Below, one piece after another: positions 1 to 32,392 of a DNA stretch of 32,392 nucleotides. A model generated the notes under the pieces. The model did no database searches, had not been told where the DNA came from, and was given only the letters and a program-made list of their open reading frames with translations. Numbering within the stretch: the first letter of the stretch is position 1; the number at the start of each line of letters is the position of its first letter. The stretch spans positions 1 to 32,392 of the forward strand of contig JAFLBE010000049.1 of the NCBI GenBank assembly GCA_017303995.1. Direction: 5' to 3'. A program made the position numbers and the translations under genes. This stretch comes from Bacteroidota bacterium (GTDB taxonomy: Bacteria > Bacteroidota > JABWAT01).

Positions 1-250
1 CAACATCGCAGGCGAAGTTGGCGATAACGTATTAGGCAGGCAGGAAAGGCAATTAAGCTGTTAGCTATTAGCTGTTAGGTAATACAAAAATAAATTTCAG
101 TCAATTACCTTTTTATTTTAGTATTTCCGGACGCATTTAAATTTTTTCAAACTGTCTTTCCCTAAGAGCCAACAGCTTAATTACCCAACAGCTGTCTTCC
201 CGCCTTCACCTAATAGCTAATAGCTTAATTGCCTAACAGCTTCCCCAGCC
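1..250. repeat. Gene-free left edge with inverted heptamer arrays
   Basis: No gene is visible here. The segment holds two arrays of seven-base units that are inverted copies of each other. The left arm is at about 49-84 (units AGCTGTT, AGCTATT, AGCTGTT, AGGTAAT) and the right arm at about 207-240 (units such as ACCTAAT and AGCTAAT, then TAATTGCC). Further AACAGCT-type units lie at 170-194. The right arm ends about 10 bases from the stop codon of the minus-strand propeller phosphatase. The arms could pair in RNA read from either strand. What lies left of the window is unknown. Confidence 0.75.
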
Positions 251-3200
251 TTACCTCACCTTCAGAACCACAAACGTCAGATCATCATCAGCTTCTTTGC
301 CCTGAAGCCACTCATTGGCCGTTTTTTCAAATTCTTCGATAATTTTTTCGGATGAAAGGCCTGCATGTTTTCTGAATAATTCAGAAACTCTGGAATAGTT
401 AAACACTTCGCCCGTTTTGCTGATCAGTTCAGGGAAACCATCGGTCATCAGCAGAATCACATCGCCCGGATTCAATTCCTGTGACTTTATCTGGTAAGGA
501 AATCCGATAAAAGTACCCAGCGGGGCTCCTTCAATAACAAATTCATCAACGGTTTGAGTGGCCGCCCGGTAGATAAATAACGGCGGCATGCCGGCTGATC
601 CAACCTTGAACTGATTATTCCTGATCTTCAGAAACGTCATGCACATTGAAAGACGCTGAAAATCGAGAGCAAGAATACATCTGGAAAACTCCTGCAGAGA
701 ATATACGATATCCTGATGTGAACCCAGAATGTTAAATAAACTCTTGGCGGCTGTAACCAGCGTACCTGCCCGAAGTCCGTGACCGGTTGCATCACCAATA
801 ACGATGGTTAAGGTCCCGTCACTGCTCACATTGAAATCGTAATAATCACCACCAACTTCTGTTGAAGTTTTCATAAAAACTGCAATGTCATAATTTGCAA
901 TCTGCGGAATGAATTTTGGCAGCATGGAAAGCTGAAGTTGTCGTGCTTCCTCAAGTTCTTTCGTTTTCCGGTCATTTTCTGCCTGAATAATTTTTGCCTG
1001 TGATTCTGCAGCCATGGCACGCAATTCAGCTTCTTTAATGGCCATTTCAGCCTGGGATTTGGCTAACAGGCGGTTCCGCTGAAAACGGTCATATCCATAA
1101 ATTGAAAAAACGAGCACCATAAAGTAAAAGATGTAAGCCACGGATGTGCGGTACCAGGGAGGCTCAATTCTGAAAGTATAAACATCTTCGTTGGTTTCAA
1201 GTCCGTTTGAAGTCACTGCTTTGACTCTGAATTTATATTTACCGGGAGGCAGATTCTGGTATTCAACAAAAGGAACGGTTGAAGTGCGGGACCGGGTTTT
1301 ATCATATCCTTCAAGAAAATGCTGATAAAAGGTCTGTCTCGGGTTTTTATAATTCAGGGCAGCATAGGTAAAAACCAAAGAGTTCTTCAGAAAAGGAAGT
1401 GATTTAGGAAAATCATAGAAAAAGAATTGCGTGTCGGCAGAAACCGATGATATTTTTAACGGAAAAATCCGGTTTTCTACTTTATTGATGTAAAGTCCTG
1501 CTCCGTTATACGCCTGAACCATATTGCCATCACCATCCAGAATACTTCCATCGGGACCACCGGAAACCTGGTTTTCATCTTCATAATAAGTTTGAAACCG
1601 TTCATTATTGACGATCAGGGATCCGGATGGAAAGTTAAAGGTCACATTGCCACTCAGATCAACAACCGGATTTGAAAGAGAGGCGGAAGGAAGTCCATCC
1701 TTTTTCGTATAAAAACGCAGGGTTGTGCCATCAAAAATGAACAAACCGCGGTTTCTCAAGCGAATGTACAATTTCTCATTGGCACAAATATCGGTTCGGG
1801 TTCCGGCAACACTTGCACCTTTCAATAATCTGAAGTCTGCATTTGCATTAACACTATCAATCAGATTGATAAAAGACGTCCCGTTAAACTGATAAAAACC
1901 GCCTGTTGCCAAAAAGTAAAGACCTGATTTCAGCCTGCCCACATATTTGAATTGTTCATTGGGCACCTTCCAGCTGGCAGGTGCCGGACTCCATGTTTTA
2001 TTCTCATAGAACCTAATTTTTGTCGGAGAGGACGTCATTTCTTTTAAACTGTCTGAAAAAATACCAAGCAGCCATACCCTGGCCTGATTATCTTCCTGGA
2101 CGTCAATAAGCTGCAATTTTTTACGGTTTTCATCGGCGGAAAAAGGTGATTTCATTTCAATGAATTTTTCACCGTTGAATTTTCCCAAATAAAAATCCGA
2201 TTTTTCCAGATTGTTTGATTCGGGTCTCACATAATTCTGCCAGGCAAAGATATCGCCATTCCTGGTTTCAAAAATTGTGGATGTATTGTAGGATTCAGAA
2301 CGGTCGGACTGAATTTTAGAGAGAGACATTTTGAACTCTCCCGTACTGTCCCGGGTTTCAGTTACTAAATTCACCCCTTTGGAAGTCGGGATCCACACTC
2401 TTGACCTGGTGTCGGCATACGTATCAAAGGTAATGTTGCTGTGAAGGCCATCTTTTTCGGTAAAGCCTTTTAAGGTTGTTCCATCCCAGTAATTGATTCC
2501 GGTCGCATGCGTTTCCGAATATGCTGGCAGATTGGTGTAAGAATAAGAAATCCAAACGATACCATTTCTGTCAGTCTGAAACGCTGGGATTCCGCCCTGC
2601 AATTGCAATAATCCATCTTTGGGTTTCAGCAGCTGTGAACGGTTTGGGTAATAAAAACCAAATCCTTTGGTCGTTGTCAGTATTAATCCGTCTTTGATTT
2701 CAGCTCTGGGTAAAGCCGTCAGGGCATCAACTTTTTTCCAGTTGCCATTTTCAAAGCTGAATTTCTGTTCTGGATATTTTGCAAGCTGATAGTCGTAACT
2801 TACTTTAAAATTGATAAGTTCAGGAAAAATGCTATTGGCCTTTGTAAACATAACACGGGCAAAATCAAAATCGTGAAGGACTTTCCCAGATTTCAGATCA
2901 GTAATCTCTCTGATTTTTTTCATGACATCAGAAACAACCCACCGGCCACCGGTAAACTCAAAAACTGATTTACCGTTTGGTGAAAAAACGTCAAGAACCG
3001 ACGGCACCATCGTGGTGGTGGTCATGAATAATTTTTTCTGTGCTCCACTATAATAGACCTGAAACGGACTGTGGTTTTTGTCCAAATCCTGATGAAAATC
3101 AGTAAACGATTGAAACCGGGTTCCGTCGTACATCAGAACGCCTGATGAGTTTCTATCCGCGGTCGAATATTTTATAATTCCTGAGAAGGCGATCCACAGA

Positions 3201-3949
3201 TTTCCGTTTTCATCTACGGCCGAGGTTGCTGATGGGGAGAAAACGTTGGCATTCTGAAATTTAACTCCGACAGATTCATCAATTTTGGTAAATTTTCCAT
3301 CCTTGAACAAGGCAACGTAGGAATCTTCTCTTGTTTGGGTATTGTGACCGGCAGAAGTAAAAATGAGATCCCCGTTCGGAGCTTCAAAAAATCCGGTAGC
3401 ATTATCCAATGGAAATTCAGGCTGAGAATAAACGGTAAATTTTCCACCTTCCAGTTTTGTAAGTCCGCCATTGAAATTTTTATCTACATAGGGAGTTTGG
3501 GATCCGATCCAGATCCGCCCTTTACTGTCAGCATCGATGAACGAAATAATCTGGCCGGGTAACCCGTTGATGCTATATCCGTCTTCATTTGAGTACGATT
3601 TAAAAACAGTTCCATCAAAACTGATTACTTTTTCGGGGGAAGCAAACCAGAGAACATTGGTAACCGTATCATGATACATCCCCTGCATTTTGGGCAGGCC
3701 AATTTCTTTTCCGACTTCATCAAAATCATATCCGTTGAAACGAAAAGTGCCTTCAATCCCTGAAAGCCAGATGTAACCATCTTTGGTTTGAACAATATTT
3801 GACAAATTGCTCGATGGCAATCCTTCCCTGTTGGTATATTCCACAAAATCTGCATTGGCTTCAGTTTTGTATTTCTGCTGGGAAAAGGCTTCAAATCCAC
3901 CCAAAAGCAGAACGGATATCAGCAAGAATTTCAGATAAAATGCTTTCAT
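251..3949 (-). CDS. Propeller-sensor PP2C phosphatase (Reg_prop / Y_Y_Y / TM / SpoIIE), paralog 1
   Basis: This 1232-residue protein is probably anchored in the inner membrane, with a periplasmic sensor and a cytosolic serine phosphatase. Residues 1-23 form a signal peptide ending AFS. Residues ~30-820 contain propeller-type repeats (for example DGYIWLSG and GRIWIGS). A Y_Y_Y immunoglobulin-like domain follows at ~850-930 (NLPPGKYKFRVKA), one membrane helix at ~935-955, a charged coiled coil at ~960-1008 and a SpoIIE/RsbU-type PP2C domain at ~1010-1232. The metal-binding acidic residues are present: D1035 in EVGGDYYDF, D1053 in GDATGHG, D1170 in TDGFPEL and the DDD at 1221-1223. This is the layout of hybrid two-component sensors with the kinase replaced by a phosphatase. 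AGGA lies five bases before the ATG. The natural target is the phospho-STAS protein encoded at the head of the block. The ligand cannot be read from sequence. Confidence 0.9.
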   Translation of the reverse strand: MKAFYLKFLLISVLLLGGFEAFSQQKYKTEANADFVEYTNREGLPSSNLSNIVQTKDGYIWLSGIEGTFRFNGYDFDEVGKEIGLPKMQGMYHDTVTNVLWFASPEKVISFDGTVFKSYSNEDGYSINGLPGQIISFIDADSKGRIWIGSQTPYVDKNFNGGLTKLEGGKFTVYSQPEFPLDNATGFFEAPNGDLIFTSAGHNTQTREDSYVALFKDGKFTKIDESVGVKFQNANVFSPSATSAVDENGNLWIAFSGIIKYSTADRNSSGVLMYDGTRFQSFTDFHQDLDKNHSPFQVYYSGAQKKLFMTTTTMVPSVLDVFSPNGKSVFEFTGGRWVVSDVMKKIREITDLKSGKVLHDFDFARVMFTKANSIFPELINFKVSYDYQLAKYPEQKFSFENGNWKKVDALTALPRAEIKDGLILTTTKGFGFYYPNRSQLLKPKDGLLQLQGGIPAFQTDRNGIVWISYSYTNLPAYSETHATGINYWDGTTLKGFTEKDGLHSNITFDTYADTRSRVWIPTSKGVNLVTETRDSTGEFKMSLSKIQSDRSESYNTSTIFETRNGDIFAWQNYVRPESNNLEKSDFYLGKFNGEKFIEMKSPFSADENRKKLQLIDVQEDNQARVWLLGIFSDSLKEMTSSPTKIRFYENKTWSPAPASWKVPNEQFKYVGRLKSGLYFLATGGFYQFNGTSFINLIDSVNANADFRLLKGASVAGTRTDICANEKLYIRLRNRGLFIFDGTTLRFYTKKDGLPSASLSNPVVDLSGNVTFNFPSGSLIVNNERFQTYYEDENQVSGGPDGSILDGDGNMVQAYNGAGLYINKVENRIFPLKISSVSADTQFFFYDFPKSLPFLKNSLVFTYAALNYKNPRQTFYQHFLEGYDKTRSRTSTVPFVEYQNLPPGKYKFRVKAVTSNGLETNEDVYTFRIEPPWYRTSVAYIFYFMVLVFSIYGYDRFQRNRLLAKSQAEMAIKEAELRAMAAESQAKIIQAENDRKTKELEEARQLQLSMLPKFIPQIANYDIAVFMKTSTEVGGDYYDFNVSSDGTLTIVIGDATGHGLRAGTLVTAAKSLFNILGSHQDIVYSLQEFSRCILALDFQRLSMCMTFLKIRNNQFKVGSAGMPPLFIYRAATQTVDEFVIEGAPLGTFIGFPYQIKSQELNPGDVILLMTDGFPELISKTGEVFNYSRVSELFRKHAGLSSEKIIEEFEKTANEWLQGKEADDDLTFVVLKVR

Positions 3950-3970
3950 TCTTTTCCTTTATAAAAAGAC

Positions 3971-4020
3971 GGGGCGTAAAATGTTACGCCCTTACGATTT
4001 CGGGGAGAAGGATTTCCCCG
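3971..4020. repeat. Two adjacent palindromic hairpins between the propeller genes
   Basis: The 73-base gap between the two propeller genes holds two hairpins. GGGCGTAA at 3972-3979 pairs perfectly with TTACGCCC at 3984-3991 around a four-base loop. CGGGGA at 4001-4006 pairs with TCCCCG at 4015-4020, two bases from the stop codon of the upstream gene. The first hairpin has a degenerate relative at 11004-11023. In the transcript they may act as a processing or stability element between two coding regions. There is no T-run, so an intrinsic terminator is not supported. Confidence 0.75.
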
Positions 4021-4022
4021 CC

Positions 4023-7000
4023 TTATTTCACCTTCATGACCACAAACGTCAAATCATCATCGGCTTCTTTGTCCTGAAGCCAGTTTAGAGAAACTTTTTC
4101 AAACTCTTCAATGATTCTTGCGGGCGGGAATTGGGCGCATCTTCTGAAGAGTTCAGAAACCCGCATGTAATTAAAGACTTCACCTTTGTTGCTGATGAGT
4201 TCGGGGAAACCGTCAGTCATCAGAAGAATCACATCACCCGAATGCAATTCCTGACTTTCAATCTGATACGGGAAACCGATAAACGTCCCGAGCGGGGCAC
4301 CCTGAACAACAAATTCTTCAACTCTTTGGGTTGCAGCACGGTAAACCAGCATTGGCGGCATACCGGCAGACCCAAGCTGGAACCGGTTGTTTTTGATTTT
4401 CAGGAAACTCATACACATCGAAAGATGATAAAAATCAAGTGCAAGAATACATCTCGAAAATTCTCTCAGTGAAAAAAGAATGTCATGATTGGATGCATGT
4501 GAATTGAACAGACTTTTTGCAGCAGTTACGAGTGTACCGGCTTTAAGGCCATGCCCGGTTGCATCGGCAATGACAACAGTAAGGGTGCCGTCACTGCTGA
4601 GGTGAAAGTCGTAATAATCGCCGCCGACTTCAGTGGCAGTTTTCATATAAACGGCGATATCCAGGTTAGGAATCTGCGGTAAAAACTTGGGCAGCATGGA
4701 AAGCTGCAACTGACGGGCTTCTTCAAGTTCTATCGATTTACGGTCATGCTCTGCCTGAATAATTTTGGCCTGTGCTTCAGCGGTTACTGCACGCAATTCA
4801 GCTTCCTTCAAAGCCAGTTTAGCTTTTCCTTTGGCAATGATTCTTCCCTTCTGGAACCGGTGAAAAGAGTAAATCCCACCAAAAAGAACAATGACGTACA
4901 GACCATAAGCCCACCAGGTTGCCCACCATGGCGGCAAAATCTGGAAGGATATTGATTTGTTTCCGTCACTCCAGAATCCGTCACTGTTAGACCCTTTAAT
5001 TTTCAGCGTGTAAGTTCCTGGGGGCAGGTTGGTATAATTGATAAATGAACGGTTGTCATTCACCCAGTTTTCATCGTACCCAACCAATTGGTGACTCAGT
5101 TTGTTTTTTTCAGGACGGGTATAATGCAAGGCAGCAAAATCAATGCTGATATCATTCTGATCATGAGAAAGCACAACCGTTTCACCAGCAATCATTCTCG
5201 AAATCAGATCAGATATTTCATCATCCGTTTTGGAAATGTAAATGGAAGTAAAAGCCATTTCAGGCGGATTTGAATTAACCTGACCCGGATAAAAACCGTT
5301 CAGTCCGTTATCACCGCCAAAATAAAGACGTCCGCTTGCAGAAACGCCAGACACAAGAGAAGTAAATCCACCGCCCTGTAATCCGTCTGATTTATCATAA
5401 TTAACGATATTGACTTCATTTTGCTCTGATATTGTAATCCTGGAAATTCCCGTCAGACCCGAAACCCAGATATTGCCATCATGATCTTCAAGAACAGAAC
5501 TGAATAAATTCCCTGAAAGTCCGTCTTCAGAAGAAAATTTTCTAAAGGAATCTGAAACCGGGTCGTAAAGGTTCAACCCGTCTGCTGTTGAAATCCAAAC
5601 CTGATTTTTGGAACTGATGAGTAAATCACTGACCGAATTATTGGAAAGCGAATTCAGGGTCGTTCTGTCCTTTTTAAAAATCTTCACTTTCATGGTTTCC
5701 GGGTTAAATACCTGATAACCGGCACCATTGGTACCGATGTAGATTTGCCCTGAAGCGTCTGTTTTTAGGACGGAAATGTTGGCACCCGCAAGAATTGTAT
5801 TTTTGAGCTTCAGCCGTTTACTTTTCCCGATTACCTCTTCCTCTGATGGAGTCAGGGAAATCAATGAAACGCCCCACCAGTCAGGATCAACAGGAGCAGG
5901 CTGATTCCATTTGCCAAAAGAATGCGAGTCATCAGAAATATAACGCAGGTAATAAGTGCCGGCAGTCAGTTTTGTGGTGAGAACTGAAATTCTATTTTTA
6001 TCAGCTCCGGAAAAATAAAATACCCTTTGGTTTTTGGAAAAAAGATCTTCAATCCGCTGGCGATTTTTATCTTCAAGCCATCCGTAATCGAACAAATGGA
6101 TGGAATCACCCGAACCCAAAGTACCTTCCCCTACACTGATCAGACCATAAAATCCATCCTGAGGAATGGTAATCTTGATTGTGGTATCCACATAGTCGCC
6201 CAATTTGGTCAGGGCCGCAACCGGACTATTTATTTTCTGCCGGAGTATTGAATACACCTCAGGATCAACGTCTGCACTGGTTTTCGAATAAAATGAAGTC
6301 ACTTTCCCGGTTTGCTCATCAATCTGGTCAAGTCCCTTTTCGCCACCAACCCAGAGTCTGCCTTTTGGATCCGCCAATAGCGTCCGGATGTTCATGTTCT
6401 GAATTGTGTTTCCGGCAGATTCTCTGGTGTATGCTGTATAAGATTTTGTTTTCAGATCATAAAGCCTGAGGCCATCGCCCCAGGTACCCACCCAAAGTTT
6501 CCCGTCCGGCCGTTCAACAATGGCCCGAGCTGATCCGGTTTTATAAAAATCCTGAATGGGCTGAATCGGAAACTTTTCAAACTCATTTGTTTTTTCATTG
6601 AGGATGGAAATTCCCCCACCGGCAGTTCCCACATAAATCAGATCCGGATTTAGTTTTGAAGGGTGGATGGCGAACGTTTTATCCACTGAAATGGATTTCG
6701 GATTAGTGCTGTCATGACGGTAAAGTTCAATAGGTTCCCGGTCAGGGTCGGTAAATTGAATTCCGTTTTTCAGCGTTCCAAGCCAGATTAATCCTGCATT
6801 GTCTGCAAACAGGGAAAGACCGAAATCCTGTACAACATCGTTTTCATTTTTCAGATTAAACCGGTCATAAGGCTTTATGGTTTTTGTTGCACGGTTGAAA
6901 ATCTGAACTCCATCCGTGCCGTTTGAAACAAACCAGATATTTCCCTTTTTATCCGCCGTTGCCCCATTTCCGGGTGAAATGTTAGAAGGGTTGGTAAATT

Positions 7001-7811
7001 CATAAAAACGCTCTAAACGGAATGAGGGCTGATGGCCAAGAAAAACTGAGTTTTTGGTAACAATAAAAAGAGAATCCGGATTTAAAGAAAATAGGCCTAA
7101 AATAGTTTCACTGCTCATCGTTTTTGCATCTGCTTCAGATAGTTTTACCACACTGAAAACAGAATCACTTTTTAACTTTTTAAGGAGTCGTGAATTGTTA
7201 TATTCCCCAATAAAAAGGTTGTCGTTTGAATCGGAGATCATTAGCGGAATTGAAAGGGTATTGTCTTTTTCCTTTTTTCCGCCGGCATAGTCACCCTTAA
7301 CAGGAATAAAAGTATCCTGATTTTCATCATATTTGACGACAGGACCAAAAGAAGCTGAAATAAAAACATCACCGTTTTGAATTACAGCTGCACTGATTGC
7401 CTGCGGAGCTGTTGAGTTATTGTCGATCAGGTTTCTGAACCGGTTCAGGCTGTAATTTTTGAATTTACGGGTCGTTTTATTCAGTCTGGCCAACTGACCA
7501 TTTGTAATAATCCACAGATTTCCCTTTTTATCTTCGGTGATAAAATAAATCTGGTTGTTATTGATGCTGGTGCTGTCACCGGGTATATTCCGGTAAATAA
7601 CCAGCTTTTTCCCATCATAAACATTCAGTCCGTCATTGGTTCCAAACCACATCAGACCTTCTGAATCCTGCAAAATTGCACTCACAGTGGGGCTCGAAAG
7701 TCCATCTTCAATTCCAATGGTTTTGACGACTCTGCTTTGGGCTGAAACAGTACAAGTAAGGAAAATTAAACCTGAAAAAAGGAAACTCAAGGATTTTAAA
7801 AATAATGCCAT
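4023..7811 (-). CDS. Propeller-sensor PP2C phosphatase with an inserted sensor domain, paralog 2
   Basis: The ATG at 7811 is chosen (1262 residues) because AAGGA lies seven bases upstream; a TTG five codons earlier would overlap that signal. A signal peptide ends near residue 24 (TVSA). Propeller repeats run ~30-505 and ~670-845 (GLMWFGTNDGL, KLWVGTWGDGL, QVWISTADGL). Between them, ~525-665 is a non-propeller insertion described separately. A Y_Y_Y domain (~880-958) is followed by one membrane helix (~962-983), a coiled coil and a SpoIIE-type PP2C domain (~1038-1262). Acidic metal ligands are intact: D1065 in EVGGDYYDF, D1083 in ADATGHG, D1200 in TDGFPEL and DDD at 1251-1253. The last ~230 residues are by eye about three quarters identical to paralog 1, while the sensors differ greatly. 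Role: a second envelope signal converging on the same phosphatase output. Confidence 0.9.
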   Translation of the reverse strand: MALFLKSLSFLFSGLIFLTCTVSAQSRVVKTIGIEDGLSSPTVSAILQDSEGLMWFGTNDGLNVYDGKKLVIYRNIPGDSTSINNNQIYFITEDKKGNLWIITNGQLARLNKTTRKFKNYSLNRFRNLIDNNSTAPQAISAAVIQNGDVFISASFGPVVKYDENQDTFIPVKGDYAGGKKEKDNTLSIPLMISDSNDNLFIGEYNNSRLLKKLKSDSVFSVVKLSEADAKTMSSETILGLFSLNPDSLFIVTKNSVFLGHQPSFRLERFYEFTNPSNISPGNGATADKKGNIWFVSNGTDGVQIFNRATKTIKPYDRFNLKNENDVVQDFGLSLFADNAGLIWLGTLKNGIQFTDPDREPIELYRHDSTNPKSISVDKTFAIHPSKLNPDLIYVGTAGGGISILNEKTNEFEKFPIQPIQDFYKTGSARAIVERPDGKLWVGTWGDGLRLYDLKTKSYTAYTRESAGNTIQNMNIRTLLADPKGRLWVGGEKGLDQIDEQTGKVTSFYSKTSADVDPEVYSILRQKINSPVAALTKLGDYVDTTIKITIPQDGFYGLISVGEGTLGSGDSIHLFDYGWLEDKNRQRIEDLFSKNQRVFYFSGADKNRISVLTTKLTAGTYYLRYISDDSHSFGKWNQPAPVDPDWWGVSLISLTPSEEEVIGKSKRLKLKNTILAGANISVLKTDASGQIYIGTNGAGYQVFNPETMKVKIFKKDRTTLNSLSNNSVSDLLISSKNQVWISTADGLNLYDPVSDSFRKFSSEDGLSGNLFSSVLEDHDGNIWVSGLTGISRITISEQNEVNIVNYDKSDGLQGGGFTSLVSGVSASGRLYFGGDNGLNGFYPGQVNSNPPEMAFTSIYISKTDDEISDLISRMIAGETVVLSHDQNDISIDFAALHYTRPEKNKLSHQLVGYDENWVNDNRSFINYTNLPPGTYTLKIKGSNSDGFWSDGNKSISFQILPPWWATWWAYGLYVIVLFGGIYSFHRFQKGRIIAKGKAKLALKEAELRAVTAEAQAKIIQAEHDRKSIELEEARQLQLSMLPKFLPQIPNLDIAVYMKTATEVGGDYYDFHLSSDGTLTVVIADATGHGLKAGTLVTAAKSLFNSHASNHDILFSLREFSRCILALDFYHLSMCMSFLKIKNNRFQLGSAGMPPMLVYRAATQRVEEFVVQGAPLGTFIGFPYQIESQELHSGDVILLMTDGFPELISNKGEVFNYMRVSELFRRCAQFPPARIIEEFEKVSLNWLQDKEADDDLTFVVMKVK

Positions 7812-7864
7812 CACATCTTCCTTCAATAACTAAAAATTGACTAAAACTTCTCAGGGTAATGGAA

Positions 7865-7964
7865 ACCTCTAAAAACCCTTTTGTATTCCTTATAATGGAT
7901 GAGCTTCGCAGAACTTCGTTAGCCCAATCAAGTTGAGGATGACATTGTTGAGGTTTTTAGAGGT
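7865..7964. repeat. 100-bp MITE-like element with 13-bp inverted ends
   Basis: ACCTCTAAAAACC at 7865-7877 is matched exactly, inverted, by GGTTTTTAGAGGT at 7952-7964. The pair encloses 74 bases with no coding potential. The unit sits between the GAF-PP2C gene and the propeller-2 gene, so it is transcribed if the block is one operon. No clear target-site duplication is seen. It could be a miniature mobile element or a large intercistronic hairpin. No transposase is in the window. Confidence 0.6.
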
Positions 7965-8007
7965 GCCCCAAATACTTGTTGAAAACAAGTTCCAGAAATT
8001 GGTTTTC

Positions 8008-8029
8008 GGTAAATCTGATTCAATTTACC
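8008..8029. promoter_or_regulatory. Small hairpin after the GAF-PP2C gene
   Basis: GGTAAAT at 8008-8014 and ATTTACC at 8023-8029 form a perfect seven-base stem with an eight-base loop, 15 bases past the stop codon of the minus-strand gene. There is no following T-run on that strand. RNA processing or a weak pause is as likely as termination. Confidence 0.35.
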
Positions 8030-8043
8030 TAAGCTGGAATTAC

Positions 8044-9648
8044 CTAATTCCTGCCCAGATATAAGACCGTTATATCATCACTCTGTGGTGCAGAACCCGT
8101 GTAAAGTTTCACATCTTCCAATAAGTCACTGATAAATTTTTCCGGTGATGGATGGGAATGATTCTGGAAAAATTGTTCGAACTTTTCATCGGTATATTCT
8201 TCTTCCACGTCATTCATGGCTTCCGGAATTCCGTCAGTGTATAGAAGCAATTTTTCTCCCGGCTGAATCACGATTTCTGCTGAATCGAATGGCAGACCCA
8301 TATTCAGCATGCCAAGCGGAATTCCCCCCGCGTCAATTTTTTCCATTGATCCGTCTGCACGAAGAACAAAACCAGGATTGTGACCGGCATTGACGAAGGC
8401 AAGTTTGCCGGTTTCAGGTTCAAGAACGGCAATCAGGCAGGTGATAAATTTATCGGCAGGTGAGGCTTTGTAAATGATGGAATTGAGTTTTCCTGCAAGA
8501 TCCTTCAACGGCATATTCATGCTCATATAAGCAGAAAGTGAAGCATTCAGCGTGCTCACCAGAAGTGCTGCAGGAACGCCTTTCCCGGCAACATCGGCCA
8601 TGATCAGGGCAAAACGGCCATCACCCAACGGAAAACAGTCGTAATAATCTCCGCCCACTTCTTTCGAGGGGATGTTGAGTCCGGCAAGTTCATAACCAGA
8701 GATTTCCGGCAGTTTGGTGGGGATAATCTTTTTCTGGATATCGGCAGCAACTGAAAGTTCACGCTTAAGCGCTTCAATTTCGATACTTTCTTCGTGATGG
8801 GCTTCATTTTCAAGTGCCGTCAGCACCTGACGGGCAAAAGCACCCAGCAACAATTCATCGGTTGCTTCAAAAGGAACAGCCCCGGCTCTGCTTTCTTTAT
8901 CAGCCAGTGTAAACAAATACGTTTTCGACTGAAATTCAATTTCACTCTGGATCAGGTTATCCGATTTGAGGATAAACTCGCCGGGAACGCCTTCGGGGAT
9001 TGAATATTCCCTGAGTAAATGTCCTTTTTCAAGAATCTGAAGTACACCAAAAGAAGCATTGGTAATTGAAACCACCCGTTCAACCGAAGTTTCGAAGAGA
9101 GTTGAGTTATGGTTCAGTTTTGAAAGCTCAATACCAGTATCAATTAAACTGTTGAGCTGCACAACCCGGTGATTGAGGTCGAATGAAAATTGCTTTTCTT
9201 TTTTCTGGCTGATGAAAAACTGGTAGGCATTATCAAGCTGCTGGAGAAAAATATGAAGGGCAATAGTATCCGTTTCGGCGAAATCAGTTCGGTCGAGTTT
9301 CTGACCGATAAGAAGTCCGAAATGGGACTGATCAATCAGTGGAAGCGTAATTGCCAACCTTGTTTTCTGACCGGAAACCGATTCAAAAACAAACTGATCT
9401 GAAGGTTTCAGCCAGGTGGTTACATCTGCTTCGTCGAAAGTGGATCCATAAACCCGTTGCCAGCCTTCCCCATTTTTATGAAACAGACAAAAGTCGGTCA
9501 CGAGGAAGTTTCCGCGGAGAAGGTGATGAAAATTCCGGCCAAGTTCCTGGAGATCGGACGATTGGGTTAAAAGGGAAAATCCTTCCTGGAAAGATTTAAC
9601 CTGGAATTTAAGTTTATCAATCGATTGGGAAAAAGATTCGTTTTCCAT
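8044..9648 (-). CDS. Cytosolic GAF-domain PP2C serine phosphatase (RsbU-like)
   Basis: A 534-residue soluble protein with no signal peptide or membrane helix. Two divergent GAF-like regions (~20-145 and ~160-285) are joined by a short helical linker (~290-308) to a SpoIIE/RsbU PP2C domain (~310-534). Metal ligands are present: D334 in EVGGDYYD, D352 in ADVAGKG, D472 in YTDGIPEA and the SDD at 523-525. Expected role: dephosphorylate the serine-phosphorylated STAS protein encoded 14 bases upstream, in response to a cytosolic signal sensed by the GAF regions. Its PP2C domain is clearly different from those of the two propeller proteins, so it is not a recent copy. The start is the first ATG and has no strong ribosome-binding site, suggesting translation coupled to the STAS gene. 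Confidence 0.9.
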   Translation of the reverse strand: MENESFSQSIDKLKFQVKSFQEGFSLLTQSSDLQELGRNFHHLLRGNFLVTDFCLFHKNGEGWQRVYGSTFDEADVTTWLKPSDQFVFESVSGQKTRLAITLPLIDQSHFGLLIGQKLDRTDFAETDTIALHIFLQQLDNAYQFFISQKKEKQFSFDLNHRVVQLNSLIDTGIELSKLNHNSTLFETSVERVVSITNASFGVLQILEKGHLLREYSIPEGVPGEFILKSDNLIQSEIEFQSKTYLFTLADKESRAGAVPFEATDELLLGAFARQVLTALENEAHHEESIEIEALKRELSVAADIQKKIIPTKLPEISGYELAGLNIPSKEVGGDYYDCFPLGDGRFALIMADVAGKGVPAALLVSTLNASLSAYMSMNMPLKDLAGKLNSIIYKASPADKFITCLIAVLEPETGKLAFVNAGHNPGFVLRADGSMEKIDAGGIPLGMLNMGLPFDSAEIVIQPGEKLLLYTDGIPEAMNDVEEEYTDEKFEQFFQNHSHPSPEKFISDLLEDVKLYTGSAPQSDDITVLYLGRN

Positions 9649-9662
9649 GAAGGAATCTGAAC

Positions 9663-10007
9663 TCAGACAGTCAAGGCCATTGCTTCATCGACTGTAGCAG
9701 CTTTTTTTGCGAAATGATAAAGACCCATTATGGTAAACGTTTTGTCAATTGTTGGGTCAAGATTGGTAAAAATGAGTTTGCCCGATTTCTTACCCAATTT
9801 TTCGATCATTTCTATGACAAAAGAAATACCGATTGAGTTGACGATGTGAGAGTCTGCAAGATTTAAAATGACGAAATCAACTGCATCCTGATGTTTGGTG
9901 TATTCTTCAAGAATTTTTTGTCCACCAATGTTATTGATGTAACCCGAAGTTGCCATAACAAGGGTTCTGGAATTAACGGACGAACTTAATTTGAATTCCG
10001 GAATCAT
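9663..10007 (-). CDS. STAS-domain anti-sigma-factor antagonist (SpoIIAA/RsbV-like)
   Basis: 114 residues make a single STAS domain, the usual size for this family. In partner switching the unphosphorylated form binds the RsbW-like kinase, phosphorylation on a conserved serine releases it, and PP2C phosphatases restore it. The candidate site is S58 in VNSIGISF. The canonical D-S-S-G is here N-S-I-G, so the phospho-acceptor and glycine are kept but the two flanking residues differ. GGAGGA three bases before the ATG is a strong ribosome-binding site. The gene sits nine bases after the kinase gene and 14 bases before the GAF-PP2C gene, a typical operon arrangement. Confidence 0.9.
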   Translation of the reverse strand: MIPEFKLSSSVNSRTLVMATSGYINNIGGQKILEEYTKHQDAVDFVILNLADSHIVNSIGISFVIEMIEKLGKKSGKLIFTNLDPTIDKTFTIMGLYHFAKKAATVDEAMALTV

Positions 10008-10016
10008 GTGTCCTCC

Positions 10017-10433
10017 TCAGATTAAAATTTTAGTGATGGTGATTTTTGTGCCGTTCGGACCTGATTCAATTTCGAGTCCGTCAGACATTCGTTTCATGAG
10101 GTTTAAACCCCATCCACGCTTGTTATCACTCGATATTTTCTCATCAATGTCTGGCACTTTGATGTCAGCCGGTTCAAAACCTTTGCCGTAATCGGTAACG
10201 AGAATAATGAGTTTTGATTTGGTCATGGTAAAATCAACGTTCACAAAAGGGTTCTCTTCGGAAGTGTGTTCAAGCCCGTTGATAATCGCTTCGGTAACGA
10301 TAATTTTGGCTTCAGAAATCTTGTCGTCATTAATACCGAGATTGCTGCCCAGCATTTGCAGACCTTCAAGAGCAACCAATTCAATATCGGCTACCCGTGG
10401 GAGTTTAATACTTAACTGATAGTTTTCACTCAT
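10017..10433 (-). CDS. RsbW/SpoIIAB-like anti-sigma serine kinase
   Basis: A 138-residue GHKL ATP-binding protein. The N box is E48..N52..H56 ([10 protein letters not shown]), the G1 box is DYGKGF (81-86) and the G2 box is RGWGLNLM (106-113), all intact, so ATP binding is expected. It should phosphorylate the adjacent STAS protein and sequester a partner when that protein is phosphorylated. I chose the ATG at 10433 because AAGG lies six bases upstream. The ATG at 10448 would add five residues and has no such signal. No sigma factor gene is adjacent, so the sequestered partner is unknown; it could be a sigma factor encoded elsewhere or another effector. First gene of the block. Confidence 0.9.
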
Positions 10434-10476
10434 AAAAAACCTTGCCATTTAGTTTGGGTGGTTTAAAGCAGGCTTT

Positions 10477-10505
10477 ATAATACAGTTAATTCGTGTTATA
10501 AGCAA
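10477..10505 (-). promoter_or_regulatory. Candidate sigma70-type promoter for the partner-switch block
   Basis: On the minus strand, TTGCTT (10505-10500) and TATTAT (10482-10477) are separated by exactly 17 bases, matching the housekeeping consensus at 4/6 and 5/6. Transcription would start near 10470, about 37 bases before the kinase ATG. Confidence 0.45.
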
Positions 10506-11164
10506 AAGTTATATAGATTTTATCTAATTAAGGAGTTGGAGGTGTTTTAATTGGTTGGGATGCCTGGTAAAGGGGAAATGCAGATTATGGATTTGAGTCC
10601 CCCTTTGAAGGGGGAACGGCGAAGCCGGGGGGATGTTGTTCCTTTTCAGAATTAGGGCTGTTTGTTGGCCTTTTATTGCCGTCTGCTTTTCCGTCGGTTG
10701 CCGGATTTTAAAAAGCTGACGGATTTCGAAAAGGCACAAGACATTTTCTTTGGGGCATAATTTAAATGAAACCCTAAACCCGGTCACTGAGCGTGTCATC
10801 CCGAGTGATTTTTCACAAAGTGAAAATTTTTATCGAGGGACGAAGTGCAGGACGAACCGGAAATATTTGGAGTTTTTATTCAACCCCTTTCGGGGTTGAT
10901 TGAATTTTGGGATAACCGTTTACCACCGGGTTATACCCGGGGCTATTCATATTTAATCCTTTTAACCCGCGACCAATGGTCTTGGGCTTCGGGATTTTTA
11001 GTGGGGCGCAAGATGTTGCGTCTTTACCGGTCACTGAGGCTCTCGAAATGACCAGTGAGCGTATCATCCTGCAAATCCTCAAATTCAGAAAATCCTGATT
11101 CTGACAATTTACCATTAATCATTAATCCTTGAGTCTTTCCCTTTCTTCCTTCACCGTCATCTTG
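10506..11164. repeat. Gene-free spacer packed with different hairpin repeats
   Basis: No credible gene lies between the signalling block and dnaX. The spacer is a patchwork of unrelated hairpins: TCCCCCTT/AAGGGGGA at 10598-10615 followed by GGC-GAA-GCC; a unit from 10782 containing TTTTCAC/GTGAAAA at 10810-10826; TCAACCCC/GGGGTTGA at 10880-10899; CCGGGT/ACCCGG at 10926-10940; a GGGCGCAA-type hairpin at 11004-11023; and a degenerate inverted copy of the GGTCACTGAG core at 11029-11053. Units resembling these recur in genomes of several phyla, from general knowledge. Short open frames here run through the hairpins and are not genes. Confidence 0.75.
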
Positions 11165-11172
11165 TATTTTTG
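11165..11172 (+). promoter_or_regulatory. Candidate -7 element upstream of dnaX
   Basis: TATTTTTG matches the Bacteroidota -7 consensus TAnnTTTG and would place the transcript start about 14 bases before the dnaX ATG. No convincing -33 element is seen, so the call is tentative. Confidence 0.35.
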
Positions 11173-11192
11173 CAGGGTTAACCGGAGGTATA

Positions 11193-13046
11193 ATGGAATT
11201 CCAGGCGTCTGCCCGTAAATGGCGGCCCGATACGTTTGTCGATGTGGTTGCTCAAAGCCACGTTGCCACGACTTTAAAAAATGCAATCCGCAAAGAACGG
11301 ATCGGTCATGCCTATATTTTCTCAGGTCCGAGAGGCGTTGGTAAAACCACTGCGGCACGGATTTTTGCAAAAGCAATCAATTGCCTCAATCCGGTTGAAG
11401 GCGATCCGTGCAATGTCTGTGAAAACTGTGTTGACATCAAAAACGGCCGGTTCATCGATTTATTTGAAATAGACGGAGCCTCAAACAACGGCGTAGATAA
11501 CGTTCGTGAAATCCGTGATGCCCTTCGTTATCCGCCCCAAAAAGGAAAATACAAAACCTATATCATCGATGAAGTTCACATGCTTTCCATCGGTGCATTC
11601 AATGCGCTTTTAAAAACGCTTGAAGAACCGCCTCCTTACGCCATTTTCATTTTCGCCACGACTGAAATCCACAAAGTTCCGGCCACTATTTTATCCCGTA
11701 CGCAACGTTTTGATTTCCGGCGGATCACCACCTCCGAAATCATGGATCGTCTTCGCTATATCGTCGGTGAAGAAAAAATCACTGCCGATGAAGAAGCTTT
11801 ACTCATCATCGCCCGGAAAGCCGACGGCGCCATGCGGGATGCGCTTTCCATTTTGGATCAGCTCGTTGCTTTTTTCGGAAAAGAACTTACCGGCTCCGAA
11901 CTGGCCGGCATTCTCAATGTGGTCGAACAGGAACTCTTTTTTAAAGTCACCGATTCCATCCTTCAGAAAGATGTGAAAGGAATTCTGAATTTTGTTCAGG
12001 ATCTGGTGGTTAAGGGATACGACCTGAGTGAATTTATTCAGGGACTGGCGGAACATTTCAGAAATCTGCTGGTTGTTGTCACGACCGGAGAAGCTTCCCT
12101 GCTTGACATTTCGGATGCATACCGTGAAAAATATCTTCACATCGCTTCCAATTACCATTATATGGATCTGATCCGGTTCCTGAATCTTTTATCAGAAGCC
12201 GAAGTTCAGATCAAAAACTCCAACAATTCCCGGCTGAAAGTTGAACTGGTTCTTTCCAAACTCTGCACAATGGAGCAAACTGTACAGATTACTCAACTGC
12301 TTCAGCAACTGAATAAAGTTGAAAAAATGATTGCTGCGGCAACATCAACCCGAAGCAGTGAATCTTCAGCGGTTTATAACGTCAAACCTGAACCAGTTAA
12401 AGTAGCTCCGCCGGTTTTTCAGGCTGAGAAAATTGCAACTGCTCCAAAACCAGCAGAACCGGCACCAGTCAAAGCTGAGAGTGAAATCCTCTCTGAACCG
12501 GAAATAAAAATCGCCCCGCCGGCACCTCAGAAGTTTCAGTATTCTGCACCGGCAAGAGAGGAAAAACCGGCTGGCAGACCCACTTTTCCTGCCGGATTAA
12601 GATCCGCAACTGCTCAAAAGGCAGGTCAGGCCGAACAGCAAAAAAGCACGGAAGGAACAGTCACAAATCCGAATCAGATTTCGATTACCCTTGACGAAAT
12701 CAAACAGCGCTGGAATGGGTTTATCGAATTTCTGACCAATCAGCAAAAACTGGTAATTGCATCGGTTTTATCTCATACAGAACCCGGCAACTGGGACGGC
12801 AAAACCTTTACTTTGCGGGTCTACCGGGGATATGAGAAAAGCCAGATCGAGCGGTTTGCTTTGGATTTATCTGATCTCATGGCCCGTTTTTACCAGATCA
12901 GACCGGTTATTGCAACCGACTTCCGCCCCGATGAAATTCCGGATTTTATGAAGGATGACACCGCCGTTATTTTTGAACAGCTTAAACAAAATTTCCCGCT
13001 GGTGAAACTGATCACCGATGAATTCAACGCAGAACTTTTAGATTAA
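11193..13046 (+). CDS. dnaX: DNA polymerase III subunit gamma/tau
   Basis: The clamp-loader ATPase of the replicative polymerase, 617 residues. The Walker A motif is GPRGVGKT (45-52). Four zinc-binding cysteines follow (C64, C73, C76, C79), with Walker B IIDEVHML (~124-131) and the sensor/arginine-finger region ATILSRTQRFDF. Residues ~385-500 are a proline- and alanine-rich linker, followed by a C-terminal tau-type domain (~505-617). GGAGG four bases before the ATG fixes the start. It heads the conserved order dnaX-ybaB-recR. A run of six A and a G at 12640-12646 lies in the linker at codons 483-485, just before the tau domain, where shortened gamma forms arise in some bacteria. The zero-frame register (CAA AAA AGC) is not the classical A AAA AAG one, so this is only a hint. 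Confidence 0.97.
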   Translation: MEFQASARKWRPDTFVDVVAQSHVATTLKNAIRKERIGHAYIFSGPRGVGKTTAARIFAKAINCLNPVEGDPCNVCENCVDIKNGRFIDLFEIDGASNNGVDNVREIRDALRYPPQKGKYKTYIIDEVHMLSIGAFNALLKTLEEPPPYAIFIFATTEIHKVPATILSRTQRFDFRRITTSEIMDRLRYIVGEEKITADEEALLIIARKADGAMRDALSILDQLVAFFGKELTGSELAGILNVVEQELFFKVTDSILQKDVKGILNFVQDLVVKGYDLSEFIQGLAEHFRNLLVVVTTGEASLLDISDAYREKYLHIASNYHYMDLIRFLNLLSEAEVQIKNSNNSRLKVELVLSKLCTMEQTVQITQLLQQLNKVEKMIAAATSTRSSESSAVYNVKPEPVKVAPPVFQAEKIATAPKPAEPAPVKAESEILSEPEIKIAPPAPQKFQYSAPAREEKPAGRPTFPAGLRSATAQKAGQAEQQKSTEGTVTNPNQISITLDEIKQRWNGFIEFLTNQQKLVIASVLSHTEPGNWDGKTFTLRVYRGYEKSQIERFALDLSDLMARFYQIRPVIATDFRPDEIPDFMKDDTAVIFEQLKQNFPLVKLITDEFNAELLD

Positions 13047-13060
13047 ACAGGAGTTTTCCC

Positions 13061-13399
13061 ATGATGATGAACAAAGGCGGCATGGCCGGAATGATGAAAC
13101 AAATGCAGGTCATGCAGCAGAAAATGGATAAAATCCAGAATGACCTTGAAGCCCGTTCTTTCGATTTTGAATCGGGTGGCGGCATGGTTAAAGTGACCGC
13201 AAACGGTAAACAACGCATCACCTCCATCAAAATTGATCCGCAATTGATTGCAGATAATGACATTGAAATGCTCGAAGATCTGATTGTGGCTGCAGTGAAC
13301 AAAGCAGTTGATGAAACCGGGAAAATCAGCCAGGAAGAAATGAAAAAGGCTTACGCCGGAGTCATGCCCAACATTCCGGGTATGGATAAACTTTTTTAA
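13061..13399 (+). CDS. ybaB: YbaB/EbfC-family nucleoid-associated protein
   Basis: A small DNA-binding protein of 112 residues, typical for the family. It is rich in methionine, glutamine and lysine at the start (GMMKQMQVMQQKMDKIQ) and then carries the family core with GGGMVKVTANGKQRI and the helix MLEDLIVAAVNKA. Family members form dimers that bind DNA; the cellular role is not settled. It starts 14 bases after the dnaX stop, with AGGAG seven bases before the ATG, and ends three bases before the recR ATG, so the three genes are translated from one message. The dnaX-ybaB-recR order is conserved across many phyla. Confidence 0.95.
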   Translation: MMMNKGGMAGMMKQMQVMQQKMDKIQNDLEARSFDFESGGGMVKVTANGKQRITSIKIDPQLIADNDIEMLEDLIVAAVNKAVDETGKISQEEMKKAYAGVMPNIPGMDKLF

Positions 13400-13402
13400 G
13401 GC

Positions 13403-14005
13403 ATGATCAGACTTTCAGATCACCTGGACGAATTGGTTCATGAATTCTCGAAATTGCCGGGAATTGGCCGGAAAACGGCTCAGCGCCTGGCGTATTTCAT
13501 TCTGAAACAACCGGAAGCCTCGGTAACCCAGCTTGCCGAAAGTCTGATCAACGTAAAAAATAAAGTTCACCAATGCACCGTCTGCGGTAATATCACTGAC
13601 GATGAAATCTGCCGGATTTGCGTATCGGAAAAGCGAAACAAACTGCTGATTTGTGTTGTCGAAGAACCAACAGACGTTCTCGCCATCGAGAAAACCAACG
13701 ATTTTTCAGGCGTTTACCACGTTCTTGGCGGCGCAATTTCACCGTTGGATGGGGTAACTCCCGAACAATTGAATATTCTTTCCCTGCTTGACCGTATCGG
13801 CGCACTAGACTCCGTTGAAGTGATTCTGGCCATGAATCCGGATGTGGAAGGTGAAGCCACAACCCTTTACCTCACCCGCCTGTTAAAATCCTTCCCCCAT
13901 GTTTCTATTTCCCGTATTGCCAGAGGAATTCCCATTGGCGGTGATCTCGAATATTCTGATGAAGCAACCCTTTCAAGAGCCATGGAAGGCCGGGTCAGGA
14001 TCTAA
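13403..14005 (+). CDS. recR: Recombination mediator RecR
   Basis: 200 residues, the normal length. An N-terminal helix-hairpin-helix (LPGIGRKTAQRLA, ~18-30) is followed by a four-cysteine zinc finger (CTVCGN...EICRIC, ~57-74), a Toprim domain beginning VVEEPTDVLAIEKT, and the C-terminal Walker-like signature with GGDLEYSDEATLSRAMEGR. RecR works with RecO and RecF to load RecA at gaps and stalled forks. The ATG is three bases after the ybaB stop, which implies translational coupling. A heptamer array begins 17 bases after its stop codon. Confidence 0.97.
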   Translation: MIRLSDHLDELVHEFSKLPGIGRKTAQRLAYFILKQPEASVTQLAESLINVKNKVHQCTVCGNITDDEICRICVSEKRNKLLICVVEEPTDVLAIEKTNDFSGVYHVLGGAISPLDGVTPEQLNILSLLDRIGALDSVEVILAMNPDVEGEATTLYLTRLLKSFPHVSISRIARGIPIGGDLEYSDEATLSRAMEGRVRI

Positions 14006-14340
14006 AGGCCGGGGACAAGGGGGGTTACGGGTCACATATTACGGGTTACGGGGAATACGGAAAAACAATAAATCATGAATTACGGAGACGGGTCTGAGAC
14101 CCGTCTCTACCAAAATTCGAATTTCATTAAAAAAACTCCCCCCGCTCTGAGGACTCTGTGATAAACTCTGCGATCCTCTGTGGTTAAATGTTCCCCAGGA
14201 GACGCGATGAATCGTGTCTCTACCAAAAATTCGAATTTCATTAAAAAACTCCCTCCGCTTTGCGTTCCCTGCGACTTTGCGAGCAAATCTCCTTTTCCCT
14301 TTGTATTTTTATCCCATTCCATGAAGACCAGGAAACGACC
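14006..14340. repeat. Heptamer array and duplicated palindrome units
   Basis: No gene is present. Four seven-base units lie at 14022-14049 (GGGTTAC, GGGTCAC, ATATTAC, GGGTTAC). A perfect palindrome follows, GAGACGGGTC (14085-14094) and GACCCGTCTC (14098-14107), then a ~42-base tail (14108-14149). A second copy has arms GAGACGCGAT and ATCGTGTCTC (14199-14220) and the same tail (14221-14262) with a few changes. Between and after them are CTCTGTG/TTTGCG-type strings of a kind seen in many bacterial genomes. The final ~40 bases should hold the promoter of the oxidoreductase genes. Confidence 0.75.
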
Positions 14341-15462
14341 ATGATTCAATTTATTGATGGCAATGAAGCCCTTGTTCAGGGTGCACTAAAAGCCGGGTGC
14401 AATTTCTTTGCCGGATACCCCATCACACCGGCGACACCCATTTTACTTTCCATGATGACCGAACTTCCAGCCCGTGGTGAAACGGCCATTCAGGGTGAGG
14501 ATGAAATTGCCTCCATCGGATTTTGTATCGGTGCTGCCATGACCGGTAAAAAAGCACTCACAGCCACTTCAGGACCCGGACTTTCACTCTATTCCGAAAA
14601 TATTGGCCTTGCCATTATGGGTGAAGTTCCGCTCGTGATTGTTGATGTACAGCGTCTCGGACCTGCAACCGGTTCTGCAACCAAAGATGCCAGTATGGAT
14701 ATTCAGTTTGTTCGCTGGATTACCTCCGGTGGATATCCGGCCATTGCTTTGGCGCCTTCATCTGTTGAAGATTGTTACCTTCTTGCTATTCACGCTTTTA
14801 ATTATGCCGAGAAATACCGGACTCCGGTTTTCATCCTGTCTTCAAAAGAAATCGGACAAACCCGCATGCGGGTTGATCTGGACCTGTTAACGACTCCTGC
14901 TATCATCAAACGGGAATCAGCATCCCAGTCACAAAACGGCAAAGTAAAATCGGTTTCTTTTAATAACTCAAGTTTTCAGCCGATTTGTACTGTTGGCGGC
15001 GATGAACTTTCCCGCTTTACCGGCTCAAGCCACGACGAATACGGCAATCTCACCAAATCGCCTGGCATGATAGAAAAACTGAACGAACACCTCAATACTA
15101 AAATCAATCCCGAAGAAGTCGCTTTGTGGGAATATTCAGGTCCTGATCTTCCTGAAACACTGATTATCAGTTATGGAATTGTTTCCCGGTCGGTCAATCA
15201 GGCTTTGAAAACAGGTTCCTATTCAGGCGTGGGTCATTTGATTTTAAAAACGCTTTGGCCGGTTCCCGAAACCATTCTTTTAAAATATCTGTCATCGGCA
15301 GATACCATCATCATCCCTGAAATGAATAACGGACAGTATGCCCTCGAAATTGAAAGGTTGAAACGGCATGATTCCACGCTGATCAGCATCCAGCAGGTAA
15401 ATTCAGAATTACTTGCACCTGAACGTATCACTGAAGCATTGAAGGAGGTGAGTCATGTCTGA
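14341..15462 (+). CDS. 2-oxoacid:ferredoxin oxidoreductase, alpha subunit (KorA/VorB-like)
   Basis: 373 residues. The N-terminal pyrimidine-binding half has GNEALVQGALKAGCNFFAGYPITPAT, the loop with QGEDEIASIGFCIGAAMTGKKALTATSGPG, and a C-terminal transketolase-like domain II (~250-373). With the beta subunit it should convert a 2-oxoacid and CoA to acyl-CoA and CO2 and reduce ferredoxin. The substrate (2-oxoglutarate, branched-chain or other) cannot be fixed by eye. The ATG at 14341 was chosen because homologs begin M-(x)2-F-I-D-G-N-E and AGGA lies eight bases upstream. An in-frame ATG at 14260 would draw its extra residues from repeat DNA. It overlaps the beta gene by eight bases. Confidence 0.93.
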   Translation: MIQFIDGNEALVQGALKAGCNFFAGYPITPATPILLSMMTELPARGETAIQGEDEIASIGFCIGAAMTGKKALTATSGPGLSLYSENIGLAIMGEVPLVIVDVQRLGPATGSATKDASMDIQFVRWITSGGYPAIALAPSSVEDCYLLAIHAFNYAEKYRTPVFILSSKEIGQTRMRVDLDLLTTPAIIKRESASQSQNGKVKSVSFNNSSFQPICTVGGDELSRFTGSSHDEYGNLTKSPGMIEKLNEHLNTKINPEEVALWEYSGPDLPETLIISYGIVSRSVNQALKTGSYSGVGHLILKTLWPVPETILLKYLSSADTIIIPEMNNGQYALEIERLKRHDSTLISIQQVNSELLAPERITEALKEVSHV

Positions 15463-16777
15463 ACTTCAAACCTATTTTAAACCTGAAGTTAAGTCTCTTC
15501 CCTTTTGTCCGGGTTGCGGACACACAACCAACCTGAGTCATCTTGACAAGGCAATGAAACTGATCAATGCTGATCCGAAAAGGACGGTCATTGTAACGGA
15601 TATCGGATGTGTCGGGCTTTCTGACCAGTATTTCGACGTCCATGCTTTTCACGGACTTCACGGCAGATCGATTACCTATGCCACCGGAATCAAACTTGCG
15701 AATCCGGAACTGAATGTGATCGTTCTGATGGGTGACGGCGGATGTGGCATCGGTGGGAATCATATTGTCAATGCTGCCCGCAGAAATGTTGGAATCACCG
15801 TCATGGTTTTCAACAACTTCAACTTTGGTATGACCGGCGGTGAACATTCGGTAACCACGCCTTTTGGCGGACTCACAGCAACGACTCACAGCGGAAATAT
15901 TGAAGCCCCGCTTGATATTATTGGTTTGGCTCAGGTTTGCGGTGCCGGTTATGCAGCCCGGATGACAACCTTTGACAAAGAACTTCCTTCCATCATGGCA
16001 GAAGCCATGACTTACAAGGGTTTTGCCATTCTGGATATCTGGGAATTCTGCACAGCGTACTATTCCCCCCGAAATGACATGGATAAACAGTCCATGATTG
16101 CCATTTCAGAAACCCACAACCTTCCCTTTGGCATCCTCACCAACCGGACTGACCGGACGGAATATACCGTTGCGCTAAAAAACCAGGAAGCAAAAACGTT
16201 AAAATCTGCGCCCGATCTAAATCAACGGTTCGATCAGCTTCTTGATCAGAAAATTGAACTGGTTCTATCTGGCGGTGCCGGACAAAAAATAAAATCCACC
16301 GCAGCAATTCTGGGTCAGGCCGCCATTCTTTCGGGCGGATTTGCCTCACAAAAGGATGATTACCCGATTACAGTTAAAACCGGTTATTCTTCTGCGGAAG
16401 TCATTATCAGTCCTGAAAATATAGATTACACCGGAATGACTGCTCCGAATGCAGCTTTGATTCTTTCAATTGAAGGATACAACAAGGAAAAATCGAAATT
16501 GGTGGCAATGAAAGCCGGTTCTGTTATTTTCATGGAAGAAAGCCTTCCGGAATTTGAAACTGAAGCAACCGTTATCAGAAAACCTTTCGAAGCGATCGCC
16601 AAAAAAATTGACCGGAATTCAGTTGCCCTTGTCGGATTGGGAGCCTTACTCGCAAAAACTAAGTGGCTCAGCCGTGAATCCGTTGAAAGTGCAATCGGTA
16701 TCAGCCAGAAAGCTGCTTATTTGGAAATGAGTCTGAAAGCATTAAAAGCTGGCTGGGAACTGGAAAGTCAGGCGTAA
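15455..16777 (+). CDS. 2-oxoacid:ferredoxin oxidoreductase, fused beta-gamma subunit
   Basis: 440 residues. Residues 1-~240 are the thiamine-diphosphate-binding beta subunit. They show CPGCGH (C18, C21), C52 in DIGC and C199, the expected four ligands of the single 4Fe-4S cluster, and the TPP motif GDG (93-95) to NN (120-121). Residues ~255-440 form a gamma domain starting LSGGAGQKIKS and containing GGFASQKDDYPITVKTGYSSAEVI. Gamma is often a separate gene or fused to the N-terminus of alpha; here it is at the C-terminus of beta. No ferredoxin-domain delta subunit is adjacent. The ribosome-binding site GGAGGTG lies inside the end of the alpha gene, four bases from the ATG. A short heptamer array begins at the stop codon. 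Confidence 0.93.
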   Translation: MSELQTYFKPEVKSLPFCPGCGHTTNLSHLDKAMKLINADPKRTVIVTDIGCVGLSDQYFDVHAFHGLHGRSITYATGIKLANPELNVIVLMGDGGCGIGGNHIVNAARRNVGITVMVFNNFNFGMTGGEHSVTTPFGGLTATTHSGNIEAPLDIIGLAQVCGAGYAARMTTFDKELPSIMAEAMTYKGFAILDIWEFCTAYYSPRNDMDKQSMIAISETHNLPFGILTNRTDRTEYTVALKNQEAKTLKSAPDLNQRFDQLLDQKIELVLSGGAGQKIKSTAAILGQAAILSGGFASQKDDYPITVKTGYSSAEVIISPENIDYTGMTAPNAALILSIEGYNKEKSKLVAMKAGSVIFMEESLPEFETEATVIRKPFEAIAKKIDRNSVALVGLGALLAKTKWLSRESVESAIGISQKAAYLEMSLKALKAGWELESQA

Positions 16778-16794
16778 GGTTTAAGGTTAAAGGA
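16774..16794 (+). repeat. Short heptamer array at the end of the beta-gamma gene
   Basis: GTAAGGT, TTAAGGT and TAAAGGA follow one another in phase, the first containing the TAA stop codon. Only about three units, so on its own this could be chance. It is listed because it matches the longer arrays at other gene ends. Confidence 0.45.
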
Positions 16795-16810
16795 ATATTT
16801 TTTTTGATTT

Positions 16811-17051
16811 GTCATCCCGGACTTGATCCGGGATCCATTCCTCCGGTATTAGCCAAATTTGTCTTTCAATTTTAAATTTATTTTTTCAAATTGTTTTCCT
16901 CCCTAAAATATATTGCTTGGATTTTTTAATACACCCTGAATCGGAGATTAATTCTTCGCAGAAATCCAATATCAGCAAAACCATTTCAGAACTATTAAAC
17001 TCATTAAAGAGTTATGTTTATACATGGATCCCGGATCAAGTCCGGGATGAC
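16811..17051. repeat. Inverted pair of a 28-base hairpin repeat around 185 bases
   Basis: A 28-base element at 16811-16838 (starts GTCATCCCGG, ends GGGATCCAT) is matched exactly and inverted at 17024-17051. Each copy is itself an imperfect palindrome around CTTGAT. The interior (16839-17023) is AT-rich and shows no gene. The arrangement resembles the inverted REP pairs (BIMEs) of enterobacteria. A third, diverged copy is at 28946-28973. The element lies between the oxidoreductase and pirin genes; the pirin promoter is not apparent. Confidence 0.85.
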
Positions 17052-17121
17052 ATACACATCGTTTTTTCATAATGGGATTTTCGATGAAAGAAGAAGCATT
17101 AATCAAAACTCAAAAACAACT

Positions 17122-18171
17122 ATGAACTCACCCATCCTCGCCATCAGAAAATTGGGATTCCAATGGGAAACTCAGGATCCATTTTTATTTTGTGTTCATC
17201 ACCTAGATCATTATCCGGCAGGTAACGATGAATTTGGTCCGGCAGCATCTCTTGCCGGCCATAATATCGGACAGGATTTTTCCACTAAAGATGGCTGGCG
17301 CATGTATCACGGTGAAACCGTTCCTGGTTTCCCTGCGCATCCGCATCGTGGATTTGAAACGGTAACGATCGTTCTGAAGGGTTTTGTTGATCACTCAGAT
17401 TCTCATGGTTCTGAAGGTCGTTATGGCGATGGTGATGTTCAGTGGATGACAGCAGGTTCCGGTTTGCAGCATTCTGAAATGTTTCCGTTGCTGGATAAAA
17501 ACAATCCAAACCCCATGGAACTTTTCCAGATTTGGATCAATCTGCCCAAAGCAAAGAAGTTTGCTTCCCCATTCTATAAAATGCTCTGGTCAGAAGACAT
17601 CCCCACATTTTCACAAACGGATGAAAAAGGGGAAAAAACAGAAATCACCGTCATTGCCGGTAAAATAGAGGAAGTTGTTCCGCCGGCACCTGCACCTGAT
17701 TCCTGGGCGTTTCCATCCGAAAATGAAGTCGCCATCTGGATTATTAAAATGGAAGCCGGTGCAGTGTTTACACTTCCTCCTGCTTCAAGCGGAGTAAACC
17801 GTTCCCTTTATTTTTACAGGGGTTCTGCGGTTACCATAGCTGGTACACTCATTAAACCCATGCATTCTGTTGAGTTAAAGTCAGATGAACCTGTATTGAT
17901 TGGAAATGGTGATCAGGAAGGATATTTACTTTTGCTTCAGGGAAAACCGATTGCTGAACAGGTGGTTCAGCATGGTCCGTTCGTGATGAATTCGGTTGAA
18001 GAAATTCATCAGGCCTTTAATGATTACCGAAAAACCCAGTTTGGTGGCTGGCCTTTTAAACGATACGACAACGTTCATCCGAGGGAAAAAGGCCGGTTTG
18101 CATCGTATTCTGATGGTCGGAAAGAAGAAAAGCCAGCTACAAGTGATAAGTTAAAAAGTTATAAGTTATAA
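17122..18171 (+). CDS. Pirin family protein
   Basis: 349 residues in the bicupin fold of pirins. The N-terminal cupin carries the four metal ligands H73, H75 (HPHRGFET), H117 and E119 (QHSEM), as in human pirin and YhhW. Family members include quercetinases and redox-sensing regulators; the substrate here is unknown. The protein is about 50 residues longer than usual. I start at the ATG at 17122 (MNSPILAIRK), because an earlier in-frame ATG at 17014 would translate the inverted repeat copy. The last nine residues (SDKLKSYKL) and the TAA stop are encoded by a seven-base tandem array, so the native end was probably altered. It faces the pyrophosphatase gene tail to tail. Confidence 0.9.
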   Translation: MNSPILAIRKLGFQWETQDPFLFCVHHLDHYPAGNDEFGPAASLAGHNIGQDFSTKDGWRMYHGETVPGFPAHPHRGFETVTIVLKGFVDHSDSHGSEGRYGDGDVQWMTAGSGLQHSEMFPLLDKNNPNPMELFQIWINLPKAKKFASPFYKMLWSEDIPTFSQTDEKGEKTEITVIAGKIEEVVPPAPAPDSWAFPSENEVAIWIIKMEAGAVFTLPPASSGVNRSLYFYRGSAVTIAGTLIKPMHSVELKSDEPVLIGNGDQEGYLLLLQGKPIAEQVVQHGPFVMNSVEEIHQAFNDYRKTQFGGWPFKRYDNVHPREKGRFASYSDGRKEEKPATSDKLKSYKL

Positions 18172-18190
18172 GTTATAAGTTATAAGTGAT
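18141..18190 (+). repeat. Heptamer array spanning the pirin stop codon
   Basis: Four perfect AAGTTAT units (18156-18183) are flanked by variants AAGTGAT, AAGTTAA and AAGTGAT, with one single-base slip at 18155. The pirin stop codon (18169-18171) lies inside. As seven is not a multiple of three, the TAA in each unit appears in all three frames within three units. Confidence 0.9.
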
Positions 18191-18234
18191 AGGTGGAAGG
18201 TAAAAGTTGAATATTAATAAAAAGATTGCATTTG

Positions 18235-18288
18235 TTTGGTACAAAGCTGGGCACTTCGACTCCGCTCAGTGACCAGCATTGTACCAAA
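18235..18288. terminator. Long hairpin carrying the 26-base core repeat, between convergent genes
   Basis: The arm at 18235-18250 (TTTGGTACAAAGCTGG) pairs with 18273-18288 (CCAGCATTGTACCAAA) at 15 of 16 positions around a 22-base loop. The loop plus the innermost two stem pairs and adjacent bases form a 26-base core (GGGCACTTCGAC...CAGTGACC, 18249-18274) identical to a copy at 31079-31104. Placed midway between the ends of pirin and pyrophosphatase, it could stop transcription from both sides. Confidence 0.55.
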
Positions 18289-18294
18289 TTCTTC

Positions 18295-18322
18295 ACTTAC
18301 CACTTATAACTTGTAACTTATC
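18295..18322 (-). repeat. Heptamer array directly after the pyrophosphatase stop codon
   Basis: Four units in perfect phase on the plus strand: ACTTACC, ACTTATA, ACTTGTA, ACTTATC. Read in the sense of the minus-strand gene they are of GATAAGT/TATAAGT/GGTAAGT type and begin one base after the TAG stop (18326-18324). Nearly the same units follow the GAF gene at 28848-28868. Confidence 0.85.
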
Positions 18323-18323
18323 C

Positions 18324-19007
18324 CTACCCCTTCAAAGCCTTGGTCAGCATTTCTTCAATATCACCATACTCACGGTGATAATCGGCATGACTGCGGTTAA
18401 TGACTTCATACGCTTCGATTTTATTGTAAATGTGGGTAATTTCTACTTTTTTTCGTGGTGTTGAGCCAGGAATCGATTTATAAGTCAGAAAATAATGGCG
18501 AAGGCGTTCAATTATTCCAACCGGGACATCACCTATATCATTCCACTTTCCATAAAGTGCATCCCCTTTCATAACGGCAATGATTTTATCATCAGCTTCA
18601 TCTCCGTCAATCATTCGCATGCCGCCAATTGGAATACACTGCATCAGAATATCACCGTGAGAAATTGTTTTCTCTGTTAGAACGCAAATATCCAGAGGAT
18701 CACCATCACCCAAAATACCGGGTCTTCCCACTTTTTCTGAACAATATTCACCCACAAGCTCATCACAATAAGTCTGTGGAATAAGACCATAAAGAGTCGG
18801 ACAAATATTTGAAAACAATTGAGGACGATCAACTTTTAAATATCCGGTTTGCTTATCAAGCTCATATTTAATGGTATCAGTCGGAACAATCTCAATATAG
18901 GCACCCACAACTTCAGGAGCCTGCTCCCCGATTGGGATTCCGTGCCACGGATGTGCACGAAACAACATTCCCATCATTTTCCAAACTGAATCCTTTTTCC
19001 GGGCCAT
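18324..19007 (-). CDS. ppa: Inorganic pyrophosphatase, family I
   Basis: 227 residues. The family I signature DGDPLDICVL (D101, D103, D106) is intact, preceded by the substrate-binding stretch IEIVPTDTIKYELDKQTG and YGLIPQTY. It hydrolyses pyrophosphate to two phosphates in the cytosol and so pulls biosynthetic reactions forward. It is longer than the ~175-residue bacterial standard, with an N-terminal extension of about 30 residues like that in larger family members. AAGGAG lies eight bases before the ATG. The TTTATTTATCCC string at 19069-19058 upstream resembles strings before several other genes. Confidence 0.93.
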   Translation of the reverse strand: MARKKDSVWKMMGMLFRAHPWHGIPIGEQAPEVVGAYIEIVPTDTIKYELDKQTGYLKVDRPQLFSNICPTLYGLIPQTYCDELVGEYCSEKVGRPGILGDGDPLDICVLTEKTISHGDILMQCIPIGGMRMIDGDEADDKIIAVMKGDALYGKWNDIGDVPVGIIERLRHYFLTYKSIPGSTPRKKVEITHIYNKIEAYEVINRSHADYHREYGDIEEMLTKALKG

Positions 19008-19178
19008 TTTAATAACTCCTTTTCAATAAACCAGTTTTTGCCGTGAGTAACCTTTTTGGGATAAATAAACCGGCAAAACACGAATAAATAAATATTGTTT
19101 GGCATAGAGAAGTAAATCTCTGATTGCGAGGGTTCCAAATTCAAATAATTAAGCATGAAAAGCAATCACGGTCTTAAT

Positions 19179-19188
19179 TAATTTTATC
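19179..19188 (+). promoter_or_regulatory. Candidate promoter element upstream of proB
   Basis: TAATTTTATCC-like sequence about 70 bases before the proB ATG. Similar TTTATCC strings occur upstream of the oxidoreductase alpha gene (14306-14314), ppa (19066-19058, minus strand) and rnhA (25412-25404, minus strand). A -35/-33 partner is not consistent between them. Confidence 0.25.
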
Positions 19189-19254
19189 CTTCTGGTGGAA
19201 ATTATACCCGACTTTTCCGATTTTCAAACGAAAAGGATCAAGATCCCCAAAATT

Positions 19255-20322
19255 ATGAAAAAAATAGTCGTCAAAGTGGGCACCAATGTACTGTCAAGAG
19301 ATGACGGATCTTTGGATATGACCACCATCTCCCATCTCGTTGATCAGATCAGCTCCCTGAAAAAGCAAGGCATTCAGATTATTTTGGTCAGTTCCGGCGC
19401 AGTAGGTTCCGGTCGGTCTGCACTCAAGCATATCTCCGAAACAAATCCGGTCATTCGCCGGCAATTGTTTGCCTCTGTGGGTCAGGTCAAACTGATGCAG
19501 CGTTATTCCGAACTTTTTTCGCAGTTTGGTATCTTTTGTGGACAAGTGCTTGCCACCCGTGAAGATTTTCGTGACAGAACCCATTACCTGAATATGAAAA
19601 ACTGCCTGACGGCGTTGCTTCGGGATGAAATCATTCCGATTGTTAACGAAAATGATGTCATTTCAGTAAGTGAACTCATGTTTACTGATAACGATGAACT
19701 GGCAGGCCTGATTGCTGGGATGGTGGATGCTGAAATGCTCGTCCTTCTCACCAATGTGGATGGTATTTTTACCGGTTCCCCTGATGACCCTGAGAGTAAA
19801 CGGATTCCTGAAATCCGGGTTTCTGAAAAAAAATCGATAAGCGTGCTCCCGATAAAATCCAGCTTTGGTCGTGGTGGCATGCAGACCAAATACAGAATTG
19901 CATTGAAATCAGCACGAATGGGAATCCGGGTGGTTATAGCAAACGGAAAGACGACACATATTCTCCAGAATATCGTGGATTTAAAACCGGTCGGGACGGT
20001 TATCATGCCCGAAACCCCTGTATCTGGAATTAAAAAGTGGATTTCCACCCATAATGGAACCTATAAAGCTACGATTACCATCAGTGAAGGTGCAGTTTCC
20101 GCGTTGAACGACCGACAAACCGTAAAAAGTCTGCTCCCTGTTGGATTAACAAAAATCGAAGGTGATTTTGAAAAAGGCGACGTGCTCCGCATAATCGGTC
20201 CATCTGGTGAACAGATTGGTGTTGGTGTAGCCCAATACAGTTCAGAAAAGGCTCTGGAACTTCTTGGACAATCAGGAAAAAAAGCATTGATCCATTATGA
20301 TTATCTGGTATTGGAACCCTAA
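19255..20322 (+). CDS. proB: Glutamate 5-kinase
   Basis: First enzyme of proline synthesis, phosphorylating glutamate to gamma-glutamyl phosphate. 355 residues: an amino-acid-kinase domain (~1-255) with VVKVGTNVLS, VSSGAVGSG and FTDNDELAG, then a C-terminal PUA domain (~268-355), as in the long bacterial form. The ATG at 19255 is where homologs begin. A GTG at 19195 would add 20 residues without family support. No clear ribosome-binding site lies just before either start. The gene is followed after three bases by proA, which uses the labile product, so coupled translation makes sense. Regulation by proline feedback is expected from the family. Confidence 0.95.
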   Translation: MKKIVVKVGTNVLSRDDGSLDMTTISHLVDQISSLKKQGIQIILVSSGAVGSGRSALKHISETNPVIRRQLFASVGQVKLMQRYSELFSQFGIFCGQVLATREDFRDRTHYLNMKNCLTALLRDEIIPIVNENDVISVSELMFTDNDELAGLIAGMVDAEMLVLLTNVDGIFTGSPDDPESKRIPEIRVSEKKSISVLPIKSSFGRGGMQTKYRIALKSARMGIRVVIANGKTTHILQNIVDLKPVGTVIMPETPVSGIKKWISTHNGTYKATITISEGAVSALNDRQTVKSLLPVGLTKIEGDFEKGDVLRIIGPSGEQIGVGVAQYSSEKALELLGQSGKKALIHYDYLVLEP

Positions 20323-20325
20323 AGA

Positions 20326-21579
20326 ATGACAACTGAAGAATTAATTTCAAATTTAAAAAATGTCAGAAAGGCCAGCCGGAAACTGGTAACTCTTTCCGAT
20401 TTTGAAATCAACCAAATTTTGATTTCGATCGCCGATAAAGCACAATTTGCATCTGCTGAAATCCTTGCAGCCAATCAAAAAGATCTGGCAAGGATGGATC
20501 CAAACAACCCGAAATATGACCGGTTGCTACTTAATGAGAACCGCCTGACTTCCATTTGCCAGGATATCAGGAAAGTTGCAGAATTAACATCCCCGCTGAA
20601 TCACAAGCTCGAAGCTGTTGACCGGCCCAATGGACTGCATATTGAACGGATTTCGGTTCCGCTTGGTGTTGTTGCCATTGTTTTTGAATCCCGCCCGAAT
20701 GTAACGTTTGATGTGGTTGCTCTTTGCCTGAAATCAGGGAATGCCTGTGTATTAAAAGGCAGTCGTGATGCTCAGGATTCAAACCGGGCAATCGTTGAAG
20801 TCATTCAGTCAGTTCTACGGGAGCACGATCTTGAACAAACCGTTTATCTTGCACCCTCTGAACGTGAGTTCTTGCCTGTTATTCTCAATGCAGTCAATGA
20901 AATTGATGTGGTAATCCCACGAGGAAGTCAGGAACTCATCAATGCAGTCAGGGAAATGTCGAAAGTCCCAGTCATTGAAACCGGTGCCGGTATCGTTCAC
21001 ACCTATTTTGATGCCACCGGTGATCTTGAAAAAGGAAAAGCGATCATCACCAATGCAAAAGCACGAAGAGTTAGTGTATGCAATGCCCTGGATACCCTGA
21101 TAATCCACGAAAGCAGACTTGCCGAATTGCCTGAATTGCTGAGTGAGTTAGGTGAAAAGTATAAAGCAGAAGTATTTGCGGATGAAAAAGCAGAGAACGT
21201 GCTCCGGGGGCAGTATCAGGGAACTCTTCATCAGGCAACAAACGAAGATTTCGGTCAGGAGTTTCTTTCAATGAAGCTATCTGTCAAAACAGTATCCTCA
21301 CTTGATGAGGCTTTGGAGCACATTTCACTTTACAGTTCACGGCACAGTGAAGCAATTGTATCAGAAGACCAGGCTTCTATTGAACTTTTTTTGAAATCAG
21401 TTGATGCGGCTGTGGTTTATGCGAATTCGTCAACTGCTTTTACAGATGGCGGAGAGTTTGGAATGGGCGCAGAAATCGGAATCAGCACTCAAAAGCTCCA
21501 TGCAAGAGGACCAATGGCACTTCGTGAGTTGACCAGTTACAAATGGATTGTAACCGGTAACGGACAAATCAGATCTTAA
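20326..21579 (+). CDS. proA: Gamma-glutamyl phosphate reductase
   Basis: Second enzyme of proline synthesis: NADPH-dependent reduction of gamma-glutamyl phosphate to glutamate semialdehyde. 417 residues, the normal size, with an aldehyde-dehydrogenase fold. [17 protein letters not shown] (111-127) and the catalytic cysteine C252 in [11 protein letters not shown] are present, as is the C-terminal [17 protein letters not shown]. Starts three bases after the proB stop. Its TAA stop overlaps the TAA of ackA on the other strand within a TTAA palindrome. proC is not in the window. Confidence 0.97.
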
Positions 21580-22793
21580 TCGTTTACAATCTTCTGAACA
21601 CCAAAGATAATTTTGATGGTATCACGGGCAATCACCAGTTCTTCATTGGTAGGAACAACCCAAACCTGAGTTTTTGAACTTTTTGTTGTGATTTTGCGCT
21701 CTTTGGGTCCGTTGTTATTGGCTTCTTTATCCAACTTAACGCCTAAAAACTCCATCCCAGCTAAAACGTGCTCCCGAACCAAAGCTGCATTTTCGCCGAT
21801 GCCACCAGTAAAAACAATGGCATCAACACCGCCTAAAGCTGCTGCGTATGACCCAATGTATTTCTTCACGCGGTAACAGAAAATATCAAAGGCATTTTTT
21901 GCCTTTTTATCGCCATTTTCCATCTCCTGAATAATTTCACGCATATCACTGGAAACGCCTGAAATTCCCATCAATCCCGAGTGTTTGTTCAGAAGTGTAT
22001 TTGCTGAACTGAGACTCAACTCTTCCTTGTTCATGATGAACAGAATGGTTGACGGATCCAGATCTCCGGAACGGGTTCCCATAAGCAACCCTTCTAGCGG
22101 AGTGAACCCCATTGACGTGTCCTGAGACAATCCATTTAATATGGCGGCCATCGAACACCCATTTCCAAGGTGAATAGTAATGACTTTTGAGTTTTCTTTT
22201 TCAAGTCCGGAAATGGAGTAAAGCCGGTTGCTCACATAAAAATGTGACGTACCATGAAATCCGTACCTGCGAATTTTATGGCGTTTGTATAAAACATAAG
22301 GTAAGCCGTAAAGAAAGGCTTTTTCTGGGAGGGTTTGATGGAAAGCCGTATCAAAAACTGCAACTTGGGGTTTTCCAGGAAGATTCCGTGAACAAGCGTC
22401 AATTCCCTTCAGATTTGCCGGATTGTGAAGCGGAGCCAGTTCAATGGTATCCCTGATTTCATTATAAACTTTGGGTGTAATCAGAACAGAGTGATTAAAA
22501 GTTTCTCCACCATGAACAACCCTGTGCCCAATTGCAGCGATTTCATTCAATTCAGCCATAACTCCATGGTTTTTTGAGAGCAGAACACCCAGAATGTATT
22601 CCAAAGCCTGGGCGTGATCCAGAATTTCGCCTGTAACTTTGATGGCCTGCTCAAAATCCCGTTTGTGCGTTAAAATTGCACCAGACATCCCGATTCGTTC
22701 AACTGTTCCAACAGCACGGGTTGCTTCTGTCTCAGCTTCAATGACCTGATATTTTATTGAGGATGAACCGCAGTTTAGGGTAAGAATTAACAT
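21576..22793 (-). CDS. ackA: Acetate kinase
   Basis: Interconverts acetate + ATP and acetyl phosphate + ADP. 405 residues, family-typical length. Visible signatures are [13 protein letters not shown] at the start, GHRVVHGGE, the [10 protein letters not shown] loop, [22 protein letters not shown] and the nucleotide-binding FTGGIGENA. No phosphotransacetylase (pta) is adjacent, though ack-pta is the common pair; it must be elsewhere if this enzyme makes ATP from acetyl-CoA produced by the oxidoreductase in this window. A heptamer array of TTATGAA type ends upstream at 22808, 15 bases from the ATG, and no strong ribosome-binding site is seen. Confidence 0.96.
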
Positions 22794-23101
22794 GATTGTC
22801 TTTTAACTTATGAATTATGAATTTTGAATGATAAACTGTAATTTTTATGAGGACCAACAAGGAAACAATTCATACAAAGTGGTTGGCATTTAAGGTTTGT
22901 TGTTAAAAAATTTCATGGATTCCTCCCGCTTGCGGGACGGGAATGACAGCTCTCTCAGAAATGATAAAAACAATGAATTTGTCATCCCCGCGAAGGCGGG
23001 GATCCAGTATGTTATTATTTTTAAACAGCCATTCAACCCAATTCTTACGCCTTATGCCTTATGCCTTATGCCTTACGCCTAACAGCCAACAGCTTCCTCT
23101 C
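22794..23101. repeat. Gene-free spacer with two heptamer arrays and an inverted hairpin pair
   Basis: From ackA outward: units TTATGAA, TTATGAA, TTTTGAA, TGATAAA at 22808-22835. A hairpin repeat in minus orientation follows at 22915-22947 (inner stem TCCCGC/GCGGGA), then a plus-oriented one at 22981-23007 (stem ATCCCCGC/GCGGGGAT, loop GAAG). An array of eight seven-base units at 23042-23097, mostly GCCTTAT, leads to the stop codon of the dehydrogenase gene. In the sense of that gene the units read ATAAGGC and GTTAGGC, and the stop triplet itself falls in phase (TAGGAGA). The ackA promoter must lie within or beside these repeats. Confidence 0.85.
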
Positions 23102-24016
23102 CTATTTTTCCTCTTCGTATTTGAAAAAGCCTTCCCCCGATTTTTTCCCGAGCTTGCCTTCTCTCACCATTCTGCGCAAAACCGGAGCTGGCCGGAATTT
23201 AGGTTCACCCAATTGCTGCCAGAGCTGTTCCATCCACATGAGAACATCATCAAGTCCCATCATATCAGCAAGTGCAAGCGGACCTGTCTGAAATCCGTAA
23301 CCAAGCTTCATGGCAGTATCAATACCTTCGGCTGTTGCAATTCCCTCACTGAAAACCTGCATGGCTTCGTTTATCATCGGAATGATAACACGTGTAGTGA
23401 CAAACCCCGGATATTCAAAAACCTCGACCACTTTTTTGCCCAGCTGGTTTTCTGCAAATTCCTTTACCATCGTAAAGGTTTCGTCTGATGTTTTCATTGC
23501 CCTGATCAGTTCAACCAGAGGAATTTTCGGAACCGGATTCAGAAAGTGCATTCCGATCACACGATCGGGGCGGTTGGTTTCGTCTGCGAGTTTTGTAAGA
23601 TTCAATGTTGAAGTATTGCTGACAATTACAGTTGAGGGATCACAAGCCTGATCCAGTAAATGAAACAACCGTTTTTTCAAACCGAAATCTTCATTAATTG
23701 CTTCAATAATTATTGGACAGTGGGCAGCATCTTCAATTTTCCCTGTCGTTTTGATGCGCGACATGATCGATTTTTTTTCACCAATCGTGAGCGACCAACG
23801 TTCAATTTCCTGATTCATGCTGCTTTCAAGGTGTTTAAGGGCAACTTCAGCAAGTTTCTCATTTTTTTCAACGAGAATAACTTCAATACCATTTGATGAC
23901 GCGGTTTGGGCAATGCCCTGCCCCATTATCCCGCCACCAATTACTGCAATCTGCGGAATAAATTTGTTTTCCTGCGTTGATTGTTTCGTTTTAAGTTCAT
24001 CAAGTGAATGTATCAT
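23102..24016 (-). CDS. 3-hydroxyacyl-CoA dehydrogenase (3-hydroxybutyryl-CoA dehydrogenase type)
   Basis: 304 residues. A Rossmann NAD-binding domain starts at residue ~21 (IAVIGGGIMGQGIAQ). The active-site region has S136, H157 (GMHFLNPVP) and E169, and a helical C-terminal domain begins at ~204. At the position of the usual catalytic-pocket asparagine (GFVVNR in clostridial Hbd) this protein has GFVTTR. That resembles the MmgB-like branch (GFVTSR) as I recall it, so MmgB-type is more likely than Hbd proper. Expected reaction: NAD(P)-linked interconversion of 3-hydroxyacyl-CoA and 3-oxoacyl-CoA. The first 18 residues precede the family start. Its ATG overlaps the stop of the lipoprotein gene by four bases. 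Confidence 0.9.
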   Translation of the reverse strand: MIHSLDELKTKQSTQENKFIPQIAVIGGGIMGQGIAQTASSNGIEVILVEKNEKLAEVALKHLESSMNQEIERWSLTIGEKKSIMSRIKTTGKIEDAAHCPIIIEAINEDFGLKKRLFHLLDQACDPSTVIVSNTSTLNLTKLADETNRPDRVIGMHFLNPVPKIPLVELIRAMKTSDETFTMVKEFAENQLGKKVVEVFEYPGFVTTRVIIPMINEAMQVFSEGIATAEGIDTAMKLGYGFQTGPLALADMMGLDDVLMWMEQLWQQLGEPKFRPAPVLRRMVREGKLGKKSGEGFFKYEEEK

Positions 24017-25020
24017 TTTTCAATACCAATCTTATTGACTTCAGCCAATGCTGAAACCGGAACATCTGCCTTTATTACAATGGATGAATCCTGAGATTCT
24101 ACTTTTACAAAATCAGTCAAAACCGTTTCATTTGAGAAAAACGCCTTCATCGAGACAAAATTCAGTGCCGCATTGATAAAAAATGTTGACGTCGAAACAC
24201 CGGATGAGGAGGTTAGATCTGCACGGCCCCGAAGTACCAACTTCTCTCTGAAGTACATGCCTGCATAAATCTGTCCGACATCTTTTCCTTCAAATACAGC
24301 ATGAGCTGTTCCTTCTTCGCCAAAATCCCAATGGGCTTGCTCAGGAATGTCTTTAAAATAGAAAAAGGCCTCAGCTTGCTGGGGAATAGAAGCACATTCT
24401 TTTGCAAGTTCTGAAATCAGGCGATCCCCATTTCCGGCAGTCCATTTAATCAGACTTCTGTCGGTGGTGATAATAGCTCTACCGGTTTTCGGAAAGGATA
24501 CCCAATAATTCCCGGATTGGGTTTTATACCACTCAAAATCAGTCTGCTCATTTTTATCGCCAAATTCTTTAAGCATACCCTTCCATTTTTGGACTGGAAT
24601 TCGGCCTTCAAAAACCAATGCAGACCGATAACCTGAATCTGGTTTTGAATAAATAGCAACAGCGGCATAATCCAGATCTGCACCAATATTTATACCAACT
24701 GAATCGAGGTAAACGATGCCGTCACTGAATTTTCCTGTAAATTCAGAGGATTGAAGAAAGGGAAGGATTTGTCTTTGGATGGTATCAAAACTCTCGTTTT
24801 CCCGGCTCTTTTTGAAATCCCAGTATGCAACGCCACTATAGGTACTATCAAATTGGTCAAATAAAGTGACGAGTTCATTCGCCGGAGCAGTGTAAGGTTC
24901 GACGGGTTCTGGCTTATCACAAGCCAGAAGGGTTAACAGAACGGTGAGACTAAGAAGCAGACGGGCGATTTTTGATTGCTCCGGTTGCGAGGGCGTCAGC
25001 CCGGTTATTCCAAACATCAT
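24013..25020 (-). CDS. Predicted lipoprotein of unknown function
   Basis: 335 residues. A hydrophobic stretch (~19-33) ends in the lipobox LLAC with C34 as the lipidated residue, so the protein should be anchored to a membrane on the outer side. The mature part is acidic, globular and without motifs I recognise. It alternates short strand-like stretches (for example GVAYWDFKK, VAIYSKPDSGYRSALVFEGRI and FFYFKDIPEQAHWDF). No transmembrane helices follow. The only start that keeps the signal peptide lies 71 bases inside the end of rnhA, so the two genes overlap in different frames. It overlaps the dehydrogenase by four bases, giving an rnhA-lipoprotein-dehydrogenase operon. Nothing in the context explains its job. 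Confidence 0.75.
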   Translation of the reverse strand: MMFGITGLTPSQPEQSKIARLLLSLTVLLTLLACDKPEPVEPYTAPANELVTLFDQFDSTYSGVAYWDFKKSRENESFDTIQRQILPFLQSSEFTGKFSDGIVYLDSVGINIGADLDYAAVAIYSKPDSGYRSALVFEGRIPVQKWKGMLKEFGDKNEQTDFEWYKTQSGNYWVSFPKTGRAIITTDRSLIKWTAGNGDRLISELAKECASIPQQAEAFFYFKDIPEQAHWDFGEEGTAHAVFEGKDVGQIYAGMYFREKLVLRGRADLTSSSGVSTSTFFINAALNFVSMKAFFSNETVLTDFVKVESQDSSIVIKADVPVSALAEVNKIGIEK

Positions 25021-25399
25021 TACTGTGACCTTTTACTTTAATCCAATCCACATTGTGTTTTCTGGTTAACTCAAGAAGTGCTTTCCATAAATCCTGATTT
25101 TCAACCGGCTTTTTGTCAGATTTTAACCAACCCCGGCTGAGCCAGCCCTGAATCCATCCGTCATGAAAAGCATTGATGATATAGGCGCTGTCTGAGTGAA
25201 CTTTTGCGTTACACGGCTCTTTCAGTGCTTCAAGTGACCGGATAACAGCTGTTAACTCCATTCTGTTGTTGGTGGTGACAGGGTCAAATCCTGAGATTTC
25301 CTTGTTCACACCTTCAAACATGAGGATTGCTCCCCATCCGCCCGGACCAGGATTCCCCGAACAGGCTCCGTCAGTATAAATGATCACTTCTTTGCGCAT
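24950..25399 (-). CDS. rnhA: Ribonuclease HI
   Basis: 149 residues, type 1 RNase H, which cleaves the RNA strand of RNA-DNA hybrids such as Okazaki primers and R-loops. The acidic catalytic residues are all present: D10 (YTDGACSGNPG), E48 (NNRMEL), D70 (HSDSAY) and D135 (NRADALA), with H125 in GHS. A basic-protrusion-like segment is seen in WLSRGWLKSDKKP. The ATG at 25399 follows TTTTATCCC by five bases, and no Shine-Dalgarno sequence is apparent. The last 71 bases are shared with the start of the lipoprotein gene. Confidence 0.97.
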   Translation of the reverse strand: MRKEVIIYTDGACSGNPGPGGWGAILMFEGVNKEISGFDPVTTNNRMELTAVIRSLEALKEPCNAKVHSDSAYIINAFHDGWIQGWLSRGWLKSDKKPVENQDLWKALLELTRKHNVDWIKVKGHSNDVWNNRADALATGAIKNRPSAS

Positions 25400-25517
25400 A
25401 AAAAGGGATAAAAGTCGTTTTTATTGGTTTAAAAATCAAAAAGAATACGTGAATTCAGACCAAAGTCCGGTAAACAGATCGGCTGCTTTCCTTTTGGTAA
25501 TAATCAAAGCAAACCGA

Positions 25518-27947
25518 TTAATTAACAAATTTCCCGAACTGAACCAGTTCCAGCTTTGCCTGATCTTTGATCGTTTTAAACTTTGTTGTTGAATACAAAT
25601 TCATCAGGGCAGGTACAAAGTTATCTTTGGGCAATTCACTGACTTCTGTCAGAATATTTTCGACCAGAATTTCATCATCTTCGAACTGAATCACAGCCAG
25701 CCAGGCATTGATCGTACGCTCATTTTTTATATCAAGCCGTTTCATTGCCCGAAGTGCGGATTCCCGCATTTTTCTATGAAACGGAGGTCGGGTAAAACCC
25801 TCCAGCCAGACAATATCTGATGACTTCACGCCTTCCTCGCCCACATAGTCAATGATCTGGGCCTTTAATTCCGGACTGAAATCTGGTTTATCCATTTTGG
25901 CTTTAAAAAAAGTAAGCGCGTCGAGTGGTTTCAATTTTACCATTTCTGCCATAGAAATAAACTGAACGGTATAACTCAGATCAGATTCGAATAGAGATTT
26001 GGCAATTTTCCAGGCTTCGTCCTTTTGTTTCAAATCACTTAATTTTCTGGTTGAAGTTGCCCTTACCATTGAGCTGGAATCTGTAAGTCCTGGTTTAAGC
26101 AGCTCCAGAGATAACCGTTCCTTATCAAAAGCCATGAAATTGAGTGCTTCTGATCGTGCATTTTCATACGGATGGTTCAGATAGACTTTCTTTAAAGCAG
26201 AGAAAACCGTTTCCGAATAGGTGGTGTCACCTAAACCCAATAGAGCGTCGTAGATCTCAGTAAAGTTTTCGGCATTTTCAAGCTGATAAAGCCACATGGA
26301 TTCTGGTTTCTGGCAGGCCGTCGTTTCCAGAAGATAATTCCACTTGTCAAAAATAACGTTTTTCAACTTATAGATGCCGGTAAATTTATAAACCGTGTCA
26401 GCAGAAGCTGTCCATAGTTTTTGAAGCTGTTTACTACTGTCGGAGTCAATTTCAAGCAAAAACGGGGTTTTAAAAATCCCGGTCAGAGAATCTAAAGGCT
26501 GGGTTTGCCGCAATCTGACCATCAGAACACCTGCTGATGAATCGTGATCCCACGAAACAGCAAATTGTGGAAATCCGGCTTTATAAATCCACTGATCAAA
26601 AAACCAATGTAAATTTTGTCCGGTTTCTTCTTCGATCGCCACCTGAAAATCTTCTGTGCTGGCAGGCTGATAATCGAATTTCTGAAGATAATGACGAAGT
26701 CCGTCCCGGAAACCTTCTTCTCCCAAAACAAACCGCAACATGTGAAGAATGCTCGCTCCTCGCGGGTAAAGATTAGTTGTGTACGAATCAGGATGAACCA
26801 AAGGTCGCCTTCCTCTTGACCGGTCAGAAAAAATCCCGGCATATTGATTATCATAAATCTCGGTTTCAAAATTTTCTTTTGATTTAAACCGCTCAGTATA
26901 GAGTGTTTCAAAGTAAGTGGCGAAGGATTCATTGAGCCAAAGATGCCTGAAATCACGGCAAGTCACCCGGTCGCCCCACCACTGATGAACAAGTTCATGG
27001 GCAACAAGTGCGTCAGAACTTCCATCGAGCAAATCCCGGTCACTCAGGTTGATGCTGTTGTCGTTCATGGTTGTGGCAGTCGTATTTTCCATCCCGCCAA
27101 ACATAAAATCCTGAATGACAATCTGGGCATATTTTTCCCATTTGAGCGGAATCCCGATGTAATCTGTATAAAACTTCACCATGTCGGGAGTTTTGCTGAA
27201 TCCTCTCACACCTTCCCTTTTTAAATCCGGATAAACCCAATATTCCAAAGGAAACGTACCGGCCTTATCTTTTACCACGGTATAATTACCAACACCCAGC
27301 ATAATCAGATAACTGGAATGTGGAAGTTGTTGTTTCCAGTGAAAGGTTTTCGTTTTGTCTTTTTTGTTTTGTGTTTCCTTTACAAGCTTTCCGTTGCTGA
27401 GTGCTTTGAGCGTGTCGGGTATGGTTACAATAAGTTCACTTGTGGCTTTGTCTGATGGATAATCATAGCATGGAAACCAAAAACGATTGTCGTGATCTTC
27501 ACCTTGAGTCCAGACCTGAGTTCTGCGGTAAGGTGTATTTTCTGTCGGAATTCTGAAGTACATTCCTTTTCGTGGATGGTCAATCCGGTATTCAAACCGT
27601 GTGGTTAAAATCTCTCCCTTTTTAACCGGCGTTTTCAGGGAAAAAAGAATTCTTTCTTTTTCTGTGCGAAAGGAAACAGGTTTCCCCTTTTGTGTTACTT
27701 TTTTAAAATCGAGCTCAACGGCATGAAACCAGAATGCAGTGTCACCAGTGGCAAGTGCTTCCCAGGTTATTTCTGTAACGGCATCCGCTGAACGATCTTC
27801 CAGATTTAAAACCAGCGAAATTTTATAATGCTGCACATCATAATTTCGGTCTGGCGTTTGTCCATCATCCTTTTGTTCAAATAAGGCCTGACCAGAAGCC
27901 AAACCTGATAAAACAAGGGTGAAAAAAAGCGATAAAATCAGTTTCAT
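25518..27947 (-). CDS. Secreted M1-family zinc aminopeptidase with helical-repeat C-terminus
   Basis: 809 residues. A signal peptide (1-~19, ending ASG) sends it to the periplasm or outside. The beta-rich N-terminal domain leads to the exopeptidase motif GGMEN (284-288) and the zinc site HELVHQWWGD with H317, E318, H321 and E340 (LNESFATYFE). A YPRGASILHML stretch probably contains the transition-state tyrosine. Residues ~580-809 are HEAT-like helical pairs (for example SEALNFMAF, MVRATSTRKLSDL, MRESALRAMKRL). It removes N-terminal residues from peptides for nutrient use. It is divergent from the GAF gene across a 136-base region with candidate regulatory palindromes. Confidence 0.93.
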   Translation of the reverse strand: MKLILSLFFTLVLSGLASGQALFEQKDDGQTPDRNYDVQHYKISLVLNLEDRSADAVTEITWEALATGDTAFWFHAVELDFKKVTQKGKPVSFRTEKERILFSLKTPVKKGEILTTRFEYRIDHPRKGMYFRIPTENTPYRRTQVWTQGEDHDNRFWFPCYDYPSDKATSELIVTIPDTLKALSNGKLVKETQNKKDKTKTFHWKQQLPHSSYLIMLGVGNYTVVKDKAGTFPLEYWVYPDLKREGVRGFSKTPDMVKFYTDYIGIPLKWEKYAQIVIQDFMFGGMENTTATTMNDNSINLSDRDLLDGSSDALVAHELVHQWWGDRVTCRDFRHLWLNESFATYFETLYTERFKSKENFETEIYDNQYAGIFSDRSRGRRPLVHPDSYTTNLYPRGASILHMLRFVLGEEGFRDGLRHYLQKFDYQPASTEDFQVAIEEETGQNLHWFFDQWIYKAGFPQFAVSWDHDSSAGVLMVRLRQTQPLDSLTGIFKTPFLLEIDSDSSKQLQKLWTASADTVYKFTGIYKLKNVIFDKWNYLLETTACQKPESMWLYQLENAENFTEIYDALLGLGDTTYSETVFSALKKVYLNHPYENARSEALNFMAFDKERLSLELLKPGLTDSSSMVRATSTRKLSDLKQKDEAWKIAKSLFESDLSYTVQFISMAEMVKLKPLDALTFFKAKMDKPDFSPELKAQIIDYVGEEGVKSSDIVWLEGFTRPPFHRKMRESALRAMKRLDIKNERTINAWLAVIQFEDDEILVENILTEVSELPKDNFVPALMNLYSTTKFKTIKDQAKLELVQFGKFVN

Positions 27948-27975
27948 TTTTTATCCATTTAATATCAATACAAAT

Positions 27976-27996
27976 AAACCCAAATAAATTGGGTTT
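27976..27996. promoter_or_regulatory. Perfect hairpin in the divergent promoter region
   Basis: AAACCCAA (27976-27983) and TTGGGTTT (27989-27996) form an eight-base perfect stem with a five-base loop, 29 bases upstream of the aminopeptidase start. TTGACA at 27995-28000, pointing to the GAF gene, overlaps its right end. Could be an operator or a 5' leader hairpin; weak evidence. Confidence 0.35.
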
Positions 27997-28023
27997 GACA
28001 ACATAAACTTTAAAGTTTTTGAT

Positions 28024-28038
28024 AATATTTGAAATATT
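28024..28038. promoter_or_regulatory. Palindromic operator-like site upstream of the GAF gene
   Basis: AATATTT-G-AAATATT is a perfect seven-base inverted repeat around one base, 45 bases before the GAF gene ATG and close to where a -10 region would lie (TTGACA at 27995 has a 20-base gap to GATAAT at 28021, longer than ideal). AT-only palindromes arise easily, so confidence is low. Confidence 0.3.
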
Positions 28039-28083
28039 TCAGGTAATCCTTATCTTTCTGGTAAGTTTCAAAAGGATCTGATC

Positions 28084-28833
28084 ATGAAGCATGTTACACG
28101 CGAACAGGCCATTCAATCTGCAGCAAATTTAATTTCAGCAGCAGAATCCGGCGAACACATTGTCATTACAGACAATGACAAAACAATCGCCCAGATTTTG
28201 CAGTGCGATAAAGAAACCCTTGATATCAATTATCTCCACAATCTTACCGAAAAACTGATCCGCGTCATTTTACCGCTCGGACTTAAACTTTCTGCAGAAA
28301 AAGATCTGAACAAACTACTCGAACTTATTTTGCTTGAAGCACAGGATATTTGCGGTGCAGATGGCGGAACTCTTTATCTCCGTGGAAGAAACCACGAACT
28401 TAAATTTGTAAACATCCGTACCAAATCGTTGAAACTTGCCGCTGGCGGTTCAACCGGGAACCCGATTACCCTTCCGCCATTAAAAATTCTTGAAGACGGA
28501 ACCGGGAAACCAAACCTTAAATTTGCTGCCACCTGGGTGTGTATCAACGGAAAAACCTTAAACATTCCGGACGTTTATCACTCATCCGAATTTGATTTTT
28601 CGGGTGCTAAAAGATTTGATCAGGGAAATAATTACAAAACGGTTTCCTGTCTTTCCGTTCCGCTTCAGGATAATGATAAAAATGCGTTGGGAGTCATTCA
28701 ATTGATTAATGCAACTGAACCGGTTACAGGAAAAATAATTCCGTTTAATAAGTTTCTGGTTCAGATTGTGGAATCGATGGCCTTGCAGGCTTCTGCGGCT
28801 TTACAGAATCATATTGAGAAGCTGAGGGGATAG
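28084..28833 (+). CDS. Stand-alone GAF-domain protein
   Basis: 249 residues, soluble. Residues 1-~60 are helical with no family I recognise. Residues ~65-245 are one GAF domain (NKLLELILLEAQDICGADGG, then SCLSVPLQD and LGVIQLINA), close in style to phosphodiesterase/cyclase GAF domains that bind cyclic nucleotides or other small ligands. No output domain is attached, so it must act through a partner or as a ligand buffer. It is transcribed alone, divergent from the aminopeptidase. AAGGA seven bases before the ATG supports the start. A heptamer array begins a few bases after its stop codon. A link to the PP2C signalling block is possible but unsupported by position. Confidence 0.85.
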   Translation: MKHVTREQAIQSAANLISAAESGEHIVITDNDKTIAQILQCDKETLDINYLHNLTEKLIRVILPLGLKLSAEKDLNKLLELILLEAQDICGADGGTLYLRGRNHELKFVNIRTKSLKLAAGGSTGNPITLPPLKILEDGTGKPNLKFAATWVCINGKTLNIPDVYHSSEFDFSGAKRFDQGNNYKTVSCLSVPLQDNDKNALGVIQLINATEPVTGKIIPFNKFLVQIVESMALQASAALQNHIEKLRG

Positions 28834-28836
28834 GAA

Positions 28837-28868
28837 TAGTTACAGGTGGTAAGTTATAAGTGGTAAGT
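28837..28868 (+). repeat. Heptamer array after the GAF gene
   Basis: GGTAAGT, TATAAGT, GGTAAGT in phase at 28848-28868, preceded by a less regular TAGTTAC-like unit, 14 bases past the TAG stop codon. Nearly identical to the sense-strand array after ppa. Confidence 0.75.
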
Positions 28869-28945
28869 CAAGGAAAACGAAGATCCCTTGGGCTAGCTAA
28901 AAAGAAAAAAACTGATTGGGCTTCAAAGAACTTCTCTGAGAGGTT

Positions 28946-28973
28946 GTCATCCAGAACCTGATCCGGGATCCAT
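28946..28973 (+). repeat. Diverged copy of the 28-base hairpin repeat inside the symporter 3' end
   Basis: Starts GTCATCCAGAACC and ends GGGATCCAT. It differs from the copy at 16811-16838 at three positions, all in the left arm. Read on the minus strand it encodes the last eight residues and the stop codon of the symporter gene. Confidence 0.9.
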
Positions 28974-30356
28974 GTATTGTTTCTTCTTAAATAAGAATCC
29001 CACCAACATTCCACCCATCACCAAAACCCCGGGATAAAACGGACTCAACTGGAACAGTGACTGAAAGACTTCAGGGAAAAGCAATCCTGCAACCCACCAG
29101 CCTGAAGAAACCAGAAAAGTGACCAGCATCATCCCTGCCATAGGTAAATTTTTCACCCAATCCGGCTTGAAATAAACCATCATCAGGGGAACAAGTAAAG
29201 CCGGAAGCACAACCGAACCCAATGTGTACCAGATGTTCACAATCATTTCGGAATAAACGGCAATTCCAAAACTCAAAACAGCCACAATCAGGAGAGAAAT
29301 ACGGGTGACCTTGACCGATTCTGCATCAGGTGTTCCTTTCCATCTCATCCAGAAGTCTTTGCCCAAAGATTGAGCTGCCAGAAAACTAAATCCGTTCAAC
29401 GTGGAAAGCACTGTCGCCAGCATCCCGGTGAAAAATAATCCTTTTGCTACTGACGGTAAAATCTGATCTGCAAGTGCCGGATAAGAAAGGGAGGCCTTGG
29501 CAAGATCTGGCAGTGCTGCCCGGGCGTATAATCCGGTAAGCGTGGTGCAAATATCAAAAACAAGCCAGAACCCGATGCTGATCAAAATCCCCTTTCTTGC
29601 AATCTGCGGACTTTTTGCTGAATAACACCGTTGGTAAAAACCCGGATCAGCCAATGTCATGGAAGCGATAAAAAACCAAACTACAAGACCTGCACCGGTT
29701 CCGGCAGGAATCCATTCCAGGTGAGCAGGCGGTAAATTAAGTTGCAGGAATTCAAATCCGCCAAAAGTGAACCAGGCAACCGGGAGAATGATAAAAAAGC
29801 CGCCAAACATAAGTGCAAACTGAAGAAAATCGGTCACAATCAAGGTTTTATATCCGCCAATCCCCACATAAATAAGAGAAAAGAACAGTGCAATAATCAT
29901 TGAAATCCAAATTGGAACCGGCAGAATCAGCGAAATCAGAATTCCTGACATGAGAACGTAAGGTGCAGGTGAAACCATCAGAAAGGTAAACAAAGCGCTC
30001 AGAAGTCCCGCCCGGCGACCATAGGAGGCTTCAATCTGATCAGGAATAGAAATCAGGTTGGACTTCCGGATCCTTGGTGCCAACAAGATTGCAAAAATGA
30101 ACGCAAAAACGTAATAGGGGAAACCAAACGCCAGCCAGTTTGAAATCCCGTACGTGTAAGAATATTCGCCGACCCCCAGAATTCCGCCGTACCAGGTTGC
30201 TACCAAAGTCACCACAAATCCGGGTAAAGTAACTTTTCTTCCCGCCAGTAAAAAATCATCCTGAGATTGTTTTTTTACCGATGCACGAATTCCCAAAACT
30301 AAAAGCAGCAGAAAATAAATGGCAACTACAGAATAATCTGCAATGGAGAAATTCAC
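28947..30356 (-). CDS. Sodium:solute symporter family transporter (possible thiamine uptake)
   Basis: 469 residues with about 13 hydrophobic helices, typical of the SSS family. Family landmarks include YFLLLLVLGI with the following DDFLLAGR loop in the first loop region, GGYKTLIVTDFLQF and the LSTLNGFSFLAAQSLGKDF region with the sodium-site serine/threonine pattern. It should couple solute uptake to the sodium gradient at the inner membrane. The start is a GTG whose first four bases overlap the stop of the thiamine pyrophosphokinase gene (GTGA), with GGAAG seven bases upstream. That pairing suggests thiamine or a precursor as substrate (inference). The C-terminal MDPGSGSG and stop come from a dispersed hairpin repeat. 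Confidence 0.9.
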   Translation of the reverse strand: MNFSIADYSVVAIYFLLLLVLGIRASVKKQSQDDFLLAGRKVTLPGFVVTLVATWYGGILGVGEYSYTYGISNWLAFGFPYYVFAFIFAILLAPRIRKSNLISIPDQIEASYGRRAGLLSALFTFLMVSPAPYVLMSGILISLILPVPIWISMIIALFFSLIYVGIGGYKTLIVTDFLQFALMFGGFFIILPVAWFTFGGFEFLQLNLPPAHLEWIPAGTGAGLVVWFFIASMTLADPGFYQRCYSAKSPQIARKGILISIGFWLVFDICTTLTGLYARAALPDLAKASLSYPALADQILPSVAKGLFFTGMLATVLSTLNGFSFLAAQSLGKDFWMRWKGTPDAESVKVTRISLLIVAVLSFGIAVYSEMIVNIWYTLGSVVLPALLVPLMMVYFKPDWVKNLPMAGMMLVTFLVSSGWWVAGLLFPEVFQSLFQLSPFYPGVLVMGGMLVGFLFKKKQYMDPGSGSG

Positions 30357-30973
30357 TTCAGCACTTCCATTAGAATGAGATTCCCGGTTTGCCAGGAAAT
30401 TGAAACCTCGCCACCTTCTGCCTGATTAAGTGTGCCATTTCTGACACCAAGGGAAAGCGTATCGTCAGTCAACGGCCATTTTAGGCCGGTTGTGGTAATA
30501 CCGGTTGCAGTAGGAATTGGAATCAGTGAAAGGATGGTTCCGGCAGGAAAATCACATTTAAAATCAGCAGGAATCCGGTAAACATGGTGCAGATTGGATT
30601 TGAGAATGACAGGTAAATCACTTCCAACCCGGATGAGAGAAGACATATTTCCTATGGAGTGATCAATTCTGAGGCCTAAGGCACCCCAAATAATTATTTT
30701 CTCAGGGTTGTAAGTTCTGCAGAAACTGAGCACTTTTTCAAAGTCGGTCGTTTCCTGATCTTCGATTTTCACCTGTTCAACGGTTTCAAACCGGATGAGA
30801 ACTTCCGGTCTGACTGAATCAAAATCGCCGATAATCACATCGGGAACCAAACCAAATTCTGCAGCCGTATTTGCCCCGCCATCGGCACAAATAAATAAAT
30901 CAGAGGCAAATAAATCTGACCGGAACCGTTCACGATCAGGTTGTTCGCCATTGCAGATTACAATTATTTGCAT
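30353..30973 (-). CDS. Thiamine pyrophosphokinase
   Basis: 206 residues. Transfers pyrophosphate from ATP to thiamine to give thiamine diphosphate, the cofactor also needed by the 2-oxoacid oxidoreductase in this window. Signatures: ICADGGAN (28-35), IIGDFDS (47-53) and DQETTDFEKVL (72-82), followed by the C-terminal beta domain with SLIPIPTATGITTTGLKWPL. The ATG at 30973 fits the family start (MQIIVICNGE); a GTG at 30988 would add five residues drawn from a hairpin. Neither has a ribosome-binding site. Overlaps the symporter gene by four bases. I looked for a TPP riboswitch upstream and did not find the conserved CTGAGA-type core. Confidence 0.92.
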   Translation of the reverse strand: MQIIVICNGEQPDRERFRSDLFASDLFICADGGANTAAEFGLVPDVIIGDFDSVRPEVLIRFETVEQVKIEDQETTDFEKVLSFCRTYNPEKIIIWGALGLRIDHSIGNMSSLIRVGSDLPVILKSNLHHVYRIPADFKCDFPAGTILSLIPIPTATGITTTGLKWPLTDDTLSLGVRNGTLNQAEGGEVSISWQTGNLILMEVLK

Positions 30974-30977
30974 AAAT

Positions 30978-30998
30978 GAAAAAGCCACTTTCGTGGCA
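30978..30998 (-). terminator. Hairpin with GAAA loop and T-run just before the thiamine pyrophosphokinase start
   Basis: On the minus strand GCCAC-GAAA-GTGGC (30997-30984) is followed directly by TTTTT. It has the form of a short intrinsic terminator and ends only a few bases before the ATG. It might stop transcripts arriving from the bcp side or act as a leader attenuator. The five-base stem is short. Confidence 0.45.
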
Positions 30999-31004
30999 GA
31001 TTAA

Positions 31005-31219
31005 ATGATAGAATATTGGGTGACCTGTGATATGTGATATGTCCCTCGATAATATCCCGAACACGTCCCACAAATAAAGGGCACTTCGACTCCGCTCAGT
31101 GACCTTTATTTACAATTTCAGGTAAACCGTACCTGGTTTTTGTGACCTGTGATCCGTGATTTGTGACCGGTATTTCGTCCCTAGTCCCCAGTCACTTGTC
31201 CCTCGTCCCTAGTCCCTGT
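31005..31219. repeat. Heptamer arrays flanking a core-repeat hairpin, 3' of bcp
   Basis: Three structured parts fill this gap. An 11-unit heptamer array occupies 31142-31218, every unit beginning GT on the plus strand (GTGACCT, GTGATCC ... GTCCCTA, GTCCCTG), and ends one base from the bcp stop codon. The second copy of the 26-base core (31079-31104) has local arms AAATAAAGG (31072-31080) and CCTTTATTT (31103-31111). A second array of four units of the same type lies at 31020-31047. A small stem CAGGTA/TACCTG sits at 31119-31135. The thiamine pyrophosphokinase promoter must lie in or near this DNA. Confidence 0.9.
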
Positions 31220-31684
31220 TTACAGAGTTTTCAAATCTTCAAGAATTTCTTTGGCGTGATCTTCAGGCTTTACCTTCGGATAGGTTTTCAGAATTTTACC
31301 GGTTTCCCCAATGATAAAAGTTGATCTGAAAATTCCCATGTACTTCCGGCCATACATTGATTTTTCACCATAAGCACCAAACGCTGATGAAAGCTCATTG
31401 TTCACATCAGCCCAAAGCGGAAAATTCAGATTGTACTTGGCAATAAATTTTTCGTGTTTCTTTTCATCATCACCCGAAACGCCAATTACCTGAATTCCGG
31501 CTGCTTTCAAATCAGCCTGTTCATCACGGAAACTGCAGGCTTCCTTTGTACAACCCGGTGTGTCATCTTTCGGATAGAAATACAAAACGACTTTTTTCCC
31601 GGCAAGATTTTTCAGGGAAACAGGTTTTCCATCCTGATCTTTTACCATGATATCAAGGGGGGCAAGATCACCAACTTTAAGCAT
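31220..31684 (-). CDS. bcp: Thiol peroxidase, Bcp/PrxQ-type peroxiredoxin
   Basis: 154 residues. Reduces hydrogen peroxide and organic hydroperoxides using thioredoxin. The motif FYPKDDTPGCTKEAC holds peroxidatic C45 and the resolving C50 five residues later, the atypical 2-Cys arrangement of PrxQ. T42 and the FRSTFIIGETG strand complete the active site. The ATG at 31684 has GGAG six bases upstream; a TTG one codon earlier is less likely. It lies 39 bases downstream of the antitoxin-like gene, possibly on the same transcript. A long heptamer array begins one base after its stop codon. Confidence 0.95.
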   Translation of the reverse strand: MLKVGDLAPLDIMVKDQDGKPVSLKNLAGKKVVLYFYPKDDTPGCTKEACSFRDEQADLKAAGIQVIGVSGDDEKKHEKFIAKYNLNFPLWADVNNELSSAFGAYGEKSMYGRKYMGIFRSTFIIGETGKILKTYPKVKPEDHAKEILEDLKTL

Positions 31685-31723
31685 CAATTTCTCCGTAATT
31701 TATATAATGTTTTGGTAAAGCGG

Positions 31724-31945
31724 TCATTTCGCTTTTTCATACCGGGCGGTTCTTACAACTTCAACTTCATTAGTAATTTCTTCCATTGTCGGGAGAACTT
31801 TACCTTCATTTCTTCTCAATTTTTTTATGATTTTTAAAAACTGATCACCAGAAGTATCTGTAATTGAAATAAGTTTGAGGTCAGCAAGATCCTGCAATAG
31901 CCGGGTTGCTTTTGGATTTAAAATATCAATTTTTAATGTACTCAT
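31724..31945 (-). CDS. Small antitoxin-like protein without a visible toxin
   Basis: 73 residues, charged and probably helical. It begins STLKIDILNPKATRLLQDLADLKLISI and ends EEITNEVEVVRTARYEKAK. This pattern resembles small Bacteroidota proteins annotated as antitoxins or as unnamed partners of RelE/PIN-type toxins, where the VRTxRY tail sits just before the toxin gene. Here no toxin follows. The overlapping ATGA opens only a 16-codon frame before bcp. Upstream is the ABC ATPase end. No ribosome-binding site is clear at the ATG. It may be a solitary regulator, a remnant of a toxin-antitoxin pair, or a housekeeping protein wrongly grouped with antitoxins. Confidence 0.7.
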   Translation of the reverse strand: MSTLKIDILNPKATRLLQDLADLKLISITDTSGDQFLKIIKKLRRNEGKVLPTMEEITNEVEVVRTARYEKAK

Positions 31946-32021
31946 AAATCAATTTTTCGATTTTATTTATAATCCCCATTCCAACCCAACACATCAATCT
32001 CTGTTTAGATTCCAACGGACT

Positions 32022-32392
32022 TTATTCCTGAATCACCAAACCGGATTCAGCATCAAAAAAGTGAAGTTTACCGGTATCAAATCCGATCGGAAGCACCATT
32101 CCCGGAGTTGGAATTGTCCGAATTGCTGAACGGGAAACCATGGCAGTTCCTGCTGTTCCGGTCAATGCCGAATTCAGGTAAATGAAAACTTCATTGCCCA
32201 TGGGTTCAACCACTTCAACCAGTGCCTGCCCTTTGACCATTGACTCACTTTCCTGAAAAGAAACATGAATATCTTCCGGGCGAATACCCAGCACAACTTT
32301 TGACCCAATTTTGGATTTGAAAATCGCAGGAAGCGAATCGGGCAAATGGAGATCAAGATCGCCAGAATCTTCTTTGAACCTGATTTCATTAT
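32022..32392 (-). CDS. Sugar-type ABC transporter ATP-binding protein (MalK/UgpC-like), C-terminal part
   Basis: The gene runs off the right edge; 122 codons plus the stop are seen. The visible part is the regulatory OB-fold/TOBE tail, with the diagnostic VVLGIRPEDIHV followed by VEVVEPMGNEVFIYL and the final GFDTGKLHFFDAESGLVI. The ATPase motifs (Walker A, signature, Walker B) lie outside the window. Family members power uptake of sugars or glycerol phosphate. The reading frame is open to the last base, so no start is assigned. Between its stop and the antitoxin-like gene are 76 bases with no clear terminator. Confidence 0.9.
   Translation of the reverse strand, partial: NEIRFKEDSGDLDLHLPDSLPAIFKSKIGSKVVLGIRPEDIHVSFQESESMVKGQALVEVVEPMGNEVFIYLNSALTGTAGTAMVSRSAIRTIPTPGMVLPIGFDTGKLHFFDAESGLVIQE

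Follow-up and report, generated by a model that had tools for sequence, protein, structure and literature searches.

How a protein-coding gene can come to end inside a tandem repeat, and how its product survives changes in the number of repeat units, is the question raised by a pirin-family gene on the Bacteroidota contig JAFLBE010000049.1. The window, that is, the whole stretch of DNA analysed (32,392 nt), belongs to the genome referred to here as G000, which was compared with two genomes of the same genus (G001 and G002) and with other comparison genomes (G003, G004 and G028). G002 is the metagenome bin 'Bacteroidetes bacterium isolate BAC1' (JAIUNL010000002.1), and assemblies were used throughout.

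The heptamer array at the end of the pirin gene

The gene lies on the plus strand at 17122..18171 and encodes a protein of 349 aa when 17122 is taken as its probable start. Its matches to the Pfam families Pirin (9.2e-26) and Pirin_C (4.5e-20) are both above the curated cut-offs, identifying it as a member of the pirin family; they end at residue 308, and the protein terminates in ...GRKEEKPATSDKLKSYKL*. The analysis with TRF revealed a plus-strand array at 18141..18191, 51 nt long and sense to pirin, with period 7, consensus AAGTTAT, 7.1 copies, 86% matches and 4% indels. Read from the sequence, this AAGTKAT array is composed of two units (AAGTGAT at 18141-18147 and AAGTTAA at 18148-18154), one extra A at 18155 and five more units (four copies of AAGTTAT at 18156-18183 and AAGTGAT at 18184-18190), and it is followed on the same strand by a degenerate period-7 continuation with the units AGGTGGA, AGGTAAA and AGTTGAA (18191..18211). 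The array codes for the residues SDKLKSYKL (codons 341-349, 18142..18168), beginning with the S341 codon at 18142-18144, and the TAA stop codon (18169..18171) straddles two units at their junction. Sequence, TRF and translation agree in this respect with the earlier note, which had read the last nine residues and the TAA from AAGTKAT units.

The array was not a chance match, as revealed by shuffles and by counts across the genome. The window contains 13 occurrences of the 14-mer AAGTKATAAGTKAT with up to two mismatches, where 0.72 would be expected, and 0 of 100 shuffles reached 13; a 21-mer allowing up to three mismatches gave 158+141 matches in the G000 genome against 0 for the backwards control.

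Pirin homologues and the sister species

The homologue set was composed of the best 80 of 584 confirmed relatives together with the homologues from G001, G002 and G004, and provided 81 usable proteins after two with unresolved or truncated ends (L093 and L140) had been dropped and one representing the same locus as L002 (L061) had been omitted. The tail after the conserved GRFASY motif comprised 20 residues in G000, the longest of all, and 13 in G002; among the remaining 79 it varied from 8 to 17 residues, with a median of 9. The description of this protein as longer than usual pirins holds for the tail but not for the total of 349 aa, most of which is a trait of a subfamily whose members end at about query residues 332-341. 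When the homologues were compared for the position of the original stop, most of them were found to end level with G000 residues 337-339, at the onset of the array-coded part. Moreover, the terminal words SDKLK, KLKSYK and SYKL were absent from all 81 usable proteins except that of G000, so that the search for array-free orthologues with the same terminal residues, which would have spoken against the array as their source, returned none. Since most tails stop at 337-339 and none carries the G000 terminal words, the array took over at the usual end of the protein or a few codons after it. This supports the proposal that the array had grown into the gene or replaced its natural end, two routes that both fit the data and cannot be told apart.

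The pirin of G002 is 91% identical to that of G000, and the same array is found at the same gene. G002 stops inside the array at the TAA homologous to the G000 stop when units are counted from the 3′ side, and after the stop both genomes read GTTATAAGTTATAAGTGATA(G/C)GTGG. The segment from GAAGAAAAGCCA to AAGTGATA(G/C)GTGG measures 60 nt in G000. In G002 it is exactly 21 nt shorter (39 nt), which corresponds to three units and seven codons; the stop-proximal 3′ part is almost identical in the two genomes. The C-termini read ...KEEKPATSDKLKSYKL in G000 versus ...KEEKPLNQL in G002, and a gain in G000 and a loss in G002 both fit this difference and cannot be told apart. The pirin of G001 is 63% identical to that of G000 and has its own 17-residue tail and no array; it is likewise convergent with a pyrophosphatase gene, with about 16 nt and no array between the two stops.

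These comparisons support, with a probability of about 0.72, the reading that the final codons and the stop of pirin are now provided by a clade-specific heptamer satellite of unstable length. The satellite would have settled at this stop in the common ancestor of G000 and G002, its unit number would change by slippage or unequal recombination, and such changes would be tolerated because the tail beyond Pirin_C (after residue 308) is probably weakly constrained. The unit itself favours this outcome, for AAGTKAT presents a TAA at every unit junction. As 7 is not a multiple of 3 and each unit brings one TAA, three units provide a stop in each frame; a gene entering the array consequently ends within about 21 nt, in whichever frame and with whatever number of units, and the invasion of a weakly constrained C-terminus becomes nearly harmless. 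The sister species and the array-free relative illustrate that a non-coding satellite may occupy a gene end and rewrite the C-terminus with the protein unbroken, since a period of 7 nt that brings a stop with each unit leaves no frame open.

Stop shifts and unit turnover at other loci

That arrays of this type can move a stop codon, as the earlier note had claimed, was borne out at pirin, where the G002 array lacks three units and the protein loses seven residues at its C-terminus relative to G000, and at other single loci. At one of them (L196/L247), the protein ends in VKVGGGDKL* in G000, VKVGG* in G002 and VKVTG* in G001: a G-run of unequal length shifts the frame, and the array closes the new frame at a later TAA. 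At another (L177), AVVTSDKL* in G000 and G002 corresponds to AVKVE* in G001. Further differences were LKEKL* in G002, LKN* in G001 and, beside an array with a different unit, LKGR* in G000 (L229/L253), as well as GGNK* versus GGK* (L187/L165); one of the 17 stop pairs (L193/L211) was left unused on account of unresolved residues in the G000 reading.

Array lengths differed in most of 29 pairs, and by 21 nt at pirin, so that unit number varies between close relatives. C-terminal length differed in 6/28 pairs with an array at the stop versus 3/51 without one when the hand-picked loci were removed (p = 0.061), in 7/33 versus 3/60 when they were included (p = 0.031), and in 1/9 versus 2/20 in the least biased subset. 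The evidence that arrays move stops more often than the background is only suggestive.

Units are also exchanged. After position 1495 of one G000 locus (L055), an AAGTTAY array adjoins the same stop that is followed in G002 (L255) by about ten copies of GTGGTAC, which is a change of unit in place. By a divergent start (L171), AAGTTAT units give way, within a single run of 17 units, to about twelve copies of ACGTGGT, which suggests local homogenisation of the new unit.

Array position and polarity across the clade

To our knowledge, the survey of prokaryotic repeats by Mrazek et al. 2007 contains no gene-edge analysis of this clade. Here, arrays were sampled from the listed pattern matches (82 in G000 and 74 in G002), and gene edges were taken from a custom hexamer gene caller, not from annotation. 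The edge test covered the 152 arrays with both neighbours known that lay outside called genes, an edge being defined as -25..+10 nt. The 5′ end of the AAGTKAT strand was found at a gene edge in 93/152 of these sampled arrays and the 3′ end in only 9/152, whereas uniform placement, over 2000 trials, gave 24 edge cases on average and never more than 40. The 5′ end lay at 71/92 co-oriented stops and 22/60 divergent starts, and the 3′ end at 5/85 stops and 4/67 starts. Moreover, 35 sampled arrays overlapped the stop of a co-oriented gene, and the stops adjoined by AAGTKAT-type arrays belonged to many different genes. The same leaning was observed in 25 period-7 arrays of other units at the same loci, 23 of them with both neighbours: the 5′ end of their purine-rich strand lay at a stop in 7/14 cases and the 3′ end in 1/11. 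An array of opposite polarity was detected at an edge in 39/229 gaps by a lenient two-unit scan, a count that may be inflated by short gaps and loose matching and that speaks against a strict polarity rule. In the 107 loci of genomes outside the clade, only seven period-7 arrays were found, a number too small to extend the pattern beyond it.

An unbiased set, composed of regularly spaced 20-kb stretches, the window and its G002 counterpart, was scanned for periods 5-12 regardless of unit. Period 7 accounted for 27/27 gap arrays in G000 and 27/30 in G002, in many units, so that both genomes carry the dispersed tandem 7-nt arrays that characterize intergenic heptamer repeats; in the sampled stretches of G001 no gap array within this range of periods turned up, and those of G003 contained just one, with period 8. 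The post-stop lag-7 signal reached z = 9.4 in G000 and 7.6 in G002, versus 0.8 in G001 and -2.4 in G003, and in the two array-bearing genomes it peaked just after stops. The 5′ end of the purine strand lay within 12 nt of an edge in 9/27 unbiased arrays of G000 and 8/27 of G002 (1.9 and 1.7 expected), and the 3′ end in 2 in each genome. Since few of the unbiased arrays are found at edges, mixed-unit period-7 arrays are mostly located within gaps, and AAGTKAT follows the edge rule most strongly.

This polarity is not accounted for by slippage alone, and neither is the almost exclusive occurrence of period 7 in so many different units. One tentative and rather doubtful idea is that a clade-specific process builds period-7 repeats almost regardless of unit, anchored at gene edges and in one polarity, with units replaced in place. 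If so, many stop codons would evolve inside a satellite that closes every frame, and a period and polarity blind to the unit would suggest that a dedicated mechanism of copying or repair, and not ordinary slippage, is at work.

The convergent gap and alternative explanations

The pirin gene converges with an inorganic pyrophosphatase gene on the minus strand (18324..19007; Pfam Pyrophosphatase 6.9e-44). A few nucleotides after the TAG of the latter, an inverted AAGTKAT array was identified by sequence scan (18292..18321, minus strand), and between the two arrays lies a REP-like palindrome (18235..18288; inverted repeat I5, also seen in the fold) with locus-specific arms and the core GGGCACTTCGACTCCGCTCAGTGACC. 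The arrays could be functional elements of gene edges, such as parts of 3′ UTRs or terminators, kept there in that orientation by selection; the facing arrays and the palindrome would then form one long hairpin by which both convergent transcripts are terminated or shielded. The predicted RNA fold of 18141-18325 is indeed one long hairpin (z = -7.75) with the arrays as stem arms, the counterpart gap of G002 also folds into a long hairpin (z = -4.88) whose stem persists despite an inverted palindrome with other arms, and the polarity of the arrays is strong. Against these observations, the pairing follows automatically from two inverted arrays, a scan for intrinsic terminators revealed no U-run terminator at the pirin array, and period-7 arrays were absent from the sampled stretches of G001 and G003. 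Arrays at the two stops of convergent gaps, furthermore, occurred independently (both in 11, left only in 14, right only in 7 and neither in 11; p = 0.76), which gives no sign of selection for pairs and led to the rejection of obligate pairs of facing arrays. Such a function appears unlikely.

The array, the palindrome and the inverted array could otherwise form a single mobile composite element inserted between the two stops. This would account for the lengths of the pirin-pyrophosphatase gap (153 nt in G000 and 122 nt in G002, versus about 16 nt in G001) and for the distribution of matches to Y1_Tnp, the REP transposase family (7 in G000, 6 in G002, 1 in G001 and 0 in G003). The parts did not move together, however: between G000 and G002 the palindrome of the pirin gap changed its orientation and arms and both arrays stayed, and near window position 14020 a REP lies inside the post-stop array in G002 only, so that change was independent at two gaps. 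In addition, arrays at the two edges were paired no more often than by chance, as given above, and G028 has 52 heptamer-pattern matches and no Y1_Tnp match. An insertion of this kind is quite improbable. The REP transposase was likewise rejected as a cause of the arrays, because Y1_Tnp counts fit four genomes and fail in G028, which is rich in heptamers of another unit.

Shorter repeats act as contingency loci in other bacteria, and the difference in unit number between the sister species might suggest that unit changes switch or tune pirin within the population; this is very hard to credit, as a stop in every frame restricts unit changes to a short tail and the arrays adjoin the stops of many different genes. 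A chance or artefactual origin (low complexity at the gene end, a miscalled gene or a misassembly) has in its favour that repeats are assembly-prone and that the surveyed gene edges come from a simple custom caller, and it can practically be set aside, since the array is short (51 nt), is not reproduced by shuffling and is present at the same gene in the independent assembly of G002.

Relation to known heptamer repeats

The STRR heptamers of heterocystous cyanobacteria are dispersed tandem heptamers with several units per genome, which differ from AAGTKAT. MacGregor 2015 (PMC4679880) describes TAACTGA direct repeats in marine Beggiatoaceae, some Cyanobacteria and five Bacteroidetes, mostly intergenic, which carry a stop codon in each of the three frames when read forward and show 7-nt indels between Cyanothece strains. 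The reverse of AAGTTAT is ATAACTT, so that the arrays of G000 can be read as TAACTTA repeats, one base from TAACTGA; the exact TAACTGA unit is not that of the present consensus, and single-base variants of it were rare as repeats in the genome analysed there (PMC4679880). In Flexibacter litoralis, a stop is directly followed by a single reverse set, reading TCAGTTA in sense, with the same polarity as the AAGTKAT arrays (PMC4679880), and several of these arrays begin with TCAGTTA or TCAGTGG. The main site of TAACTGA, however, was just upstream of start codons (PMC4679880), whereas AAGTKAT is found mainly at stops (71/92) and only secondarily at divergent starts (22/60).

For Xanthomonas and Nostoc, Rehm et al. 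2015 (PMC4692102) report GGGAATC and GGGGA(C/T)T heptamers, located on the coding strand 0-50 nt downstream of ORFs, in some cases overlapping stops, and on the non-coding strand when upstream of ORFs, with lengths that vary at the same sites between close relatives; three heptanucleotides in Calothrix PCC 7601 are also mentioned. Their polarity is that of the AAGTKAT arrays, position being given there in 50-nt bins, and their units are G-rich and form quadruplexes (PMC4692102), unlike AAGTKAT, which has no G-run. Heptanucleotides were the commonest long prokaryotic simple sequence repeats in the general survey of Mrazek et al. 2007, as cited in PMC4679880 and PMC4692102, where a polymerase-linked slippage preference is said to have been proposed, and period 7 is dominant there as it is here.

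Heptamer arrays that overlap stops or close all three frames, strain differences in steps of 7 nt and an identical polarity of another unit have already been described (PMC4679880, PMC4692102), and the clade-wide period and polarity are the part worth following. No report of AAGTTAT arrays in this group was encountered in the literature searched, whose coverage of subscription journals was thin. The gene-edge polarity, resolved here to the nucleotide, matches that described for the unrelated Xanthomonas unit (PMC4692102), and the site choice of bacterial heptamer arrays can now be tested by comparing close genomes with and without arrays.

Other arrays and minor observations

Three further arrays were detected by TRF in the window. 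An AAGTKAT array on the plus strand (28838..28868) lies 3 nt after the stop of a gene ending at 28833, with the same polarity as at pirin. Two arrays with other sense units lie on the minus strand behind minus-strand genes: AGGGACN (31177..31217) follows the stop of 31220-31684 at a distance of 2 nt, and TAAGGCA (23044..23080) that of 23102-24016 at about 21 nt. The REP-like palindrome GGGCACTTCGACTCCGCTCAGTGACC recurs at 18249-18274 and 31079-31104, with complementary arms that differ at each locus.

Two candidate rules of array placement were rejected. Selection of units for a stop on the sense strand was discarded because 13/20 unit families contained one versus a shuffled mean of 12.3, which composition explains. 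Lys-stop ends were considered as insertion sites, the last residue being Lys in 30/71 array-adjacent genes versus 61/293 (p = 0.0004), an excess that is partly circular since the arrays themselves code AAG-TGA.

After the stop of the gene preceding pirin (16778-16791), G000 reads GGTTTAA GGTTAAA and G002 is exactly one 7-nt unit shorter; this one-unit difference indicates that unit turnover also touches short, degenerate post-stop repeats. Finally, the minus-strand gene 21576-22793 is closely preceded at its start by TTATGAA-type heptamers (22804-22830), with more units in G002.

Follow-up and report, generated by a model that had tools for sequence, protein, structure and literature searches.

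The bcp locus and its heptamer array

The analysed window, a continuous stretch of 32,392 nt, contains an intergenic region between the bcp gene and a thiamin pyrophosphokinase gene in which two arrays of 7-nt units lie on either side of a hairpin. The features of this region are the following:

30353 to 30988, minus strand: thiamin pyrophosphokinase gene, on the far side of the intergenic region from the bcp array
31020 to 31047, plus strand: the shorter of the two arrays (GTGACCT GTGATAT GTGATAT GTCCCTC), located upstream of the point where the thiamin pyrophosphokinase gene starts
31072 to 31111, unstranded: imperfect inverted repeat AAATAAAGGGCACTTCGACTCCGCTCAGTGACCTTTATTT with a REP-like core, between the two arrays
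31142 to 31176, plus strand: block 1 of the bcp array, four GTRAYNN units and the junction unit GTATTTC
31177 to 31218, plus strand: block 2 of the bcp array, six GTCMCNN units in the same phase as block 1
31220 to 31687, minus strand: bcp, an AhpC/TSA peroxiredoxin gene whose stop codon TAA adjoins the array

The bcp array (31142-31218) is made up of 11 heptamers that follow each other without a slip, namely GTGACCT, GTGATCC, GTGATTT, GTGACCG and GTATTTC, followed by GTCCCTA, GTCCCCA, GTCACTT, GTCCCTC, GTCCCTA and GTCCCTG, and it ends a single base short of the stop codon of bcp (31220-31222). GT heads 11/11 units. A preliminary description had reported this unbroken phase, and both the listing of units and a chance control bear it out: in 200 versions of the window generated with an order-2 Markov model, the longest period-7 run of any fixed dinucleotide (AA, CC, GG and TT excluded) was six, and because this length was never surpassed, the 11-unit GT run lies beyond chance. 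When periods 4-15 were compared, such long dinucleotide runs occurred in the window only at period 7 and its harmonic 14.

The shorter array across the hairpin has the same make-up as the bcp array. Three further elements of the window are relevant here:

14022 to 14052, minus strand: recR-side array of GGGTTAC and GGGTCAC units, which is the GTRAYCC pattern on the other strand
18141 to 18211, plus strand: left arm of GTTATAA units, beginning at the end of a pirin-like gene
18294 to 18319, minus strand: right arm, the GTTATAA units inverted, before a pyrophosphatase gene, with a hairpin between the arms

Read in the sense of bcp, all units of the bcp array finish in AC, as do those of the recR array, which had been correctly described. 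It had also been suggested that what the two arrays have in common is a rule and not a unit; this is not supported, since the recR array (GGGTTACGGGTCACATATTACGGGTTAC) belongs to the same dialect, by which we mean the pattern of anchored and free positions within a unit, on the opposite strand. A dispersed core, CACTTCGACTCCGCTCAGTGACC, is present in the hairpins at 31072-31111 and 18200-18290, with stems that vary by locus. A search against Rfam gave no match to a known RNA family anywhere in the window.

Comparison with the sister genome

The bcp locus is kept in G002, a genome of the same genus whose Bcp protein is 97% identical. Its array comprises nine units (GTGACCC GTAATAT GTGACCC GTGACCA GTATTTC GTCCCCG GTCACTT GTCCCTT GTCACCG) and differs from the array studied here by a clean 14-base indel, corresponding to two units, and by 12 substitutions within the nine aligned units; a run of about 50 bases adjoining the array is identical in both genomes. 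None of the substitutions affects GT (0/18 mismatches against 12/45 in the other columns) and six of them lie at position 7. The array thus changes in two ways, through gain or loss of entire units and through substitutions, which spare GT. These differences support the earlier suggestion of a positional constraint beyond simple slippage of one unit; the comparison with a sister that had been recommended gave a divided answer, as the substitutions spare GT while the clean two-unit indel indicates that slippage is acting as well. When nine array pairs were pooled, mismatches amounted to 1/84 at GT and 44/209 elsewhere (binomial 5e-6), in a set that is biased by having been picked in GT register.

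The sister version of the shorter array at 31020-31047 has seven units arranged in the block order of the bcp array. At 31072-31111 the hairpin has been partly exchanged for another insert, and the sister carries different hairpins at both this site and 18200-18290. Over 347 kb aligned with G002 (mean identity 85%), arrays often occupy the same site with a different dialect. In one inverted pair (C1:109792/109933), both arms have switched together, being GNNAGAA in the present genome and GTAGNNA in G002. At one site, eight homogeneous GTCGGAA units in one of the two genomes stand against 14 GTCAGAA units in the other. An array inside an ORF (C1:61307-61338) was found to be swapped for another in the sister with the length of the segment unchanged.

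Heptamer arrays and dialects across the genome

A search of 432 kb of the genome, covering about a tenth of it, yielded 67 period-7 arrays against 1-12 for each of the other periods between 4 and 15 (harmonic 14 excepted). The dialects include GTNRYAA, GTRAYCC, GTCMCNN, GTACNNC, GTAGNNA, GNNAGAA, NTNAATG and GCNTAAG, among others, and GT heads only some of them. GT as a universal unit head or genome-wide rule is therefore rejected in view of arrays with other anchors (fixed cores GNNAGAA, NTNAATG, GCNTAAG and GAATTGC). At C45:9082-9195, a long perfect GTGGTAC array continues, with its phase unbroken, as GTTACAC and GTTATAA units and thereby marks a boundary between dialects.

The order of blocks in the bcp array (GTRAYNN, then GTATTTN, then GTCMCNN) was found at six places in this genome, bcp included, and at seven in the sister, where the orthologue of the recR array (L190) exhibits it; a reversed-pattern control gave 0 instances, and none was detected in G001 or G003. 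Because this order recurs at separate loci, the bcp array is a dispersed composite and not a local accident.

Arrays lie at a median distance of 1 nt from stop codons, genes having been called as the longest non-overlapping ORFs, a procedure that misplaces some start codons. On the strand that runs outward from the closest gene end, purines predominate in 74/85 cases (74:11), whether that end is 5' or 3', which counts against a purely mRNA-strand signal. The genes flanking the arrays (bcp, recR, pirin, pyrophosphatase) share no theme.

Heptamer arms around IVP genes

Heptamer arrays of this kind also surround genes for the 23S rRNA intervening sequence protein (IVP), a four-helix-bundle protein of family PF05635 (S23p). 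The elements are laid out as a purine-rich heptamer arm, the IVP gene and the same heptamers inverted, and each has a dialect of its own with a few anchored and several free positions. In the present genome, for example, a PF05635 gene is enclosed by two inverted arms at C40:78660/79096 (IVP gene at L158:18715-19092, with orthologous loci L246, L230 and L242). A survey of 80 PF05635 genes from Bacteroidota and a set of other phyla (Acidobacteriota, Nitrospirota, Planctomycetota, Chloroflexota, Verrucomicrobiota and Patescibacteria, as named in the records), in which arrays within 200 bp were counted, found period-7 arrays on both flanks of 38/80 genes, compared with 0-4/80 for periods 4-6 and 8-11. 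Outside the bacterial family of the present genome, both arms were found for 26/64 IVP genes, and in other phyla for 12/26, against 3/463 control genes (Fisher 2e-23 and 1e-14, respectively); for about half of the IVP genes, fewer than two arms could be detected at the threshold applied. The inverted match exceeded the direct match in 36/38 arm pairs. Similarity within pairs averaged 5.07, as opposed to 3.42 for arms exchanged among loci, where 1000 shuffles reached 3.75 at most. Inverted, dialect-matched arms are thus associated with IVP genes in several phyla, an association for which the open literature searched contained no earlier report.

Arms of one element change together. The IVP site at C40, which is retained in four genomes of the family, carries GNNAGAA, GTAGNNA, GTCAGGA and GAATTCA in G000, G002, G001 and G003, respectively, with concordant arms in each genome. 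The dialect is weakly tied to the IVP sequence (Mantel r 0.22, p 0.0005), and it has changed between L230 and L250 even though their IVP genes are 74% identical. In the C40 element, read by eye as one example, the fixed positions of the arms match and the free positions are not mirrored. Two observations from other genomes may be added. In a Verrucomicrobia record (L293), nine in-phase heptamers upstream of an IVP gene are all headed by GA with the remainder drifting, a behaviour like that of the GT arrays with a different anchor; and a Magasanikbacteria genome of about 1 Mb (G128) has 15 PF05635 matches, which is unusually dense.

Assignment of the bcp array

Block 1 of the bcp array shares its dialect (GTRAYCC/GGGTTAC) with the arms of an IVP gene elsewhere in the genome (C49, L240), and GTRAYCC arms are also present at the G002 orthologue (C9, L234). 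The GTCMCNN dialect of block 2 was not seen beside any IVP gene examined. Its profile fits the inverse of block 1 (3.93) slightly better than block 1 read directly (3.50), an ambiguous result under which block 2 can be taken either as an inverted arm or as a neighbouring dialect whose polarity is unchanged. If the array is treated as an inverted pair (GTGAC/GTCAC), the RNA fold is only mildly better than that of shuffled sequences (z -1.86 and -1.84).

The window contains neither an IVP gene nor a remnant of one, and contig C72 has no PF05635 match. At C67, the present genome has an IVP gene with its arms; G002 has no IVP gene there but retains, at that same stop codon, an array in a different dialect, and no target duplication was identified. 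This contrast indicates that gene-less arrays exist at sites able to hold an IVP gene. Together with the shared dialect, it leads to the reading of the bcp array as a solo arm array. For the IVP gene at C55, an empty counterpart was sought, but the region is missing from the three relatives. The excess of arrays over IVP genes, hundreds against only six, counts against this reading. On balance, the bcp array is best read as one of several hundred (by extrapolation) gene-less heptamer arm arrays of the genome. The probability that it is a gene-less array of the IVP arm type, with units that are perhaps read by a pentameric IVP ring, is put at about 0.5; it may descend from IVP arms.

The array might instead be an ordinary long simple repeat, produced by slippage that favours 7-nt units and decaying by point mutation, with GT inherited from the founder units. 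The two-unit indel and the GTCGGAA/GTCAGAA site agree with this account, and among the long simple repeats of most genomes those with 7-nt units are the most frequent, for which slippage was proposed (Mrazek 2007 as cited in PMC4679880). It is nevertheless unlikely, given that mismatches in the bcp array spare GT, that the block order is repeated at separate loci and absent from the reversed control, and that slippage would not yield inverted, dialect-matched arms at IVP genes across many phyla. The inverted arrangement is what would be expected if the paired arms were quasi-palindromes kept alike by replication template switching with no reader protein, and the joint change of dialect in both arms points in the same direction. 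However, a gene of about 400 bp separates the arms, the free positions at C40 are unmirrored while the fixed ones match, and the singling-out of IVP genes is left unexplained, so that this origin has little to recommend it.

The constant phase and invariant GT could also reflect a regulator, unrelated to IVP, that binds GT (or AC) at 7-bp intervals near bcp and other genes; such a role was proposed for TAACTGA repeats near start codons in Beggiatoaceae (PMC4679880). Against a regulator stand the lack of a common theme among the flanking genes, the location of arrays at gene ends of both kinds, 5' and 3', with one shared outward polarity, and the difference in dialect between sisters at a given site, which together make it quite improbable.

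Proposed mechanism and significance

The arrangement of arrays as mirror-image arms that bracket IVP genes suggests that the PF05635 protein reads nucleic acid, DNA or RNA, seven bases at a time. The Xanthomonas S23p protein was described as a toroidal homopentamer built from four-helix bundles (Lin 2006, cited by PMC4990558), and structure 2gsc contains five chains. An IVP ring may bind single-stranded RNA or DNA in such a way that each protomer holds one 7-nt unit. Under such binding, the phase and the anchor bases would be kept and the remaining bases would drift, as they do in the arrays. Two arms of the same dialect would represent two sites for one protein, and the joint drift of their anchors could result from co-evolution with the protein or from copying between arms. 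The C40 element, as a single example, favours recognition over copying because its fixed positions match and its free positions do not mirror each other. Solo arrays such as that at bcp might be non-autonomous copies or remnants served in trans. IVP binding, mobility and function at the arrays are all predictions of this model. A wider proposal is more tentative: IVP proteins may generally be ring readers of 7-nt repeats, each with a dialect of its own, the gene and its arms a widespread selfish or RNA-processing element of several phyla, rRNA intervening sequences a special case of it and solo arms of the bcp type its non-autonomous copies.

PF05635 is a common bacterial family for which we know of no function, and descriptions of heptamer repeats go back a long way with, to our knowledge, no agreed explanation of why the unit is seven. 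Should the protein and the repeats be parts of one system, the two questions merge into one that can be addressed at the bench, namely whether an IVP protein binds its flanking heptamers with one unit per subunit. The rRNA intervening sequences would then gain a wider family.

Comparison with known systems

Heptanucleotide repeats were reported as TAACTGA in Beggiatoaceae, Cyanobacteria and Bacteroidetes (PMC4679880) and as GGGAATC and GGGGAYT in Xanthomonas and Nostoc (PMC4692102). Judging by the accessible parts of these reports, they resemble the present arrays in being intergenic tandem 7-mers with many copies per genome, often of mixed types and with indels in 7-nt steps, and differ in being given as single fixed units with no link made to IVP genes. 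Like long simple repeats of this class, the bcp array consists of tandem 7-nt units beyond chance; its units vary at five of seven positions and are thus not near-identical. Xanthomonas, one of the genera with such repeats (PMC4692102), also has the solved IVP protein (2gsc), a possible link.

REP/RAYT-type elements and MITE-like palindromes are, like the arrays described here, short, dispersed, intergenic, gene-less and present in many copies; unlike these, the arms are tandem 7-mers of changing sequence. TRAP is an RNA-binding ring in which each subunit takes up one of a series of short RNA motifs set at even distances. The proposed IVP ring would follow a similar logic by analogy, with different spacing, fold and subunit number.

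The intervening sequences of 23S rRNA share with the elements described here a PF05635 gene between complementary termini. They lie within 23S rRNA helices and are excised by RNase III, whereas the present elements are located between protein genes, as is the bcp array with its position between bcp and the thiamin pyrophosphokinase gene and not inside 23S rRNA, and have arms that are dialect-matched heptamer arrays. In the intervening sequence of Coxiella burnetii, tandem GACAGAT/GACAGAA heptamers precede the S23p gene (PMC4990558). These heptamers are of the GNNAGAA type that was also found here, and they are the nearest published fact to the association of IVP genes with heptamer arms.
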